A stretch of DNA of 64,000 bases, from contig NZ_STGY01000029.1 in NCBI RefSeq assembly GCF_004912275.1, forward strand, positions 63,259 through 127,258, in the 5' to 3' direction. The translations under genes and the position numbers were made by a program. Under the pieces are notes generated by a model. It saw only the letters and a program-made list of their open reading frames with translations, did no database searches and was not told the DNA's origin. Below are positions 1-64,000 of this stretch, piece by piece (the first letter of the stretch is position 1; each line of letters opens with the position of its first letter). The stretch is from Glycomyces buryatensis. Its GTDB lineage: Bacteria > Actinomycetota > Actinomycetes > Mycobacteriales > Micromonosporaceae.

Positions 1-48
1 TCGTCCACCGAGGCGGCGTGTACGCAGGACTGTGGGAGGCGTGGAACC

Positions 49-320
49 GTGGCAGGCAGTCGAATTGAGGCTTCGGGAGAATGCCTGGTCTGGATCGCCG
101 GCACCAACCGGGTCGATCCCCGGTTTCTCACCTGGTGCTCGCCACTCGAGCGCGGGTGCCTCCACTCCTACCGCCACGCGGAGGACCGCGACCGATTCCC
201 CATCGGCGTCGAAGTGACGAGGCTGGCGGTATCGGCGCTCACCGGCATCGATCCTGAAACAGTCCGCATCGAACGGACCTGCGATCGATGCGGAGCGGCC
301 CACGACGGGGACGCAATTAC
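49..320 (+). pseudogene. 4'-phosphopantetheinyl transferase, N-terminal fragment
   Basis: The first ~90 codons from the GTG at 49 read like the N-terminal lobe of an actinobacterial Sfp-type phosphopantetheinyl transferase: a SPLER block, an SYRHAEDRDRF block, then TRLAVSALTGIDPETVRIERT followed by a CDRCGAAH motif where family members have a Cys-rich turn and His before the SVSHS motif. After about base 305 the frame no longer resembles the family. In the +1 frame a degenerate LSISSSDS resembles the expected SVSHS, which suggests a frameshift. The Mg-binding acidic pair and the C-terminal WxxKEA motif are absent. I infer a truncated remnant. Family recognition is from motif memory only. Confidence 0.4.
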
Positions 321-388
321 ATCGAGATCTCTCGATTTCCAGCTCCGACAGCCGCGGATTCAGGCCGTCGGCCGGATACGGTTCATGT

Positions 389-844
389 ATGGCCTACAGC
401 TATTTTTCCCAGGACGACGCTACGGCCGCCCTCCGGTCCACGCTGGCGCACGCGCAGCGACTCCCGGCATTGTCGGCACTACTCGACGGCGACCTGCTGT
501 GGGACCAATCGGCGCACCAACTCGTGTGCATGGTCGATTCCTGGATCGACGGCTCCAGATACGGGCGTCGAATGCACACTTGCACGGGCCGCCGCGTCAT
601 CAACGACAGCGACCTCGCGCGCGGGTTCTCCAACGGCGCCAAGACCGCCGAACCCGAACTCGTGGCCGCGGCGGCCGACGAGGTCCTCGACATCATTGTT
701 GCCTGCATCTCCGCGGTCGACGATTCCAGGGCGTCGGCCGCGGTCACCGCGGCGCTCCATGGCGGCTTGGCGGAGTCCCCGTCTCGAAAGCCGATGTTCA
801 CGGCGCTGCGGGAACGGCAGCTCGCGCGCACGACCCAGCTCTGA
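389..844 (+). CDS. Hypothetical protein, 151 aa
   Basis: This frame has good actinobacterial codon bias (mostly G/C third bases) and starts at ATG 389. No strong Shine-Dalgarno sequence is visible and the same frame is open upstream, so the start is uncertain. The product is soluble, rich in Ala, Leu and Asp, with two Cys (in LVCMVDSW and HTCTG) and no signal peptide or membrane segment. I do not recognise a family. It follows the decayed phosphopantetheinyl-transferase fragment in that fragment's +1 frame, so it may have been created or extended by that gene's decay. It converges on the SWIM gene. Confidence 0.45.
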   Translation: MAYSYFSQDDATAALRSTLAHAQRLPALSALLDGDLLWDQSAHQLVCMVDSWIDGSRYGRRMHTCTGRRVINDSDLARGFSNGAKTAEPELVAAAADEVLDIIVACISAVDDSRASAAVTAALHGGLAESPSRKPMFTALRERQLARTTQL

Positions 845-871
845 GCGGAGGTGGCTCCCGAGGCGGATCCC

Positions 872-1534
872 TCATGTAGCCCCGACGCCGTCGGGGAGGT
901 CTGCTTCGACCAGGGCCGTCATGGCCGTCCCCGCCGCCACTGCGGCGATGGATTCGAGGGCTTCGAGGTCGACACCGGTGCCGGGCCTGGGCGGGCAGTA
1001 GCAGGGCTCGCCGACTGCGTCGGGGGCGCTGACCGCATCGGGCAACGTCTGGAGGGGGCGGGCGAACGCGTCGGCCGGGTCGATCGCGTCGGTCGCGAGT
1101 TCGGTTCCCCACCGGCTCCGCCCGGCCGTTCGGTCCTCTGGTGACGCGAGTGGTTCGGCGGGGAGCGGCACGCTGTTGCCGCCTGCGGCGCGGAGGGTGC
1201 GCAGCACCGACGGGTCCTCATCGATGATCCGGCCGATGCGGAAGACCACCGCCACCACGTGCTTGCACGGCCGGACCGGGTCCGGACAGTCACAGCCGGC
1301 TTCGATCCGGTCGGGTCCCGGCAAGATGATCTCGACGCGGTAGCGGCTGGTGCCGCTGCCGTCCACGGTCGCCAGGGCGCGGCCGGGCTCGAACTCGGGC
1401 TCGGGAACGCGGCCGGGGGTCGCATAGGCCAGCCCGCGTTCGAGCCTGCCCGAGTCCGCCTTCCGCAGTACAGGTTCGGCGATATTGAGCCAGTTCTGGC
1501 CCCATGGGGTGGTCACGTTGCGGCCGAAGCTCAT
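872..1534 (-). CDS. SWIM zinc-finger protein, 220 aa
   Basis: The ATG at 1534 overlaps the TGA of the SNF2 gene (ATGA), with GGAGGAG five bases upstream, so the two are translationally coupled. Residues ~75-95 hold the SWIM signature CDCPDPVRPCKH (CxCx(n)CxH), a zinc-binding fold used for DNA or protein contacts. The N-terminus (SFGRNVTTPWGQNW) and C-terminus are typical of the SWIM partner that accompanies SNF2 helicases in actinobacteria. Its likely role is DNA-binding or an adaptor for the helicase encoded just upstream. A longer reading frame starting at 1768 lies inside the SNF2 gene and is rejected in favour of the coupled start. Confidence 0.88.
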   Translation of the reverse strand: MSFGRNVTTPWGQNWLNIAEPVLRKADSGRLERGLAYATPGRVPEPEFEPGRALATVDGSGTSRYRVEIILPGPDRIEAGCDCPDPVRPCKHVVAVVFRIGRIIDEDPSVLRTLRAAGGNSVPLPAEPLASPEDRTAGRSRWGTELATDAIDPADAFARPLQTLPDAVSAPDAVGEPCYCPPRPGTGVDLEALESIAAVAAGTAMTALVEADLPDGVGAT

Positions 1535-4266
1535 CGGGTCTCCTCCAGTCGGACGAGTTCGTGGAGCTGGGCGTCGCTCAGCTCGGTCAGCGCGGACTCG
1601 CCCGAACCGACCACCGTTTCGGCAAGGGCGCGTTTGGACCCCAAGAGGGCCGCGACGCGCTCTTCGAGGGTGCCTTCGCAGACGAGGCGGTGGACCTGGA
1701 CCGCCTGGGTCTGGCCGATCCGGTAGGCCCGGTCGGTGGCCTGGTCCTCGGCGGCGGGGTTCCACCACCGGTCGAAGTGGACGACATGGGAGGCGCGGGT
1801 GAGGTTCAGCCCCACCCCGGCGGCCTTGAGCGACAAGAGCATCACCGGCATCTCACCCGCCTGGAACCGCTCGACCATCGCCTCCCGGCGCCCCACGGGC
1901 GTGCCGCCGTACAGGAACTCCGCTTCGATGCCCCTGCGGCTCAAGTGTGTCGAGAGGAGGTGCCCCATTTGGGCATACTGGGTGAACACGAGCGTGGCCG
2001 CGCCTTCGGCCGCGGTGATGTCGAGGAGTTCGTCGAGCAGTTCGAACTTGGCGGATTTGCCCTTGCCCGGGTCGGTCTCCTTCCTGTACTGAGCCGGGTG
2101 GTTGCAGATCTGCTTGAGTTCGGTGAGCAGCTTGAGCACCAGGCCGCGCCGCTCGATCCCGGCGGCCTCCCGAATGGCCGTCATGGTGTCTTTGACGACG
2201 CGCCGGTACAGGGCGGTCTGCTCCCTGGTGAGCGACACGGGGTGGTCGGTGATGGTCTTGGCGGGCAGTTCGGGGGCGATACCGGGGTCGGTCTTCAAGC
2301 GCCGCAGCATGAACGGGCGCAGGATGGCGGCCAGGCGGGCGGCGGCCTCGGGGTCGCCGCGCTCGACCGATCGCCCGTACGTGTCACGGAAGGCGCTCAG
2401 GTTCCCCAGCAGCCCCGGGGTGGTCCAGTCGAGGATCGCCCACAGGTCGGTGAGGTTGTTCTCGACCGGAGTGCCGGTGAGTGCCACCCGAGCCCCGGAG
2501 CGGATGGCGCGCAGGGCTTTCGCGGTTTCGGCGGCGGGGTTCTTGGCGTGCTGGGCCTCGTCGGCGCACACCAGCGACCACTCGATGCCGGCCAGGGCCT
2601 CGGCGTCGCGACGCATGGTGGCGTAGGTGGTCAGTACGAACTCGTCCTTGCCGACGTTGTCGAGGTCGCGGCCGGGCCCGTGGAAGCGGCGCACGGCCGA
2701 ATCGGGCGAGAACCTGGCGATCTCGGCGGCCCAGTTCGCCAGGAGCGAGGCCGGGCACACCACCAGGGTCGGGCCGCTGGTGGCCCCGTCGCACTGGCGG
2801 TGCAGGTGGAGCGCGATGAGGGTGATGGTCTTGCCCAGGCCCATATCGTCGGCCAGGCACGAGCCGAGTCCCATCGACGCGAGTGTGCGCAGCCAGTTCA
2901 GGCCCCGCAGCTGGTAGTCGCGCAGGACCCCGCGCAGCGCGGCCGGTTGCGGCACGGGCCAGTTGCCGGGGTGCTCGGGGTCGGTGAGCCGGTCGCGCAG
3001 GTCGGCCAGAGATCCCGTGACGCTCACCGGGACGGCGGCGTCGCCCACGGTCGTCGACCCGGTCAGGGCGGCGCGGAGCCCTTCGAGCGGGGCCGGACGG
3101 GCCAAGCGGCGACGCAGCCGCTCGCGCAGGGCCTCGTCGACGAGCACCCACCGGTCGTCCAGGCGGACGGCCGGACCGGCCGCGTCGGCAATCCGGTCCA
3201 GCTCGGCTTCGGTGAGGTCCCGGTCCGCGCACGCCGCCTGCCATTTGAAGTCCAGCAGCCCGTCCAGTGAGAACAGTGCAGGGCCCTGCTCGCCGGATGC
3301 GGCCGATTCGATCCGCAGCGACGCCACCAAGCTCCGGTCCACCCGCGTCGACCAGCGAACCTCCACCCCGAGGTCGCGCAGATCGTCCTCGACTCCGTCG
3401 AGCAGGACGCCCAGGTCGTGCGCCTCCAGCGGGACGCTGAGTCCCAGTGAGCGGCCCAATGTCCGGATCGGACCCCAGTTGATCCGCCGGGCGACACCCT
3501 GGAACGCCTGCCGCAGTTCCGCATCGCCGATGCCGGCTTCGGCGGGCTCGACCAGCCGAGAGGGGTCGGCTCGGTCGAACAGCCGCGCCAGGCCGGTCGC
3601 CCGGCCGTCCGGCTCCAGCGACACCGCCAGCGCCGGGCCCCAGCCCTCGTCGCGCCCGCGCGCGAGCTCGGCCGCGGTGCGGGCGAAGGCGGGCAGTTTC
3701 GTCGGTTCATTGACCGCGAAGGCGTCGTGACCGGTGGTGGGTCTCGCGGCCGCCGAGCGGGGCCAGGCATCGGCGACCGCGTCGAGGAACGCCCGCAGCA
3801 GCCGGTACGGATCTGGCATCCGGATGCCCGTCCCGCTTTCGACCGGAATGGCGTAGGCGCTCGGCGGCATGGCGGCGGCCAGGTCGCGCAGGTAGTCGGC
3901 GTCTCGTCCGTCGAGCGGGCCGATCCGCCAGGCGTCGCCGCCTGCGGCGTCGAGGCCCGGCAGCAGCCGACCCGCGGCCACGCATTCGAGTGCTTTGCGG
4001 GAGGCCAGGCCCCAGGCGCGGGCCGAGTCGGTGCCGCCCGCGAGGCGGACGAGGGATTCGGCGGCGCGTTCGGGCCGCAGCAGCATCGCCGGGAACGTCC
4101 GGACCGTCCCGGCGGCGTCCGCCACGACATCGATCTCGCCCCGATCGCCCGTTCCGTCCGGGAGCGGACCCCCATCGGGCCGGTAGAAGGCAACGAGCCC
4201 GCCGCGCGGCGGATCGCTCGGGCGGAAGACGACTTCACAGTCGGATGGGGAGGCTTCGATGGTCAC
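1531..4266 (-). CDS. SNF2/Swi2-family DEAD/H helicase-like ATPase, 911 aa
   Basis: Double-stranded-DNA translocase of the SNF2 family. The C-terminal half holds the motor: Walker A in DDMGLGKT near residue 475, a DEAQ box (CADEAQHAKN) near 570, and a helicase C domain ending in motifs V-VI (GVGLNLTRA, DRAYRIGQTQ) near 830-850. The N-terminal ~450 residues are poorly conserved, as in the bacterial SNF2 'SWIM-associated' group. I prefer the GTG at 4266 because GAGG lies seven bases upstream; an ATG at 4344 is in frame but lacks such a site. It forms a two-gene operon with the SWIM gene. The role is inferred to be DNA repair or remodelling; the substrate is unknown. Confidence 0.92.
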   Translation of the reverse strand: MTIEASPSDCEVVFRPSDPPRGGLVAFYRPDGGPLPDGTGDRGEIDVVADAAGTVRTFPAMLLRPERAAESLVRLAGGTDSARAWGLASRKALECVAAGRLLPGLDAAGGDAWRIGPLDGRDADYLRDLAAAMPPSAYAIPVESGTGIRMPDPYRLLRAFLDAVADAWPRSAAARPTTGHDAFAVNEPTKLPAFARTAAELARGRDEGWGPALAVSLEPDGRATGLARLFDRADPSRLVEPAEAGIGDAELRQAFQGVARRINWGPIRTLGRSLGLSVPLEAHDLGVLLDGVEDDLRDLGVEVRWSTRVDRSLVASLRIESAASGEQGPALFSLDGLLDFKWQAACADRDLTEAELDRIADAAGPAVRLDDRWVLVDEALRERLRRRLARPAPLEGLRAALTGSTTVGDAAVPVSVTGSLADLRDRLTDPEHPGNWPVPQPAALRGVLRDYQLRGLNWLRTLASMGLGSCLADDMGLGKTITLIALHLHRQCDGATSGPTLVVCPASLLANWAAEIARFSPDSAVRRFHGPGRDLDNVGKDEFVLTTYATMRRDAEALAGIEWSLVCADEAQHAKNPAAETAKALRAIRSGARVALTGTPVENNLTDLWAILDWTTPGLLGNLSAFRDTYGRSVERGDPEAAARLAAILRPFMLRRLKTDPGIAPELPAKTITDHPVSLTREQTALYRRVVKDTMTAIREAAGIERRGLVLKLLTELKQICNHPAQYRKETDPGKGKSAKFELLDELLDITAAEGAATLVFTQYAQMGHLLSTHLSRRGIEAEFLYGGTPVGRREAMVERFQAGEMPVMLLSLKAAGVGLNLTRASHVVHFDRWWNPAAEDQATDRAYRIGQTQAVQVHRLVCEGTLEERVAALLGSKRALAETVVGSGESALTELSDAQLHELVRLEETR

Positions 4267-4395
4267 GGCGGCACCTCGCTGGAGCAGATCGGACGTCACC
4301 ACGCCTAACGAGGTTACGCAGCCGAAGGCAATGGGCCGAACCACGGGACCGACGACCGCCTCACACTCCCGAACCGATGCGGCCGGAAGCAGCGG

Positions 4396-4421
4396 GGAGG
4401 CCCGGTTGTGGGCCTCCTTTT
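4396..4421 (+). terminator. Intrinsic terminator-like hairpin upstream of the LacI gene
   Basis: GGAGGCCC, a six-base loop (GGTTGT), GGGCCTCC and then TTTT on the plus strand make a textbook intrinsic terminator. No plus-strand gene precedes it (the SNF2 gene runs the other way), so it would insulate the sugar operon regulator from antisense transcription or mark the end of a lost gene. Confidence 0.45.
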
Positions 4422-4485
4422 GGCGCGTGGGTTACTCGCCTGACGGCGGGTTCAGGACCAGGCCGTTCGGGGCGGTCCAGTGGTT

Positions 4486-4497
4486 TGCATCGTTGTA
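4486..4497. promoter_or_regulatory. Imperfect LacI-family operator before the regulator gene
   Basis: TGCATCGTTGTA matches 10 of 12 positions of the perfect palindrome TACAACGTTGTA found twice before the binding-protein gene. It lies 26 bases upstream of the regulator start, which suggests autoregulation. Confidence 0.5.
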
Positions 4498-4522
4498 GGA
4501 TGACCCGGACTGAGGAGGTGCG

Positions 4523-5536
4523 ATGGCCGCGACCCTGCGCGATGTCGCGAAGCTGGCTGGCGTTTCGTTCAAGACGGTCTCGAACGTCATCAACGACTAT
4601 CCGCACGTCCGCCCAGCGACCCGGGAGAAGGTCGAGCGCGCGATCGCCGAGCTCGGCTACAAGCCGAACATGAGCGCGCGCAGCCTGCGGTCGGGTCGCA
4701 CCGACACGATCGCCCTTGCCGTCCCCGAGCTGAACCTGAGCTACTTCGCCGAGCTCGCCGGCCTCATCATCGCGGCCGCCGAGGAGAAGGGCCTGGTCAC
4801 GCTGGTCGAGCAGACCGGCGGGGACCGAGAGCGGGAGCTGGCGCTGCTGCACAGCCCGCGCCTGAGCATGACCGACGGCCTCATCATCAGCCCGTTGGGC
4901 ATGGGGCAACAGGACACCGAGGCGCTCGACGTCCCGTTCCCGCTGGTGCTGCTGGGCGAGCGGACCTTCGACTGGCCGTGCGACCACGTCACCATGCGCA
5001 ATGAGGACGCCGCGCGCGCCGCGACCGAGTACCTCATCAGTTCGGGGCGACGCCGGATCGCCGTCATCGGCGAGAACGAGGCCGAGATCATGGGCTCGGC
5101 CCGGCTGCGGCTCCGCGGCTACCGCGAAGCGCTTGCGACGCAGGGAATCGAGTACGACGAGCGGCTGGTCGTGCGGGCCACGCTGTGGCACCGGGCGGAC
5201 GGCGCGCGGGCGATGCGCGAGCTGCTGGAGCGCGGCGTCGAGTTCGACGCGGTCTTCGGCTTCAACGACACGCTGGCGCTCGGCGCGATGCGCGTACTCC
5301 AGGAGGCGGGGCTGCGCGTGCCCGAGGACGTGGCCGTCCTGGGCTTCGACGACCTGGACGAGGCCGCCTACTCGATCCCGTCGCTGACCACGGTGGACCC
5401 GGGCCGGGAGTGGTTGGCTCGCACCGCGGTCGACACGCTGTTCGAACGCATCGGGCGTGGAGGCGCCGAGCTGCCGCCGCGCACCAAGCTCGCGGATTTC
5501 AGGATCATCGAGCGCGAGTCCGCCCCGCGGGACTGA
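4523..5536 (+). CDS. LacI-family transcriptional regulator, 337 aa
   Basis: Repressor-type regulator of the downstream sugar transport and glycosidase genes. Residues 3-25 form the LacI helix-turn-helix (TLRDVAKLAGVSFKTVSNVI), followed by the hinge (GYKPNMSARSLRSGRT) and a periplasmic-binding-protein-like effector domain ending in the usual TTVDP block. GAGGAGGTGCG precedes the ATG. Its probable operators are the TACAACGTTGTA palindromes at 5587 and 5732 and the degenerate copy at 4486. The effector is inferred to be the oligosaccharide taken up by the adjacent ABC system, or its breakdown product. It is similar in position to CebR, but the operators differ from the CebR consensus TGGGAGCGCTCCCA. 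Confidence 0.93.
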   Translation: MAATLRDVAKLAGVSFKTVSNVINDYPHVRPATREKVERAIAELGYKPNMSARSLRSGRTDTIALAVPELNLSYFAELAGLIIAAAEEKGLVTLVEQTGGDRERELALLHSPRLSMTDGLIISPLGMGQQDTEALDVPFPLVLLGERTFDWPCDHVTMRNEDAARAATEYLISSGRRRIAVIGENEAEIMGSARLRLRGYREALATQGIEYDERLVVRATLWHRADGARAMRELLERGVEFDAVFGFNDTLALGAMRVLQEAGLRVPEDVAVLGFDDLDEAAYSIPSLTTVDPGREWLARTAVDTLFERIGRGGAELPPRTKLADFRIIERESAPRD

Positions 5537-5586
5537 ACCGCCGCAGGTTGCGCGTTTGGACAAGTGACATGAGCGTTCCCAATTTT

Positions 5587-5598
5587 TACAACGTTGTA
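5587..5598. promoter_or_regulatory. Perfect LacI-type operator 1
   Basis: TACAACGTTGTA is a perfect 12-bp palindrome with the central CG of LacI/GalR operators. It lies in the 300-bp gap between the regulator and the binding-protein gene. A second identical copy is 145 bp downstream, a spacing that would allow looping. Confidence 0.7.
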
Positions 5599-5731
5599 TG
5601 TTAGGTAAGGCACCTCCTGGATCGAGTGCACTTGAGCGGTCAAGTCCCCGGTCACGGAATGGAGAAGAAGTGGAAACGAAGCGCGCACGGCATTGACAGC
5701 CGCCGTGACGGGTCCTTAGGATTCACGCAAT

Positions 5732-5743
5732 TACAACGTTGTA
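5732..5743. promoter_or_regulatory. Perfect LacI-type operator 2
   Basis: This is an identical copy of TACAACGTTGTA, about 90 bp before the ATG of the solute-binding lipoprotein. It probably overlaps or follows the promoter of the transport operon, giving repression by the upstream LacI-family protein. Confidence 0.7.
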
Positions 5744-5833
5744 GAAGACGTGCCCGGTCGCCCAGGCGTGTCCCCGAATCGGCGTTGCACCAATCAAAGA
5801 CAGCGCAGTCTCGCGTTGGGAGGGAACACGGAA

Positions 5834-7090
5834 ATGACACGCACACGAATCCTGCTCGGTTCAGGGGTCGCCGCACTCGCGCTCATCGCGACCGGCTGCT
5901 CCGGAAGCGACGACGCCGGCGGCCCGGTCGAGCTCACGTTCTGGCACGGCTACACCGAGGCCGACGGCGACGTGCTCGAGGGCATCGTCGACGACTTCAA
6001 CGCGTCTCAGGAAGACATCGCCATCAGCACCGAGGTGAAGACCTGGGCGAGCATTGACGACTCGCTGCTGACCGCGCTGTCCGCGGGCGAAGGCCCCGAC
6101 ATCGTGGCCATGCCCGCCGAACGCCTCCCGGTCTACGCCGACAAGGGCGCCTTCCAGGAGCTCGACGACTTCTACGCGAGCGAGGAGAGCAACACCGCGA
6201 ACCTCGTCGAGGGCGCCGTGTCCATGGTCGAGGTCGATGGAGCCAAGTACGGCGTGCCCACCGGCTTCGTGCCGCTCGCGGTCTACTACAACACCGCGCT
6301 CTTCGAGACCGCCGGCGTCACCGAGTTCCCCGGGAACTGGGACGAGTGGGTCGCCACCTCCCAGCAGCTCACCGTGGACGAGAACGGCGACGGCACACCC
6401 GAGCAGTACGGCGCGGTCCTGCCCGACCACGCCACGGTCGCCAACGGCCTGTGGCCGTCCCTGTTCTACGGCAACGGCGGGAACATCGTCGAGGACGGCC
6501 AGGCCGTCATCGACTCGCCCGAGAACGCCGAGACCCTCGAGTTCTGGCGCGACGCGATCGTCGACGAGCAGATCTCGCCCACCGGAGTGGACGGCATCGG
6601 CGCCGACGAGCTGTTCAGCGCCGGCAAGGCCGCGATGACCGTCGGCGGCCCCTGGATGGCCTCGATCGCCGACGAGAACGGCATCGCCTACGAGATCGCG
6701 CCGATCCCGGCCGGTCCCGCCGAGCAGGCCGCCTCCGCGATCGGCGTGTCCATGTCGGTCACCGCCGACACGGACGACGACGAGCAGGCCGCCGCCGAGG
6801 AGTTCTTCTCGTTCTTCCTCAACGACGAGAACGCCGCCGCCTGGTCGCTCGGTTCCGGATGGCCGCCGCTGCGCACCGACGTCCCGGCCGAGGCCGTCGC
6901 CTCCAACCCGGTCGTCGTCTCGCTCAGCGAGATCGCGTCCACGGGCCGCCCGCTACTGCCGGGCGTCGTGAACAGCGTCGACGTCCTCGCGGCCATCGAC
7001 GAGCTCACCCAGCGGGCCGTCGCCGGTGAGGACATCGACGCACTGCTCGCCGAGGCCGAGGCCGAGATCCAGACCGCCCTCGAGGACTAG
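5834..7090 (+). CDS. ABC sugar transporter solute-binding lipoprotein, 418 aa
   Basis: Extracellular carbohydrate-binding protein (SBP family 1). The start at ATG 5834 follows GGGAGGG and gives a classic lipoprotein signal: MTRTR, a hydrophobic stretch and the lipobox LIATGC with the acylated Cys near residue 23. The mature part begins LTFWHGYTEADG, typical of oligosaccharide-binding proteins. A 28-codon longer frame would bury the signal and is rejected. It is followed by a strong hairpin and then two permease genes. No ATPase is encoded here, so it probably shares a housekeeping MsiK-type ATPase, as is common for actinobacterial CUT1 systems. Substrate inferred: a beta-glucoside or similar oligosaccharide, from the GH1-like gene. 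Confidence 0.93.
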   Translation: MTRTRILLGSGVAALALIATGCSGSDDAGGPVELTFWHGYTEADGDVLEGIVDDFNASQEDIAISTEVKTWASIDDSLLTALSAGEGPDIVAMPAERLPVYADKGAFQELDDFYASEESNTANLVEGAVSMVEVDGAKYGVPTGFVPLAVYYNTALFETAGVTEFPGNWDEWVATSQQLTVDENGDGTPEQYGAVLPDHATVANGLWPSLFYGNGGNIVEDGQAVIDSPENAETLEFWRDAIVDEQISPTGVDGIGADELFSAGKAAMTVGGPWMASIADENGIAYEIAPIPAGPAEQAASAIGVSMSVTADTDDDEQAAAEEFFSFFLNDENAAAWSLGSGWPPLRTDVPAEAVASNPVVVSLSEIASTGRPLLPGVVNSVDVLAAIDELTQRAVAGEDIDALLAEAEAEIQTALED

Positions 7091-7097
7091 TCGCGAC

Positions 7098-7130
7098 CGG
7101 CGGGGACGCCCGGCGAGGGCGTCCCCGCCG
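7098..7130 (+). terminator. Intra-operon hairpin after the binding-protein gene
   Basis: CGGCGGGGACGCCC and GGGCGTCCCCGCCG form a perfect 14-bp stem with a five-base loop, followed by TATTT. Such hairpins between a binding protein and its permeases commonly cause partial termination or protect the 3' end, so the lipoprotein is made in excess. Confidence 0.65.
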
Positions 7131-7160
7131 TATTTCGAGAACGGAGGAAACGAGGAGACC

Positions 7161-8111
7161 ATGAGTGCACCGCAGTCACCGGCCCGCCGGTACCGCCCGC
7201 CCGCACCGCTGGGAGGACGGCCCCGCCGACTCGACAGCCCCTGGCGTCGCAACGCGATGGCCGCCGGGTTCCTCGCGCCGGCGTTGATCATCATCGGCCT
7301 GTTCACGATCTGGCCGATGCTCTCGGCGCTGCGCCTGTCCTTCACCGACGCGAGCGGTTTCGGCGACCCCGAATGGGTCGGCCTCCAGAACTATGTGGAC
7401 GTCTTCTCCGACCCCGACCTGCTCAAGGCGGTCACCAACACGGTGCTCTACACCGTGCTGTTCACCCCCACGGCGGTCCTCGCCGCCCTCGGCCTGGCGC
7501 TGCTGCTCAACAGCCCGCATCTGCCGTTCCGCTCGTTCTTCCGCACCGCGCTCTTCGTGCCCTTCGTGGTCTCGTTCGCGGTGGCGGCCTTCGCGTGGAG
7601 CTATCTCATCGACCCGCAGGTGGGCCTGCTCAACTACTGGCTGCGCGGCATGGGGATCCAGATGGGCAATGTGCTCCAGGATCCGACGTGGGCAATGCCG
7701 ATGGTCGCGTTCGTCGCGGTGTGGAAGCTCTTCGGCTTCTACTTCGTGATCTTCCTGGCCGGGCTCCAGGACATCCCGTCCTCGCTCTACGAGGCCGCCC
7801 GCATGGACGGAGCCGGCCCGTGGTCGCGGCTGCGGCACGTGACACTGCCGCTGCTGTCGAACACGATGGCGTTCGTCCTCATCTTCGCGATGATCGCCGC
7901 GCTCCAGGCCTTCGACCAGATCTACGTCATGACCGGCGGCGGCCCCTACGGCAGCACCCAGACCCTGGTCATGGAGATCTACGAGTCCGGTTTCCGCAAG
8001 CTCGAAATCGGCTTCGCCTCCGCGCTCTCGTACGTGCTGCTCATCGCCACGTTGATGCTGAGCCTGGTGCAGTTCGCGTTCTTCGGCCGCAGAGAAAAGG
8101 ACATGGCATGA
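7161..8111 (+). CDS. ABC sugar transporter permease, MalF type, 316 aa
   Basis: Inner-membrane permease of a CUT1 carbohydrate importer. The ATG at 7161 follows a GAGGAGA site. A basic N-terminus (residues 1-30) precedes six predicted membrane segments. The EAA loop that contacts the ATPase is visible as YEAARMDGAGPWSRLRHVTLP around residues 210-230. The stop overlaps the next permease start (ATGA). It works with the upstream lipoprotein and the downstream MalG-type permease. Confidence 0.93.
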   Translation: MSAPQSPARRYRPPAPLGGRPRRLDSPWRRNAMAAGFLAPALIIIGLFTIWPMLSALRLSFTDASGFGDPEWVGLQNYVDVFSDPDLLKAVTNTVLYTVLFTPTAVLAALGLALLLNSPHLPFRSFFRTALFVPFVVSFAVAAFAWSYLIDPQVGLLNYWLRGMGIQMGNVLQDPTWAMPMVAFVAVWKLFGFYFVIFLAGLQDIPSSLYEAARMDGAGPWSRLRHVTLPLLSNTMAFVLIFAMIAALQAFDQIYVMTGGGPYGSTQTLVMEIYESGFRKLEIGFASALSYVLLIATLMLSLVQFAFFGRREKDMA

Positions 8112-8977
8112 GCACCGCCGCCGTCAAGCGCAACCGGCAGCGCCTTCAAAAGCTGCGCGAGCTCCGGCCGAGCACCGTCCTCGCCACGGTCGCCCTCATC
8201 ATTGTCAGCGCCATCGTGCTGCTGCCCATCGTGATCATCGTGCTCACCGCGTTCAAGCCGGTCGCCGAGGTCAACGCCTACCCGCCGAGCCTGCTCCCGG
8301 ACGCCTGGACGCTCGACAACCTGAAGACGGTGACCTCCGAGCTGCCGTTCCTCAGGCTCGTCGGCAACAGCTTCGTGTTCGCGGGCGGCGTCACCGCGTT
8401 CGCGCTGGTATTCGACTCGCTCGCGGCGTACGCCCTGGCCCGCATGGACTTCAAGGGCCGCAAGGTCCTGCTCATCGCGATCATCGCGACGCTGATGATC
8501 CCGTTCCAGGCCACGCTGATCCCGCTCTACCAGCTGGTGGCCGACCTGGGCTGGGTGAACACGTACACCGGGCTGATCGCGCCGCGCGCGGCGGACGCGT
8601 TCGGGATCTTCTTCCTGCGCCAGTTCTTCCTCGCGCTCCCCCGCGACATCGACGCGGCCGCGCGGATCGACGGCGCGGGCGAGTTCCGGATCTTCCGGTC
8701 GATCGTGCTGCCGAACGCCGTGCCCGCCCTGCTCACGTTGGGGCTGTTCACCTTCGTGAACAACTGGAACGACCTGCTGTGGCCGCTGGTGTTCACCACC
8801 GACGCCGAGATGGGCACCATCACCTCCGGTCTGACGCTGCTGACCGGGCCCAGCGGCATCGTGCCCCACGGCGTGATGATGGCCGGTTCGCTCATCGCGA
8901 TCCTGCCGCTCGTCATCGCGTTCCTCTTCATCCAGCGCCGCTTCATCGAGAACATCGCAACGACAGGACTCAAATGA
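8108..8977 (+). CDS. ABC sugar transporter permease, MalG type, 289 aa
   Basis: Second membrane subunit of the importer, with six predicted membrane helices and the EAA motif IDAAARIDGAGEFRIFRSIV near residues 180-200. It ends with the typical C-terminal FIQRRFIENIATTGLK, matching MalG-like proteins. ATG 8108 overlaps the stop of the MalF-type gene, and its own stop overlaps the glycosidase start, so the three are translationally coupled. Confidence 0.93.
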   Translation: MSTAAVKRNRQRLQKLRELRPSTVLATVALIIVSAIVLLPIVIIVLTAFKPVAEVNAYPPSLLPDAWTLDNLKTVTSELPFLRLVGNSFVFAGGVTAFALVFDSLAAYALARMDFKGRKVLLIAIIATLMIPFQATLIPLYQLVADLGWVNTYTGLIAPRAADAFGIFFLRQFFLALPRDIDAAARIDGAGEFRIFRSIVLPNAVPALLTLGLFTFVNNWNDLLWPLVFTTDAEMGTITSGLTLLTGPSGIVPHGVMMAGSLIAILPLVIAFLFIQRRFIENIATTGLK

Positions 8978-10230
8978 CCTCCTCCCATTGGCATCGCGAC
9001 GGCGCCCTGCACTTCGCGGTGGGCGTCGAGGACACCTTCGTGCCACAGAGCGAGCCCGGCGAGCGGCCGATCGACGAGTACGAACTCACCCAGCACTACG
9101 CGAAGTGGCACTCCGACCTCGCCCTGGCGAGCGGGGCGGGCGCGGAGCTGGTGCGCTGGGGGGTGCCGTGGTACCGGATCCAACCCGAAGCGGGCCAATG
9201 GGATTGGACCTGGATAGACCGCGTAATGGACCGCTTCGCGGAGCTCGGTCTGCGCCCGATCGTCGACCTCATGCACTACGGGACGCCACTGTGGATGGAT
9301 CGTCAGTTCGCGAACCCCGAGTACCCGAAGCGGGTCGCCGAGTATTCGGCGCGCGTCGCAGAGCGATACGCGCACTTGGGGTTCGGCGACTACACGCCGG
9401 TGAACGAGCCGATGATCCACGCCCTGTTCTCCGGGGAGTACGCCTACTGGCCGCCGTACCTGTCGGGCCCCGAGGGCTTCAGCGAGATCGTGCGGCAGCT
9501 GGCGCGCGGCTTCGTGCTGGCGCAGCACGCCATGGCGGACGTGCTCGGCGATCGGGCGGTGTTCGTCCACGTCGACGCCGGGATGCGCTACGTCGGTGAC
9601 GTCGACGCACCGGAGCACCGGGAGCATGCGGCACGGCTGAAGGAGCAGGTCTTCCTGGTGGAGGACCTGGTGACCGGCCGGGTCGGCGAGTCCCATCCGC
9701 TGCGGCCGTTCCTGGGCGCGCACGGCTGGGGCGACGACGACTTCGCGTGGTTCACCCAGGCTCCCGTACTTCCGGACGTGATGGGCGTGAACTACTACCC
9801 GCTCCACTCGACCGAGGTGTTCGAGGCCGGGGTCTTCCACTCGGGCGGGTTTCGGGACCCGCGTCCGAGCCGGGACGACGGCATCGCCGGGCTCACCGAG
9901 TTGATGCGGGAGGCGGCGGGCCGGTACCGGGTGCCGGTTATGCTGACCGAAACCTGCGTGACCGGTTCGGTCAAGGAGCGCATCGACTGGCTCGACAATT
10001 CGGTGGCTGCCCTGCACGACCTTCGCAACTCCGGCACCGACGTCGTCGGCTACACCTGGTGGCCCCTGTTCGACATGTACGAGTGGACCTACCGCCATTC
10101 GCAGCTGCCGCGCGAGGCGCACCGACTGACCATGGGGCTGTGGGAACTCCAGGAGAACGGCGGCGACCTCGCCCGGGTCGAAACCCCGGTGGCCGACCGC
10201 TTCCGCCACCACGCCGGGCGCGGCCGATAG
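8974..10230 (+). CDS. Glycoside hydrolase family 1-like beta-glycosidase, 418 aa
   Basis: Intracellular retaining glycosidase acting on the imported sugar. The acid/base glutamate sits in TPVNEPM (E145), the GH1 NEP motif, and the nucleophile is probably E326 in MLTETC near the end of the barrel. A VRWGVPWYRIQPEAGQWDW block near residues 60-80 is typical of clan GH-A family 1. There is no signal peptide. The length is slightly short for classic GH1 (~450 aa) and the C-terminal SLLDN-type block is replaced by WWPLFDMYEW, so it belongs to a divergent branch. ATG 8974 overlaps the permease stop. Control by the LacI protein is inferred. Confidence 0.88.
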   Translation: MTSSHWHRDGALHFAVGVEDTFVPQSEPGERPIDEYELTQHYAKWHSDLALASGAGAELVRWGVPWYRIQPEAGQWDWTWIDRVMDRFAELGLRPIVDLMHYGTPLWMDRQFANPEYPKRVAEYSARVAERYAHLGFGDYTPVNEPMIHALFSGEYAYWPPYLSGPEGFSEIVRQLARGFVLAQHAMADVLGDRAVFVHVDAGMRYVGDVDAPEHREHAARLKEQVFLVEDLVTGRVGESHPLRPFLGAHGWGDDDFAWFTQAPVLPDVMGVNYYPLHSTEVFEAGVFHSGGFRDPRPSRDDGIAGLTELMREAAGRYRVPVMLTETCVTGSVKERIDWLDNSVAALHDLRNSGTDVVGYTWWPLFDMYEWTYRHSQLPREAHRLTMGLWELQENGGDLARVETPVADRFRHHAGRGR

Positions 10231-10418
10231 CGGACGTCCCGCGGCAAGTGTGCAGCCGGACGCAGCTCAGTGGGCATGGAGTGCACTGCCGCTGCGGCTC
10301 CGAATAGGGCGAGACCGGGCGTCGGCTGCGACGCCAGGCGTTCGGCCTCCGCGTCCCCGAGAACCTGATCGCCTCGATACTCCGGTCGCTCGCCAGGTTC
10401 TGCTGGGCGGCCGCGCAG

Positions 10419-10463
10419 TGGTGTGGGCGGGAGTCGAACCCGCCTGTGCGAACCTGCCACACT
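10419..10463 (-). ncRNA. tRNA-derived minihelix fragment (acceptor plus T-arm)
   Basis: On the minus strand, GTGTGG is followed after 13 bases by a T-arm (stem GCGGG, loop TTCGACT, stem CCCGC) and then CCACACC plus A. GTGTGG pairs with CCACAC, giving an acceptor/T-arm minihelix without room for D and anticodon arms. It could be a deletion product of a tRNA gene or the 3'-end copy left by an element that integrated into a tRNA. It is not a functional full-length tRNA. Confidence 0.4.
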
Positions 10464-10696
10464 ACCGCCACCCTGTCTGCCGGTGGCTTTGCCTTAAGGA
10501 CACGGCTGTATCATCCGTGATTGCGTACTCTCCGATTCCCTTGCCGTGCAATGGAATCATTTCGTACCCTGTTTTGTACTATTTAGATCCAGCCTTACCG
10601 TTGCTGTGTCCCCACTGGCCTTCGTCCCCGAATTCGGTTCTGCCACAACGGAAAGAGAGATCGCCCTTCGTCGGCTGGGTCATTGTTCACATTGGG

Positions 10697-11095
10697 CTAT
10701 GCCCACAGGATCACGCGCCCCGGGCGCATGTCCGGAAATTCCTGACGGCAGTCCTCGTCCCCGAGCATCTCCGCACTCAGGTGCGAATCACGGGCTCGGA
10801 TCCCTCGACCATGGCTGAGGCGCTCGCCGACGATCACATCGAGAAGGTCCGCGGGAAACCCGGTGGCGCGGCCGTCGGCACTCGCGGCCTCCGGCGAGCC
10901 GTCACCGTTCGCGACACCCCCGGCGGCGCCAGAGTTCGAGCCGACGACGATGACACCGTGCATGCCGAAGCGCCCGATCCGGCGCGCGGCGACGGGCTTG
11001 ACGTGGTTACCCGTGACACGGCGAGCGCTCCCAACGGTCTCGCTCCCACTCACGACGTTCTCGCGAATCTGCACTCGACGACCGTACGGGCGCAT
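10697..11095 (-). CDS. Doubtful small ORF, 132 aa
   Basis: Minus-strand frame with fairly good third-base G/C use (segments such as GRFGMHGVIVVGSNSGAAGG), starting at ATG 11095 with no clear Shine-Dalgarno sequence. No family is recognised. It lies in the gene-poor region next to decayed sequence, so it may be chance or a remnant. Confidence 0.2.
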   Translation of the reverse strand: MRPYGRRVQIRENVVSGSETVGSARRVTGNHVKPVAARRIGRFGMHGVIVVGSNSGAAGGVANGDGSPEAASADGRATGFPADLLDVIVGERLSHGRGIRARDSHLSAEMLGDEDCRQEFPDMRPGRVILWA

Positions 11096-11188
11096 ACGCG
11101 CAGGGCAGAGTTTGTTACCGACAAGTATGTTGCACCACTGGAACGCTTCATATCCAGGTCGGCGTACCTGGCCTCATTGACCGGTACC

Positions 11189-11202
11189 GACGCTATAGCG
11201 TC
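11189..11202. repeat. Perfect 14-bp palindrome
   Basis: GACGCTATAGCGTC reads the same on both strands. It lies in a non-coding stretch with no assigned neighbour, and could be an operator for a lost or distant gene. Confidence 0.4.
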
Positions 11203-11430
11203 AATTCGCCCCGCTCGACGCAACTCAATGCCACACAAGACCAAAGTGATCCACACAAAGCATGACCTCCACCTCATTCTTTCGGACAGGTCCGAATTCG
11301 CCCGAAAGACAATGTGAGCGCTACCACTTTGCGTGGTGTCGAGCGGCGTTCCGGGCGGCTCACCCCATGACCCCGCAGGAGCGTTCCCACCCGCTCAGGG
11401 TCGTTCGAGAGACCGAGACGCGTCGGTCAG

Positions 11431-11725
11431 TCAAGCCCGAGCCGGATGCGCTCGGCGACAATGATGCGCTGCTCCGCAGGGATCGAATCGTCGTCGAGGG
11501 GGCGGGCCTGGCGAACCCGGTGAAGCGGCGGTCGGGACTGCGGCGAGCGCATATCGGGTCGCCGCCGCAGGGGTCTCCCAGATCGCGGCGATCGGCATCA
11601 CCCGCGTCTTGGGGCCGAACGACATCGTTTCCTGGCCGGTGTGCAGGACGGCATCGTTCGGGAAAGTGTGTATCGCCCTACCCGGGTTCAACAGAACCCG
11701 TATTACTCCAGCGTCCGCGTTTCCC
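11431..11725 (-). pseudogene. Decayed coding remnant downstream of the PLD gene
   Basis: Two minus-strand frames carry protein-like sequence in succession. One reads FPNDAVLHTGQETMSFGPKT and then IAAIWETPAAATRYALAA at about 11560-11700. The other ends PLDDDSIPAEQRIIVAERIR at the TGA at 11431. The switch of frame at about 11540 suggests a frameshifted remnant of one gene. I do not recognise the family. It directly follows the restriction operon. Confidence 0.28.
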
Positions 11726-12484
11726 TCACAGGGATGGCGACAGGTCGAAGTCGTGCTCGGCGATGGCGTGTTCGAAGAACTTGAAGGCTTCCTCCAGCGC
11801 CGGCGTGTGGTCGAGGCGTACGCCGACTTCGACGTCGGTGACCAGGCCGTAGTCGGCGTCGAAATTGGCCGAGAACAGCGCTCCTCGCTCGAGGTCGGCG
11901 ATGGCCCCCTTCGCATGGTTGAGCGAACAGGGGTAGAGCAGCACGCCCATTTCGCGGAGTGTTCGAGTGTCGGCGAGGTGGTTCGAGTGGTGACGGTTCC
12001 TGAGCAGCATTCGCACCTCGACGCCCCGGTCGATTGCGGCGCGAAGGTGATCGAGCAGTAGATCCGGCTGCGTGGTCATGCCGTTGAGGCACCAGGTGGC
12101 GAGCAGCAGCTCGGACTGGGCCGAGTCGATGATGCTGCGGATCGCCTGCAGTATGTACTGCTCTTTGTTCCCGGTCCAGATCAGCCCGTTGGCGTTCGGG
12201 TCGGGCGCGGCGATATCGTTGACGGCGGTCAGGACAGGCTCTCCGCTGAGAGCGTCCAGGAGGCCTTCGTCCCCGATGAGCCAGGCGGCGATGAAGATCT
12301 TGCTTTCGGCGCCTTCGATGAGGTCGATCAGATCCGTTCGGATGGTCGATCCGCCTCCGCCGTAGGAGAAGGTGTGACGATATGTTCCATCGCTGTCGCG
12401 TCGTGCCTGTCGTCCTGGGGGCGCGGAACGGGCCCCAATACGGTGCAGCCGCAGTAACGCGAGGGGTGATCGGAACGTCACCAT
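11726..12484 (-). CDS. Phospholipase D-superfamily (HKD) nuclease-like protein, 252 aa
   Basis: Third gene of the McrBC operon. ATG 12484 overlaps the McrC stop by seven bases. The C-terminal half carries the PLD signature HAKGAIAD (HxKx4D) near residues 185-192, followed by SANFDADYG, as in PLD-type endonucleases. An earlier segment (ESKIFIAAWLIGDEGLLDAL) resembles the degenerate first half of a PLD pair, where the first HKD is not obvious. No signal peptide is seen, so a cytoplasmic nuclease is more likely than a lipase. PLD nucleases accompany some McrBC relatives, for example CoCoNuT-type systems. Role inferred: the cleaving or accessory subunit of a type IV-like defence system. Confidence 0.72.
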   Translation of the reverse strand: MVTFRSPLALLRLHRIGARSAPPGRQARRDSDGTYRHTFSYGGGGSTIRTDLIDLIEGAESKIFIAAWLIGDEGLLDALSGEPVLTAVNDIAAPDPNANGLIWTGNKEQYILQAIRSIIDSAQSELLLATWCLNGMTTQPDLLLDHLRAAIDRGVEVRMLLRNRHHSNHLADTRTLREMGVLLYPCSLNHAKGAIADLERGALFSANFDADYGLVTDVEVGVRLDHTPALEEAFKFFEHAIAEHDFDLSPSL

Positions 12485-13842
12485 ACCTTGAGTCCTAAGT
12501 GGGCCAACGTCGAAGGCCCCGGCTGTCGAGGCACGGGCGCTCGGCAGATTCCGGCGGTGGTGTTGGCATCGGGGTCTTGAACGTGATTGCCTGTGTGGCG
12601 CTTCAGCCAAGCGTCAAGAATCGTGGCGGCTTGGGCGGAAGCAAGTTCGGTGTCTATGCCGCACAGCGTGATTCGCGCCAGGACTCCGGCCGGTCCTGAG
12701 ACCGTCAACTCACGACTGGCCGCACGGCCGGGTTCCGGATAAATGATCAACGCGCACGGTTCCCCCTCGGTCGCATACGCCTGGGCGTAGGTGGTGAGCT
12801 GATGGACGTCGCTCGCGCTGGTTCCCTGCTTGGCATAGCGCTTGTACTTCGCGTCCACCGGGATGCGATCTGGTACGCCGGCGAAGCCGACCAACGCGTC
12901 GGGCAGGAACGAACTGGCATTGCCGACGTCTCCTTGCACGCGTACCCGGTCAGGACCTGCGGCCGGGATGAGTGAGCCGTTCATCGGCGCGACCGCGTCC
13001 GCGACCATGCGTTTGACGACCGCTTCCCACAGCTTGTTCATGTCCAGAATGAACGCGTCGGCGGTGGCGCCGCTGTCGACCAGCAGGTCGCCTATGCTCT
13101 CGTCGTTCAGGAGCATCCGCGCCCAAGCGTGCGCCGGACGGTATCGCCGGTTCGCCCGGGTGTAGCGGGCCCGCCGGAGGGCGGCAGCGCTGCTGCGGAG
13201 ATTGTCGGTTCGTGGGAACGCCTTGGCGAGTGCGGCGGCTTCGAGCGCGAGGTCGGGATGGTTTGCGAGCCGGGCGGCTTTGCACAGCGCGGTATGACAC
13301 GCCTGGTTCTCCCAAATGGCGTCGTCACGATCGAAGTGGCGCACGTGAAGCCGGTCGACCTGGCCGAATCGGCGGGAGACTTGCCGTCCGAAGTCCAGAC
13401 TGCCGCGAAGCACCGACTCGACCGATTCCCGACGTCGGTAGTCGCGGCGCAGGCCGGCACGTGCCAGCTGCCGGCATTCGGCGACGAGTGCGAAGGCGAT
13501 CAGATCGAAGAAGCCCGTGTCCGCGGACATCCAGCGGCGCCGAAGGTCATCGAGCGGCGGATCCACCTTGAGCGCGTAGCACATCCACTCGATCAGACGG
13601 GTGCCGTCGAAGGCGAACTTCGGCTCCACGACGATCCGGTAAGCGCCCAGCACGATCACGCCGACCGCGGCTTTGAAGGTGAGCCGAAGCTTCGCGCCCG
13701 CGTCCTCGAGCCCGAGCAGGCCGCGCCCTGCAAGGCTTTCGAGCCGGAGGCGGTCGGCGGGGCCGACGAGCGCGGCGTCGAGATCGATCCGCCGGTACTC
13801 CCCGGTTCGAATCGTGCGGATCGCGGTGGAACCGCTATTCAT
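12478..13842 (-). CDS. mcrC: McrC-type nuclease subunit of an McrBC-like restriction system, 454 aa
   Basis: Partner of the McrB GTPase encoded just upstream (8-bp overlap). The N-terminal ~150 residues resemble the McrC beta-rich domain (AYRIVVEPKFAFDG). The C-terminal third shows a PD-(D/E)xK nuclease core: DALVGFAGVPDRIPVDAKYK near residues 312-332 with a catalytic DAK, then Q and Y in VHQLTTYAQAY. In known McrBC systems McrC stimulates GTP hydrolysis and cuts DNA containing modified cytosines. Both nuclease motifs are intact. It belongs to the same operon as the PLD gene, so this locus encodes two candidate nucleases. Confidence 0.85.
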   Translation of the reverse strand: MNSGSTAIRTIRTGEYRRIDLDAALVGPADRLRLESLAGRGLLGLEDAGAKLRLTFKAAVGVIVLGAYRIVVEPKFAFDGTRLIEWMCYALKVDPPLDDLRRRWMSADTGFFDLIAFALVAECRQLARAGLRRDYRRRESVESVLRGSLDFGRQVSRRFGQVDRLHVRHFDRDDAIWENQACHTALCKAARLANHPDLALEAAALAKAFPRTDNLRSSAAALRRARYTRANRRYRPAHAWARMLLNDESIGDLLVDSGATADAFILDMNKLWEAVVKRMVADAVAPMNGSLIPAAGPDRVRVQGDVGNASSFLPDALVGFAGVPDRIPVDAKYKRYAKQGTSASDVHQLTTYAQAYATEGEPCALIIYPEPGRAASRELTVSGPAGVLARITLCGIDTELASAQAATILDAWLKRHTGNHVQDPDANTTAGICRAPVPRQPGPSTLAHLGLKVW

Positions 13843-15901
13843 CGCCGTCCCGGGCGAACTCGCTTGCCAAGGCGCCGACGAGGTCGCTCGGCTCGAACGT
13901 CTTCACGCTCCCGATCTGGGGATCGAGCATCGAACCGAGGAGGCGCTCGAGGATCTCGGGTCGGTCGAAGGTGTAGTCCTCCAGCAGGGGCACCAGCTCG
14001 TTGAAGAAGGCGAGGGCCAGGTGGGCGGCCGTGTCGATCGGCCTATCGTCGCGAAGCAGGTAGGCGTGCCCGATCTCCAGGTCGGCACCGAGGTGGGCGC
14101 GGATCCTCGCATTCAGTTCGCGGAGCAGGACCGCCAGGTCGAGGCCGTCGACGCTTCCGGTGAGGACCTCCGGGTCGGGATCGAGCCGCACGAAGGAGAA
14201 CCTGCGGCGGATCGCGTTGTCGAGACTGGTGATGGAGTGGTCGGCACTGTTGAGCGTGGCGATGATGCGCAGGTTGTCCGGGATGTTGAAGGTCTGGCCG
14301 CTGACGGGCAGACGCATCGACAACGGGCGCTTGTCCTTCTCCAACATGGTGATCAGCTCACCGAAGACGCGCGGAAGATCGCCGCGGTTGACCTCGTCGA
14401 TGACCAGCGTGTACGGGTCAGGGTGGACAGCTCGGGCAGCGTCACAGGCGTCCAGGAACAGCCCGCGCCGCAGTTCGAGCTTGAGACCGCCTTCGTCGGA
14501 GGGGACGGGCTTGAACCCTTCGATGAAGTCCTCGTAGCCGTAGGAGGGGTGGAAGGTCGTGAGCATTGCGCGAGTGCCGTCGTCGAGCAGATTCTGAATC
14601 GCCGTGGGCACCTCGGCTTCGGAGTCGGGGTAGCGGCCCGCGAGTGCGAGTGCCGCCCGCAAGGCGAGCCGAGTCTTGCCGGTACCGGGCGGCCCGTGCA
14701 GGATGAGCTGGCCTTTGAGGTCGACCACTTGCTTCAGACGCTGCACTTCGACCGGCAATTCGGCCTCAGCCACCGGGATGGCTCCGGTTTCAGCTGATTT
14801 CACGGGTCGCAGCTGGTGCAGCAGGTCAGGTGAGACTTTGCCGAATGTCTGCTGCCATCCGTGCAAGGGCTGGTCGAGCCGGCGTTTGCAATTGATGTCC
14901 CATTCGACCTCCACCAGGTTCCATGGGAGTTCGGGATCTACCTGATCGAACCGATAGCCTCCTGTGACTGTGCCCAGCCCGAGAACTTCGTGGGTGCCGC
15001 GGTTGGCGACGATCAGATCCCCCGGCTGGAGGTCACGGAACTGGAGCAGCTTCTTGGCGAGTGACACGTTGGACCGCTTGGGCTCGACTTCGGTGTCCAA
15101 CGCCGTGCGCAGTTCGTCGGCGCTGGCGTATTGGGTGAGGTCACCGACTTGATTCCAGCCCACGCCGATGACCGATCCCTCGAGGCAGAATTCCCACCAT
15201 TCGGCGCCCTTTCCAGGTGCAATCTTGAGAACGTGCGGGTCCCGCGGTGGTGCAAAATGTGCGTAAAGCGCCTCGACGGCTTCGAAGCGCGAGACATCGA
15301 GCCTGGGAACCAGTGATTCGTCAATGAGCGACTTAAGCTGGCGGTTCAGGCTCCAGGATGCGGCTCCGCGTATCGGTTCGGAGCCTAGAAGCCTGATGAA
15401 GTGGTGGAGGTGGTCCTTGCCGTAGACGTGCGCGAAGTGCTCCGGGAAGTACGCAGCGAAGGTCTTGGTCGACAGCGACTGGCCCGCTTGCAAGTATTTC
15501 AGACCGTCAAGGGAGTCGAAGTCCCCCGATTCAATGCGCTCGAACGCCGTAACGAAGTCGTTCCTCAGCCACTGCCAAGCAAGTTCGACGTCGAGTCCCT
15601 GCAGAGACGCGGCCAACCGCCACTCTCCGGTGTGATGCCGGTAGATCATGTGCTTAGCGGCGCTGCCGCCCTTGATACTGCCGAGGGCGTCGGTATGGAA
15701 CTCCATCAAGGTGCAGAACGTCGTCCCGGAAGTGAGCGCATTTCCCTGGGCGTACCGATCGAGCGACATCGAAGGCCAATCCGAGCGCGGGAACTGCTCC
15801 CAGATCGCCTTGCGGGCCAGTTCGGCCCTCTCAGACTTGCGCTGCAGCACTCCGCGATTCGACTGCGCTAGCGTTTCCAGGACCGCGTCGATGTTATCCA
15901 T
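13835..15901 (-). CDS. mcrB: McrB-type AAA+ GTPase with N-terminal EVE-like modified-base reader, 688 aa
   Basis: Motor and target-recognition subunit. Residues ~225-335 (from KGAEWWEFCLEGSVIGVGW through LQPGDLIVANRG to LVEVEWD) match the EVE/PUA-like fold used to flip and read modified bases. The AAA+ domain follows: Walker A GPPGTGKTRLAL near 404, the McrB signature DEVNRGDLPRVFGEL near 500, and sensor/arginine-finger NLRIIATLNSADHSI through AIRRRFSF. The N-terminal ~200 residues are an unassigned helical region. Target inferred: modified cytosine or a related modified base in invading DNA; the actual base cannot be read from sequence. It is the first gene of a three-gene operon. Confidence 0.88.
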   Translation of the reverse strand: MDNIDAVLETLAQSNRGVLQRKSERAELARKAIWEQFPRSDWPSMSLDRYAQGNALTSGTTFCTLMEFHTDALGSIKGGSAAKHMIYRHHTGEWRLAASLQGLDVELAWQWLRNDFVTAFERIESGDFDSLDGLKYLQAGQSLSTKTFAAYFPEHFAHVYGKDHLHHFIRLLGSEPIRGAASWSLNRQLKSLIDESLVPRLDVSRFEAVEALYAHFAPPRDPHVLKIAPGKGAEWWEFCLEGSVIGVGWNQVGDLTQYASADELRTALDTEVEPKRSNVSLAKKLLQFRDLQPGDLIVANRGTHEVLGLGTVTGGYRFDQVDPELPWNLVEVEWDINCKRRLDQPLHGWQQTFGKVSPDLLHQLRPVKSAETGAIPVAEAELPVEVQRLKQVVDLKGQLILHGPPGTGKTRLALRAALALAGRYPDSEAEVPTAIQNLLDDGTRAMLTTFHPSYGYEDFIEGFKPVPSDEGGLKLELRRGLFLDACDAARAVHPDPYTLVIDEVNRGDLPRVFGELITMLEKDKRPLSMRLPVSGQTFNIPDNLRIIATLNSADHSITSLDNAIRRRFSFVRLDPDPEVLTGSVDGLDLAVLLRELNARIRAHLGADLEIGHAYLLRDDRPIDTAAHLALAFFNELVPLLEDYTFDRPEILERLLGSMLDPQIGSVKTFEPSDLVGALASEFARDGDE

Positions 15902-15925
15902 TCACGAAGCCTACTCAGCTCTCGC

Positions 15926-16106
15926 TCAGCCGAACACGGGCAAATGCGGTGCCTCCAGCCCGGATGGGTTCCGGTGGAGAGCGGCCCGCGTGCCATGGTG
16001 AAACTCGCACAGTCTGAACCGGACCCGCTCCTGCGCCGCGAACCCGAAGCCGTCTAGGTGGTCGATGATCGACGGATGCGGTTGAAGTCCGCCGGTCAGC
16101 GTCTGT
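15926..16106 (-). other. Small open frame or gene remnant between McrB and the hydratase gene
   Basis: In the 200-bp gap a minus-strand frame with coding-like codon use encodes about 57 residues (containing GGLQPHPSIIDHLDGFGF and ending APHLPVFG). It is open into the 3' end of the hydratase gene and has no clear start. It may be a remnant of a gene or a small coupled ORF. No family is recognised. Confidence 0.2.
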
Positions 16107-16871
16107 TCATTCGCCGGTGAACGTCGGCGGGCGCTTCTCCAGAAATGCCCGCATCCCCTCCTTCTGATCGTCGGTCGCGAAGAGCGCGTGGAAGGCCCTT
16201 CGCTCGTAACGGATGCCGTCGCCGAGGCCCGTCTCCAGGGCCCGGTCGACGCAGTCGCGGGCGGCCATCACGGCGAGCTTGCCGTAACCGGCAATCTGCT
16301 CGGCGATTTCGGTGGCCTCGGCGAGCAGACGATCGGCGGGGACGACCCGGGAGATCAGGCCGATGCGGTCCGCCTCTGCGGCGTCGATCAGCCTGCCGGT
16401 GAGGATCATGTCCATCGCCTTGGCCCGGCCCACCAGTCTGGTGAGCCGCTGGGTACCGCCGATCCCGGGAATGACGCCGAGTGTGATCTCGGGCTGGCCG
16501 AACTTGGAATTGTCGGCCGCGATGATCAGGTCGCACATCATCGCCAGTTCACACCCGCCGCCGAGCGCGTAGCCGGCGACCGCGGCGATCTTCGGGGTGC
16601 GCAGGGCCGCGAAGTCCTCCCAGCCGGCGAAGAAGTCTTCGGTCATCATGTCCGCGGCGGACTTCTCGGACATCTCGGTGATGTCCGCGCCGGCCGCGAA
16701 GGCGCGCTCGGAGCCGGTGATCACGAAGCAGCCGACGTCCCGGTCGCGGTCGAGCGGGGTCAGGGCGTCGACCAATTCGGTCATGAGCTCGGTGTCGAGG
16801 GCGTTGAGGACTTCGGGCCGGTGCAGGCGCACCCGCACGACCCGGCCTACGTGTTCGATCTTCAGTCGCAT
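16107..16871 (-). CDS. Enoyl-CoA hydratase/isomerase, 254 aa
   Basis: Crotonase-superfamily enzyme, probably hydrating a 2-enoyl-CoA. The oxyanion-hole segments are visible ([10 protein letters not shown] near residue 60, and [18 protein letters not shown] near 95-115). The catalytic glutamates are at [17 protein letters not shown], where E and the following G/T block match canonical hydratases. ATG 16871 starts [10 protein letters not shown] and lies 15 bp after the stop of the membrane reductase gene. It is the last gene of a three-gene operon with an adenylation enzyme, which suggests that the acyl group activated upstream is modified here. Confidence 0.9.
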
Positions 16872-16885
16872 GATGTCTGCCTTTC

Positions 16886-18178
16886 TCAGGAGTCCCAGAT
16901 GGCGCCGTACGCGGGGATGCCCCTGCGTTCGAGGCCATGGACCACCTGCCAGGTGAGTTTCTTGTTGGAGATGCAGATGACCGCCTCGGCGCCGAAATCG
17001 CGGTATGCGGCGCAGGCCAGCTGGATCATGTCGGGCTTGCCGTGCTCGGCGGTGTCCCAGATCCGGGCTTCGGGCTGCACGGCGAGGATCTCGTCGACCA
17101 GTCCGTCGCCGAACGTCTTCCGCGGTGTGCGAGTCGACCAGACCAGGAGGGCCGGGACCTCTTGGGCCAGCAGGTGGGGCAGGCAGGGGCCGATGCCGCT
17201 GCCGGTGGCCACGTAGACGACCTTGCGGAACAGGACTTCGATATTGGCGACGCCGGCCACCGTGATGCCCTTGACCCACACGTGCTTCGGCATGTCGTCG
17301 ATGAACCGGCCGGTCCAGTCGCCCGAGCGCGAGATCGTCAGCCGGAAACCGTGCTCGCTGGGCGAGGGGATGTTCGCGAACGAGTGCCACTCCCGCAGCG
17401 GGGATCGGCTGATCGCGGTCGAGGACCCGGCGAAGGGCTTGCGGCCGTGGGTGAACCGGGCGATGGCCACGTGCGACGACGGCCGGGTGATGTCCACCGG
17501 AACCCGGCGCAGCCGGGTCCAGGGGGCGGCGATCGCCACGGTGACCACGCACAGCACCCAGAACTCCGGTGCCGCCCATAGGGAGATACTGCTGTGTTCT
17601 ACCTGGACGATTGTGAGGGTCCACAGGAGCACCAGCGACAGCCAGCCGCCGAAGCGGTGGACCACCTCGAAGCCGTTGTGGTACTTGGCCCGCAGCCTCG
17701 GGGTCGTCATGACCACGATGCCGCAGAACAGTGCCACCAGCGCGTACGCGAGCACCAGCACGTCGGCGGGCGCGCCTTCGGCGGTGGCCAGCGCGACGAA
17801 CGCGCCGAACCACAGGGTCCCCGAGAGCGCACCTCCGACGTGCAGGCCGCCGAAGTGGTACACCTTCGCCAGCGTCCACCGCACCCGCAGCGGCCACGTG
17901 ACCGGTGCGGCCGTGGCCAGCCGGAACAGCAGGTTGATCAGGCGCTGACGGCGGATCAAAATCGCCAGGGCGAAGTTGATCAGCGCTGCGCGAGAGGCGA
18001 ACTCGGCGGTGATGCCGTCGGGCAGTGCGAGGCCCAGCGCCACCAGGTTCACCGCGATCACGGATGCGGCCAGCCGGTTGTAGTGCATCAGCGCGGGGTG
18101 CTTGAAGAGACGTCGCGCCCTCGGGAGGAGCGGCGGAAGGGCGATGTCGCCGGTCATGTTCTCCTTGAGGAGGCTCAT
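16886..18178 (-). CDS. Multi-pass membrane oxidoreductase-like protein (ferric reductase/ferredoxin reductase-like), 430 aa
   Basis: About six hydrophobic segments between residues 30 and 215 carry histidines suited to haem ligation ([18 protein letters not shown]). Then comes a cytosolic part with a flavin-binding-like block ([12 protein letters not shown]) and a nucleotide-binding block [18 protein letters not shown], ending in a typical reductase tail. This is the layout of a membrane flavoprotein reductase that moves electrons from NAD(P)H across or into the membrane. ATG 18178 overlaps the stop of the adenylation gene. I recall a fungal family (TmpA-like) of putative membrane flavoproteins related to adenylate-forming enzymes; whether this one is homologous needs a search. 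Substrate unknown. Confidence 0.7.
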
Positions 18179-19803
18179 GTCGACGCACCTCCCTCGGCGA
18201 GGGCGCGACGCAGGAGAAGTGCCTTGTCGATCTTGCCGCGGCTGGTCAAGGGGAGCGCGTCGATGTTGTGGACGGTGTCCGGCACGCAGTAGTACGGCAG
18301 GGCTTCCGCGACTGTCTTGCGGGCGAGGTCCGCATCGACGGTGGCGGGTTGGACGAATGAGACCAGCGAGCGGTCGTCCAGTTTGACGGTGACCGCCCTG
18401 ACGCAGCCGGGCACGCTCTCCAGGACGGCGGACACCGAGTCGAGCTCGACGCGGAATCCGCGGATCTTCACCTGGTCGTCGGTGCGCCCGAAGTGCTCCA
18501 GTTCGCCGTCGTCGGTCCAGCGGCCCAGGTCGCGGGTGCGGAACATCTTCCGGCCGCCGCCGAGGAACTGGTCGGGCGCGTAGCGCTCGGCGTTGAGCTC
18601 GGGGTTGGCCAGATAGCCGGCGGAGACGCAGTTCCCGCCCGCCCACATCTCGCCGATCTCGCCGATCGGAAGGGGATTGCGTTGCTCGTCGAGGATGTAG
18701 ACGGTGTTGTTGGGTGTGGGTCTGCCGATCGTGAGGCGCCCGGTGCCGGGGCGGTACCGCTGCATCGTGTTCACGATGGTGGTCTCGGTCGGGCCGCAGC
18801 CGTTGTAGAAGGTGCTCCGCCCGCCCCACCGTTCGGCCAGCGTGCGGGGGCAGGGTTCGCCGGCGACGGCGACCGTGGCGATCCGTTCGCATGCGGCGGG
18901 GTCGATCCGGGACAGGATCGTCGGCGTCGCGATCAGGACGTTCGCCTGGCGGGCGATCTCGCCGATGTCGTCGCCGCGGATGAGCAGCGTGCCCCCGTGG
19001 GTGAGGCAGCCGAGAATCTCCCACGCGGCCATGTCGAAGGCGATATTGAGGATCTGCCCGACGGTGGTGCCCGGCCGGATGCCGAGGTCGCCGGGCTCGG
19101 TCAGCAGCAGGTTCGCCACATTGGCGTGGGTGACCTCGACCCCGTTGGGGGCGCCCGAAGTGCCCGAGGTGAACAGGACGTAGCAGGCCCGCCCGGGTTC
19201 GAAGTCGACGCGCGGGCCCGGAATGTCGTGGCGCTCGGCCATGACCGCGTCGATATGGATGCCGACGTGTCCGAGTGGAATGTCCACGGGCGCATCGGAT
19301 TGCGTGAGCACTACCTTGGCACGCGCGGTGCGCAGGATGTGCCGGAGTGCCGGGGTCCGCACGATCTTGGCGTCCTGCGGCAGGTACGCCGCGCCGGTCT
19401 TCAGGATCGCGAGGATGCCCACGACCATTGGGATGCCGCGGCGAACGACCAAAGCGACGTGGTCGCCGGGGCGGACGCCGTGCCGAACGAGGCGGACGGC
19501 CAGCCGGTTGGCGTGCTTTTCCAACTCGCCGTAGGTGATCTGGTCTCCGGCATGCCGGGCGGCGATCGCCGAGGGCGTCGTGATGGCATGCCCTTCGATC
19601 ACCTCATGGATCGACAATCGAGGGACCGCGCGAGCGGGGCCCCAGCCGAACCGGCGGAACCGCTCCACCTCCCGTTCATCCAATGAGGACCACGGACTCG
19701 AGTGACGGGATTGCGGCCCGGGTCTGTCGATGAGTCGTGTTCTAACTGCTCCACGGCCGTTCTTGTGACCGAGTCGGTGCGTTGGGTAATCGAAATCAGG
19801 CAT
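18175..19803 (-). CDS. NRPS-like stand-alone adenylation enzyme, 542 aa
   Basis: Adenylate-forming enzyme. After a ~60-residue N-terminal extension come the core motifs: A3 [19 protein letters not shown] near residue 205, A5 [12 protein letters not shown] near 320, A7 FRTRDLGRW near 415, A8 [16 protein letters not shown] near 430, and A10 [14 protein letters not shown] near the C-terminus with the catalytic Lys. There is no carrier or condensation domain. Amino-acid-type adenylation domains have the same A3-A8 spacing, so the substrate may be an amino acid or other carboxylate. The ATG at 19803 is preferred over the longer frame from 19965 because the extra residues do not resemble the family. 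First gene of the operon. Confidence 0.88.
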
Positions 19804-20021
19804 GGGTCTACCGCCGGTTTCGCTGGTGATTATCGGGTCTCGACCCGATGGTGATCTGACTCTGAAGATTGCCTGCGGCAAGGAGATCGGGATCGCCTCA
19901 CCGTTTCTTCTGGACAGACGACTCCGCTCGATTCCGAGAAATCGAGTCATCGGCCCAGCACCCACAGGTCGCGTGCCGCGCGATCGTGTTCACGTCCCTA
20001 GCATCGTGAACATGCAACCAT

Positions 20022-20035
20022 TGGGAGCGCTTTCA
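20022..20035. promoter_or_regulatory. LacI/CebR-like operator near the adenylation-operon promoter
   Basis: TGGGAGCGCTTTCA matches the 14-bp palindrome TGGGAGCGCTCCCA known for CebR-type regulators at 12 positions. It sits just downstream of a strong minus-strand promoter (20043-20071), a position suited to repression. The regulator is not encoded nearby. Confidence 0.5.
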
Positions 20036-20042
20036 AAAAGTA

Positions 20043-20071
20043 AGTATAGACAATCATAAATATAAAGTCAA
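20043..20071 (-). promoter_or_regulatory. Strong vegetative promoter of the adenylation operon
   Basis: On the minus strand TTGACT (20066-20071), a 17-bp AT-rich spacer and TATACT (20043-20048) give a near-consensus promoter inside an AT-rich island. Transcription would start near 20036 and run to the adenylation gene at 19803, leaving a ~230-base leader that includes the operator. Confidence 0.7.
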
Positions 20072-20430
20072 CGCCCGCGGAACATTTGACGTGCGCAACC
20101 CGCGCTGAGCAAGTTCATGGGACAGCGACCTTCGAGCATCAGCCCCAGTCCGGCATGCGGGCGATGACCCGCGGCGCGTGGGCAAATCTGAAAACGCCGC
20201 AAATGCGCCTTGCCACGACCATCAATTTCGCGGGCTGACCGCGCTCTCCCCCGATGTCCCGGCCCCCATCGGTTTCCATGGATGACTACCCGTCCTCGGC
20301 CTGCGGCGGTTCAAGCACGACGTTCCCACCGAGTTCGCCTTCTCACCGTGGGTCGCCCGGTAAGGATGTCGGGACACCGTCGTCGTACGCCTCCCTGATC
20401 GCGGACCTCAAGCGCCACTGACCGGCGCCG
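20072..20430 (+). other. Non-coding stretch with gene remnants
   Basis: About 360 bp without an intact gene. In adjacent plus-strand frames near 20300-20420 there are short protein-like segments (RRFKHDVPTEFAFSPWVAR and SSYASLIADLKRH, the latter ending at a TGA), which suggests a frameshifted C-terminal remnant of an unrecognised gene. The rest shows nothing. Confidence 0.3.
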
Positions 20431-21759
20431 TCAGCGGGCCCGGAGTTCCTCGGCCCCTTGCAGTCTGGCGCGGTCGGCCGCGGCCCGGCCGGCGATGTGG
20501 CCCTCGTAGTTGCTGATCCGCGTGGCGGCCTGGAACGTCAGGTTCGGGAACAGCTCCTCGGTCTTGGCGTCCACGGCTTCGCGCCGCAACTGCATCACCG
20601 GGACCAGATCGGTCCCGGTCTCGTCGGCCACCTCGCGGACGGTCTCCTCGGCGGACTCCGTCAGCCGTTCACCGATCCGTACCGCGAACGCGGCGAGGAA
20701 CGACTGCCGGAACGAACGCGTCCGCGACCGGCCTGCACTGTCCTGCTTCGCCCCTGCCCGAGTCATCGCGGACGTCGCCTGCACCATCAGCGAGTTGTAC
20801 AGCAGCTCCACCGAACGGAGGTTCGTGCGCCCGCCGATCACGGTGGAGAACCCGGCAGCCAGGGAGTACACCGCTCAACATCCGTTGGCGTCGGCCACGA
20901 CGTGCAGCAGCTCGGATTTCGGTTTCTCGTAAGGCTTTTCGATGTAGACGCGCAACGCGGCGGCCTCCAGAGCCGCGTCCGGGGTCTCCGCCAACAGCGC
21001 TTCGTTGATCGAGTGCCTGGCGATGAGCTGCTGGGCCTTCGCGGTGAACGCCTCGGCCTCGGCGTCGGAGTCCGTCGATTCGGCCTTGGCCAGCAATGCC
21101 CGGATTTTCTCGTACACCTTGGACGACTCTGCGCCGCTGCCGCGGACCGTGCCCGAATGGCTGCCGGGACGCGGCTGCACGAGGGGAATCGGTTCGAGGT
21201 CGGCGAGGGTGTAAAGCGCCTCCAAGAGCGCCGCCGCGACTGCGATCCAAGCAGGGCCTTCGAGATCGGCGAGCGCCTCCTTGGCGGACTCCGAACCTGA
21301 GCGTTCGGCCAGCGCCTCTCGTTGCGCACTCCACTGATCGCTCAACTGCGCCTCCGAATAGCGCCGCAGTTCGGAGCGCATGAGCGTTGCCGAGGCCTTC
21401 ACGGTGGCGCTGGTGAAGTCCTTGGCCATCAGGCTGAGCACGTCCTTGGGCATCCAGCCGCCATCCCATGCCTGCCCGACCGCGTCCTCGGCCATCGTGT
21501 CGATCGCGGTGCCCACCGCTTCGGGCCAGCGGGCGTGCGCCATCGCGCCGGACAGCAGCCGCGCGGACTCCTCCCAGGTGGGGGCGTTGCACTCGCCACA
21601 AGGACATGCGTCGGTCATGATCTGGACGAGCACGTAGCGGGCCTGGACCACCAGCTCTTCCCAGGTGAAAGTACTTCGATCCGAACTTCGGTCCCTCACG
21701 CGGCGCTTGAGCTTCTCCCGCGACTTGGCCTTGCGTCGCTTCTGATTGTCCCGTCCCAT
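20431..21759 (-). pseudogene. DUF2786-domain protein interrupted by an in-frame TGA
   Basis: ATG 21759 follows GGAGGTGCGAG and opens a basic N-terminus (KRRKAKSREKLKRRVRDR). The first 294 codons include a CPCGEC motif and the DUF2786 helix pair (KIRALLAKAESTDSDAEAEA, then KAQQLIARHSI). A TGA at 20875-20877 then ends the frame after DANGC. The same frame continues without a shift for 147 codons of clearly related sequence (AVYSLAAGFSTVIGG, SVELLYNSLMVQATSAM, SRTRSFRQSFLAAFAVR). A single CGA-to-TGA change would explain it. I infer a recent nonsense mutation; the function of the family is unknown. Confidence 0.75.
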
Positions 21760-22044
21760 CTCGCACCTCCAGGCTCGCCCTACTTGGCCTAACGGCTGTG
21801 GCCGCGATCGGCAACGGCCGGACTCCGGTGAAGCAGGGTACAGGGCCGAGGTGGTCGGCCATGGTGGCGGCGGTGTCGTCACGCCGGTACCGGAGGCGCC
21901 CAATACCGTCATCGACTTCGCCGGCGGCGCGTTTGACCGTCAACGGGCAGGCGCGGGAGGGCGACGGGATCACGGTCACGGTGTGCGCCTGACTATTCCG
22001 GGTAGTGGTACCGAGATCCTTCTTGGGTACACCACTGCGCCCGC

Positions 22045-22050
22045 TAACAT
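22045..22050 (+). promoter_or_regulatory. -10 element of a leaderless transcript
   Basis: TAACAT ends eight bases before the ATG at 22059 and no Shine-Dalgarno sequence is present, so transcription probably starts at or next to the A of the start codon. Confidence 0.45.
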
Positions 22051-22058
22051 CGACACTT

Positions 22059-22391
22059 ATGGACCGGCAGGCCTGGGAGCAGCAGCACGACCCCGAAGGG
22101 CGGATCCGTTACATCGCAGAGTTCCTGCCCGCAGTCTGGGGTGGGGTCAACACGATGTTCACTCCATCCCATGCGTACCAATTCGAGTCGTTCGGCGTGG
22201 ACGGTGGAGACATCGTCCACGCCACCGCCGTGGTGAACTACCGGGGACGACGGTGCAGCTACCGCCGCCAGATCTGGCCGCCTCAGCATCCGGCGCTTCT
22301 CGCGGCGCAGTTGTACACCACTTTCCTGGAAGAGCGGCTCAACAGCGACATCGGCCTGAACTCGGGTGGTACCGGAGCGGTCGAGCTGTGA
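22059..22391 (+). CDS. Hypothetical protein, 110 aa, probably leaderless
   Basis: Small soluble protein of unrecognised family with Trp and Tyr blocks (FLPAVWGGVNTMFTPSHAYQF, VVNYRGRRCSYRRQIWPPQ). Codon use is typical of the genome. The start at ATG 22059 is chosen over the in-frame upstream codon at 22005 because a -10 hexamer TAACAT ends eight bases before it and there is no ribosome-binding site, as for leaderless actinobacterial genes. No neighbour suggests a function. Confidence 0.6.
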   Translation: MDRQAWEQQHDPEGRIRYIAEFLPAVWGGVNTMFTPSHAYQFESFGVDGGDIVHATAVVNYRGRRCSYRRQIWPPQHPALLAAQLYTTFLEERLNSDIGLNSGGTGAVEL

Positions 22392-22507
22392 CAACCGGTC
22401 GGTGGACTCAGATTCGGCGAGGACTGGTGCGGCGGTGACAGTACTCGCCGGTCAAACCCGTGGCCCCCGGATCGCGCGGAACCATCACTCAGCGCCGCGT
22501 CACGCGG

Positions 22508-23191
22508 TCACCAGGGGGCGTGTGAGCCGTCGGGCAGCAGACATGACCCGTGATCGGCGGGGCTGAGTCGCTCAATGAGGTCGACCACTCCGGGGATCGC
22601 CTCTTCGAGCGGGGTGGCCGCCTCGGCGTGGCCGGTCATGTCGGTCTGCAGGTATCCCGGCCACAGGGCCGCCACGATCGGTCCGGTGTCGGCGACTTCG
22701 ACGGCGATCATCTTCGTCAGCGCGTTGAGCGCGTACCGGCTGGCGACGAACGCGTGGTTCTCGGTGCGGGTGAGACCGCCGATCGGTCTGGTCGGCATCG
22801 TGAGGTTCACCAGACGAGCGTCCGGCCGCAGCAGGTTGAGGAACCGCTGGGCCATCTGCACCGGGCCGACAGTGTTGACGCGCAACACCTCGAGCATCCG
22901 CGGCCCGTCGACCTCGGCGAGCCCGGCGCTCGGCTCAAGGACGCCTGCATTGTTGACGAGGCGATCCAATCCGCCGTGGGACGCGACGAGATCCGCGGCG
23001 TTCTCGATGTCGCGCTGTGATCTGACGTCGAGCGGCACGATCACGAGGTCGTCTGTAGCCAGGGCGCGCAAGGCCGACGCGCGGTCAGGGTCACGGACGC
23101 CGGCGAATACCCGAGCGCCCCGCTTCAGATACTCGCGGGTGAGCGCATATCCGATACCGCGGCTCGCTCCGGTGATCAGTACATCGGTCAC
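22508..23191 (-). CDS. Short-chain dehydrogenase/reductase-fold protein lacking the catalytic residues, 227 aa
   Basis: Classical SDR fold with the N-terminal cofactor motif TGASRGIG (residues 7-14), a D-V pair after beta-3 (PLDVRS), and the structural NNAG motif. The active site is changed: the Ser position reads LVNLTMPT (Thr), and the YxxxK pair reads FVASR, so Tyr is Phe and Lys is Arg. It starts with GTG at 23191. It may bind NAD(P)H without normal catalysis, acting as a regulator or pseudo-enzyme, or use other residues. The flanking genes are on the other strand and unrelated. Confidence 0.85.
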   Translation of the reverse strand: MTDVLITGASRGIGYALTREYLKRGARVFAGVRDPDRASALRALATDDLVIVPLDVRSQRDIENAADLVASHGGLDRLVNNAGVLEPSAGLAEVDGPRMLEVLRVNTVGPVQMAQRFLNLLRPDARLVNLTMPTRPIGGLTRTENHAFVASRYALNALTKMIAVEVADTGPIVAALWPGYLQTDMTGHAEAATPLEEAIPGVVDLIERLSPADHGSCLLPDGSHAPW

Positions 23192-23271
23192 ACCGGCATG
23201 TTATCCACTCACTGCCCGCATTTCGATCCCGCCGGTGCGTCGAGATTCGTTCGGCCCTTTAAACTCTGGGC

Positions 23272-23580
23272 GTGGATCGATCCGAACTCGAAGCGCTCAT
23301 CTCCGAGGCGCTCGTCGACGCCTACGGCCCCGACGAGGAGTTGACCGCTTGGTCGGCAGTCCTTGAGGATGCATTGGAAGTCCCGTTCACCACGACGGTT
23401 CTGGGCCAGGAGGTGACCGTGACCAAACTCGACTTTCCCGAGCACGGCGGCGTCCGCGCCGTCTGTGTCGCTGCGGGGCATCGCCAACGCATCGCCCTGA
23501 CCGACCTGCCGCTGCCCGATCCTCCTCCGGCCGGCGCGGAATGGGTCGCGGCCTATCGATTGTGGAGCGGGCGCGGATGA
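23272..23580 (+). CDS. Conserved hypothetical protein, 102 aa
   Basis: GTG start at 23272. Small acidic protein with the blocks ALISEALVDAYGPDEE, FTTTVLGQEVTV, GHRQRIALTDLPLPDPPPAGAEW and AYRLW. This resembles widely distributed short proteins that databases label 'calcium-binding' without much support. Its stop overlaps the start of the next gene (ATGA), so the two form a pair. Function unknown. Confidence 0.75.
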   Translation: MDRSELEALISEALVDAYGPDEELTAWSAVLEDALEVPFTTTVLGQEVTVTKLDFPEHGGVRAVCVAAGHRQRIALTDLPLPDPPPAGAEWVAAYRLWSGRG

Positions 23581-24779
23581 GCGCCTACCAGTACTACGAG
23601 TTCCTGGCGATCGACCGGCCGCTGACCGAAGCGGAGCAGGCGGAGGTCCGGGAGACCTCGACTCGGGCGAGGATCAACGCGACGAGCTTCGTCAACGAAT
23701 ACCACTACGGGGACTACTCCGGCGATACCCGGCGGATCCTCTCGCGCTACTACGACGCGCACCTGTACTTCGCCGAGTGGGGTTCACGGCAGGTGATGTT
23801 GAAGCTGCCCACGCGGCTGGTCGACTTGCAGCGGTGCGAACAGTACTGGGCCAACCCCGGCTGCACGATCAGCCGAGGTAAGGGCACGGTCGTCTTCGAC
23901 TTCTCCCCGGACTTCGAGGATGATGGCGAGTGGGAGGATGTCTGGGATGAAGGCGATCTCGGGGTCTCGCTGGCGTCCATCGCCGGGGTGCGGAGTGAGA
24001 TCGCCGTCGGCGATCTGCGCGGTCTCTACCTGGCTTGGCTTGCAGCATACGGCCGTTGGGAGATCGCCGAGGAGGCGTTCCCACCCGATGACGAGGACCG
24101 GCTCGAACCGCCCGTCCCGGCCGGGCTCGGCCGCCTGACCTTTCCACAGCGGGCGCTGGTGGACTTCCTGCGGATCGATCGCGACCTCCTGGCCGTCGCC
24201 GCGCGGACCAGTACGGCACTCGCCGACGCCGCCTGGCCGGGGGTGGACGAGGCGATCCGGCGTCTGTCCGAAAGCGACAAAGATGGATTGCTTTCCAGGG
24301 TGGCCGCCGGGGAGGGCGCGGCCGTCCGTCTGGAGCTGGCCCGCCTCGCTGCGGGCGACCGTTCGAACGCAGTCGACGATCCGGAGAAGCGCCGCACCGT
24401 CGGGGAACTGCTCGATGCCGCCGCCGAGCACCGTGAACAGCGTTTGCAGCGCGAACGCCTCGCCGCCGCAGCCGCAGCCGACGCTCGCGCCGCCGCGGAG
24501 GCGAAGCGGGAGCGGACGGAGCGTGATCGCAGGCTTCGTGAGGTCGCGCGCGATCCCGAGACGGCATGGGAACGGGTCGGTCAGCTCGTTGAGGTCGGAC
24601 GGTCGGGTGAGTACGACGAGGCCGCGCACATCGTCGAGGACCTGTGGACACTCGCCATGCGCGATGGTCACCAGGACGCCGTTCGTGGTCGCTTGGTCGA
24701 GCTGCGTTCCCGGTACGCCCGCAGGCCCGCTTTCCAGCGTCGTCTCGACGAGCGCGACATCCCTGCCGCGAACGAGTAG
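23577..24779 (+). CDS. Conserved hypothetical protein with coiled coil, 400 aa
   Basis: The ATG at 23577 overlaps the stop of the small upstream gene. The N-terminal ~200 residues are globular (YQYYEFLAIDRPLTEAEQ, NEYHYGDYSGD, CTISRGKGTVVFDFSP). Residues ~280-340 form an Ala/Arg/Glu-rich coiled coil, and the C-terminal part is helical. Homologues with the same first motif occur as two-gene pairs with the small protein in actinobacteria. I do not know a function. No membrane segment or catalytic motif is visible. Confidence 0.75.
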   Translation: MSAYQYYEFLAIDRPLTEAEQAEVRETSTRARINATSFVNEYHYGDYSGDTRRILSRYYDAHLYFAEWGSRQVMLKLPTRLVDLQRCEQYWANPGCTISRGKGTVVFDFSPDFEDDGEWEDVWDEGDLGVSLASIAGVRSEIAVGDLRGLYLAWLAAYGRWEIAEEAFPPDDEDRLEPPVPAGLGRLTFPQRALVDFLRIDRDLLAVAARTSTALADAAWPGVDEAIRRLSESDKDGLLSRVAAGEGAAVRLELARLAAGDRSNAVDDPEKRRTVGELLDAAAEHREQRLQRERLAAAAAADARAAAEAKRERTERDRRLREVARDPETAWERVGQLVEVGRSGEYDEAAHIVEDLWTLAMRDGHQDAVRGRLVELRSRYARRPAFQRRLDERDIPAANE

Positions 24780-24893
24780 GGCTCTCGCCCAGTACGCCCA
24801 AGCCAACGACCAGGGGCACCGCTCTGGTGACCGGGGCCGGCTCACATGTCGGGGGGTTCCCTGAGGCGACGCGCCGGTGCTGCCCCGAACCTC

Positions 24894-25283
24894 TTACCGG
24901 GTCGGCCAACCTCCGTAGGGGACGGTGATCAGCTCGAGATTGTGGCCGCTGGGATCGAGGAAGTACACCCCGCGTCCGCCGTCGTTGCGGTTGATCTCGC
25001 CTTTGCGCCGGTGCTGCGGATCGGCCCAGTAGGTCAGGCCCCGCGCCCGGATCTTGGTGAAGGCGGCGTCGAACTCCTCGTCGGAGACCAGGAAGGCGTA
25101 GTGCTGCGGGGTTATGTGGCCCTTCGGCGCGGTAGCGAAGTCGAGACCGACTCCGTTGGCGGTGGTGACCTGGACGAATGGTCCGAACGTCGTGGTGCCG
25201 AGTTCGAGCAGGTCGGCCAGGAACTCGGCCGAGGCCCGCTTGTCCTCGGAGTGGACGATCGTGTGGTTCAGCTGAATGCTCAT
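24894..25283 (-). CDS. VOC-family (glyoxalase/bleomycin-resistance-like) protein, 129 aa
   Basis: Single vicinal-oxygen-chelate module. The metal-ligand positions are visible: His in QLNHTIVHS near residue 6, His in TPQHYAFLV near 60, and Glu in GHNLELITV near 118, where the preceding YFLDPSG is the usual signature. Members bind a divalent metal and open or isomerise small substrates, or sequester drugs; the substrate here is unknown. ATG 25283 follows a GGGAGG-type site. It is flanked by unrelated genes. Confidence 0.88.
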   Translation of the reverse strand: MSIQLNHTIVHSEDKRASAEFLADLLELGTTTFGPFVQVTTANGVGLDFATAPKGHITPQHYAFLVSDEEFDAAFTKIRARGLTYWADPQHRRKGEINRNDGGRGVYFLDPSGHNLELITVPYGGWPTR

Positions 25284-25711
25284 CCCGTTCCTCCCAATCG
25301 AGTCCGATCCGCGTGCATTCGACCGGTGCGTCGGAGGCCGACGCGCCCGAGGAAGGCACTTCTACAAGGATATTCAGCCGCTGAGCTGCTCGCGGCCCTG
25401 GCGCCGCATTCGATGCCGATGCTCGCGGGCCCGGCGGGAACGGCGTCCTCCGCGAGTGAATGCGTGGCGCCAACGCGCTCATCGACGTGGGCGCCGGCGA
25501 GGCCGCGGTTCTCGAGATCGCCGCCGCACCCACCGGCCAAGCTGGAAGTGGCACGGACCAGGGGAGACGTGTGTGACCATGGCCAGGTGAACAGGCAGGC
25601 AGCGGGACTCGGCATCACCGTCGCGGGTGTCTGTCACCCGGTCGTGAACTCGCCGCGTCGCATTCGGGCCGCTGTGTCGGCTCGCCTCATGCGGTTGATC
25701 GGCTGACGGCC
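25284..25711 (+). other. Non-coding or decayed stretch
   Basis: About 430 bp without a convincing gene. Both strands have short open frames with mixed codon quality and no recognised motif. A minus-strand frame near 25300-25540 (SLAGGCGGDLENRGLAGAHV) reads as protein-like but has no plausible start, so a remnant is possible. Confidence 0.3.
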
Positions 25712-26461
25712 ATGGCGGACTGGTTCGACGACCGGATCATCGACGCAGGTCGGCTGCCGCTGTTCTGCTTCTTCGCCGGCATGATGGTCGGGTTCCTGTT
25801 CATCCGCCTGTCGGTGCGAATGATCAGGGCCAATGTGAGCTGGTGGCCCGGCAATGTCACACCCGGAGGCACGCACGTCCACCACATGGTGTTCGGTCTC
25901 GGATTCATGGTCGTCGGCGGTGTGGCCGGGCTGGCGGTTCCGGACGATTTCGAGGGCTGGACGGCGGCCGCGGCCGCACTCTTCGGCATCGGCACCGCGC
26001 TCGTGATCGACGAACTCGCTCTGATCCTCCATCTCGACGACGTCTACTGGTCCGAGCAGGGCCGGATCTCGGTGGACGCCGTGTTCGGGATCATCGCGGT
26101 CACCGCGTTGCTGCTGCTGGGCCTGCATCCGTTCTTCGGGTTCGAACCCGACGAGGAGGCCTCGGGCATCTGGCAGGCCTGGCCCCTGTTGATCGGGCTC
26201 GGCCTGGCAGTGGTCACCGTGCTCAAGGGCAAGATCTGGACCGCGGTGTTCGGTGTGTTCATGCTGCTGCCGCTGCTGCTCGGCGCGATCCGGCTGGCGC
26301 GTCCGCAATCGCCCTGGGCGCGGTGGCGCTACCGGCCCGACAGGCCCCGCGGGGCGCGCAAGTCCCACCGGGCCCTCCAGCGCGAGAACCGGCTGCGCCG
26401 GCCGGTCAATCAGCTCAAGAACCGCCTCGAGGACCTGGTCGCGGGACGCCTCCGCCAGTGA
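25712..26461 (+). CDS. Conserved integral membrane protein, 249 aa
   Basis: Six or so hydrophobic segments (from LPLFCFFAGMMVGFLF near residue 15 to VFGVFMLLPLLLGAI near 185), with conserved charged or His motifs inside them: GGTHVHHMVFG near 50 and VIDELALILHLDDVYW near 95. The C-terminal ~50 residues are basic and cytosolic (KSHRALQRENRLRRP). Proteins with this pattern are common uncharacterised actinobacterial membrane proteins. The His/Asp/Glu cluster suggests metal binding. It lies 91 bp before the Wadjet operon in the same direction, but no link to defence is known. Confidence 0.75.
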   Translation: MADWFDDRIIDAGRLPLFCFFAGMMVGFLFIRLSVRMIRANVSWWPGNVTPGGTHVHHMVFGLGFMVVGGVAGLAVPDDFEGWTAAAAALFGIGTALVIDELALILHLDDVYWSEQGRISVDAVFGIIAVTALLLLGLHPFFGFEPDEEASGIWQAWPLLIGLGLAVVTVLKGKIWTAVFGVFMLLPLLLGAIRLARPQSPWARWRYRPDRPRGARKSHRALQRENRLRRPVNQLKNRLEDLVAGRLRQ

Positions 26462-26552
26462 ACCGGAGTCCGGATCAGCGGTGTGAGGGCCGCCGCTGCT
26501 ACCGTTGTCGAGGTTCGCTTTCAATCCGTGACCGGAAGACCTCGATGCAGCA

Positions 26553-28091
26553 GTGACCGACTCCCAGAGTTACGCCTTCGGACTGGACGCGCTCGGACTC
26601 GACGACCGCATGCGGCTGTTCAGCTTCATCACCTCCCCTGAACGGCACGACTACCTGTGGGTCCTACGCGCCATCGACCACGCGCGCGCCAACTATCAAG
26701 TCGTGCTGTCCACTGAAGCGGTCGCGCAGGCGCTCGATGCGCTCGCCGAACGCGGCGGCGACTGCCCACGCGGCGATGAAGTGGAGCTGGCCGCGCGTCT
26801 CGACGCCCTCGACGACTGGGGCGTGCTCGACCGGACCCAGGACGCGGCCAGGGCCGCCACGCTCGCCGAGTATCGGCGCCGCCATTCGGTCTACCAGTTC
26901 ACCGAGGCCGGACATCGGGCCTTCACCGCCGTGGAGTCGGTGCTCGGGGCGAAGATGGAGGAGACCTCGCTGTCACGCACGGTGTTCGCAGACCTCCTGG
27001 AGGACCTCGAACAGTTGGCCGCGGCCAACCGCGGCGGCGACGGCGACACGGTCCTGCGGCGGTTCAAACGCATCGACTCCTCGCTGAACGAGGTAGCCGA
27101 GCAGGCCGCCCGGTTCTACGCCATGCTCGGTGACCTGACCCGCACCACCGAGGTCAACGCAGCGATCTTCCAGACCCACAAGGACGCGCTCATCAGCCAC
27201 CTGCGGGACTTTCACAACGAGCTTCAGCGATACTCCCCGCTGCTGTACGAAGCGGCGACGGCGGTCGAGGAGACCGGGATCGACCGGTTGGTGGGCACCG
27301 CAGCCGAGCAGGACGACCGGCCATTCGGGACCTTTGCGGACCGCCTGGCGGACTGGCGGCGGCGTTGGGAGGGCGTCAAAGCCTGGCTCGCCCCGCCCTC
27401 GGTCGAGCTCGGGTCCGAAGTGGACCGTCTCTCGCACGCGACGTTCAATGCCATCTCCGACATCACCGGGATGGTCCGGCAACTGGCCGACGCTCGGCGC
27501 GGGGGCGTCAGCCGCGAGTCGCAGCTGCGGCACCTGGCGGCGTGGTTCGTCAACGCGCCCACGATGGCGGCGGCACACGCGCTCTATGACGTGGTGTTCG
27601 ACCTGAGCGGGCCGCTGCACGTGAACCGACCTCATGAGGAACCGGAGATCCATCCCACCTCGGCGTCATGGTGGGACACCGAGGCGGTCGAGCTGTCGAA
27701 GACCCTGCTCGAGAAGGGCCGCAGCACCGGCAACCGCGACACGCGCGGTGCGAAGGTCAGGCGTGACGAGGCGACGCGACGACAGCTCCAAGAACATCAA
27801 ATGGAGCTGGTGCGCAAGGACCGCGAGTCGGCGCTGGCGATGACCGACCAGGCGCGGGACGGGTTCGCGGGCACCGTGCTGGACGACCGGCAACTGGGTC
27901 TGCTGCTACGCCTGATCGACAAGGCCGTGGCGGAACGTCACGGTCCATTGCGCCACACGGTATCGGCCGCCTCCCATGGGATCCGGCTGTCGCTCACCCC
28001 AGCCGACGGCGACACGGTGGTGTCCGCCAAGAGCGGCACGATGCGCCTCGCGGGCCTCTCGCTCGCCGTCGAGCGGGTGAAGACACGATGA
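26553..28091 (+). CDS. jetA: Wadjet type II subunit JetA (TIGR02677-like), 512 aa
   Basis: First gene of a complete JetABCD anti-plasmid system. It is a kleisin-like subunit that, by family knowledge, bridges the SMC-like JetC and binds JetB. It begins at GTG 26553, with the characteristic FITSPERHDYLWVLRAI block near residues 25-40, winged-helix-like segments in the N-terminal 120 residues and long helices afterwards. Its length matches the family (~500 aa). The stop overlaps the JetB start (ATGA). Confidence 0.9.
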   Translation: MTDSQSYAFGLDALGLDDRMRLFSFITSPERHDYLWVLRAIDHARANYQVVLSTEAVAQALDALAERGGDCPRGDEVELAARLDALDDWGVLDRTQDAARAATLAEYRRRHSVYQFTEAGHRAFTAVESVLGAKMEETSLSRTVFADLLEDLEQLAAANRGGDGDTVLRRFKRIDSSLNEVAEQAARFYAMLGDLTRTTEVNAAIFQTHKDALISHLRDFHNELQRYSPLLYEAATAVEETGIDRLVGTAAEQDDRPFGTFADRLADWRRRWEGVKAWLAPPSVELGSEVDRLSHATFNAISDITGMVRQLADARRGGVSRESQLRHLAAWFVNAPTMAAAHALYDVVFDLSGPLHVNRPHEEPEIHPTSASWWDTEAVELSKTLLEKGRSTGNRDTRGAKVRRDEATRRQLQEHQMELVRKDRESALAMTDQARDGFAGTVLDDRQLGLLLRLIDKAVAERHGPLRHTVSAASHGIRLSLTPADGDTVVSAKSGTMRLAGLSLAVERVKTR

Positions 28092-29398
28092 GCCGGTACG
28101 CGCAGGACGTCTCCGACTACCAGTTGTCGGACTACCAGCAGGCCGTACGGGCGCTGCTGAAGACGCCGTTCGTCACCGCGTCGTTCCCCGACCGCAAGAC
28201 CATCGGGCGCATACGGCAGTTCTCGGAGACGCTCGCGCTCGACCTGCGCGAAGCGTTCGGCTATCAGCTGGTGCTGCGGGGCGACACGGCGCGGCTCCTG
28301 CGTATCAAGGACCGCCTCGATGCCGGCCAGCCCGCTCAGACCCGGACCGGGCGCGAGTTCGACCGCCGCCGCTACGCCTACCTGTCGCTGATCACCGCGC
28401 TACTGGCACGTTGCGGCGCCCAGACCACCGTGAGCGAACTGGCCGCGCTGCTCAAGGCCGACGCGAACCGCATCCCCGCGTTGGGCTTCGACGAAATCGA
28501 CTACCAGCATCGTCGAGCGTTCGTGGACGTCGCAGGGTGGCTCGAAGAGCGCTCAGTGCTCCACGCCGCCGACGGCTCGTCCGACGCCTGGGCTTCCGAT
28601 CCCGAAGGGCAGGATGCGCTCTTCGACGTTGACCGCGACGCCCTGTTCGCGCTGTGGCGCTCCCGCGTCATGCTCCAGTCGGTGTCGAGTGTGGATGAAC
28701 TGCTCGGCGAGCGGGTCGCCACGGACTCCGACTCGGTGCTCAAGGACCGGGCCGGGCAGGCCGCCCGCCGGGCGGTCGTCGAACCGCCGGTCGCCTACTA
28801 CGCCGAACACCCGGAAGCGGTGGTCAACCATCTGCGCGGCAGTGCGATCGTCGAGGACCTGCAGCGACTGACCGGCCTGGTCTTCGAGCGCCGCCGCGAA
28901 GGCGTGTTGCTGGTGGACACGGCCAGGATCAGCGTGGAGGCGTTCCCGAGAGAAGGAGCCGTGGCCAACGCCGCCCTGCTGCTGCTCGTCGTCTGCTGCG
29001 ACCTCCATGTCGACCCGGACGTCGCGACGGCCGAACTGGAAGTCCCGACCGCACTCGGGGAGCGGTTGCGCCGCGACATCGACGAGGCGATTCCAGCCGG
29101 CACCGGCTTCGAGACCGACACCGAGGCCGCCCTCCGCACTATGCCGGCTGCCGAGACCGCCACTCGTCCGTTCCTGCCGGACAAGACCGTCCACGACCTG
29201 TTCGGCGACGTCTTGAACCGGTACGCGAAGAACTTCGGGCGCGACCAGCGCGAGGCCCCGATGCGGCTATTGCGCGACGCCGTCGACCTGCTCGAGCGAT
29301 ACCGGCTGGTCCGCCGCGTCGAAGGCGGGATCGCGCTGGAGCCGCTGGCAGGCCGTTACAGGAACACCGTCTTCCGCGAGGGGCACCAACGCACATGA
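28088..29398 (+). CDS. jetB: Wadjet type II subunit JetB (TIGR02678-like), 436 aa
   Basis: Second subunit, the KITE/winged-helix-type partner of JetA. At ~430 aa it is longer than type I JetB, as expected for type II. It starts YAQDVSDYQLSDYQQAVRALL, with a block FDRRRYAYLSLITALLARCG near residue 90 typical of TIGR02678. Both ends overlap the neighbours by four bases (ATGA at 28088 and at 29395), so JetA-B-C are translationally coupled in fixed ratio. Confidence 0.9.
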   Translation: MSRYAQDVSDYQLSDYQQAVRALLKTPFVTASFPDRKTIGRIRQFSETLALDLREAFGYQLVLRGDTARLLRIKDRLDAGQPAQTRTGREFDRRRYAYLSLITALLARCGAQTTVSELAALLKADANRIPALGFDEIDYQHRRAFVDVAGWLEERSVLHAADGSSDAWASDPEGQDALFDVDRDALFALWRSRVMLQSVSSVDELLGERVATDSDSVLKDRAGQAARRAVVEPPVAYYAEHPEAVVNHLRGSAIVEDLQRLTGLVFERRREGVLLVDTARISVEAFPREGAVANAALLLLVVCCDLHVDPDVATAELEVPTALGERLRRDIDEAIPAGTGFETDTEAALRTMPAAETATRPFLPDKTVHDLFGDVLNRYAKNFGRDQREAPMRLLRDAVDLLERYRLVRRVEGGIALEPLAGRYRNTVFREGHQRT

Positions 29399-32300
29399 GA
29401 TCGCCACGCTACGCCCCGACCCGGGCCGGGATCATCGGCCTGTGGGACTACGCGGACGAGGAGTTCGTGTTCGCCGACGGCTGGCTGGTATTGCGCGGCC
29501 CCAACGGCTCCGGCAAGACCAAGGCCCTGGAGATGCTGTTCCCGTTCCTCCTGGACGGCAACATCTCCCCGCGGCGGCTGAACCCGTTCGCCTCGCAGGA
29601 CCGCACCATGAAGTCCAACCTGCTGTTCGGCGGCAAGGAGAACGGCATGGGCTACGTGTGGATGGAGTTCTCCGACGGGCAGCGGCACCTCACGATCGGG
29701 ATCGGGCTGCGCGCCAACAAGCACCAGGACGCGGTCAAGCGCTGGCACTTCGTCGTCGAAGGGCGCGTCGGCGTCGACTTCGGGTTCATCGCCCCCGACG
29801 ACCGGGTCTGCAACCGCAAGGAGATGATCGCCCAATTCCCCGAAGGCACAGTGGTCGACACGCCTCGTGAGTACCGCGATCGGGTCAACACGGCGCTCTT
29901 CGGCCTGGAGGCCGAACGGTACGAACAGATGCTCGAGTTGATCTTGACGCTGCGCAGACCGCAGCTCGCGAAGGAACTCGATCCCGACTCGCTCTCGGAC
30001 ACCCTGGCCGAAGGGCTGCGCCCGATCGACGAGAAGCTCCTCGTCGACGCCGCCAAGTCGTTCGAGGACATGGAGGCGGTCGCCAAGACGCTCGGGAGCC
30101 TGCGTTCGGCCGACGAGCAGGTGAGCGATTTCCTGACGCGGTACGGGACCTACGTCAGAGCGCAGGCGAAACTGGCCGTCGAGAAGGTCGACGGCCGCCT
30201 CGCGGCGGTCGAGACCATGCTCGAAGCCGAGACCGAAGCCGGGCGGCTCGCGAAGAGAGCCGGAGCGGAGCTGCTGCGGCTGACCGCGGCGGCCGAGACG
30301 GCCACCGAGCACGTCGGCGAGCTGGAGGGTTCGCTTCAGGGGCTCAAGGACTCCGATGCGTACCGGTCCCGTCTCGAGCTGGAAGATCTGCGCGGCTCCG
30401 TCGGTTCGGCCGAGCAGCAGGCGAGCGTCCTCGCCGAGGAGTCCCGGACGCGCGCCGAGGAGTTGGAAGAGGCCGAGTCGGAGTCCGAAGAGCTCGCCGA
30501 GAAGACCGGTACGGCCGAGGCGACTGTGGAACTGCGATCCGGCGAGACCGCGGGTTTCGCCGAACGGAGCGGCATCGAATGGGGATTCACCGATGACGCC
30601 GAACGGCTGCGCCGCGGTGCCGCTGCGGCTGCCGAGGAACGCAGGAGCGACATACGGCGGGTGGGCGAGGCCGGAAAGGCCCTTGATACGGCGATCTCGC
30701 AGCGCGAGACGGCCGAGGAGAAGGCCGCGGCCGCCGAGTCGAACCTCGATGCGGCCGCTGAAGCATTGGTTCACGCACATGAAGCGGTCATCGCCGAACG
30801 CGATTCGCTCGAGCGGAACCTGGAGGATTGGGCGTGGGACCACCGCAATGCGCTCAGGATCGACCTGCGGGAGGAAGTGGTCTCTTGGGCCGCTGAGGCC
30901 GACGTCGAGACCGCGCCGCACCTGCGCGAGAGAGCGACCGAGCGCACTCACGCCACGCGCGGGGAGATCGAGCAGCGCATGCACGGCCTCAAAGCGCGCC
31001 TCGGCGGTGTCGAAGACGCCATCGAAGCGAAGCAGACTGAGTGGGAGCGGATCAGGGACGAACACGATGAAGCGCCCGACGCTCCGCACTGGCGCGACGA
31101 GGGCCGCGACGGGCGTCCCGGAGCGCCGTTCTGGAAGCGGGTCCGGTTCAAGGACTCCGTCCCAGACGGTGACGCTGCGGCCCTAGAAGCCGCGCTCGAA
31201 GCAGCCGGGATTCTCGACGCCTGGCTCGGCGACATCGGAGCGGCTTCCGACCAAGGCCTCCGGGCGCTGCCGATCAGCTCGCGGCCGACCGGGTCGACCC
31301 TCGCCGACTTCCTAGAGCGCGAGGACACCGCCGATGCCGCCGCCGTCGAGCCGATCCTCGCTTCGATCGCAGTTCGCGAACCGGCAGACGGCGACCATGC
31401 GCCGTATTCGATCGTCGACCCCGCAGGGCGGTTCGCGCACGGTGCGGTCGCCGGACGGGCGGGCAAAACGACCCCGGAATTCATCGGCGCCACGGCCCGC
31501 CAGCGCCGACGCGAGCGTCGTATGCAGGAGCTCGAAACCGAGATCGACGGGCTGCGGGGCAAGGTCCGTGAACTCCGGGACGCCGTCAACGGGTGCGGTT
31601 CGGAACTCCGGGCACTGGACGAGGCACTGCGCGACATACCCCGCACGACCGGCTTGGTGCAGAGCCTGAACAACGTCACCGCCCGGGAACTGGTCTGCTC
31701 GGAGCGCGAGGGCGATCTCGAGGATGCCCGAACGGCTCTGGAGGAAGCCGTTGGGCGGCAACGCGGGGCGGCACAGCGACTCCAGGAGGCCGAGCGACGC
31801 CATGAGCTTCTGCGCGGCGACCTCGAATCCGTGGGGCGGGCCGTGGCGGACTTCGACGGATCGGTTCGCGACCTGCTGTTCGCGATGCATTCACAATCGG
31901 ACCTCCAAGGAAGACTCCAGCGGCAGCAGACGCGGGTGAGCCGACTCGGCCCGAGTGTCCGATCCATCCAGGCCAAGGCCAGGGACGCGGAGGAGGAGCA
32001 TCGAAAGCTGCAGTCGCGGCTGGAGGCGATCACGCGGAACCTCGGTGCGGACGCGGCCACGATCTTCGAGCAGATCGCAGCTGTCGGAGCCGAGATAAAG
32101 CAGGCAGGGCAGGCCGTCAAGGAGGCCGACCAGTTGCGTGAAAAGGCCGTGCGCGCCGAGGGCCGCGCCGGCGCCGAAGCCGAGGCCGCCGCCGGGCGGA
32201 CCGTGGACGCCATCGGCGAGGCCCGCGTGGCGAGCTTCGCGTTGCGGCCGTTCTGCGATGACGACCTGCTCGGCATCCTCGGCTGCCCGAGCGGCCATCG

Positions 32301-33432
32301 CTGGCCCGGGACCGATGTAGACCTGGGGAGGTCGGTGCTCCCGGCTGCCGTCGCCGCACTGCTCGGCGACCTCCGCTCCGCGACGTCCGAAGTGCAGGCC
32401 ACCGAGAACAGCGCCAAGGCCGCCACCACGATCGTCACCACCCGGCTGCAGGAGATCATGGCGCAGCTTCCGGCGACCGGACTGGACCACCACCTCCACT
32501 GGGACAATTCCAGCGGCATCATCACCGTCGAGGTGGACACCGACGAAGGGCGGCAGGCGATCGGCCACTACGGCCAGTGGCTCCACGAGCAGCGGGAGGA
32601 GCAGGAGGAGCTGCTCACCGAGAAGGAGCAGCACGTGCTGGAGGACGCCTTGCTGACCTCGCTCAGCGGTCAGATCCACCAGCGCGTCCTCGAATCCCGG
32701 GACCTGGTCGAGCAGATGGACCTCGCCATGCGCGAGCGCCAGACCTCCTCAGGACTGCGGCTCGGGGTCTCCTGGCTGCTCAAGGACTTCGACCCGGCCG
32801 AACGGGAGCTCTTCTCCCTATTCAACGCCGCCCCGGCGAAGCTGTCGACGATGATGCCGCAGATCCGCAAGTACTTCTCCGACCGGATCAAGCAGGAACG
32901 CGCCCGCCGCAAGTCGGAGACGACGTACCGGGACCTGCTGGCCGAGATCCTCGACTACCGCCGGTGGCGCAAGTTCGAGTTCACGCTCCTGCGGCCGGAC
33001 GGGCAGAAGCAGCGGCTCACCAAACGAGTACATTCGCAGCTTTCGGGCGGTGAACAGTCGGTGGCGCTGCACTTGCCGCTGTTCGCGGCGGCGAACGCCG
33101 TGTTCGGTTCGGCGACCGCGCACGCGCCGCGGATGGTCGGACTCGACGAGGCGTTCGCCGGGGTCGACGAGAAAGGACGTGGGGAGCTGATGAGCCTCGC
33201 CGCCGAATTCGACCTCCAGATGGTCATGACCGGCTTCGACCTTTGGGCGACGTTCCCGGAAGTGAACGGGGCGGCGCACTATTCGCTGAGCCATGACGAT
33301 GCGACCGCAACCGTCTCGGCGATGCTGATGGTGTGGAACGGCTCCGAGAACACCGAATCCCATGATTACGACGGTTCGCTGGCGGAGGCGCTCGGGTCGT
33401 CGGGGACACGGATGGTGCCGGTTGAGAACTGA
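29395..33432 (+). CDS. jetC: Wadjet type II SMC-like ATPase JetC (TIGR02680-like), 1345 aa
   Basis: SMC/MukB-type motor that, by family knowledge, extrudes plasmid DNA loops and presents small circular DNA to JetD for cleavage. Walker A RGPNGSGKTKALE is at residues 34-46. Long heptad-rich coiled coils occupy ~230-500 and ~690-1000, separated by a hinge-like region. The ABC signature SQLSGGEQS is near 1213 and Walker B RMVGLDEAFAGVDEKG near 1245. All ATPase motifs are intact. The length matches type II JetC. Its stop lies 11 bases after the proposed JetD start. Confidence 0.95.
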   Translation: MRSPRYAPTRAGIIGLWDYADEEFVFADGWLVLRGPNGSGKTKALEMLFPFLLDGNISPRRLNPFASQDRTMKSNLLFGGKENGMGYVWMEFSDGQRHLTIGIGLRANKHQDAVKRWHFVVEGRVGVDFGFIAPDDRVCNRKEMIAQFPEGTVVDTPREYRDRVNTALFGLEAERYEQMLELILTLRRPQLAKELDPDSLSDTLAEGLRPIDEKLLVDAAKSFEDMEAVAKTLGSLRSADEQVSDFLTRYGTYVRAQAKLAVEKVDGRLAAVETMLEAETEAGRLAKRAGAELLRLTAAAETATEHVGELEGSLQGLKDSDAYRSRLELEDLRGSVGSAEQQASVLAEESRTRAEELEEAESESEELAEKTGTAEATVELRSGETAGFAERSGIEWGFTDDAERLRRGAAAAAEERRSDIRRVGEAGKALDTAISQRETAEEKAAAAESNLDAAAEALVHAHEAVIAERDSLERNLEDWAWDHRNALRIDLREEVVSWAAEADVETAPHLRERATERTHATRGEIEQRMHGLKARLGGVEDAIEAKQTEWERIRDEHDEAPDAPHWRDEGRDGRPGAPFWKRVRFKDSVPDGDAAALEAALEAAGILDAWLGDIGAASDQGLRALPISSRPTGSTLADFLEREDTADAAAVEPILASIAVREPADGDHAPYSIVDPAGRFAHGAVAGRAGKTTPEFIGATARQRRRERRMQELETEIDGLRGKVRELRDAVNGCGSELRALDEALRDIPRTTGLVQSLNNVTARELVCSEREGDLEDARTALEEAVGRQRGAAQRLQEAERRHELLRGDLESVGRAVADFDGSVRDLLFAMHSQSDLQGRLQRQQTRVSRLGPSVRSIQAKARDAEEEHRKLQSRLEAITRNLGADAATIFEQIAAVGAEIKQAGQAVKEADQLREKAVRAEGRAGAEAEAAAGRTVDAIGEARVASFALRPFCDDDLLGILGCPSGHRWPGTDVDLGRSVLPAAVAALLGDLRSATSEVQATENSAKAATTIVTTRLQEIMAQLPATGLDHHLHWDNSSGIITVEVDTDEGRQAIGHYGQWLHEQREEQEELLTEKEQHVLEDALLTSLSGQIHQRVLESRDLVEQMDLAMRERQTSSGLRLGVSWLLKDFDPAERELFSLFNAAPAKLSTMMPQIRKYFSDRIKQERARRKSETTYRDLLAEILDYRRWRKFEFTLLRPDGQKQRLTKRVHSQLSGGEQSVALHLPLFAAANAVFGSATAHAPRMVGLDEAFAGVDEKGRGELMSLAAEFDLQMVMTGFDLWATFPEVNGAAHYSLSHDDATATVSAMLMVWNGSENTESHDYDGSLAEALGSSGTRMVPVEN

Positions 33433-34621
33433 GCTCGGCCCCGAATGGCGTCGGCTCCTGAAGGCTGCCGCCGCGGCGATGGAGCGCGAGGCCGGCAGCT
33501 TCTCCATCAGCGATGCCGACACGGCGGAACGGCACCTGATCATCGGCATCACCGGCAGGCACCGGCGTGCCGCGCAGAGGACGCTACGGCTGACCGTGGC
33601 GGAGTTGGAAGCGTATGTCGCAGCGGAGTTCAGCGTCGACCTGAAGGCGCTGATCCTCTCCGAGTTCGACGTCGAGGTCGGGGCCGCACGACAGAGGCGA
33701 CTCGAACGGGACGCAAGCGTCAGGCTGCTCCTCGCCGACACGGACGCCTCCTCCCTGTCGAAGCTCGAATGGTTCGGCTCGTGGCTCGACTCGCTGCGGG
33801 CCAACGGCACGCTCGCAGAGTTGGCGCGCGACGGCGCGAGCCTGGGACCGATCATCCGGCTCTTGGAGTCCCTGCCCGTCGATGACGAACCGATGCCGGT
33901 GCTCGCCGAGCGGATGCTGGGCGACACGAAGGCCCTCGCCTCCGGACGGTCGCGCGGGATGTTGCTGCGGGCGCTGGCGGTCTGGCGCGGTATCGAATAC
34001 CCCGAGGACAACGAGTCGGAACGGGAACTATTGGAGTGGGCGGGGATCGTCTCGGACGACATCGCCAGCCAGGTCTTGGTGCTCAACGTTCCGATCGCCG
34101 GCGGCACCGTGGGGGAATGGATGAGCTCGGCGCGCGGGATCCCATTCCGGCTCACGCTCCAGCAACTGCGACGCGAACCGTTCAGTATCACCGCTTCCAC
34201 GGTCAGAGTGGTCGAGAATCCGTCGATCATTCGAGCCGCCGCTGATGCGCTGGGCTCGGATTGCCCTCCGCTGGTATGCACCGAGGGGGTCCCGTCGGCA
34301 GCGCTGTACCGGCTGCTGGCGTCCGCAGGCGAAGCCCGGATCCTGTGGAGGGCCGACTTCGACTGGGCGGGCATTCGCATCGTCAAACGCGGGCTCGACC
34401 GGTTCTCGAACGCCGAACCCTGGCGCATGTCGGCCGCTGACTACCAATCAGGAGCCAAGGGCATCAACTTGCGCGGCAAACGCATCGAGACGCCTTGGGA
34501 TCAGAGGTTGGAAGAACTCATGGACGCCTCAGGGCGGGCGGTGATGGAGGAAAGTCTTCTCAACCAACTGTTGCAGGACCTCCGTTATAACGCCGCGCAG
34601 ACGGATCTGAACGAACACTGA
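33422..34621 (+). CDS. jetD: Wadjet type II nuclease JetD (TIGR02679-like), 399 aa
   Basis: Topoisomerase VI-like nuclease subunit that cuts the recognised plasmid. The C-terminal Toprim-like domain is intact: Glu in VCTEGVPSAALYRLL near residue 286 and the DxD pair in RADFDWAG near 310. The start is taken as TTG 33422, inside the end of JetC, because homologous sequence begins with RTELGPEWRRLL. An ATG at 33362 is in frame but would give a 70-bp overlap and an unlikely Arg-rich leader. A weak GGATGG lies upstream. All four subunits are therefore present and apparently functional. Confidence 0.9.
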   Translation: MRTELGPEWRRLLKAAAAAMEREAGSFSISDADTAERHLIIGITGRHRRAAQRTLRLTVAELEAYVAAEFSVDLKALILSEFDVEVGAARQRRLERDASVRLLLADTDASSLSKLEWFGSWLDSLRANGTLAELARDGASLGPIIRLLESLPVDDEPMPVLAERMLGDTKALASGRSRGMLLRALAVWRGIEYPEDNESERELLEWAGIVSDDIASQVLVLNVPIAGGTVGEWMSSARGIPFRLTLQQLRREPFSITASTVRVVENPSIIRAAADALGSDCPPLVCTEGVPSAALYRLLASAGEARILWRADFDWAGIRIVKRGLDRFSNAEPWRMSAADYQSGAKGINLRGKRIETPWDQRLEELMDASGRAVMEESLLNQLLQDLRYNAAQTDLNEH

Positions 34622-34838
34622 CAAACATCTTGTAGATCAAGCCGACCTAAGGCCGCCCTCCAGGAGATCTGGTGCCGAGCCTGTGTCAGGAAGACGCACA
34701 AGACAGCCATCCAAGCTCTCCACCTGCAACGACGGGTTTGTGCTTTGGGCTGGGGCCCTTTCGCACTCCCCCGCGTGGGGGACCCGTTCCCCGCTGCGGA
34801 GGGAGGTGCACGGGGCCCGCCGATTCCAGACTGGATTC

Positions 34839-35768
34839 ATGAGGACCTCGCTTCTTCAAGGGCCACCGGCGATCGCGACCAATCCGGCTCGGCACCGCCT
34901 GGTGCGGGACGTGCTGGCGATCTCCCGGCCCCGCTTCTGGACGGCCTCGCTCGTGATGGCGGAGATCGGGTTCGTGCTCGCGACGCATCGGATCCTGCCG
35001 CGCGGCGACGAGCTGGTGACGATGGCCCACCTCTTCCTGGTCACCGGCCCGCTGCTGTGGCTCGCGGTGCTCGCGGTCAATGATGCGCATGACCTCGCCG
35101 GCGACCAGTTGAATTCACGTAAGGCCGACTCGCCGTTGGTTGCGGGACGCATCTCCACCCGCGGCGCGGGCCGGATCGCCTTGGCGGCGGCCGTTGCTAC
35201 GGTATTGGCCGCTTTGCCGCTCGGTCCGCTGTTCACCGTCGGCACCGCGCTGGTGGTGCTGCTGGGCTGGGCTTACAGCGTCCCGCCGATCCGGTTGAAG
35301 GCCAGGCCGGGAGCCGACCTGCTGGCCAATGCCGTGGTCGGCGTCCTCGGGCCGCTGGGCGGATGGGTCGCCTTCACCGATGGGGCGGCAGGGTTCCCGT
35401 GGCCGATCGCGGTCATCGGCGTCCTGGCCGCGGCCGCGCTCTACCTGCCGACCACCGCCTCCGACAGCGACGCGGACCGGCGCGCGGGCATCGACACCAT
35501 CGCGGTGCGCCTCGGCCCCCGCATCACATTCGAACTCGGATTCACACTGTGGACGGCCAGCGCGGTTCTGGCTTTCTTCTTGGCGCTGAATGACTTCATC
35601 CTCGACTCGTCGCTGTTGCCGGTGCAGGCTGTTGCAACCCCGGTGTTGCTGGTGCTGTACCGAGTGCTGTTGAGGGACCGACCTTCGTTCACCGCCATCA
35701 CGGTGGTGGCCTGCGCTTACCTGGTGCCTTGTGCGGGCTTTGCTTTGACCTATGTGGATTTGTTTTAA
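34839..35768 (+). CDS. UbiA-family prenyltransferase, 309 aa
   Basis: Membrane prenyltransferase with about eight hydrophobic helices. Both Asp-rich motifs that bind Mg-prenyl diphosphate are present: NDAHDLAGDQLNSRKADSP near residue 85 (NDxxD type) and DSDADRRAGIDT near 210 (DxxxD). The ATG at 34839 is chosen over 34683 because the longer version adds 52 non-hydrophobic residues. The acceptor is unknown: a quinone or aromatic precursor, or carotenoid elongation. It is a single gene, ending before a strong shared terminator. Confidence 0.88.
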   Translation: MRTSLLQGPPAIATNPARHRLVRDVLAISRPRFWTASLVMAEIGFVLATHRILPRGDELVTMAHLFLVTGPLLWLAVLAVNDAHDLAGDQLNSRKADSPLVAGRISTRGAGRIALAAAVATVLAALPLGPLFTVGTALVVLLGWAYSVPPIRLKARPGADLLANAVVGVLGPLGGWVAFTDGAAGFPWPIAVIGVLAAAALYLPTTASDSDADRRAGIDTIAVRLGPRITFELGFTLWTASAVLAFFLALNDFILDSSLLPVQAVATPVLLVLYRVLLRDRPSFTAITVVACAYLVPCAGFALTYVDLF

Positions 35769-35780
35769 GCTTGGCGAGTC

Positions 35781-35807
35781 GGTCCCCGGCCCGGTGGGTC
35801 GGGGACC
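35781..35807. terminator. Bidirectional hairpin between convergent genes
   Basis: GGTCCCCGGCCC and GGGTCGGGGACC pair over 12 bp (one G-T) with a three-base loop. It lies 13 bp after the UbiA-type stop and 15 bp before the end of the convergent binding-protein gene, a typical bidirectional terminator without a strong U-tract. Confidence 0.7.
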
Positions 35808-35821
35808 CCATTGTTCTCAAC

Positions 35822-37081
35822 TCAGTTGTCCGGGATGCCTTCGTTTTCGAGCGGGACCGGGTTGGCATCGACCGGGGTCACCTGGCCGGCGGTGACGTTG
35901 TACGTAGTGTCCACATAGTCCTGCACTCCGTCGTTCACGACGGCGATGCCGACGCTGTGGTAGGCGGCGTGGTCGTCTTCGCGGAATGAAAGCGGCACAA
36001 TGCCATTGCCGACCAGTTGCCCCGATTCCAGCGCTTCGATGAGCGACGCCCGGGTCGGCTCCTCGCCCGCGGCGGCGAGGGCCTCCGCGAACATGTAGCC
36101 CACGCTCATGCCGAAGACCGTATTGGCGGTGAACGGCGCGCCGTCGTTGTACTCGTCATTGATCTGCCCGAACAGCTCGACCCACTCGCTGTCGGGGCTG
36201 AACGGCAGGTAGTTCACGGTGACCAGGCCCTCCAGGAGCGGCGCGTTCTCCTCGCCCAGGTACTCCCGCAGCGTCGGATAGTCGCCGCCGGAAGAGGAGA
36301 CGTACCACTGCGGGAACCATTCGAGCTGCGCGGCCGTGCCGAGCGCGAGCGCGGTGAAGCCGTTGATGGTGGCGAGGATATTGACCTCGCAGTCGGCGGC
36401 CTGCATGAGGCCGAGCTGCCCGCTGATGTCCTCGTCACCGGTGGTGTAGTACTGGATTTCGACGATCTCGTTGCCGCCGATGACGGTCTCGACGCCCTCC
36501 AGCAGGCCCTCACCATAGTCGTCGTTCTGCGCGAGCACGCAGACCGCCGCGTCGGGCTGCTGCTCGACCGCGTACTGGGCCAGCGCGGCGCCTTCGGTCA
36601 CGTACTCGGCGTTGAAGCCGAAGGTGTTCGGGTAGACCTCCGGCTGGTTCCAGGTGCGGGAGCCGGAGGACACGAACAGGTCCGGCACGCCCTCCTCGTC
36701 CAGGTAGTCGAGCACCGCGGAGTGGGTGGGCGTCCCCAGCCCGTTGACGATGGCGAACACCTCGTCGTCGGCGACGAGGTCCTCCACCACCTGCTGGGTC
36801 TTGACGGGGTCGTACTCGTCGTCTTCGACCAGGTACTCAATGGTGCGGTCGTGGATGCCGCCGTTGGCGTTCACGTACTCGAAGTAGGCCGTGGTGGCGG
36901 CGGAGATCGAGGAGTATCCGGCTGCGGCCGGGCCGGTGAGCGGCTGATGGGTGCCGATGGTCACCGTCCCGTCCGTGACTCCGGGGGTGGGTTCCGGCTC
37001 GCCGGCGGTACAGGCCGTCAGCCCGAGTGCCGCGGTGGTCACCAGGGCTGCGACGGCCATCGTCCTAGAGCGGTCTTGCAT
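35822..37081 (-). CDS. Orphan branched-chain amino acid-type ABC solute-binding lipoprotein, 419 aa
   Basis: Extracellular ligand-binding protein of the Leu/Ile/Val-binding (Peripla_BP_6) type. The ATG at 37081 follows GAGGTG by six bases and begins a lipoprotein signal with the lipobox LGLTAC (Cys near residue 24). The mature part starts VTIGTHQPLTGPAAAGYSSI, as in LivK/AmiC-like proteins. No permease or ATPase gene is adjacent, so it either serves a transporter elsewhere or acts as a sensor. It is divergent from the MarR gene 254 bp away, which may regulate it. Substrate unknown. Confidence 0.9.
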   Translation of the reverse strand: MQDRSRTMAVAALVTTAALGLTACTAGEPEPTPGVTDGTVTIGTHQPLTGPAAAGYSSISAATTAYFEYVNANGGIHDRTIEYLVEDDEYDPVKTQQVVEDLVADDEVFAIVNGLGTPTHSAVLDYLDEEGVPDLFVSSGSRTWNQPEVYPNTFGFNAEYVTEGAALAQYAVEQQPDAAVCVLAQNDDYGEGLLEGVETVIGGNEIVEIQYYTTGDEDISGQLGLMQAADCEVNILATINGFTALALGTAAQLEWFPQWYVSSSGGDYPTLREYLGEENAPLLEGLVTVNYLPFSPDSEWVELFGQINDEYNDGAPFTANTVFGMSVGYMFAEALAAAGEEPTRASLIEALESGQLVGNGIVPLSFREDDHAAYHSVGIAVVNDGVQDYVDTTYNVTAGQVTPVDANPVPLENEGIPDN

Positions 37082-37335
37082 TCCGGTCACCTCATTGTGT
37101 CGGTCGAAGATCGAGAGACCGGTGCAGTCCGGGGGCGGTGCGACCAGTCCCTCCAGCCGGGCAATGGCCTCCGTGATGGCGACCGTGCCGCAGGGCGGGA
37201 GGGTTATGTTACCGCCAAGTTGCGTTATGCGGTTGCCTCGAAGCGGGTGCTCTTCATGATCAGGCCCCAGCCGGTCCGAAACCGCGCCCGCTTGACGCCG
37301 GGAGCACCTTGGCGCCCTTGGGAGCGTACGCCGCG

Positions 37336-37779
37336 ATGAAGCACGACGCCGAGCACCTGCACCATCTGCTCATGGACCTCGGCCGCACCGCCGAGTTCGC
37401 GCTGATGGATCAGCTCTTCCCCGGTCGGTCCCTCTCCATGTCGCAGCTGTTCGCGCTCCACGAGCTGGACCACCAGTCGGGGCTCTCGCAGCGCGAGCTG
37501 GCCGAGAACCTCGGCCTGGAGAAGAGCAGCGTCAGCCGCCTCGTCGCCGACCTGGAATCGGACGGCCTCCTGACCCGCGAACGCGACCCTGACAACCGGC
37601 GCCTCTACCGCCTGGAGATCACCGAGGCGGGTAGGGAAATCCACCGCAGCGCCGCCGACGTGCTCCATGGACGCTACGAACGCTGGGCCTCGGCAATGTC
37701 GCCGAAGGAGCGCGAGGGCCTGGCCGCGGGCCTCCCGGCACTCCTTCGGGCCATGCACGCCGACCGGGCGGAGAGCTGA
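37336..37779 (+). CDS. MarR-family transcriptional regulator, 147 aa
   Basis: Winged-helix dimer. Recognition helix and wing are visible in LSQRELAENLGLEKSSVSRLVADLESDGLL followed by RERDPDNRRLY, the conserved MarR wing. ATG 37336 follows GGGAGCG. The N-terminal helices (HHLLMDLGRTAEFALMDQL) form the dimer interface. It probably controls itself or the divergent binding-protein gene; the shared 254-bp region contains two GTTATG repeats near 37205 and 37225 that could belong to the site. Ligand unknown. Confidence 0.9.
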   Translation: MKHDAEHLHHLLMDLGRTAEFALMDQLFPGRSLSMSQLFALHELDHQSGLSQRELAENLGLEKSSVSRLVADLESDGLLTRERDPDNRRLYRLEITEAGREIHRSAADVLHGRYERWASAMSPKEREGLAAGLPALLRAMHADRAES

Positions 37780-37849
37780 GCCTCCGCATATTCCCTTTGG
37801 CGCGGTTGCGGTTCGGTTGTAAGCTCACCGCGGATACGAAGGAGACCCC

Positions 37850-38584
37850 GTGACGAAGCTGAACCAGATCATCGCGATCGAGAAGAGCGTCAAGAACAAG
37901 GCCGCCAAGTCGCTCGGCGATGCCGGGCGCGAGCTGAACAAGGCGCCGCTGCTCTCGGGGATCTCGCGCAACTACCAGCCCAAGGACGAGGAGGGCGAGC
38001 AGCTGCCGCCCGAGTCCACCAAGGTGAAGCGCCGCGTCGAGGATCAGCTCAGCGAGGTCGCCGACTCGATGACCCGCCTGTTCGACGTCGTCGCGACCAA
38101 GGACCGCTCGAACGCCCTGGCGACCGCCGATGTCACCGTCGACGGCGAGGTGCTACTCGAGGACGTGCCCGTCACGTACCTGCTCTTCCTGGAGAAGCAG
38201 CTGGCGGAGCTCCAGACCTTCGTCAAGGGCCTCCCGGTGCTGGACGAGGGCGAGTCGTGGTTCTTCAACGAGTCCGCCAACTGCTTCGCAACCGAGCCGG
38301 TGAAGACGGTGCGCACCAAGAAGGTTCCGCGCAACCACGTCAAGGCCGAGGCTACCGAGGAGCACCCGGCGCAGGTCGAGGTCTACTACGAGGACATCCC
38401 CGTGGGTTACTGGACCACGATCAAGTTCTCGGGTTCGGCGCCCGCCAAGCGAGTGGCGACCCTGACCGCCCGGCTGGAGAAGCTCCAGCACGCGGTCAAG
38501 TTCGCCCGCGAGGAGGCCAATGGCGCCGAGGTGGTGGACCAGCAGGTCGGAGCGAAGGTCTTCGACTACCTGCTGGGCGACTAG
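37850..38584 (+). CDS. DUF7873-type conserved protein, 244 aa
   Basis: Starts with GTG 37850 after a strong AAGGAGA. Distinctive blocks are KLNQIIAIEKSVKNKAAKSL, SGISRNYQPKDEEGEQLPPE, PVTYLLFLEKQLAELQTFV, a VRTKKVPRNHVKAEATEEHP segment and YEDIPVGYWTTIKFSG. I recall this as an actinobacterial family labelled DUF7873, without known function. It is soluble, charged, with helical ends. It stops 49 bp before the first Y-RNA-like element, same strand, so it may be co-transcribed with the RNA cluster. That neighbourhood suggests an RNA-linked role, which is inference. Confidence 0.8.
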   Translation: MTKLNQIIAIEKSVKNKAAKSLGDAGRELNKAPLLSGISRNYQPKDEEGEQLPPESTKVKRRVEDQLSEVADSMTRLFDVVATKDRSNALATADVTVDGEVLLEDVPVTYLLFLEKQLAELQTFVKGLPVLDEGESWFFNESANCFATEPVKTVRTKKVPRNHVKAEATEEHPAQVEVYYEDIPVGYWTTIKFSGSAPAKRVATLTARLEKLQHAVKFAREEANGAEVVDQQVGAKVFDYLLGD

Positions 38585-38633
38585 AGTTTGGAAACCTCCT
38601 GCTTTGAGCGGCAGGGGTGCGCGAAAGCGCAAA

Positions 38634-38766
38634 GCTGAAACTGAGATTCAGTCTTAAACCTCGCGGTAGAGATGGGGGTTCGAGTCCCTCCCGCCCCACC
38701 TTCGGGGCGGTGGCCCAAATGGTAGAGGCAAGCCGCATAATCTGAGACTCTCGCTCTAGATTCAGC
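38634..38766 (+). ncRNA. Y RNA-like element 1 with permuted tRNA module
   Basis: The order of tRNA parts is circularly permuted. Anticodon-stem 3' strand GCGGT (38663-38667) and a six-base variable loop come first. Next are the T-arm (stem GGGGG/CCCTC, loop TTCGAGT) and acceptor 3' strand CCGCCCC (38691-38697), then the linker ACCTTC, acceptor 5' strand GGGGCGG (38704-38710), a D-arm with TGGTA, and anticodon-stem 5' strand GCCGC (38732-38736). Outside this core the flanks pair as a long bulged stem: TTA/TAA, TTCAG/CTGAG, GAGA/TCTC and GCTGAA (38634)/TTCAGC (38766). A capped acceptor stem plus a long closing stem is the YrlA-type Y RNA layout. Confidence 0.75.
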
Positions 38767-38770
38767 ATTC

Positions 38771-38933
38771 GCCACGTCGCGCGAGACCGCGAGTAGCGCC
38801 TAATTGGACATCGAAGTTGGGGGTTCGAATCCCTCCCGCCCCACCACAAGGGGCGGTAGCTCCAATGGTAGAGCGCGATGCTGTTAGTAGCTTCAAGGGC
38901 CTACCGGAAGGTCCGCAGCGGCGAACATGTGGC
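38771..38933 (+). ncRNA. Y RNA-like element 2 with permuted tRNA module
   Basis: Same permuted order with an almost perfect core: CATCG (38809-38813), variable loop AAGTT, T-arm GGGGG/TTCGAAT/CCCTC, CCGCCCC (38836-38842), linker ACCACAA, GGGGCGG (38850-38856), TA, D-arm GCTC/CAATGGTA/GAGC, G26-like, CGATG (38876-38880), which pairs exactly with CATCG. The stem continues as CTAAT/GTTAG, AGC/GCT, GACC/GGTC, CGTCGC/GCGGCG and GCCA/TGGC out to 38771 and 38933, with internal loops. The anticodon position is split by the stem, so it cannot decode unless processed. Acceptor and T-arm sequences are nearly identical to element 1, which indicates duplication. Confidence 0.78.
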
Positions 38934-38938
38934 ACATG

Positions 38939-38972
38939 GCGGCCCGGGATAGAGGTCAACTACCCGGGCCGC
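38939..38972. repeat. GC-rich inverted repeat after the second Y RNA-like element
   Basis: GCGGCCCGGG and CCCGGGCCGC form a perfect 10-bp stem, with TAG/CTA pairing inside the 14-base loop. It lacks a U-tract. It may be a terminator or a processing structure separating the Y-like RNAs from the downstream tRNA pair. Its CCCGGG core recurs in the acceptor stem of the next tRNA-like gene. Confidence 0.5.
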
Positions 38973-39013
38973 ACCTATTCCCATGGCGGGCATCGAATAC
39001 GATGCCGAGCAAT

Positions 39014-39091
39014 GCCCGGGTGTAGCGCAGTGGCAGTCGCGCCCTTATTGCATGAGGAGAGGACGCCGGTTCGATTCCGGCCACCCGGGCA
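39014..39091 (+). tRNA. Aberrant tRNA-like gene, anticodon unclear (possibly TGC)
   Basis: Conventional 5'-to-3' order: acceptor CCGGGTG (39016), TA, D-arm GCGCAGTGGCAGTCGC, anticodon hairpin CCTT-ATTGCAT-GAGG, GAGGAC, T-arm GCCGG/TTCGATT/CCGGC and CACCCGG. Pairing continues two bases beyond the normal stem (GC/GC), giving nine base pairs and leaving no free NCCA end. The anticodon region can also close as a six-pair stem with a TGC triloop. D- and T-arms are nearly identical to the tRNA-Cys next door, so it is a diverged copy. Charging is doubtful. Confidence 0.5.
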
Positions 39092-39098
39092 GGCTCCA

Positions 39099-39174
39099 GG
39101 TCCTGTAGCGCAGAGGCAGACGCGCCGACCTGCAGAGTCGGAGGACGCCGGTTCGATTCCGGCCGGGACCACCA
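39099..39174 (+). tRNA. tRNA-Cys (GCA) with encoded CCA and atypical discriminator base
   Basis: Full cloverleaf: acceptor GGTCCTG/CGGGACC (one G-T), TA, D-stem GCG/CGC, anticodon stem CCGAC/GTCGG with loop CTGCAGA (anticodon GCA at 39132-39134), AGGAC, T-arm GCCGG/TTCGATT/CCGGC, then ACCA. U33 and a purine at 37 are present. The discriminator is A, whereas bacterial tRNA-Cys normally has U73, so recognition by the normal cysteinyl-tRNA synthetase may be poor. It is probably an accessory tRNA in addition to a standard one elsewhere. Confidence 0.8.
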
Positions 39175-39192
39175 CTACCCGAGGCGGAGGCG

Positions 39193-40527
39193 ATGGACGA
39201 ACCGACCGAATCCGAACTTGCGGCCTTTCACGCCACCGTCGGCAGACTCAAGGCACTCCCGTCCGACCACCCGGTCCGGGTCCGCGCCGAACACGTCGCC
39301 GCGTCCTTCGCCCGCGACGGGCAACGAAGCCGCCGCAAAGCTCGAGACCGGGCCCGTGCCGCCGATGACTCGGATCTCATCTCCCACACCGCCACCGGGG
39401 CCACCGCGCGTGAACCGGACACCGCCCTGACGGCCGACGGCACCCCAGGCGTCTACTCCCGACCCCGCCGCTGCTACGTCTGCAAGACGTCGTACCGGCA
39501 GACCGACGCCTTCTACCATCTGCTCTGCCCCGGGTGCGCCGCCGACAACGCCGCCCGCCGCACCGCCGGCACCGACCTCGGCGGCCGCCGCGTCCTGCTC
39601 ACCGGCGGGCGCGTCAAGATCGGGTACGAACTCGCGCTCATGCTCCTCCGCGACGGCGCCGACCTCACCGTCACGACCCGCTTCCCCGCCGATGCCCTGC
39701 GGCGCTTCGCAGCCGCCCCCGGCCACGACGAATGGGCGCACCGCCTCCACGTCGTCGGCATCGACCTGCGCGACCCGAGGCAGGTGATCGGCCTCGCCGG
39801 TCGACTCCTCGATGAGGGCCGCCCGCTCGACGCCCTCGTCAACAATGCCGCCCAGACCTTGCGCAGACCGCCCCACGCCTACGCCGCCCTCGCAGCCGCG
39901 GAACGGTCGGCATTGGACGGCCCGCGAACCCCTGCCGGGCCATGGCTCGCGCCCGGATACCAGGTTGGCGAGGCACTGCCCGCGATCGCGCTCGACACCA
40001 TCGTCCCCGCCGTTGACGCTTCAGGGCTGCTGCCGGATCTCTCGGCCGAGAACTCCTGGTCGGCCGTCCTCGGCGGCCTCGACGCCGCCGAGACTCTGGA
40101 GGCCTACCTCGTGAACGCCTTCGCGCCGACCCTGCTGTGCGACCGGCTCCTGCCGCTGCTGCTCGCCTCGCCGCACCCGCGCCGGTACATCGTGAACGTC
40201 TCGGCCGTCGAAGGCCGCTTCGCGGTGCGCCACAAGACCTCCCGGCACCCGCACACCAATATGGCCAAGGCCGCGCTGAACATGCTCACCCGCACCAGCG
40301 GGCCCGCGCTGGCCGAACGCGGCGTCTACATGTGCGCCGTGGACACCGGCTGGATCACCGACGAGAACCCCGCCCCGGTCAAGGCCCGTTCCGCCGAACG
40401 AGGTTTCAGGACCCCGCTCGACGTGGTCGACGGCGCGGCCCGCGTCTACGACCCGATCGTGCGCGGAGAAGCCGGAGATCCCGTCGCCGGAGTATTCCTC
40501 AAGGACTACCGGGAGGCCGAATGGTGA
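39193..40527 (+). CDS. Zinc-ribbon/short-chain-dehydrogenase fusion protein, 444 aa
   Basis: N-terminal ~85 residues are charged and disordered-like. Residues ~94-116 form a zinc ribbon (CYVCKTSYRQ, then CPGC). From ~130 comes an SDR domain: TGGRVKIGYELALMLL (cofactor loop with Lys), VNNAAQT, and VNVSAVEGRF with the Ser. The YxxxK position reads HPHTNMAKAALNML, so Lys is kept but Tyr is Thr; this motif appears conserved in the subfamily, as I recall it. ATG 39193 follows GGCGGAGG, 19 bp after the tRNA-Cys. The LRR gene overlaps its end by seven bases. Function unknown; an RNA- or NAD-linked role is inferred from context. Confidence 0.82.
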   Translation: MDEPTESELAAFHATVGRLKALPSDHPVRVRAEHVAASFARDGQRSRRKARDRARAADDSDLISHTATGATAREPDTALTADGTPGVYSRPRRCYVCKTSYRQTDAFYHLLCPGCAADNAARRTAGTDLGGRRVLLTGGRVKIGYELALMLLRDGADLTVTTRFPADALRRFAAAPGHDEWAHRLHVVGIDLRDPRQVIGLAGRLLDEGRPLDALVNNAAQTLRRPPHAYAALAAAERSALDGPRTPAGPWLAPGYQVGEALPAIALDTIVPAVDASGLLPDLSAENSWSAVLGGLDAAETLEAYLVNAFAPTLLCDRLLPLLLASPHPRRYIVNVSAVEGRFAVRHKTSRHPHTNMAKAALNMLTRTSGPALAERGVYMCAVDTGWITDENPAPVKARSAERGFRTPLDVVDGAARVYDPIVRGEAGDPVAGVFLKDYREAEW

Positions 40528-41714
40528 ACGGATTCGCGGGAATCGACCCGCTCTCGCCCCGACCGGCGGCCGACCTCGCCGACCTCATCCGCTGGCTGTC
40601 GACTGGGGAACGCGCCGATCGGCGGCTCGACTTCACCGCCGGGACCGCCATGCCCGACGGGCGCCTGGACCTGTGCAAGCAGGCGCTCGGCCCCCGCGGA
40701 GCCGCCGAGGTAACCGCCGCCCTCCACCCGGGAACGACCCCGCACCTCCTCCTCGGCACCGACGGCCTCGGCGACGCGGGGGCCGTCGCCGTCGCGGCCG
40801 GCGCCTCCGAATCCCGGGTCGAAACGCTCTATCTGGGCTGCAATGGGATCACGGCCGCGGGCGCCTGCGGCATCGCCGACAACCTGCGAGCCTCGCCGCA
40901 GATCCTCGCCGGGCTGTGGCTCAAACGCAACCCGCTCGGCAATGCCGGTGCCATCGCCGCCGCCGAATGCGCGGCGCAGTCGCCGACCCTACGCACCCTC
41001 GACCTCACGCAGACCGGCATCGAAACCGATGCGGCCGCGCCGCTCGCCGCCGCCGTCATCACCGCCGCGCGCCACGGTCGCGGACTCGAACGTCTCTACC
41101 TGGGCGGCAACCCCCTCGGCCCGACCGGCGCCGACGCGATCGCGCTCATCGTCGGGTCCGGTGCGGTCGGCGAGCTATACGTCTCGGCGGCGCAGTTCGG
41201 CGACAGCGGTGCCCACGCCATCGCCACAGCGCTCGAAGGCGCACCACACGGTCGACTCAAACGACTCTCGGTGGCGAGCAACGGCATCGGACCCGAAGCC
41301 ATCGCCCGGGTCACGGCGGCCGCAGCGGCGGCCGGGGTGGAAGTGCTCGACTTCGGGCGCGTCAAGGCCGCCGGGGTTCTGGGCGCGGCGGACAACCGAC
41401 TCGACGCAGCCGCCGCCGATCGCGTCGGCGCGGCCCTCGCGAGCGGACCGCACCGATTGACGCACCTCGTCCTCTCCGACACGGGCCTGGACAGCCGCGC
41501 CGCACACCGCCTCCTCGACCACGCTGAACGGGCCGCGGTCCCGACCCGCTACCTGCTCGGCAAGGGCATCGCGACCTCGATCCGCAAGCGACTCAACGCC
41601 TTGAGCGCCGACCTGCCGGATCGTCCGGAGCCGGCACCGGACGTGTCCGCCATCCGCAGCGTCCACCGCACGGCGACACCGAGACGAAGCGCTGTTTCGA
41701 ACCCACCGGAATAG
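40521..41714 (+). CDS. Leucine-rich-repeat protein, ribonuclease-inhibitor type, 397 aa
   Basis: Starts at ATG 40521 inside the last codons of the SDR fusion, so the two are coupled. From residue ~85 it has repeats of about 28-35 residues with the RI-type pattern: VETLYLGCNGITAAGACGIA, LAGLWLKRNPLGNAGAIAAA, LRTLDLTQTGIETDAAAPLA, LERLYLGGNPLGPTGADAIA, LKRLSVASNGIGPEAIARV and LTHLVLSDTGLDSRAAHRLL. No signal peptide is seen, so it is cytosolic. The horseshoe would bind a protein or RNA partner, plausibly the SDR fusion. The C-terminal ~60 residues are basic and probably disordered. Confidence 0.85.
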   Translation: MVNGFAGIDPLSPRPAADLADLIRWLSTGERADRRLDFTAGTAMPDGRLDLCKQALGPRGAAEVTAALHPGTTPHLLLGTDGLGDAGAVAVAAGASESRVETLYLGCNGITAAGACGIADNLRASPQILAGLWLKRNPLGNAGAIAAAECAAQSPTLRTLDLTQTGIETDAAAPLAAAVITAARHGRGLERLYLGGNPLGPTGADAIALIVGSGAVGELYVSAAQFGDSGAHAIATALEGAPHGRLKRLSVASNGIGPEAIARVTAAAAAAGVEVLDFGRVKAAGVLGAADNRLDAAAADRVGAALASGPHRLTHLVLSDTGLDSRAAHRLLDHAERAAVPTRYLLGKGIATSIRKRLNALSADLPDRPEPAPDVSAIRSVHRTATPRRSAVSNPPE

Positions 41715-41744
41715 CGGTGCGGACTCCGCCGACTCAAGGTCGAT

Positions 41745-42041
41745 TCAGCCGTTGCAGTCTCGGAACATCTGTTCCTTTCTTCTCCAGAGGTCAATGGCGT
41801 GGTTGAGGACTGCGCCGGTGCGGGCCGGGTCGTCCTGGTTCAGCCAGGCGAGACCCGTTGGGGCGGCTACCAGGCGAGGTAGGCCGTCGAGGTGGGTCAC
41901 CCGCCCGAGGAGCGGGTTCTCGGTCTCGGCGAAGGTGACCCGGAGGCAGGGCTGGTGCCAGACCCAGGCGAAGCAGAGCTCGAAGTCGTCGACTTCGGTG
42001 GTGCCGATGAGCGGGTACTTGTCGATGAAGCGGAGGCTCAT
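41745..42041 (-). CDS. Hypothetical protein, 98 aa
   Basis: Last of three tiny overlapping genes. ATG 42041 overlaps the stop of the previous gene (ATGA). Contains RFIDKYPLIGTTEVDDFELC and LPRLVAAPTGLAWLNQDDPA, and ends with a Trp-rich helix (AIDLWRRKEQMF). Codon use is normal. No family is recognised; similar small proteins occur in actinobacterial accessory regions. Confidence 0.6.
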   Translation of the reverse strand: MSLRFIDKYPLIGTTEVDDFELCFAWVWHQPCLRVTFAETENPLLGRVTHLDGLPRLVAAPTGLAWLNQDDPARTGAVLNHAIDLWRRKEQMFRDCNG

Positions 42042-42316
42042 CCGTCGACCTCCGCTTCTTGCTGGGCCGCATGGAAGCAGATTTGGGCGGCGTGCTCCTT
42101 GGCGGTGCGGCGGAGTGCGGCGGGCCATTCGGCGCGGTAGAGGTGGAGGCGGGCGAAGGGGGAGCCGATCCGGTTGATGTAGCCGAGGTCGACGGCCGGT
42201 TCGGGTGCGATGCGGCGCAGGCGGACCGAGGTGGTGGAGCCGCCGGCGAGTTGGTAGACCTCGATGCGGCGGTGTTCGAGGGTGAAGCGGCCCAGGACGA
42301 TGCGTTCGGGGTTCAT
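42038..42316 (-). CDS. Hypothetical protein, 92 aa
   Basis: Middle gene of the three. ATG 42316 overlaps the stop of the first gene and its own stop overlaps the third (ATGA at both ends). Contains IVLGRFTLEHRRIEVYQLAG and INRIGSPFARLHLYRAEWPA. No domain is recognised. The tight coupling suggests that the three products act together. Confidence 0.6.
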   Translation of the reverse strand: MNPERIVLGRFTLEHRRIEVYQLAGGSTTSVRLRRIAPEPAVDLGYINRIGSPFARLHLYRAEWPAALRRTAKEHAAQICFHAAQQEAEVDG

Positions 42317-42564
42317 GCGGCACCGCCCCAGGAGAATCCGATGAGCGTCGACAGGACGTCGCGAAGCGAGTCGGAGCCGATCCGGGAGGCCAGGAGTTTG
42401 ACGGCGCTGCGGCGGCGCGGGCAGCCGTGGGCGCCCCACTTGTGGTTGCACCACTCGCAGCGCAGGCGGCCGAGGCCGAACCAGGTGCGGTAGGGCTTGT
42501 GGAGTTCGAGGTCGATTTTGACCGAGGCGGGAACCGGGTCATGGCGTACGCTGAACGAGACCAC
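42313..42564 (-). CDS. Small putative zinc-binding protein, 83 aa
   Basis: First gene of the trio, GTG start at 42564. The central block LRCEWCNHKWGAHGCPRR has Cys and His residues that could bind zinc (CxxC...H...C). The C-terminus is LRDVLSTLIGFSWGGAA. The function is unknown. A palindrome at 42662-42676 in the AT-rich upstream region may control the operon. Confidence 0.6.
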   Translation of the reverse strand: MVSFSVRHDPVPASVKIDLELHKPYRTWFGLGRLRCEWCNHKWGAHGCPRRRSAVKLLASRIGSDSLRDVLSTLIGFSWGGAA

Positions 42565-42661
42565 GGGAGTATTCCTCTCTGGTTTCTAGGGGCGGGCCGC
42601 CGAACTTTCTGCCAAGATCGGGACGGCGGCCCGCGATTACTATTCAGTTGGATTTGAAGGA

Positions 42662-42676
42662 CGCGTGATACACGCG
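42662..42676. promoter_or_regulatory. Inverted repeat upstream of the three-gene operon
   Basis: CGCGTGATACACGCG is a perfect inverted repeat (six-base arms, ATA centre), and a related half-site CGCGTGAT recurs near 42702. It lies in a locally AT-rich promoter region about 100 bp before the GTG at 42564, which suggests an operator for a dimeric repressor. Confidence 0.45.
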
Positions 42677-42839
42677 TGCTGAAACCTTTACACATCAAAA
42701 TCGCGTGATCAACCTGCGACACGCCTCTGCAACAAAAGTGTCTAGTTCGGGCAGACCTCTTACGGCGCCTCGCTGGCCTTATCCCCCAATGCGACTCGCG
42801 TCACCCCCGGCTATCGCCGTTTCCTGGGACGCCGGAGGA

Positions 42840-43403
42840 TTACGCGAAGTGCTCGGCGGCGTCGATGACGGTGTCGGCGCGGGCCTTCGGTTGTTCGCGC
42901 TCGATGTAGGCGTCTTCTCGGGGGAGCCAGAGGTTCGCCCAGACCTCTGCCTGGTGCGGTTCCCGTCCGATACCGCGCTCGAGTGCTAGCTCGGGAGTGG
43001 CGTCGACCCAGACGGTGTAGTCCCAATCGAGCCGCAGGCCCATCGAATAGCAGCGCTCGATGACGATCCCGGCACCCACGACCAGCTCCTGGGACCGCCC
43101 GTGCGGCTCGGCTTCCCAGTCGTAGGGGCGATACGTCAGGTGGCGCCGGCCTTTGCCCAGCGGTTCAACGACGTCATGGTGAAAGCGGTCCTCGTTGAAC
43201 CAGCCGAATTCACTGTCCTGGCTCGGCTCCCAGTAGTCGTCGCCGTGAATGACCGTGAAGCCCGGAAGGCGGGGCGCGAGCTTGTCGGTCAAGGTCGACT
43301 TGCCCGAGCCCCCGCGTCCGTCGATGGCCACCATCAGGAACTGGCCGTTCTTGGGTGACCTTGCGGTGATCTGGTTGCTCAGTTCTTCGATCATCGGGGC
43401 CAT
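42840..43403 (-). CDS. Uridine kinase-like P-loop kinase, 187 aa
   Basis: Nucleoside/small-molecule kinase fold. Walker A DGRGGSGKSTLTDKL is at residues 29-43, then HGDDYWEP near 57 (the catalytic Asp-Asp of uridine-kinase-like enzymes) and a lid region with Arg residues. The usual RDxxR-like segment is seen as ERGIGREPHQAEVW. ATG 43403 directly follows the TAG of the upstream kinase gene, so the pair is one operon. The substrate is unknown; such proteins also occur as RNA-end or antibiotic kinases. Confidence 0.8.
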   Translation of the reverse strand: MAPMIEELSNQITARSPKNGQFLMVAIDGRGGSGKSTLTDKLAPRLPGFTVIHGDDYWEPSQDSEFGWFNEDRFHHDVVEPLGKGRRHLTYRPYDWEAEPHGRSQELVVGAGIVIERCYSMGLRLDWDYTVWVDATPELALERGIGREPHQAEVWANLWLPREDAYIEREQPKARADTVIDAAEHFA

Positions 43404-43916
43404 CTATTGGTGTCCTGGGCTGTTGGTCGGCGTTGAGCGAGCCCACGCAAGGACCTGTTCCGCGATGATCGGTGGTTCGAGTCCATCGGTGACGAGGGTC
43501 GTATCGAAGATGCCCCGGTAATATCGCGCGTCTTCCAAGGCCGCCTCGATCTGTCGGTCGCTGTCACGGCGTGCTCGTAGGCGTTCGGCTCGGATGCCGT
43601 CGGCGCAGTCCAGCAGCAGGCAGGCGGTGGCTCCTGCGATCTCGTCGGGTGTGTTCGGGCTCAGGAGCAGCGCCGGATGTCCGGCCCGACGGGGCATGTC
43701 GATGATCCGCTGCCACATGCGCCGGTAGGCCGGCCAGATCGGCTCCGCTTCGGGAACGGCGATGGGCAAGCCCAGCAGCCGGCCATCTTCGAGCAGCTCA
43801 TCGATGTCCATCACCACGATCCCCGCGGCGATCTTGAGCAGCTCCGGAAGGATGGTGGACTTTCCGGAGCCGGGGGCGCCGGATACGGCGTACAGCGGCG
43901 CAAGTGCGGTACTCAT
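43404..43916 (-). CDS. AAA_33-type P-loop kinase, 170 aa
   Basis: ATG 43916. Walker A AVSGAPGSGKSTI at residues 9-21, then VVMDIDELLEDGRLLG, and a C-terminal half with the arginine-rich lid (ERLRARRDSDRQIEAALEDA). Resembles gluconate/shikimate-kinase-like and AAA_33 proteins that phosphorylate small molecules. It is the first gene of the two-kinase operon. The second kinase starts at the base after this stop. Confidence 0.8.
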   Translation of the reverse strand: MSTALAPLYAVSGAPGSGKSTILPELLKIAAGIVVMDIDELLEDGRLLGLPIAVPEAEPIWPAYRRMWQRIIDMPRRAGHPALLLSPNTPDEIAGATACLLLDCADGIRAERLRARRDSDRQIEAALEDARYYRGIFDTTLVTDGLEPPIIAEQVLAWARSTPTNSPGHQ

Positions 43917-44044
43917 CCGCCCAGTCTGCTCAGGGCCTGTCGTTGCCGCATCCGAATTTCCGATCAGGTCTTGTCCCGCAGTGAAGCCGGGCTGATTACC
44001 GGGCGGTGCTGACGGGTAGCCCCTCTGTGGCGGAGGGAGGAGCC

Positions 44045-44509
44045 ATGTCCACCGATCGCAGGCCGTATTCGGCCGCCGAGGAAGAGACGTTCGGGCACGT
44101 CGATGACGAACGGGATAACGAGGAGTCCCTGGAACAGGAGATCCTGGAGGCCGAGGGCTACAAGGGCGCGGACCGCCACGGCACCACGCCCGCCGAAGAG
44201 CAGCTGGGCGTGTCGCTCGATGAGGCCCTGGAGGACGAGGAGCCGGACGAGCTCGGGGAGGCGGTCACCGATAGCTGGGGCGAGGGTCCCGACCCGCAGG
44301 CGGGCGAGCTGCACGACCAGGAAGACGTGTGGGCCGAGGAGTCCCCGGCCGCGGCCGCCCAGGAGGAGATCCACGTGACCGTGGACGACCGGGAGCGGGC
44401 CGAGGTCATCCGCGAATCCGGGGAGCAGGGTCCGCCGCCCGATCCGGATGACGATGAGGCCCTGGACGAGGACCGGGAACAGGAGCCGAAGCCCGACGAC
44501 TGGCGTTAG
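44045..44509 (+). CDS. DUF5709-type acidic protein, 154 aa
   Basis: Start at ATG 44045, after a GGAGGGAGGAG site; the 13-codon longer frame is rejected. Very acidic and hydrophilic, with the blocks EETFGHVDDERDNEESLEQEILEAEGYKG (residues 12-40), GVSLDEALEDEEPDELGEA and VWAEESPAAAAQEEIHV, matching DUF5709, common in actinobacteria. Probably intrinsically disordered; function unknown. Confidence 0.85.
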   Translation: MSTDRRPYSAAEEETFGHVDDERDNEESLEQEILEAEGYKGADRHGTTPAEEQLGVSLDEALEDEEPDELGEAVTDSWGEGPDPQAGELHDQEDVWAEESPAAAAQEEIHVTVDDRERAEVIRESGEQGPPPDPDDDEALDEDREQEPKPDDWR

Positions 44510-44583
44510 CGACCGCGGTGCCGCGAGCAGCGGTGGGGCCGGGCTGATGACCGTCCGGACCGCCGCTCGACCCTGTTGTCCCA

Positions 44584-44589
44584 TAACAT
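44584..44589 (+). promoter_or_regulatory. -10 element of the NACHT gene
   Basis: TAACAT ends seven bases before the GTG at 44597, with only CGAAGGA between, too close to act as a Shine-Dalgarno sequence. This fits a leaderless transcript, as for the gene at 22059. Confidence 0.45.
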
Positions 44590-44596
44590 CGAAGGA

Positions 44597-46645
44597 GTGT
44601 CAGAGCCCGCTCCTCGCCCCTGGTTCCGCAATCCGCTCCTGTTGGCCGCCATCGCCATCGTGGCGGCGTACGTGTGCTGGTTGCTGGCCGCCACCCCTGA
44701 ACTCCGCGCCCAGTACGACGCGGTCATGCTGCTCGTGCCCGTCCTCGCGCTCGTTGTCGCCGCGATCGGGTTGCGGGCCATGTCCAACGATCGGTCCGAC
44801 GTCACTTCGTCCGACGAATACCGTGCGGAGTACCTCGAACGGCTCGCCGACAATGTCAGGAAGTCGGTGGCCGGGGAGATCGCATCGCTCAAGCTGTCCG
44901 GTTCGAGCTTCATCCAGGTCGAATGGTCCCTCTCCGAGGACGTCATCACCAGTCCGCACGTCAAGGTGAGGAGACCGCGTACTCGGGACGTCTCGACCCT
45001 CGGTGAGGACTGGCGCCGCGAGCACTCACCACTGACCGTGGTTCTCGGCGACAAGGGAGCGGGGAAGTCGGCCACCGCGATGCTCCTGGCCCACCAACTT
45101 CTCGCGCAGCGGCCCGAAGACGACCCTGAAGGGCCGGTCCCGGTCCTGCTGGGCGTCAGGGACTGGAACCCGGACACCAGTCTGACCGAATGGCTCGCCG
45201 GGCAGCTGACCGACGTGTACCAACTGCCGTCTGGCACACGGAGTCGACAGACTGAGACCGCATCACAACTGTTCCAACGCGGTCGACTGGTGGCGGTCCT
45301 CGACGGGTTCGATGAGATTCCAGAACCGTTGCACGCGAGAGCGATCGAACGCCTTCGCGAGGCGCTGGACGCGGCCCGCAGCCCGATCGTGCTGACCTCG
45401 CGCATTGAAGAGTTCAACACGGCGCTGGACATCGACGGCAGGCCGTTCCAGGAGATGTCAGTGGTCAAGCTGCAGCCGATCCGGCCCGAGAAGGCGAGGG
45501 CCTTCCTTGAGAAAGGCGGCCAAGGCGCCGAGCACTGGAAGGCAGTGTTCGAGCAACTCGGCAATGGCAGCCACTTCGCTCAAGCCCTGGATACACCGCT
45601 CATGGTGTTCCTCTGCCGCGAGGCCTACAAGAGCAAAGAGGACAAACCCGATCGCGAGACGCTCAGCGCCTTTGAGGACAAGAACGCTGTCGAGCAGCAC
45701 CTCATCGCCCGGTATCTCCCCACCCTCTACTCCGACCAGGCGATACCCGGCGAACCCGAACACGCTGCTGCCCAACGCCTCCGCTACCTGCGCTTCATCG
45801 CCGAACACATGGACGACCTCGGCACTGCGACATTCGCATGGTGGGACCTTCACCGATCGCTCAGGCCCATCACTGTCAAGCTGATGTTCCCACTCGCTGC
45901 CGGGCTCGGAGTAACCCTGGTGGGAGGGTTGTGGGTCGGGATCTCCGTATCGCTGATGGGAGGGCTTGCGAGCGGTCTGATCTTCGGACTGGGAACCTGG
46001 CTGGAGATCAGTGCGCAGCAGAGGCGCGTCCGCAAGTCTGATTCACCGCAACGACTCAAAACTGACGGTCGACGGCTCATCAAGTCGCTGGGGGCCGGGC
46101 TGGGAGCCGGGTTGGTGGTCGGGCTGCCATCAGGGCTGGTGGTCGGGCTGGCATCAGGGCTGACGTTCGGGATTACGACGGGGCTGGGCTTCATGCTGGC
46201 GGCCGGGCTGGGAGCCGGGCTGATGGTCGACCTGTCCTCGCCGCAGACTCCCACTCGGCTGAAACTTCGCGGGCCCAGAGCGATTCTCACCGACGCTCGC
46301 AACGTAGCCGCCGCTTCTGGGCTGGTGGGCGGGCTGGGGGTCGGGTTGGGAGCATCGATCGCAGTTGGACCAGAGCTGGGGCTGACGACAGGATTGGCGT
46401 TCGGGGTTATGTCGACCGCCAAAGAGGGATTCTGGCTGCTCTACCGGTTCACACACTTGTATCTCTGGCTTTCCGGAAGACGCCCTTTGCCGTTTCGGCT
46501 CATGAGCTTTCTTGAGGAGACCCACCGGGAGGGCATCTTCCGCCAGGTAGGCGCAACCTATGAATTCCGGCACGAAGCACTCCAGGCGTATCTCAGTCGT
46601 TCCGCGAACCTCGATCAGCCCGATGATTTCAGGAGCGCTGCGTAG
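44597..46645 (+). CDS. NACHT-type STAND NTPase with N-terminal and C-terminal membrane segments, 682 aa
   Basis: Two N-terminal helices anchor it (NPLLLAAIAIVAAYVCWLLA at ~9-30, MLLVPVLALVVAAIGLRA). The NACHT domain follows: Walker A GDKGAGKSATAMLLA near 150, Walker B/NACHT motif LVAVLDGFDEIP near 233-244, sensor IVLTSRIEEF near 273. From ~430 to 610 comes a glycine-rich hydrophobic array (GLGAGL, VGLPSGL, VGLASGL repeats). Bacterial NACHT proteins include antiphage sensors, so a defence role is likely but unproven. GTG 44597 is preferred as a leaderless start. It stands alone, 40 bp before the DHFR-like gene. Confidence 0.85.
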   Translation: MSEPAPRPWFRNPLLLAAIAIVAAYVCWLLAATPELRAQYDAVMLLVPVLALVVAAIGLRAMSNDRSDVTSSDEYRAEYLERLADNVRKSVAGEIASLKLSGSSFIQVEWSLSEDVITSPHVKVRRPRTRDVSTLGEDWRREHSPLTVVLGDKGAGKSATAMLLAHQLLAQRPEDDPEGPVPVLLGVRDWNPDTSLTEWLAGQLTDVYQLPSGTRSRQTETASQLFQRGRLVAVLDGFDEIPEPLHARAIERLREALDAARSPIVLTSRIEEFNTALDIDGRPFQEMSVVKLQPIRPEKARAFLEKGGQGAEHWKAVFEQLGNGSHFAQALDTPLMVFLCREAYKSKEDKPDRETLSAFEDKNAVEQHLIARYLPTLYSDQAIPGEPEHAAAQRLRYLRFIAEHMDDLGTATFAWWDLHRSLRPITVKLMFPLAAGLGVTLVGGLWVGISVSLMGGLASGLIFGLGTWLEISAQQRRVRKSDSPQRLKTDGRRLIKSLGAGLGAGLVVGLPSGLVVGLASGLTFGITTGLGFMLAAGLGAGLMVDLSSPQTPTRLKLRGPRAILTDARNVAAASGLVGGLGVGLGASIAVGPELGLTTGLAFGVMSTAKEGFWLLYRFTHLYLWLSGRRPLPFRLMSFLEETHREGIFRQVGATYEFRHEALQAYLSRSANLDQPDDFRSAA

Positions 46646-46685
46646 TCTCAATTGGCAAGGATTCCCTTTTAGAGAGGACCGCGCC

Positions 46686-47795
46686 ATGGGAGAACTCATC
46701 GTCACCGAGTACATGACCCTCGACGGCGTCGCGCAGGCGATCAGCGCGCCCGAGGAGGACCCCTCCGACGGATTCGAGTACGGCGGGTGGCAGGTGCCGC
46801 TGGTCGACCCCGAAGCCGAGGACGTCATGTTCGGCCAGGCCAAGAGTATGGACGCACTGCTGCTGGGCCGGCGCACGTACGACCTCTTCGCGGGATACTG
46901 GCCCACCGCTCCCGACGAGATCGACTTCAAGCCCCTGCTCAATCGCGTCCCGAAGTACGTCGCCAGCCGGACGCTCAAGGAGCCGCTGGCCTGGGAAGGC
47001 GCCAGCGTCCTCGCAGGCGACCTCGCCGAGGGCGTGGCCGGGCTCAAGGGGCGCTACCGCCAGATCCACGTGATCGGCAGTCTCAACCTGGTGCAGTCGC
47101 TGCTCGCGCAAGGGCTGGTGGACCGGATGAACGTGTGGATCCACCCGGTGGTGCTCGGCCGCGGGAAGCGCGTGTTCGAAGGCGGCGCAATGCCTTCGGC
47201 CTTGCGGCTGACCAAGTCGCGGATCTTCCCGAGCGGATCGCTTCAGCTCGAATACGAATGGGCCGGAGAACCGACCCTCGGCGACCTCACCACGGGGCAT
47301 CGCTTAGGCGGCGACGGTCCGCCACTGCTGGGACGGCTCGTCCTCGATGCAGCGCCTGAGGTACGGCAGGTACTCGTCGGCGTGGAGGCAGTAGTCGCCC
47401 CCCACAGTGGTGATCAGCCAGAAGTCGGCGTCCTCGGCTTCATCCGTCCTCAGGTAGGTGAACTCCCAGTCGTTCTCCGAGATGCAGCCGTCCGTGAACT
47501 CGATCCAGTCCTCCCGGTCCCGCCACTCGATACATCCGCTGTTGTTGTTCTCTCCTTCACCGGGCAGGTGGTCGAAGTAGATCTCGACCGAGCCTTCTTC
47601 CGTCGGGTTGAAGTTCCAGGTGTTGATTTCACTCTCCTCGCACAGGCCCATTTCCGCGCTCTGCATCGAAGGTGCGCCGAGCAGGCACAGACCGGACTCG
47701 GCGTTCACCAGGACCGAATTCCCCGCCGGCAGCTCCGGGTCGGGCTCTTCGGCCGCCGGAGTCTCGGTATCCGTGCTTTCGACGGCCTCCGGTGA
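46686..47795 (+). CDS. Dihydrofolate-reductase-family protein with abnormal C-terminal extension, 369 aa
   Basis: Residues 1-~205 form a RibD/DHFR-like domain: the N-terminal VTEYMTLDGVAQA, DALLLGRRTYDLFAGYWP near 55, QIHVIGSLNLVQSLLAQGLV near 125, and HPVVLGRGKRVFEGG near 155. Members are usually ~190-200 aa. Here no stop occurs at the natural end (after GEPTLGDL). The frame runs a further ~165 codons antisense to the 3' part of the kinase gene, ending at 47795. The extension has no domain and is probably an artefact of a lost stop codon or a recombination junction. ATG 46686 has a GGACC-type leader. Confidence 0.72.
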   Translation: MGELIVTEYMTLDGVAQAISAPEEDPSDGFEYGGWQVPLVDPEAEDVMFGQAKSMDALLLGRRTYDLFAGYWPTAPDEIDFKPLLNRVPKYVASRTLKEPLAWEGASVLAGDLAEGVAGLKGRYRQIHVIGSLNLVQSLLAQGLVDRMNVWIHPVVLGRGKRVFEGGAMPSALRLTKSRIFPSGSLQLEYEWAGEPTLGDLTTGHRLGGDGPPLLGRLVLDAAPEVRQVLVGVEAVVAPHSGDQPEVGVLGFIRPQVGELPVVLRDAAVRELDPVLPVPPLDTSAVVVLSFTGQVVEVDLDRAFFRRVEVPGVDFTLLAQAHFRALHRRCAEQAQTGLGVHQDRIPRRQLRVGLFGRRSLGIRAFDGLR

Positions 47796-48905
47796 GGTCT
47801 CCGAGCTTTCGCTGTCGGAAGCAACAGGACTGCTCTGCGGGTCCTCCGGCGAGTCGTGCCGGTCCCAGAAGCGCATGGCCCCGATCGTGACCCCGACCGC
47901 CGCGACGACCGCGACCAGGGCCCATGCCAAGCCGCGCCCGCGCTTCGGGGACTTCTCGGGTTGGGCGGTCGTGGCGATCACGGTCATCGGCTCGGTCGGC
48001 GGCGAGATTGCGGCCGACATCGGCGTCGTCACTCGCGGAGTCGATCCCGAACCCAAGGGAAGCGTGTCTCGCTCTGGTTCCGCGGAGAGCGCCGCCTCCA
48101 GGTCCTTCGCGAACGCGTCGGCCGTGGGCGGTCGGTGCGAGGGCTGCTTTGCCAAGGCCCGCATGACTACCGCGGCGACCGGGGCGGGTACGGACGCGGG
48201 GAGCGGCGGCGGCTCGTCGCGCAGGTGCGCGCTGATGACCGCGGCCGCCGACGGACGCCGGAACGGGGTGGCGCCGCTGAGGCACTCGTAGGCGACCACG
48301 GCGAGCGAGTAGAGGTCGGAGGCGCTGGTGAGCGGTTGGCCTTCCAACTGTTCGGGTGAGGCGTAGCCGACCGTGCCCAGGACGGTCCCGGTGGCGGTCA
48401 GCGCTGTCTGCTCAGGCCGATACGCGATTCCGAAGTCCACAATGGTTGGTTTATCGCGGCTGTTGACGAGGATGTTGCCGGGCTTGATGTCGCGGTGCAA
48501 GATCCCCGCGCGATGTGCGGCGTCCAGCGCTTCGGCCACCCGCGTCAGTAGCGGCACCGCCCGGTGCGCCGGGATCGGCGCGCGCAGATCGAGGAGGTTG
48601 GCCAGGGTCTGGCCGGTCACGAACTCCATGACCAGGTACGCCGTCACGCCGCCGCCGGGCGCGGGATCCTCGCAGATGTCGTAGATGTTCACCACGCCGG
48701 GGACGGCTAGCGCGGCGACGGTGCGGGCCTCCTGCTGGAACCGCTGCCGGAACGAGGGGTCCTCGGCGAGCGCGGAATGCATCACTTTGAGCGCGACCGT
48801 GCGTCGCAACGCCTGGTCGTCGGCGGACCACACTTCGCCCATGCCGCCCGAGCCGATGCGCTCGCGCAGCAGGTACCGGTTGCCGAGCAGCTCACCAGGG
48901 TTCAT
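47304..48905 (-). CDS. Receptor-type Ser/Thr protein kinase with extracellular domain, 533 aa
   Basis: PknB-like kinase. The Gly-rich loop IGSGGMGEVW is at residues 17-26, the VAIK-type Lys in VALKVM near 41, the catalytic loop HRDIKPGN near 137, DFG near 156, then an APE-like SPEQ. A juxtamembrane linker rich in Pro/Ser leads to one TM helix (~325-347). The outer domain is Cys-rich with ricin-B-like features (SGLCLLGAPSMQ, EDEPSQQWR) that could bind sugars or cell-wall material. All kinase motifs are intact. Its last ~490 bp overlap the abnormal tail of the convergent DHFR-like frame. Confidence 0.92.
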   Translation of the reverse strand: MNPGELLGNRYLLRERIGSGGMGEVWSADDQALRRTVALKVMHSALAEDPSFRQRFQQEARTVAALAVPGVVNIYDICEDPAPGGGVTAYLVMEFVTGQTLANLLDLRAPIPAHRAVPLLTRVAEALDAAHRAGILHRDIKPGNILVNSRDKPTIVDFGIAYRPEQTALTATGTVLGTVGYASPEQLEGQPLTSASDLYSLAVVAYECLSGATPFRRPSAAAVISAHLRDEPPPLPASVPAPVAAVVMRALAKQPSHRPPTADAFAKDLEAALSAEPERDTLPLGSGSTPRVTTPMSAAISPPTEPMTVIATTAQPEKSPKRGRGLAWALVAVVAAVGVTIGAMRFWDRHDSPEDPQSSPVASDSESSETSPEAVESTDTETPAAEEPDPELPAGNSVLVNAESGLCLLGAPSMQSAEMGLCEESEINTWNFNPTEEGSVEIYFDHLPGEGENNNSGCIEWRDREDWIEFTDGCISENDWEFTYLRTDEAEDADFWLITTVGGDYCLHADEYLPYLRRCIEDEPSQQWRTVAA

Positions 48906-49050
48906 GGGCGGGCCTGACTTCGAGGGGTTCGGTCGAGGACATGCGGCTCATTATGCCCAGACCGAACCAATTGGAAGCCGCTGCTCCCCGGCCCTACACA
49001 GGTCCGGCGGCAGGCGGTTCGTCAACTGCCGCTGGACTTCGCGTCATGTT

Positions 49051-50274
49051 TCAGGCGAGAGTGGCGGCCTTGCGCAAGAGGTACCGCTGTTCGGGGACGC
49101 TGGTGGTGAGCCGGGCTGCTTCTCGGTACGCCGCTCCGGCTTCGGCCTTGCAACCGGCCTGCTCCAACAGATGAGCCCGGACCGCATGCAGGCGATGGTT
49201 CTTCGCCAGCTTTCGATCTCGCAGCAGGGGATCGAGGTGCGCCAGTCCTGCGGTCGGGTCTTCGGCCATCGCCACTGCCACGGCCCGGTTCATCGTCACG
49301 ATCGGGCTGGGCGCCAGCGCGTCGAGCATTCGGTAGAGCTCGGCGATTTGCGGCCAGTCGGTCGCGGAATAGTCCGCTGCCTCATCATGGACGGCGGCAA
49401 TGGCCGCTTGCAGTTGAAACGGGCCCACCGGACCCACCGGGAGGGCTTTCTCCACTAGGGATACTCCCTCTGCGATCATTTCGGGGTTCCATTGGGATCT
49501 GTCCTGGTCCGCCAGTGGGATCAGTTCGCCGTCGGCGTCCACCCGGGCCGACGCTCTGGCCTCGGTGAGCAGCATCAACGCCAGGAGACCCGCGGTCTCG
49601 GTGTCGCTCGGGAGTCGCTGGTGGAGTTCCCTGGTGAGGCGGATCGCCTCCCGGGTGAGGGAGACGTCGACCAGTTCGGTTCCGCCGCTTCGGGTGTAGC
49701 CCTCATTGAAGATCAGGTAGAGCACCTGCCTCACCGACTGGACCCGGGCCGGGAGGTCTCCCGCTCTCACCTCTCCCAGGCGGGCCTCCGCTTCGGCGAG
49801 GGTGGTCTTGGCCCGGGTGATCCGCTGTGCCATGGTCGCCACCGGGACCAGGAAGGCCGCTGCGATCTGCTCCGTCGTCAGACCTCCCACCGCCCGCAGC
49901 GTCAGCGCCACTTGCGAAGCGCGGGAAAGCGACTGGTGGCAGCACAGCAGCAGTACGTGCAGGGAGTCGTCCTGAAGCGGGAGGTTGCGGACCGGTCCGG
50001 GATCGCGCTCCACCTCGGTGGTTTCCCGGGTGGTCCTCGCCAAATCGCTTCGCTGCGCGTCGATCAGGCGGCGGGAGGCGGCCCGGATCAGCCAGGCGCG
50101 GGGGTTCGTCGGCAAGCCCTCGCGCGGCCAGTGCAGGGCCGCCGCGATCAGGGCCTCCTGGACGGCGTCCTCGCAGTGGTCGAAGTTGCCGTAGCGGCGG
50201 ACCAGCGCCCCGAGGACGTGGGCCGACTCGCGCCGCCACACGTCCTCAAGGTCGCCGTCCGATGTCAATGCCAT
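49051..50274 (-). CDS. ECF42-type RNA polymerase sigma factor with C-terminal TPR-like domain, 407 aa
   Basis: Region 2 (EDVWRRESAHVLGALVRRYG, then HCEDAVQEALIAAALHW) and region 4 (LTTEQIAAAFLVPVATMAQRITRAK) occupy the first ~180 residues. The remainder (~190-407) is the helical extension characteristic of this ECF group, including FNEGYTRSGG and a TPR-like LLRDRKLAKNHRLHAVRAHLL. In this group the extension replaces an anti-sigma factor and a YCII/DGPF gene is usually adjacent, as here. ATG 50274 lies four bases after the YCII stop, so the two are co-transcribed. Confidence 0.92.
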   Translation of the reverse strand: MALTSDGDLEDVWRRESAHVLGALVRRYGNFDHCEDAVQEALIAAALHWPREGLPTNPRAWLIRAASRRLIDAQRSDLARTTRETTEVERDPGPVRNLPLQDDSLHVLLLCCHQSLSRASQVALTLRAVGGLTTEQIAAAFLVPVATMAQRITRAKTTLAEAEARLGEVRAGDLPARVQSVRQVLYLIFNEGYTRSGGTELVDVSLTREAIRLTRELHQRLPSDTETAGLLALMLLTEARASARVDADGELIPLADQDRSQWNPEMIAEGVSLVEKALPVGPVGPFQLQAAIAAVHDEAADYSATDWPQIAELYRMLDALAPSPIVTMNRAVAVAMAEDPTAGLAHLDPLLRDRKLAKNHRLHAVRAHLLEQAGCKAEAGAAYREAARLTTSVPEQRYLLRKAATLA

Positions 50275-50278
50275 GGAC

Positions 50279-50671
50279 TCACTGCTCCTCGCCGCCCGGC
50301 CACATCGCCGGTCGCAGTTCGATCGTCTCGCCCGGGCCAGAGAAGACCTTCGCGATCTCTTGGGCGCGTTCGAAACTGGCGACGTCGACCAGGAAGAACC
50401 CGGCCAGGTGCTCCTTGAATTCGGAGTACGGGCCGTCGGTGGACAGCGGCTTGCCGTCCTCCCAGCGGTAGATAGTCGAGGTGGTCGGATCGGCGAGGGC
50501 CTCCGCGCTGACCAGTTCGCCGCTCTCATGGATCTCCGTCAGCAGCGCCTCGAACTCCGAATTCATCCGCCGGCGCTGCTCGGCCGGCAGGGCCTGCTGC
50601 TCGGGAATGAAGTCCCCGGTCGGGTGTCCCCAGGGCTGCGGGTTCGAGTGGATCAGGATGACGTACTTCAT
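50279..50671 (-). CDS. YCII/DGPF-domain protein, 130 aa
   Basis: Small cytosolic protein with the family signature TDGPYSEFKEHLAGFFLVDV near residues 75-95 and an N-terminal MKYVILIHSNP strand. ATG 50671 follows GGAGGTCACC. DGPF proteins pair with ECF42 sigma factors and may bind a small ligand that informs the sigma factor. It is first in a two-gene operon with the sigma gene. Confidence 0.9.
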   Translation of the reverse strand: MKYVILIHSNPQPWGHPTGDFIPEQQALPAEQRRRMNSEFEALLTEIHESGELVSAEALADPTTSTIYRWEDGKPLSTDGPYSEFKEHLAGFFLVDVASFERAQEIAKVFSGPGETIELRPAMWPGGEEQ

Positions 50672-50837
50672 GGTGACCTCCGGGTCTCCATCATCCGCCC
50701 GGCTCTTCCGGACGCTCAAGTGAGACGACGGAGCCTCCCCCTCGTTTTCTACATCATTCCAATATTTTCTTGGGATTTTCTTCGCAGCGGTCTTCGGCCC
50801 CGTCCGCTACTGGCCACCGAGCCGGGAATCCACCAGA

Positions 50838-51269
50838 ATGCGAAGCATGCGATACGAGCACTCACTCCTCATCAGCGCTCCGGCATCGGTGGTCTGGGAC
50901 TTGACCGTCGACATCGAGCGCTGGCCCGACTTCACCCCCACGATGCAGCACATAGAACTGCTCGACCCGGCCCCGCTCGGCGTGGGCGGCCGGGCCCGGA
51001 TCAAGCAGCCGATGCAGCCGAAGGCGATCTGGACCGTCACCGAATTCGAGCCCGGCTCCCGGCTCGTCTGGGAGACAAGGCATCGGGGCCTGACGCTGGC
51101 GGGCGCGCACCTCGTGGAGGACGTCGACGGCGACACCTGCCGCAATACGCTGAGCGTCGAGGCCACCGGGCGCGCCGCCGGACCGTTCACGCTGCTGTTC
51201 GGTGCCACCCTGCGCCGCTTCATAGCCCGGGAGAACGAGGGTTTCCGCGCCGCCGCAGTGCAGCGGTAA
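50838..51269 (+). CDS. SRPBCC (START/Bet v 1-like) family protein, 143 aa
   Basis: Ligand-binding helix-grip fold: SLLISAPASVVWDLTVDIERWPDFTP near residues 9-35, then WTVTEFEPGSRLVWET and the C-terminal helix FRAAAVQR. Polyketide-cyclase-like relatives bind hydrophobic ligands. Starts at 50838 (ATG) or 50847 (ATG) are both possible; neither has a strong Shine-Dalgarno sequence. It is a single gene, not clearly linked to neighbours. Confidence 0.85.
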   Translation: MRSMRYEHSLLISAPASVVWDLTVDIERWPDFTPTMQHIELLDPAPLGVGGRARIKQPMQPKAIWTVTEFEPGSRLVWETRHRGLTLAGAHLVEDVDGDTCRNTLSVEATGRAAGPFTLLFGATLRRFIARENEGFRAAAVQR

Positions 51270-51301
51270 CGACGGGACCCGTCCAGGTCTCAAAACCGAT
51301 G

Positions 51302-52441
51302 TCACGGCCGGCTGCCGCAACGTCCGATCAGGTCCATGATGGCGTCGGCGAGCTCGTCCGGGGTTCGGTCGCTCGTGTCCAATCGGAATTCGCCGATGTA
51401 GTCCCTTTCGAGCTGGGCCGCTTCCTCCTTCGCCGCCTCGATGCGGCGTTCGAGGTCGGCCTCGGGGAGACCCCGCAGGTCATCGCCTGGGAGCTCGACT
51501 CCGATGCCCTTGCCCCGCAAGCGGATCCTGTCGGCGAGGATCTCGGGCCGGGCGTCGAGGCGTACGACCGCGGGCTCACAGTCGGGTACCGCGTCCAGGT
51601 AGTGCCGCGCCGTCGCCGCACCTCCGCCGGTACCGGACACCACCAGATACTCCGAACCGGCCGCGCGGTGGGTCCGCCACAGCGCCGCGAGGTTGCGGGC
51701 CTTGAGGCGGTGGCCGCCCGGGTCGTCCTCGGCGGTCGGCCGGAACCAGCCGATCTGTGCGAGGTCGACGTACGACGCCTTCACGCCGGAGCTCAAGAGC
51801 CGCATGAAGACCCCGAAGGCCACCGTGGACTTCCCCACGCCGGTGGCGCCGCAGATCCACGCCATCGGCAACCGGTCGCTCTCGACCGGAGCCGGAGCGT
51901 CGAACGCCCGCACACTGCTCGCGGTGGCACCGGGCCAGTCGCCGATGCGTCCGCGGAGCAGCTTCACCACCTCTTCGACGCTCCTGCCGCCGGTGTCGAC
52001 GCGGTGCTCGGTGAGCGGTTCGCGTTCAAGCGCGGCGGCAAGCGCGATGGCCGGTTCGATCAGGTTCTCCGAGCCGCGCCCGATCAGGCGGTCCCGCAGC
52101 TCCTCGGTCCCGACCCTGAGCTCGACCAAGGTCATCGCCGTGTCGGGAACCTGGGTGGCGAAGTCCGCGACCGTCGCCGCCCGATCCACCAAGCCGGACA
52201 CGATGAGGCACTGCGCCCCGGCTGCACGGAATCCCGGCCATACCGCGCCGAGCCCCCGCGCCGTGACCTGGTCGTTGTCCGGGTCCCCGGGTCGGGCGGG
52301 ATACGCCATCCCCAGCTGGTCGCCGTCGACGAACGCGACCTTGACGCCTTCATCGGCGAGCTGTGAGTAGAGCGCCCATGCGGTCGTGGTCTTCCCCGAG
52401 CCGGCCGTGCCGATGAGCCACAGGAAGGGGGTGTCTGCCAT
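51302..52441 (-). CDS. Tandem P-loop kinase-like protein, 379 aa
   Basis: Two related nucleotide-kinase modules in one chain. The first has Walker A IGTAGSGKTTTAWAL at residues 10-24, DGDQLGMAYPA near 40 and a VSGLVD block; the second has GATGVGKSTVAFGVF near 198, VDLAQIGWFRP near 225 and VVSGTGGG. The duplication is internal: both halves follow the order P-loop, VDxxQxG, ARxLxALW, VVSG. No catalytic lid is recognised, so the phosphorylated substrate, if any, is unknown. ATG 52441. The C-terminus carries an Arg/Glu-rich helix. Confidence 0.8.
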   Translation of the reverse strand: MADTPFLWLIGTAGSGKTTTAWALYSQLADEGVKVAFVDGDQLGMAYPARPGDPDNDQVTARGLGAVWPGFRAAGAQCLIVSGLVDRAATVADFATQVPDTAMTLVELRVGTEELRDRLIGRGSENLIEPAIALAAALEREPLTEHRVDTGGRSVEEVVKLLRGRIGDWPGATASSVRAFDAPAPVESDRLPMAWICGATGVGKSTVAFGVFMRLLSSGVKASYVDLAQIGWFRPTAEDDPGGHRLKARNLAALWRTHRAAGSEYLVVSGTGGGAATARHYLDAVPDCEPAVVRLDARPEILADRIRLRGKGIGVELPGDDLRGLPEADLERRIEAAKEEAAQLERDYIGEFRLDTSDRTPDELADAIMDLIGRCGSRP

Positions 52442-52469
52442 CCGGCGAGTGTAGGACCGGACGATCGCC

Positions 52470-52655
52470 CCGGCAAGCGCTTTTCACTCGGGTCCGGCCA
52501 TTCCAGGTCTGGTCCCAGCCTTCGAGCCCGCCCGAACCGGCGGTGACGGCGACCTTGCCCTGCCAGCCCGAGCCACACGAGTTCGAAACGGTGACCTCAG
52601 CCGTGCAGTCGCCGGCCGGGGCCGAAGAGGTGGTGCCGTCGTCCGGCGCGGTGGT
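52470..52655 (-). pseudogene. CBM2 cellulose/xylan-binding module remnant beyond the GH62 stop
   Basis: Directly after the GH62 stop codon (TAG at 52656-52658) the same frame continues as a Thr/Ser/Pro linker (TTAPDDGTTSSAPAGD) and then the first half of a family 2 carbohydrate-binding module: CTAEVTVSNSCGSGWQGKV and LEGWDQTWNG, with the typical Cys and buried Trp. It fades out near 52490, before the next gene. The domain is thus both separated by a nonsense codon and truncated. The remainder contains GCAAGCGCTTTTCA (52473-52486), which resembles a LacI-type operator half-site. Confidence 0.65.
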
Positions 52656-53759
52656 CTACTCGTCGGAGGCGCAGGGGGCGTTGGTCTGCGTGAGCAGGCC
52701 GAGGCGCCACGGGAGGCTGTTGTAGTCGCCGCCCGCGTTCGGATCCATGCCCTGGTAGAGGTACTGCATCTCGCAGGGCTTGATCTCGAGCTTCTGGTCG
52801 ATGCCCGCCCGGATCATCTCGCCGTGGCTGATGTCCTCGGTCCAGACCCCGTCGGGGAAGGACACATTGGCCGCGGAGGCGAACGGGTTCTCGTGGGAGT
52901 CGGCCAGCGGCGTATATGGCCCGGCGATGTCGGTCGAGGTCCAGGACCGGAAGTAGCGGCCGACCGTCCCGAACGCCTCCACCAGCAGCAGGTACTCGTC
53001 CGTGCCCTGGAGCTTGTAGACGTTGGCCGCTTCCCACAGCGCGTACTTGTCGGCCTCCTCCATCGCGATCACCGGTTCGCTCATGCCGTTCGGGAACTCC
53101 CCGACGGTCGTCTCTGAGCGGTAGAGGTGGCCGTTGTCGTCCGAGGAGAAGAGGTGGCAGTCGACGTCGTCGCACGTCACCCACATGTCGACCCAGTAGC
53201 CGTCGCCGATATTGTCCTCGATGATCTGAGGCATTCCCGGGTAGAAGTGCTGCGGCGCAGTCCAACCGGCGGGGTCGTTGATGTCGGGGTTGGTCGAGTA
53301 GGCGGCATTGCCGTCCTGGTAGACCAGGTACCACAGGCCCTCGGGCTCGAAGAAGAACACCTCGGGCGCGGCCCGGTAGCCGGTGCCGATGCCGGACTGG
53401 TCGAGGAAGTAGTGCGGGGCCGACGCGGCCTCCGACCAGTCGGTGAAGTTGATGTAGACCATGTTGTAGCCGGCGGAGCTCGCGATGCTGGCGAAGACGT
53501 GCCACCTGCCGTCGTGGAAGACCACCGACGGGTCCTTGAGCCCCGCGATATTCGGGTGGGCCGCATCGGGTTTCGGCCCCATCAGCTCACCGCTGGAACT
53601 CCATTCGAAACTGGACGGGAGCTGCTCGACCTGTACCGGGTCGGACGAGGACTCTGCGGCGGCATTGAAGGTGGCGGCGGCGAATACGGCGGCGAACGCG
53701 GCAACCAAAGCGGTCGCGAGCACCGCCAACCGGGTTCTGAGCCGCAATGGCTGTTTCAT
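52656..53759 (-). CDS. Secreted GH62 alpha-L-arabinofuranosidase, 367 aa
   Basis: Removes arabinose side chains from arabinoxylan. ATG 53759 (the longer frame from 53807 is rejected) gives a Sec signal: MKQPLRLRTRL, a hydrophobic core and cleavage near AAAES. The catalytic domain follows: FEWSSSGELMGPKPD near 50, LKDPSVVFHDGRWHVFA (base Asp) near 75, APEVFFFEPEGLWYLVYQDG near 120, VDMWVTCDDVDCHLF near 170, ALWEAANVYKL with the acid Glu near 225 and a RYFRSW block near 250. Relatives often end in a CBM; here a TAG removes it. Control through a CGAAA-N-TTTCG repeat upstream is likely. Confidence 0.9.
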   Translation of the reverse strand: MKQPLRLRTRLAVLATALVAAFAAVFAAATFNAAAESSSDPVQVEQLPSSFEWSSSGELMGPKPDAAHPNIAGLKDPSVVFHDGRWHVFASIASSAGYNMVYINFTDWSEAASAPHYFLDQSGIGTGYRAAPEVFFFEPEGLWYLVYQDGNAAYSTNPDINDPAGWTAPQHFYPGMPQIIEDNIGDGYWVDMWVTCDDVDCHLFSSDDNGHLYRSETTVGEFPNGMSEPVIAMEEADKYALWEAANVYKLQGTDEYLLLVEAFGTVGRYFRSWTSTDIAGPYTPLADSHENPFASAANVSFPDGVWTEDISHGEMIRAGIDQKLEIKPCEMQYLYQGMDPNAGGDYNSLPWRLGLLTQTNAPCASDE

Positions 53760-53811
53760 GGCTTTGCCTTCCGGACTGGATCTGGTCCCCTCGCGGTGCG
53801 TCCACACTGGG

Positions 53812-53825
53812 TGTTATCGCTCCCA
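53812..53825. promoter_or_regulatory. LacI-type operator-like site in the GH62 leader
   Basis: TGTTATCGCTCCCA resembles the half TCGCTCCCA of CebR-type operators (TGGGAGCGCTCCCA), within the transcribed leader of the arabinofuranosidase gene. The left arm is poorly matched, so this is tentative. Confidence 0.3.
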
Positions 53826-53882
53826 ACCGTGGGCGGATGTCCTGCGGGGGAAGGAATGTTATTACGGGCCGAGCAGTCGCGT

Positions 53883-53895
53883 TCGAAAGTTTCGA
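53883..53895. promoter_or_regulatory. CGAAA-N-TTTCG inverted repeat before the GH62 gene
   Basis: TCGAAAGTTTCGA is a perfect palindrome around one G. Repeats of the type CGAAA-N-TTTCG are known cis-elements of streptomycete xylanase promoters, bound by a LacI-family xylan-utilisation regulator. It lies about 25 bp downstream of the predicted start site, which would block transcription when bound. Confidence 0.6.
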
Positions 53896-53923
53896 TGACG
53901 GCCTCGGAAGTTACGCTCCTAAA

Positions 53924-53952
53924 ACTATAGATATCCTTCGATACTTCGTCAA
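53924..53952 (-). promoter_or_regulatory. Vegetative promoter of the GH62 gene
   Basis: On the minus strand TTGACG (53947-53952), a 17-bp spacer and TATAGT (53924-53929) lie in an AT-rich patch. Transcription would start near 53917, leaving a leader of ~160 bases with the CGAAA-N-TTTCG repeat at its beginning. Confidence 0.65.
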
Positions 53953-53970
53953 GCGGACACGGACGCGACG

Positions 53971-53999
53971 ACGGCCCGAACCTGACCGGTTCGGGCCGT
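53971..53999. terminator. Hairpin downstream of the MMPL gene
   Basis: ACGGCCCGAACC and GGTTCGGGCCGT form a perfect 12-bp stem with a five-base loop, 17 bp after the MMPL stop. There is no U-tract, but the position fits an actinobacterial terminator of the MMPL operon, and it would also insulate the GH62 promoter. Confidence 0.6.
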
Positions 54000-54016
54000 C
54001 ATCGTGCTCTATGGAA

Positions 54017-56452
54017 TCAGGCCTCGGCCTTCTCCTCCGCGCCGTGGTGCGCATGGCGGCGTTCCAACTTCGCGCCCTCCACGTCCACGTCGGGCAGGAT
54101 CCGGTCGAGCCACCTCGGGAGCCACCAGACCTTGTCCCCCACCAGGTGCATCAGCGCCGGAATGATCAGCATCCGCACCAGGAACGCGTCCACCAGCACG
54201 CCGAAGGCGAGCGCGAACCCGATGGGCCGGATCATGGTCGAGTGCGAGAACACGAAGCCGCCGAAGACGGCGATCATGATGATCGCGGCGGCGGTGACGA
54301 CCGCGCGTCCGGCCCGCACCCCCGACACCACGGCCAGCCGCGCCGGGACGCCGTGGGCGTAGGCCTCGCGCATTCCCGTGCCCAGGAACAGCATGTAGTC
54401 CATCGCGAGTCCGAACAGGACCCCGACGACGATGGTCGGCAGGAAGTTCAGGACCGGGCCGGGGGTCTCGACGCCGAACAGGTCGGCCATCCAGCCCCAC
54501 TGGTAGATCGCGACCACGCCGCCGAGCGCGGCGAAGTAACTGAGGATGAACCCGAGCGTGGCGACGACCGGCACGAAGATCGAGCGGAACACCAGGATCA
54601 GGATGAGCAGCGACAGTCCGACGACGACCGCCAGGTAGGTCGGCAGGGCGTCGGCGAGCTTCTCGGAGATGTCGATATTGCCGCTGGCCGTGCCCGCGAC
54701 GCCGAGTTCATCGACGCCGTCGATGGACAGGTCCCGCAGTGCGTGCACCAGATCCCCTGTGGACTCGCTCGTCGGGCCCTCCTCGGGCACGACCTGGAAG
54801 GCCAGGACGGTGCCGTCCTCTGAGGTGCCGATCGGGGCCACGGCGGCCACGTCGTCGGTGTCGGCCAATGCCTGGGCGATCTCGGCCTGCGCTGCCAGCG
54901 CGCCGGCCTCGTCCGGGCTCTGGGGCAGGTCGGCGACCACCAGCAGCGTGCCGTTCTGGCCCTCGCCGAACTTGTCGGCAACGGTGGCGTACGCCTGGTA
55001 CTGGGTGGTGTCGTGCGGTTCGGCCGAGCCGTCGGGCAGGTTGAGCCGCATGTCCATGGCGGGCAGGGCGACTACGACGAGCGCGCCGATGCCGACCAGG
55101 ACGCTGAGGACGGCCTTCCAGCTCTTCATCGGCTTGAGATCCGGCGCGTCGGCGGGCGCGTGGCCGTTCGCCTCGCGGGCGGCCCGGTCCCGGCGGCCGA
55201 GGATGCGCAGTCCGACCAGCGACAGCATCGCGGGCATGAAGGTGATGGCGACGAGGACCGCGGTCGCGATGCACAGCGCGCCGACCGAACCCATGAGGCC
55301 CAGGAAGGGGATGCCGGTGACATTGAGCGCCAGCAGTGCGATGAGGACGGTGGCGCCGGCGAAGACGACCGCATTGCCGGAGGTGCCGGTGGCCAGCGCG
55401 ATCGACTCGGGAACGTCGTAGCCGTCCTTGAGTTGGCGGCGGTGGCGGTTGACGATGAACAGCGAGTAGTCGATGCCGACGGCGGTGCCGAGCATGACGC
55501 CGAGGATCGGGGTCACCGAGGCCATATCGACCACGCCGGAGAGCGACAGGGTCGCCAGCGCGCCGACCCCGACGCCGACGAGGGCGGTGAGCAGCGGCAG
55601 CCCGGCGCCGATCAGGGTGCCGAGCATGACGATCAGGACGATCCCGGCGACGATGAGGCCGACGACCTCGCTGGCTCCCACCAGGCTCGGGAGGGTGTCG
55701 AGCATTTCGGCGGAGTAGTCGGACTCGACGCCGTCGATCGGGTGGTCGTCGAAGATGTCGGTGACGCCGGCCTTGGTCTCGGGCGTGACCTCGAGCTGCG
55801 CGTCGGTGAAGGAGACCATGACGACCGCGGTGGAGCCGTCCTCGGAGACGGTGGTGATGTCCGAGGCGAGTTCGAGCAGGGTCGCGCTCTGTTCGAGCTG
55901 GGCCGCCTGGGCTTCCAGTTCGGCGGACTGCGCATCGAGCTGTTCCTGCTGGGCGTCGAGTTCGGGGGCGGCGGCTTCGGCCTGGCCCGCAGCCTCGGCC
56001 TGTTCGCGGGCGGCGTCGAGCTGGGACTGGGCTGAAGCGAGTTCGATGCGCCCGGATTCGATCTCGGCGAGTCCGCCGTCGACCTGCTGTTCCTGTTCGG
56101 CGCGCTGGGCTTCGGTGGCGAAGGGGTCGATGACTGTCTCGACGCCGTCGACGTCGGAGGCCTGCGCGACCAGGTCGGCGACCTCGGCCCGCTGCGCGTC
56201 GGTGAACGCCTCGCCGTCCTCGGTGCTGAGGACGATGCTCCCGGTGCCGCCGGAGGCCTCGGGCAGCGACTCCTGAAGGTGCTGGGTCACCTCTTCGGTG
56301 GCGGTGCCGGGAATGGAGAACGCGTTCGACAGCGTCCCTCCGAACAGGACGAACGCTCCGGCGGCCATCGCCAGGAGCAGTACCCAGGCGGCGATGACGG
56401 TGCGGGCGCGGCGGGCGCACCAGCGCCCGACCCGGTATAGGAATTCAGCCAT
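54017..56452 (-). CDS. MMPL/RND-superfamily transporter, 811 aa
   Basis: Proton-driven exporter of the YdfJ/MMPL type. One N-terminal TM (VIAAWVLLLAMAAGAFVLF, ~17-36) is followed by a large extracytoplasmic loop (~40-245) containing a long coiled coil rich in Glu/Gln/Ala. Then come a 5-TM bundle with a sterol-sensing-like segment (GTAVGIDYSLFIVNRHRR near 320), a second loop, and a second 5-TM bundle ending GLAMDYMLFLGTGMREAY, with Asp/Tyr proton-relay residues. The C-terminus is basic. It follows the TetR gene by 53 bp in the same direction, so repression by that protein is likely. Substrate unknown: lipid or drug. Confidence 0.92.
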   Translation of the reverse strand: MAEFLYRVGRWCARRARTVIAAWVLLLAMAAGAFVLFGGTLSNAFSIPGTATEEVTQHLQESLPEASGGTGSIVLSTEDGEAFTDAQRAEVADLVAQASDVDGVETVIDPFATEAQRAEQEQQVDGGLAEIESGRIELASAQSQLDAAREQAEAAGQAEAAAPELDAQQEQLDAQSAELEAQAAQLEQSATLLELASDITTVSEDGSTAVVMVSFTDAQLEVTPETKAGVTDIFDDHPIDGVESDYSAEMLDTLPSLVGASEVVGLIVAGIVLIVMLGTLIGAGLPLLTALVGVGVGALATLSLSGVVDMASVTPILGVMLGTAVGIDYSLFIVNRHRRQLKDGYDVPESIALATGTSGNAVVFAGATVLIALLALNVTGIPFLGLMGSVGALCIATAVLVAITFMPAMLSLVGLRILGRRDRAAREANGHAPADAPDLKPMKSWKAVLSVLVGIGALVVVALPAMDMRLNLPDGSAEPHDTTQYQAYATVADKFGEGQNGTLLVVADLPQSPDEAGALAAQAEIAQALADTDDVAAVAPIGTSEDGTVLAFQVVPEEGPTSESTGDLVHALRDLSIDGVDELGVAGTASGNIDISEKLADALPTYLAVVVGLSLLILILVFRSIFVPVVATLGFILSYFAALGGVVAIYQWGWMADLFGVETPGPVLNFLPTIVVGVLFGLAMDYMLFLGTGMREAYAHGVPARLAVVSGVRAGRAVVTAAAIIMIAVFGGFVFSHSTMIRPIGFALAFGVLVDAFLVRMLIIPALMHLVGDKVWWLPRWLDRILPDVDVEGAKLERRHAHHGAEEKAEA

Positions 56453-56505
56453 GGCGGTCTCTCATTGATCGGGTGTTCGCGGGTTTCCTTGGCGGACATG
56501 GGCTC

Positions 56506-57141
56506 TCAGGCGGATGGGTCGCGCAGCAGCGAGACCAGGGCCGAGATGAGGTCGTCCCAGGCGCGGCGGGACTCGGGGGTGTCGACCCCGCCGGTCTCGG
56601 CGATCCAGTGGTCGAACTGCGCGAGGATGCCGCCGCAGAACGCGGCCACCAGCATCTCCACGCGCCGCGCGTCGATCTCGGGATGCCGCTGCGACATCAC
56701 GGCCGACATCTGCTGGTTGAACAGGGCGAAGGCCCGCTGCATCAGCACGGCCTCGCGGGTCGAGTGCCGGTCGTCGTCCTCGACCTGGAAGATCTCGGTC
56801 AGGTGGACGATGGTCGGCACCAGGTGACTCCCCGACGCGGTGTCCGCGAGGTCTTGGAGGATGGTGCCGCCCCGGCGGCCGGAGTTCGCGGCCTGCTCGC
56901 CCAGCCCGCCGACGACCTCGGCGAGCATCTGCCCGGCCACGGCGGTGACCACGTCCTCCAGGGAGGCGAAGTGGTTGAAGACGGTGCGGCGCGAAACGTC
57001 GGCGGCCGCGGCCAGCTCGTCCACGGAGAAGTCGGCGCTGCTGCGCCTGCGCATCAGGTCGGCGGCGGCGTCCAAGATCGCCTGGCGGCTCTTGGCCTTC
57101 AGCGCCGCTCGCCGGTCGAGGGCGGGATTCGTCTCTGCCAT
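56506..57141 (-). CDS. TetR-family transcriptional repressor, 211 aa
   Basis: N-terminal helix-turn-helix FSVDELAAAADVSRRTVFNHF at ~38-58, preceded by the usual AILDAAADL helix. The C-terminal ~140 residues are a helical ligand-binding domain ending RRAWDDLISALVSLLRD. ATG 57141. A perfect inverted repeat (57165-57177) lies 24 bp upstream of the start, a typical autoregulatory site. The MMPL transporter gene follows at 53 bp, and an ABC exporter gene lies upstream. Both are likely targets. Inducer unknown. Confidence 0.92.
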   Translation of the reverse strand: MAETNPALDRRAALKAKSRQAILDAAADLMRRRSSADFSVDELAAAADVSRRTVFNHFASLEDVVTAVAGQMLAEVVGGLGEQAANSGRRGGTILQDLADTASGSHLVPTIVHLTEIFQVEDDDRHSTREAVLMQRAFALFNQQMSAVMSQRHPEIDARRVEMLVAAFCGGILAQFDHWIAETGGVDTPESRRAWDDLISALVSLLRDPSA

Positions 57142-57164
57142 GCTGGTTACACTAGATGCAACGA

Positions 57165-57177
57165 TGCACTCAGTGCA
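57165..57177. promoter_or_regulatory. Inverted repeat before the TetR gene
   Basis: TGCACTCAGTGCA is a perfect 13-bp palindrome between the ABC exporter and TetR genes, with extra TGCA repeats nearby (TGCAACGATGCA). It is the best candidate operator for the TetR protein. Confidence 0.6.
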
Positions 57178-57279
57178 CCGTCTTCGGGATGTGTTCCGCC
57201 CCACGATGGAGAGAACCCGCAGTTCAACCGCATCGCAGGCGGGAACCGCGGGCTCTCGGACAGTGCCTCAGTATGGATT

Positions 57280-59046
57280 TCAGGCCGCTGCGGCGCTCCC
57301 CGCGTGCTGGACGCCCCAGGTCGTCGCGTACCGACCCGAGGAAGCCAGCAGTTCGTCATGGGTGCCCTGCTCAGTGATCCGGCCGTGCTCCAGGACCACG
57401 ATCACGTCGGCATTGCGAATGGTCGAGAGCCGGTGGGCGACAACGAGAGTGGTGCGATTCTGCATCAGCTTCTCCAGCGCCCCTTGGATGTGGCGCTCCG
57501 ACTCCGAGTCGAGCGCGCTGGTCGCCTCGTCCAGGAACAGGATGCGCGGATCGCGGATGAGCGCCCGCGCGATCGACAGCCGCTGGCGCTGGCCGCCCGA
57601 GAGTCGCGCGCCCCGCTCGCCGACCACGGTGTCCCAGCCGTGGGGCAGGGACTCCACGAATTCGAGCGCGTTCGCGTCCCGCAGGACCTGCCGCACCCGC
57701 TCGTCCTCGATGGGCCCGAGGCCGTAGGTGATGTTGTCGCGGATCGAGCCCTCGAAGAGCACCGAGTCCTGCGGCACCACCGAGACGTGGCGGCGCACCG
57801 AGCGCATGTCGAGCTCCTCCATGTCCTTGCCGTCCAGCAGGACGGCGCCGGAAGAAGGCCGGATGAGCCCGAGCACGGTGTTCGTCAGCGTGGACTTGCC
57901 CGAACCCGAGGGGCCGACGAGCGCGACGGTCTGGCCGGGCTCGATATCGAGGTCGACGCCGTCGAGCGCGGGATTGGCGTCGTTCGCGTAGTGCACCTTC
58001 ACCTGGCGCAGCGAGACCCGGCCTGCGACGCGGTCCGCCTTCGTCTTGCCCTCATTGAGCTCGACGTCGGGGTCCTGGAGCAGTTCGGCGATCGAGCGCA
58101 CGGACTCGTTGCCGCGGGCGATGATCGGGAAGAGGCCGAGCACGCCCGTCACCGTCCCGGTCAGCGCCGAGAAGTAGGTGCCGAGCAGGACGACCTGGCC
58201 GGGAGAGATCGGCGCCCAGCCCAGCAGGGCGACCAATGCCGCCAGCAGCAGGCACCCGACGGACAAGAGCTGCATGGTGACCCAGCTGGCCGCGCCGAAC
58301 CGACCATTGAGGACGTCCAGGCGAAGTCCGCTGTGCCGCACCTCCTCGGCCACTTCGGCGACGCGTCCGGCCGCGACGTGCTCCAGGCCGTGCGCGCGGG
58401 TGATCGGCATGAGGGTGGCCATCTCGCCGACGCGAGCGGAGAAGCTCTCCATCTCGCGCCGGAACTCCTCGTTGCGCTGCTGGGCGCGGCGGCGGGTGAA
58501 CCACCACACGCCGAAGCCGCACGGCAGGGAGAGCGCGAAGATCGGCAGGAACTCGGGGACGGACAGGGCGGTCATGGTGATCGCGCCGGCGAAGACGAAG
58601 ACCGCCGACAGGAACGGGCCGCCCGCCTGGGAGAACATCAGCTCGATGTTCTCGACGTCGCGGACGACCTTGGTCTGGATGATCGAGGCGTTCGAGCGGG
58701 AGTGGAAGCCGATGGACAGCAACTGGAGTCGTGCGGCCAGGGCGTTGCGGAAGTCGGCGCCGAGGCCGCGGACCGCACCCATGTACAGGCGGGTGAACCA
58801 CACGTGCATGGGGAAGTTCTGGAGGAGGAGCGCCGCCGCCAGCGCGGCGAGCCAGGCCAGGGAGGACAGCGGTCCGTCGTCGACGACGAGGTCGACCGCG
58901 GCGCCGGTGATGACCGGCATGAGCCAGCCGGGGCTGTCCTTGACCGCGAAGCACAGCGCGGCCAGGATGAGTCGGTTTCTTCTGGGGCGCAGCACTTTCG
59001 CTACCGATTTGAGGGGACGTTTTCCGTCCAGGGAGATTGTCTCCAT
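57280..59046 (-). CDS. ABC-type multidrug/lipid exporter, fused TM and ATPase domains, 588 aa
   Basis: Type IV half-exporter. Six TM helices in residues ~20-320, then the ATPase: Walker A GPSGSGKSTL near 380, Q-loop SVVPQDSVLFEGSI near 425, signature RLSGGQRQRLS near 480, Walker B ILFLDEATSALD near 502, H-loop VVAHRLSTI near 535. It is complete and should dimerise. ATG 59046 is chosen because the longer frame (59217) adds 57 residues without homology. Followed on the same strand by the TetR and MMPL genes, so it may share their regulation. Confidence 0.92.
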   Translation of the reverse strand: METISLDGKRPLKSVAKVLRPRRNRLILAALCFAVKDSPGWLMPVITGAAVDLVVDDGPLSSLAWLAALAAALLLQNFPMHVWFTRLYMGAVRGLGADFRNALAARLQLLSIGFHSRSNASIIQTKVVRDVENIELMFSQAGGPFLSAVFVFAGAITMTALSVPEFLPIFALSLPCGFGVWWFTRRRAQQRNEEFRREMESFSARVGEMATLMPITRAHGLEHVAAGRVAEVAEEVRHSGLRLDVLNGRFGAASWVTMQLLSVGCLLLAALVALLGWAPISPGQVVLLGTYFSALTGTVTGVLGLFPIIARGNESVRSIAELLQDPDVELNEGKTKADRVAGRVSLRQVKVHYANDANPALDGVDLDIEPGQTVALVGPSGSGKSTLTNTVLGLIRPSSGAVLLDGKDMEELDMRSVRRHVSVVPQDSVLFEGSIRDNITYGLGPIEDERVRQVLRDANALEFVESLPHGWDTVVGERGARLSGGQRQRLSIARALIRDPRILFLDEATSALDSESERHIQGALEKLMQNRTTLVVAHRLSTIRNADVIVVLEHGRITEQGTHDELLASSGRYATTWGVQHAGSAAAA

Positions 59047-59261
59047 GAGACCTGCGGTCCTGTGTCGGGGTCGGTCGGGTGTTCGCTTTCGGGCGCCGAT
59101 GGGGGGCGTCTCCCGTAAGCCGCGAGAACTGTACCCGCGCGAATCGGCGACCGCCTCCGGGTTTTCCAGAAGCGTCCGGGGCGGGCTGACCTGGTGATGG
59201 ATGTCGCTGCGCCGCAATGACTCTGCTTGCCCGAGGCCCGGCGTGAGTCAGGTCGCAGTGG

Positions 59262-60164
59262 TCAGATCGGCTCGGGGAGGCAGACCGGCGTCTCGGCTTG
59301 GAGTGCGAGGAGGTGGGCGGCCGGGGAGTCGGGCTGGTCGCCGTGCGTCGAGACGGCCGAGACGATCCATTCGGGGGTGCCGGGGCCGGTCAGCGGGAGG
59401 GCGCGCAGCCGCCCGGCCTGGGGCTTGGCCGCGACGTGCCGGGGCACCACGGCGATGCCGAGCCCGCGGACGACGAGGTCCAGCAGGGTGTGGACGTCGT
59501 TGACCGAGCTGCGGACGCGCCGGTGCACCCCGCGCGAGGCGAAGGCGGTCTCGTTCAGCGTCCGCACGCCCCACGACGGCCCGAAGTCGATGAAGTCCTC
59601 GTCCTCGAGCGCTTCGATTCGCACGGACGACTTGCCGGCCAGCGGATGCTCGGGAAGGGTCAGCAGCACCAGCGATTCGCGTCCGATCTCGTTGCGCCGC
59701 AGGCCGGTGAGGTGCTTGTCGGTGGCGACGAACGCGACGTCGAGTTCGCCGGCGCGCAGCAGACTGAGCTGGTCGTGCGAGCCGGTCTGGATGAAGTGGG
59801 TCTCCACCTGCGGGTGGCGCCGGTGGAAGCGGTCGAGCAGGCCCGCGATGTCGACCAGGCCGAGGCACTGCTCGGCGCCGATGCGGAGCGAGCCGGAGAC
59901 GGCGCGGCTGGCCTGCACCACCGCGTCGCGGGCGTTCGCGGCCTGTTCGAGCATCGCTCTCGCGAAGGGCAGGAGGGCGAATCCGGCCTCGGTGGGCTCG
60001 ACGCGGCGGGTGGTCCGGACGAACAGGCTGGTGCCGAGTTCCTCTTCGAGCCCGCGGATCGCCGCCGACAGGCCGGACTGCGAAATGCCGGCGAGCTCGG
60101 CGGCGCGAGTGAAGTGCCTCTCATCGGCCAGCGCGACCAGGTACTCCATCTGCCGCAGTTCCAT
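59262..60164 (-). CDS. LysR-family transcriptional regulator, 300 aa
   Basis: N-terminal winged helix MELRQMEYLVALADERHFTRAAELAGISQ with the LysR recognition helix SGLSAAIRGLEEELG (~30-45), and a two-lobe effector-binding domain from ~90. It starts at ATG 60164, divergent from two aldo/keto reductase genes, the classic LysR arrangement. The 170-bp divergent region contains an AT-rich inverted-repeat-like element near 60190 (ATCAGAACTAACAGTTAT) and the promoter of the first reductase, so it probably regulates that gene and itself. Confidence 0.92.
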   Translation of the reverse strand: MELRQMEYLVALADERHFTRAAELAGISQSGLSAAIRGLEEELGTSLFVRTTRRVEPTEAGFALLPFARAMLEQAANARDAVVQASRAVSGSLRIGAEQCLGLVDIAGLLDRFHRRHPQVETHFIQTGSHDQLSLLRAGELDVAFVATDKHLTGLRRNEIGRESLVLLTLPEHPLAGKSSVRIEALEDEDFIDFGPSWGVRTLNETAFASRGVHRRVRSSVNDVHTLLDLVVRGLGIAVVPRHVAAKPQAGRLRALPLTGPGTPEWIVSAVSTHGDQPDSPAAHLLALQAETPVCLPEPI

Positions 60165-60205
60165 GACTCATTCCCCGTATTTCTCAATATCAGAACTAAC
60201 AGTTA

Positions 60206-60235
60206 TTGGACTTCTAGATTACCGCTTCCTAGGAT
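60206..60235 (+). promoter_or_regulatory. Promoter of the first aldo/keto reductase gene
   Basis: TTGGAC (60206-60211), an 18-bp spacer and TAGGAT (60230-60235) lie in the AT-rich divergent region, giving a leader of about 90 bases before ATG 60334. The LysR site probably lies just upstream, near 60190. Confidence 0.5.
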
Positions 60236-60333
60236 GACGGGGTAAGCCTGTCGCGGCGCCGGTCCGGTGCGCGCGGGCGCACCGCACGGTTTCAAGGTTT
60301 CGTCTCAAAGCATCGTCTCAAGGGAGAGCAGCC

Positions 60334-61191
60334 ATGCAACAGCGCACCATCGGCGGCCGCAGCGTTTCGGCGATCGGGCTCGGCGGCATGCCGATGTCGA
60401 TCATGGCCGAGCGGGACCACGCCCGGTCGATCGCCGCGATCCACGCCGCGCTCGACTCCGGCGTCACGCTCATCGACACCGCCGACGCCTACCACCGCGA
60501 CGCGGGCGAGGTCGGCCACAATGAATTTCTCATCGCCGAGGCGCTGCGCGAGTACGGCGACACCGGCGAGGTCCTGGTAGCCACCAAGGGCGGCCACCTG
60601 CGCCCCGGCGACGGGAGCTGGACCAAGAACGGGCGGCCCGAGTACCTCAAGGAGGCCGCGAAGGCCTCGGCCAAGCGGCTCGGCGTCGAGGCGATCGGGC
60701 TGTACCAGTTCCACCGGCCCGACCCCGAGGTCCCCTACGCGGACTCGGTCGGCGCCATCCGCGATCTGCTGGACGAGGGCGTCATCCTGATGGCGGGCAT
60801 CTCGAATGCCGACATCGCCCAGATCGATGAGGCGAACGAGATCCTGGGGGGCCGGCTCGTCTCGGTGCAGAACCAGTTCTCGCCGAAGTTCCGTTCCAGC
60901 GAGGTCGAACTGGAGCACTGCGCCGAACTGGGAATCGCGTTCCTGCCGTGGAGCCCGCTCGGCGGCATCAAGGGCGCCCCCGAGCTGGGAAGCCGCCACG
61001 CCGAGTTCGACGCGGTCGCGTCGGAGGTCGGCGTCAGCGTCTACCAGGTCACGCTCGCTTGGGAACTCGCGCTCGCGCCGGTGGTGATCCCGATTCCGGG
61101 CGCCTCCCGGCCCGAGAGCATCCGCGACTCCGCGAAGGCCGCAGAGGTCGTCCTTTCCGCCGACCAGGTCGCGCGGCTCTCTGCTGCATAA
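60334..61191 (+). CDS. Aldo/keto reductase, 285 aa
   Basis: NADPH-dependent (alpha/beta)8 oxidoreductase. The catalytic tetrad is visible: Asp and Tyr in LIDTADAYHRD near 48-53, Lys in VATKGGHL near 88, His in YQFHRPDPE near 127. Cofactor residues are in the C-terminal IPGASRPESIRDSAKAA. ATG 60334 follows GGGAGAG. Divergent from the LysR gene, and followed 61 bp later by a second reductase. Substrate unknown. Confidence 0.92.
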   Translation: MQQRTIGGRSVSAIGLGGMPMSIMAERDHARSIAAIHAALDSGVTLIDTADAYHRDAGEVGHNEFLIAEALREYGDTGEVLVATKGGHLRPGDGSWTKNGRPEYLKEAAKASAKRLGVEAIGLYQFHRPDPEVPYADSVGAIRDLLDEGVILMAGISNADIAQIDEANEILGGRLVSVQNQFSPKFRSSEVELEHCAELGIAFLPWSPLGGIKGAPELGSRHAEFDAVASEVGVSVYQVTLAWELALAPVVIPIPGASRPESIRDSAKAAEVVLSADQVARLSAA

Positions 61192-61252
61192 CGATTTACC
61201 CGATGCCGGGGGTACCGGCGTTCGGGGCAACTTTGACGATGGGAATTCAAGC

Positions 61253-62188
61253 ATGAAGACGTTCAAGATGCCGGGCACCGAGATCACCGCACCCAATGTG
61301 GTGCTCGGCCTGATGCGCATCCAGGAGAAGACCGACGAGGAGGTCCGGGAACTGGTCCGCACCGCGACCGAGGCGGGCATCAACTTCCTCGACCACGCCG
61401 ACATCTACGGCGACGGCTTCCACGGCTGCGAGCGCCGCTTCGCCGAGGCGATGAAGCTGACGCCCGCCGAGCGCGAGCAGCTGGTGATCCAGACCAAGGC
61501 CGGGATCGTCAAGGGCGACAGCTGGCACTTCGACTTCTCCTACGACCACATCATCAAGCAGGTCAACGGGTCGCTGGCGGCGCTGGAGACCGACTACATC
61601 GACATCCTGCTGCTCCACCGCCCTGACGCCCTGGTCGAGCCGGAGGAAGTGGCGCGCGCGTTCGATGAGCTGGCGGCCTCCGGCAAGGTCCGCGCCTTCG
61701 GCGTCTCGAACCACACGCCGCGCCAGATCGACCTGCTGCGCAAGTACGTCGCGCAGCCGCTGGTCGCGAACCAGGTGCAGTTGTCGGTCACCCACGCGCC
61801 CTTGATCGCCCAGGGCGTGGCCGCGAACATGCAGGGCCTGGAGCAGTCGGTCAGCCGCGACGAAGGCCTGCTGGACTACTGCCGCCTCAACGACATCACG
61901 GTCCAAGCCTGGTCGCCGTTCCAGGCGGGCTTCTTCGACGGGCCGTTCCTCGGCTCTGACCGCTACCCGGAGCTGAACGCGGTGATCGACCGGATCGCCG
62001 AGAAGTACGGCGTGCCGCCCATCGCGATCGCGGTCGCCTGGATCACCCGCCACCCGGCGAACATCCAGGTCGTCATCGGCACCACCAACCTCGAACGCGT
62101 CGCCGGTTCCGCGCAGGGCTCGGACATCCCGCTGACGCGCCCGGAGTGGTACGACATCCTCCGCGCCGCCGGGTACACCGTGCCGTAG
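61253..62188 (+). CDS. Aldo/keto reductase, YdhF-like, 311 aa
   Basis: Second reductase of the pair. The tetrad is present: Asp and Tyr in FLDHADIYGDG near 48-52, Lys in IQTKAGIVKGD near 83, His in ILLLHRPDALVEP near 125. The block WSPFQAGFFDGPFLG and the C-terminal IGTTNLERVAG match YdhF-like enzymes of ~300 aa. Same direction as the first reductase; the sequences are only distantly related, so this is not a recent duplication. Substrate unknown. Confidence 0.92.
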   Translation: MKTFKMPGTEITAPNVVLGLMRIQEKTDEEVRELVRTATEAGINFLDHADIYGDGFHGCERRFAEAMKLTPAEREQLVIQTKAGIVKGDSWHFDFSYDHIIKQVNGSLAALETDYIDILLLHRPDALVEPEEVARAFDELAASGKVRAFGVSNHTPRQIDLLRKYVAQPLVANQVQLSVTHAPLIAQGVAANMQGLEQSVSRDEGLLDYCRLNDITVQAWSPFQAGFFDGPFLGSDRYPELNAVIDRIAEKYGVPPIAIAVAWITRHPANIQVVIGTTNLERVAGSAQGSDIPLTRPEWYDILRAAGYTVP

Positions 62189-62209
62189 CGAAAAGCGATC
62201 ACACATCCA

Positions 62210-62237
62210 GGGCGCGTGCGGAAACCCGCACGCGCCC
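62210..62237. terminator. Terminator hairpin between convergent genes
   Basis: GGGCGCGTGCGG and CCGCACGCGCCC pair perfectly over 12 bp with an AAAC loop, followed by TTCGG. It lies 22 bp after the aldo/keto reductase stop, between convergent genes, and probably ends both transcripts. Confidence 0.7.
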
Positions 62238-62356
62238 TTCGGCTCGGCGCCCGGCATCGTCGGCCATCCCCGCGACGTTCGCGGCACGGGACTTGCCTAG
62301 GTGGAACAACAATTCCCGCAACGCATCCGGGGCGCGGCCGGTTGACACCCGATCCC

Positions 62357-63943
62357 CTACGCTCCGAACCGCTTTACCAGCTCGCGCTTGAGGACCTTCC
62401 CGCTCGGACCGAACGGAAGGTTCGCCAGCACGTGCACCACGCGCGGGTACTTGAACGCGGCGACCTTCTCCTTCATGAAAGCCACCAGTTCCTGCACATC
62501 GGGATTCCGCCCGGCCGCGGGGACGATGGCGGCGTGCACCTCCTGGCCGTGGACCTCATGCGGCACACCGAAGACCGCGGCGATCGACACCGCCGGGTGC
62601 CGGGTTAGCACGGCCTCCACTTCGGTCGGATAGACGTTGTAGCCGTTGCGGATGATCATGTCCTTCTTGCGGTCGATAATGGTCACGATGCCTTCCGCAT
62701 CGACCCTGCCGAGGTCGCCGGTGCGGAACCACCCGTCGATCACCGCATCCGCGGTGGCCTCGGGCCGGCCCAGGTACCCCTTCATGAGGTTGTGGCCGCG
62801 CACCACGATCTCGCCGAGCGCGTCGGGATCGTCCAGGATCTCGATGCGGTCGTCGGTCTCGGCGTCGGCCACCGCGACATCGATGCCCCAGAAAGGGCGC
62901 CCGACGGTGCCCGGCCTGATCGGCTCGGAGCAGTAGTTGAAGGTGGCGGCCGGGGAAGTCTCGGTCAGCCCGTAACCCTCGTGAATCGGTGCGCCGTACG
63001 CCTCTCCGAAGGCCTCCAGCAACGCCACCGGCAGCGCGGCGCCGCCGGAGATGGCGTAGCGCAGCGGCGGGCGCTCGCCCGAGCGGCGCGCGGCCTCGAC
63101 CATGCCCGCGAAGTTCGTGGGCACCGCGGTGAACACGGTCGCCTGGTGCCGCACCAAGAGCGCCAGCGCCTCGTCGGGGTCGAACTTCGGCAGCAGGATG
63201 ATCGAACAGCCGCGCCGGAAGGCGAGGTTCAGAACCGCCATCTGGCCGAAGGAGTGGAAGAACGGCAGCCCGCCGTAGATGACGTCGTCAACGCGGGTGT
63301 CGAAGGCGTCGATGATCGCGCAGTGCACCTGCTCGACCATGGCCAGGTGGGATCCGACGGCGCCCTTGGGCGTCCCGGTGGTCCCGGAGGTGTACATGAT
63401 CGTGGCGGCGTCGAGCGGGTTGACCGGGACGTGGCGGACGATCGGGGTAGCCGCGGCGGCCTCGTCCTCCAACCGCGGCACGGGCGCCCCGCCGATCTCG
63501 GTGCCATCCGGCACGAGCACGGTCACCAGCGGCACGCCGGCCTTCGCGGCGGCGCGCGCGGCCTCGGCGAGCATGGGCGCGGCGGCGACCAGCAGGTCGG
63601 CTTCGGAGTCGCGGAGGACGAACTCGATCTCTTCCGCCTTGAACAGCAGGTGGATCGGGACGACGACGGCGCCGAGCGCCAGCGCCGCGTAGTACACGCG
63701 CGGGAAGTCCGGGACATTGGGGACGAGCATCGCCACCCTCGAGCCGGGGCCGATGCCGCGCGCGGCCAGCGCCCCGGCGTAGTCGCGGGTCTGGTCCCAC
63801 AGGGCCCGATAGGGAATGGTGTGCCCCATGAAGTGAAGCGCGGGCCGGTCGGCATGCAGGCGCGCGGATTCGGCGAGGATGCTCGCGATGGAGAGCGTGC
63901 CGTGGCCCGGGCCGTGGACGGCCGGGTCGGATGAATGCGTCAT
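62357..63943 (-). CDS. Long-chain fatty-acyl-CoA ligase-like AMP-binding enzyme, 528 aa
   Basis: Activates a carboxylic acid to acyl-CoA via acyl-AMP. P-loop IMYTSGTTGTPKGAVG near residue 185, A5 motif EGYGLTETSPAATFN near 320, A7 GWFRTGDLGRVD near 405, A8 IDRKKDMIIRNGYNVYPTE near 420, and the catalytic Lys in GPSGKVLKREL near 518, just before the end. Length and motif order match medium/long-chain acyl-CoA synthetases, and there is no carrier domain. ATG 63943. No partner gene is in view, since the window ends upstream. Confidence 0.92.
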   Translation of the reverse strand: MTHSSDPAVHGPGHGTLSIASILAESARLHADRPALHFMGHTIPYRALWDQTRDYAGALAARGIGPGSRVAMLVPNVPDFPRVYYAALALGAVVVPIHLLFKAEEIEFVLRDSEADLLVAAAPMLAEAARAAAKAGVPLVTVLVPDGTEIGGAPVPRLEDEAAAATPIVRHVPVNPLDAATIMYTSGTTGTPKGAVGSHLAMVEQVHCAIIDAFDTRVDDVIYGGLPFFHSFGQMAVLNLAFRRGCSIILLPKFDPDEALALLVRHQATVFTAVPTNFAGMVEAARRSGERPPLRYAISGGAALPVALLEAFGEAYGAPIHEGYGLTETSPAATFNYCSEPIRPGTVGRPFWGIDVAVADAETDDRIEILDDPDALGEIVVRGHNLMKGYLGRPEATADAVIDGWFRTGDLGRVDAEGIVTIIDRKKDMIIRNGYNVYPTEVEAVLTRHPAVSIAAVFGVPHEVHGQEVHAAIVPAAGRNPDVQELVAFMKEKVAAFKYPRVVHVLANLPFGPSGKVLKRELVKRFGA

Positions 63944-64000
63944 TGCAGTGCTCCTAACGACAGGGGGTTTACCCGGTCATTGTCGCAGCTCCGAGCGCCC

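Follow-up and report, generated by a model that had tools for sequence, protein, structure and literature searches.

A 64,000-nucleotide stretch of the Glycomyces buryatensis genome (the window) contains two tandem elements in which the 3' half of a tRNA core precedes its 5' half. This raises the question of whether they are Y RNAs of the YrlA type, permuted tRNA genes or parts of something larger. A sequence-only reading had taken them for two separate RNAs of ~130 and ~160 nt and had overlooked the neighbouring gene, which encodes a DUF7873 protein and whose presence predicts the RNA. This gene-plus-RNA pair recurs in soil bacteria and phages; the RNA looks like a so far unrecognised kin of the bacterial Y RNAs that has another protein partner.

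The permuted modules and the RNA that contains them

In both elements a T-arm, a loop-closed acceptor stem and a D-arm follow each other in permuted order (Table 1), and the 6-nt and 7-nt acceptor loops do hold the ACC (element 1, ACCTTC) and ACCA (element 2, ACCACAA) that had been read in them. Folded alone, element 2 adopts exactly the permuted cloverleaf as its MFE structure (-31 kcal/mol, z -2.72; 1 of 200 shuffles equal), as had been proposed. A scanner for permuted modules returned seven matches in the window, the two elements scoring 32.6 and 28.3 and the other five 24.4-26.8; the scanner, its thresholds, the repeat motif and the hairpin criteria used below were fixed after part of the data had been looked at. 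The description of the elements as YrlA-type modules is supported. The YrlA model of Rfam in E-value mode matches both beneath its cut-off of 69 bits, with 34.2 bits for element 2 (E 4.4e-5, 2.5 kb searched), spanning model positions 23-86 only, and with a weak match of 26.8 bits for element 1 spanning positions 1-114. In gathering mode, Rfam 15 left the RNA of the window without any family, and in 17 related loci this mode returned only tRNA, tRNA-Sec and tmRNA, with no YrlA or other family.

We searched 22 genomes of the genus, taken as Glycomyces and including the genome of the window, by DNA similarity with the RNA region. Matches were obtained in 18, of which 17 were counted as bearing the region because the match in genome G004 covered only 41 bases at the 3' hairpin; this genome (locus L019) is without DUF7873, and the 41 bases are either a remnant or unrelated. 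The 17 aligned sequences, found by DNA similarity alone and not picked by the scanner, outline a common layout: a pair of 5' hairpins and a repeat array come first, then module 1 and a conserved stretch, and finally module 2 at the tip of a long bulged stem and a terminal hairpin. Instead of two RNAs, the alignment shows one conserved unit of ~385 nt, which reads as a single RNA with both modules as its parts. In the window it begins ~10 nt past the DUF7873 stop codon and has an MFE of -172 kcal/mol (z -4.76; 0 of 100 shuffles equal).

Table 1. Features of the DUF7873 locus, in positions of the window
Feature	Position	Strand	Details
DUF7873 (PF25283) protein gene	37850..38584	+	244 aa, GTG start; Pfam E 1.5e-110; candidate protein partner
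Entire conserved structured RNA	38594..38977	+	alignment of 17 sequences (own included); ends approximate
5' hairpin	38596..38617	+	MFE; sequence kept in genus alignment; RNAalifold pairs part of it elsewhere
Second hairpin, GCGC-GAAA-GCGC	38618..38631	+	genus alignment, RNAalifold, MFE
Period-6 repeat array (YUSANN), 5' of module 1	38635..38656	+	score 15/16 at period 6
Module 1 (element 1), permuted tRNA-like core	38663..38736	+	T-arm 38674-38690; acceptor 38691-38697/38704-38710; loop ACCTTC 38698-38703; D-arm 38713-38729 (3-bp D stem)
Conserved stretch 3' of module 1 (CTGAGACTCTCGCTCTAGATTCAGC...)	38742..38773	+	partial complementarity to 5' array
5' strand of long bulged stem around module 2	38771..38808	+	GCCAC at base
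Module 2 (element 2), permuted tRNA-like core	38809..38880	+	anticodon stem 38809-38813/38876-38880; T-arm 38819-38835; acceptor 38836-38842/38850-38856; loop ACCACAA 38843-38849; D-arm 38859-38874 (4-bp D-stem)
3' strand of stem around module 2	38881..38933	+	GTGGC at base, 38929-38933
Terminal hairpin	38939..38975	+	loop AGGTCAA, tail ACC; RNAalifold
tRNA gene Ala(TGC), outside conserved unit	39016..39090	+	ARAGORN; 41 bits
tRNA gene Cys(GCA), outside conserved unit	39099..39174	+	ARAGORN; 60.5 bits

For the 17 genus sequences RNAalifold gave 89 pairs, 17 of which have changes on both sides, and these compensatory changes show the two permuted tRNA cores to be real. Double changes in module 2 affect two anticodon-stem pairs (in five and four sequences), an acceptor pair (four) and a T-stem pair (eight), and one inner pair of the terminal hairpin is changed on both sides in 5/17 sequences. 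Several pairs of the stem enclosing module 2 (alignment columns 208-233 with 338-373) are likewise double-changed; the suggestion that the anticodon side opens into a long bulged stem is thus supported for element 2. Module 2 is present in all 17 genomes with the region. Module 1 reaches a scanner score of at least 27 in nine of them, with L007 just below, and retains its TTCGA T-arm in 12, while a different stem takes its position in five (L012, L014-L017).

Alignments across genera were built from a scanner-picked, non-redundant subset (58 of the 80 bacterial loci described below after an 85% filter), giving 52 rows for module 2 and 35 for module 1, the window included in each; module 1 of L044 was left out of the former, and module 1 of L074, L075 and L081, which have long loops, out of the latter. 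For module 2, 86.3% of cells are paired versus at most 46.1% when slid (T and acceptor stems 100%, D 96.6%, anticodon 45.0%), with 205 double-change cells against a shuffled mean of 73. For module 1, 100% are paired versus at most 63.1%, with 62 double-change cells against 14, and its 3-bp D stem is invariant across the 35 sequences. Since we read the low anticodon value as a shift of the alignment by differing variable-loop lengths, the anticodon stem, which had not been used in selection, was counted separately: it pairs in 71/87 bacterial and 46/93 viral distinct modules, compared with means of 21.1 and 4.6 (maxima 35 and 10) in partner-swapped controls. Because the cross-genus rows were picked for pairing, it is this count and the RNAalifold result for the genus that carry the covariation argument.

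To our knowledge, the enzyme for BHB splicing is not expected in bacteria, which bears on the idea that the elements are permuted tRNA genes processed to functional tRNAs. The permuted order and the CCA-like loop would fit such genes. PMC3978253 counts 34 of them in six algae and one archaeon, and proposes that RNase P and tRNase Z remove the acceptor loop from their precursors. The known cases need BHB splicing, however (PMC3978253). ARAGORN calls no tRNA over the two elements, its nearest calls being those at 39016 and 39099, the bulged stem directly prolongs the anticodon stem of element 2, and in the genus alignment of 17 the sequence past this stem is no conserved anticodon. We regard this origin as highly improbable. 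A tRNA in ordinary order finds some footing in the window itself, where E-value mode (though not the faster gathering scan) gives an Rfam tRNA match of 32.8 bits at 38704-38843 (family cut-off 29), joining the 5' half of element 1 to the 3' half of element 2 across an 83-nt insert, and where the unpermuted acceptor strands do pair. In 79 homologous two-module loci, however, these strands pair at a mean of only 4.22 of 7 positions, with six or more in 8/79, and an unpermuted intron-bearing tRNA was rejected; the permuted acceptors of the same loci, which were selected for pairing, pair at 6.95 and 6.97 of 7.

The Ala(TGC) and Cys(GCA) tRNA genes directly 3' of the RNA are mutually similar and may be the relic of a tRNA array; ARAGORN finds no tRNA downstream in 11 Glycomyces loci (L034-L044). 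About 3 kb upstream of the DUF7873 gene, at 29395-34621 of the window, PADLOC identifies JetC- and JetD-like genes of a type II Wadjet defence system.

Linkage to DUF7873 in bacteria and phages

Within the genus, DUF7873 and the RNA occur together in 17/22 genomes, and the other five have neither. In a sample of the class, DUF7873 was found in 37/394 genomes, one of them with weak fragments only. A scan with a DUF7873 alignment provided the best 80 of at least 542 confirmed bacterial relatives and the best 80 of 352 viral loci, 79 of which entered the module counts (L155 has no stop codon in the locus). At least one module scoring 27 or more lies within 700 nt downstream of the stop codon in 80/80 of these bacterial and 59/79 of these viral loci, and two such modules in 41 and 24, respectively; the remaining 20/79 viral loci have none at this threshold and distance. 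The same threshold yielded 0/80 bacterial and 3/79 viral loci upstream of the gene, 0/159 loci on the opposite strand and 1/795 shuffles (1/400 bacterial, 0/395 viral). At a score of at least 30, 66/80 and 36/79 loci retain a downstream module and all controls fall to 0, while a scan that ignores the anticodon stem finds a module in 79/80 and 62/79. Chance occurrence is ruled out by the upstream, opposite-strand and shuffle controls together with covariation, and the comparative data show DUF7873 to be co-inherited with the structured RNA that directly follows it.

For ten named DUF7873 loci, loops of up to 60 nt and a score of at least 25 were accepted. Nine have one or two modules within 620 nt, namely those of Arthrobacter, two Gordonia, Rhodococcus, Rhizobium, Vibrio and Klebsiella phages and of Streptomyces and Nonomuraea; in Gordonia phage Fryberger the module appears only at this looser setting. 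Pseudanabaena phage PA-SR01 carries two modules ~600 and ~780 nt downstream of DUF7873. A single permuted module with the loop ACCACGA lies at position 3009 of the Nocardia farcinica plasmid pNF2 locus (L033), whose 6 kb include no annotated DUF7873; the gene that follows the module is without a Pfam match.

The closeness of gene and RNA, which begins ~10 nt past the stop in the window and places the first T-stem 82-143 nt past it in 44 two-module bacterial loci, could also suit a cis-regulatory 3' element through which the expression or stability of DUF7873 would be under feedback control. In our judgement its size, its several covarying domains and its conserved motifs exceed those of a usual 3' stabiliser, and we consider such a role rather unlikely.

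In phages, the locus often sits among tRNA genes. ARAGORN calls a tRNA in the flanks (up to 4 kb a side) of 45 of the 80 best viral loci, 29 of which have three or more, and 298/301 calls are on the same strand. Among the 80 best bacterial loci only 15 have a tRNA call in their vicinity, six of these calls lying over part of the RNA. The DUF7873 stretches of Racecar, GodonK, NiceHouse and RHph_TM39 contain 7, 18, 10 and 14 ARAGORN tRNAs, and that of the Klebsiella jumbo phage none. On the IMG/VR contig L148, a tRNA cluster containing DUF7873 also holds a tmRNA match (1384-1912, 90 bits) that is unusually long at 529 nt.

The consensus of DUF7873 includes a conserved basic stretch, RTKKVPRNHV..EATDKHPAQV, which in a confident structural model (mean pLDDT 94.4) of long helices and two long strands lies on these strands (151-166 and 175-190). 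A fold search turned up neither solved nor viral relatives at E below 0.001 (best solved E 0.13), a sequence search of the PDB gave nothing convincing (best E 0.073 over 41 residues), PHROGs returned no match for four DUF7873 members and PADLOC none for that of the window. Because no convincing solved relative of the fold emerged, the RNA-binding role that we infer for DUF7873 rests on its linkage to the RNA and on the basic stretch.

Gene and RNA form a candidate pair that experiments can address directly, given its linkage, its covariation and its joint occurrence. At a probability of roughly 0.6, our favoured interpretation is that the RNA is one half of a tRNA-imitating DUF7873 ribonucleoprotein, which would work in a way similar to Ro60-YrlA and need not belong to that system; the anatomy of the RNA is what points to a particle with a protein other than Ro60. 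The RNA, carrying one or two permuted tRNA-like modules and in many loci also period-6 repeats and a terminal hairpin, would come from one transcript with the DUF7873 mRNA. DUF7873 would grip its repeats or stems, taking the place of Ro60, and the tRNA-like elbows would dock or decoy a tRNA-handling enzyme, by analogy with Ro60, which with YrlA tethers PNPase. That the RNA often lies close to tRNA genes in phages hints that it helps to make, protect or counterfeit tRNAs in the course of infection, and bacterial copies may be domesticated or shared versions.

Repeats, terminal hairpin and acceptor loops

Upstream of module 1, the window's YUSANN array scores 9-12 at periods 4, 5, 7, 8 and 9, below its value at period 6. 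Counted with related sequences taken in, as are the loop counts below, a period-6 array reaches at least 14/16 in 47/80 of the best bacterial and 27/63 viral loci and at least 15/16 in 36/80 and 15/63, and stays below 14/16 in 33/80 and 36/63. The control periods 4, 5, 7, 8 and 9 gave no case at 15 or above and one in all at 14 or above, and shuffles gave 0/715. A period of six would suit a protein touching the RNA every six bases. The two repeat arrays are partly complementary, though, and could pair with each other instead of binding protein: their duplexes have a mean z of -1.93 in 28 bacterial and -1.19 in 19 viral loci, and RNAalifold, with a local hairpin in the 5' array, disagrees with the MFE fold, which has a long-range helix.

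When the longest hairpin of each locus was surveyed, one of 12-13 bp with a 7-nt loop was found in 39/80 of the best bacterial and 28/62 viral loci. Its loop fits N-GG-N-Y-A-N in 39/39 and 24/28, and [AG]C[CT] follows it directly in 37/39 and 16/28. No hairpin of at least 9 bp was found in 18/80 bacterial and 13/62 viral loci; these include most Glycomyces, whose terminal hairpin is interrupted by a bulge.

The acceptor loops were compared in distinct modules with loops of at least 6 nt, five shorter ones being dropped. For bacterial module 1, bacterial module 2, viral module 1 and other viral modules in turn, the second position is C in 39/45, 57/58, 28/29 and 40/45, and the loop starts with N-C-[CT] in 33/45, 57/58, 26/29 and 38/45, above the shuffled maxima of 22, 26, 14 and 20. 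The last base is T in 36/58 bacterial modules 2, 17/29 viral modules 1 and 30/45 other viral modules, and in only 9/45 bacterial modules 1.

An N-C-Y loop start and a frequent U before the 5' acceptor strand resemble RNase P substrates. These features, and the [AG]C[CT] after the terminal hairpin, are consistent with cleavage of the acceptor loops by RNase P, on the pattern of permuted two-piece tmRNA; the mature RNA would then consist of two or three pieces with CCA-like ends. A full CCA after the first loop base, however, occurs in only 17/45, 18/58, 16/29 and 19/45 modules of the four groups in turn, and the N-C-Y start also appears in 5/30 modules linked to TROVE. We view such cleavage as a tentative alternative to the favoured ribonucleoprotein. 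Similarly speculative is a bolder form of the latter, in which DUF7873 and its RNA would be a widespread, undescribed actinobacterial and phage ribonucleoprotein, a multi-piece tRNA mimic coated by DUF7873 on its period-6 repeats that diverts tRNA-processing or tRNA-attacking enzymes during infection. The RNA would display as many as three helices of acceptor type (in module 1, in module 2 and in the terminal hairpin), each followed by N-C-Y(-A), and RNase P and tRNA end-processing enzymes would cut or trap at these sites.

Relation to Ro60-YrlA and other known systems

No paper in the literature searched names DUF7873 or matches PF25283, phage-encoded Y RNA or permuted tRNA-like; 'Y RNA-like' alone matched papers, and some of these RNAs may already be mentioned as YrlA. 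For DUF7873, a family of unknown function, the pair supplies a candidate RNA partner. It also shows YrlA-type tRNA-mimic modules to be independent of Ro60. The tRNA clusters of phages, of which the parts other than tRNAs are poorly understood, gain a large RNA.

Like the DUF7873 RNA, GOLLD and ROOL are large ornate RNAs that are also found in phages. They occur close to tRNA genes. Neither model matched in 17 related loci (141 kb), and we know of no permuted tRNA modules in either. Permuted two-piece tmRNA (RF04321) shares with the DUF7873 RNA the order of 3' acceptor strand, CCA-like loop and 5' acceptor strand; it differs from module 2, which has a 4-bp D-stem, and RF04321 scores only 23.1 bits against a cut-off of 47. 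With this score, and with a normal tmRNA encoded elsewhere in the genome, a tmRNA identity was rejected. Permuted tRNA genes of algae and one archaeon also have swapped halves, but the DUF7873 RNA has no conserved anticodon, no known splicing route and a linked protein gene.

The closest comparison is with YrlA itself (RF02553), and it has to be weighed whether a Ro60 (Rsr) protein, encoded elsewhere or lost, is the partner of these RNAs, which would then be ordinary Y RNAs of the YrlA type. The permuted module is the same, and a TROVE match exists in 6/22 genus genomes, all six among the 17 that bear the RNA. In agreement with the earlier remark that no Ro60 was in view, however, there is no TROVE match in the window's own genome, nor in 11/17 RNA-bearing genomes (own included), and two genomes (G001 and G015) hold a TROVE locus with its own tetraloop module alongside the DUF7873 RNA. 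Rfam bit scores failed as a separator, as their ranges overlap: the YrlA model gives 31.5-48.8 bits in 12/31 TROVE loci and 56.2 for one near TROVE in G060, and 29.7-44.7 in four of the eight DUF7873 loci given, three of which span model positions 1-114. The gathering score of 69 is reached neither by the window, the 17 related DUF7873 loci and the 12 TROVE loci nor in any of the 149 genomes scanned, and is a weak test because TROVE-linked loci fall below it too.

Other features do differ. We compared the DUF7873-linked modules with 30 distinct TROVE-linked ones. These come from 18 of 31 TROVE loci of the genus and class; the other 13 show no module, and the 31 are partly dependent, since at least two genes appear in two loci each. 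Among loops of at least 6 nt, N-C-[CT] starts characterise 154/182 distinct DUF7873-linked modules and 5/30 TROVE-linked ones; loops of 5 nt or less occur in 5/182 and 19/30 (3-5 nt), compared with 6 and 7 nt in the window. A period-6 array (score at least 14) and the 12-bp hairpin with a 7-nt loop are each found with 0/30 TROVE-linked modules, the latter versus about half of DUF7873 loci. With these differences we judge an ordinary YrlA identity unlikely, and distinctly less probable than the favoured DUF7873 ribonucleoprotein.

Side by side with these comparisons stand several mixed cases. A few TROVE-linked modules carry loops such as ACCACAC. Locus L240 (genome G076, minus strand, scanner positions 86-541) has four permuted modules ~150 nt apart beside a TROVE gene; with this Ro60-linked locus, and with the tandem yrlBA beside rsr (rsr-yrlBA) already published, the tandem arrangement loses the novelty once claimed for it. 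In Klebsiella phage KP13-26 (L032), a DUF2828/DUF7788 protein gene (1251-2678) with a weak vWA_Ro60 match, a point in favour of the YrlA identity, is followed inside a tRNA cluster by two permuted modules (2998 and 3141), possibly a Ro60-type version of the same gene-plus-RNA layout. Published work notes TROVE proteins in a small subset of jumbo phages (PMC7824862), Y RNAs in mycobacteriophages (PMC12282133, citing Chen 2014) and YrlA matches in mycobacteria and their prophages. YrlA is described as carrying a tRNA-like domain, as modified by DusA and TruB, and as tethering Ro60/Rsr to PNPase (PMC8394870), and its domain has been proposed to compete with an anticodon nuclease (PMC7790460).

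YrlA and the DUF7873 RNA are alike in their T-arm, loop-closed acceptor, D-arm and an anticodon stem running into another stem, in possible tandem modules and in an adjoining protein gene; the DUF7873 RNA differs in having DUF7873 and not TROVE as its partner gene, and in forming one unit of ~385 nt. The border with Ro60-linked YrlA is not sharp, and the two RNAs are best seen as kin that share a module.
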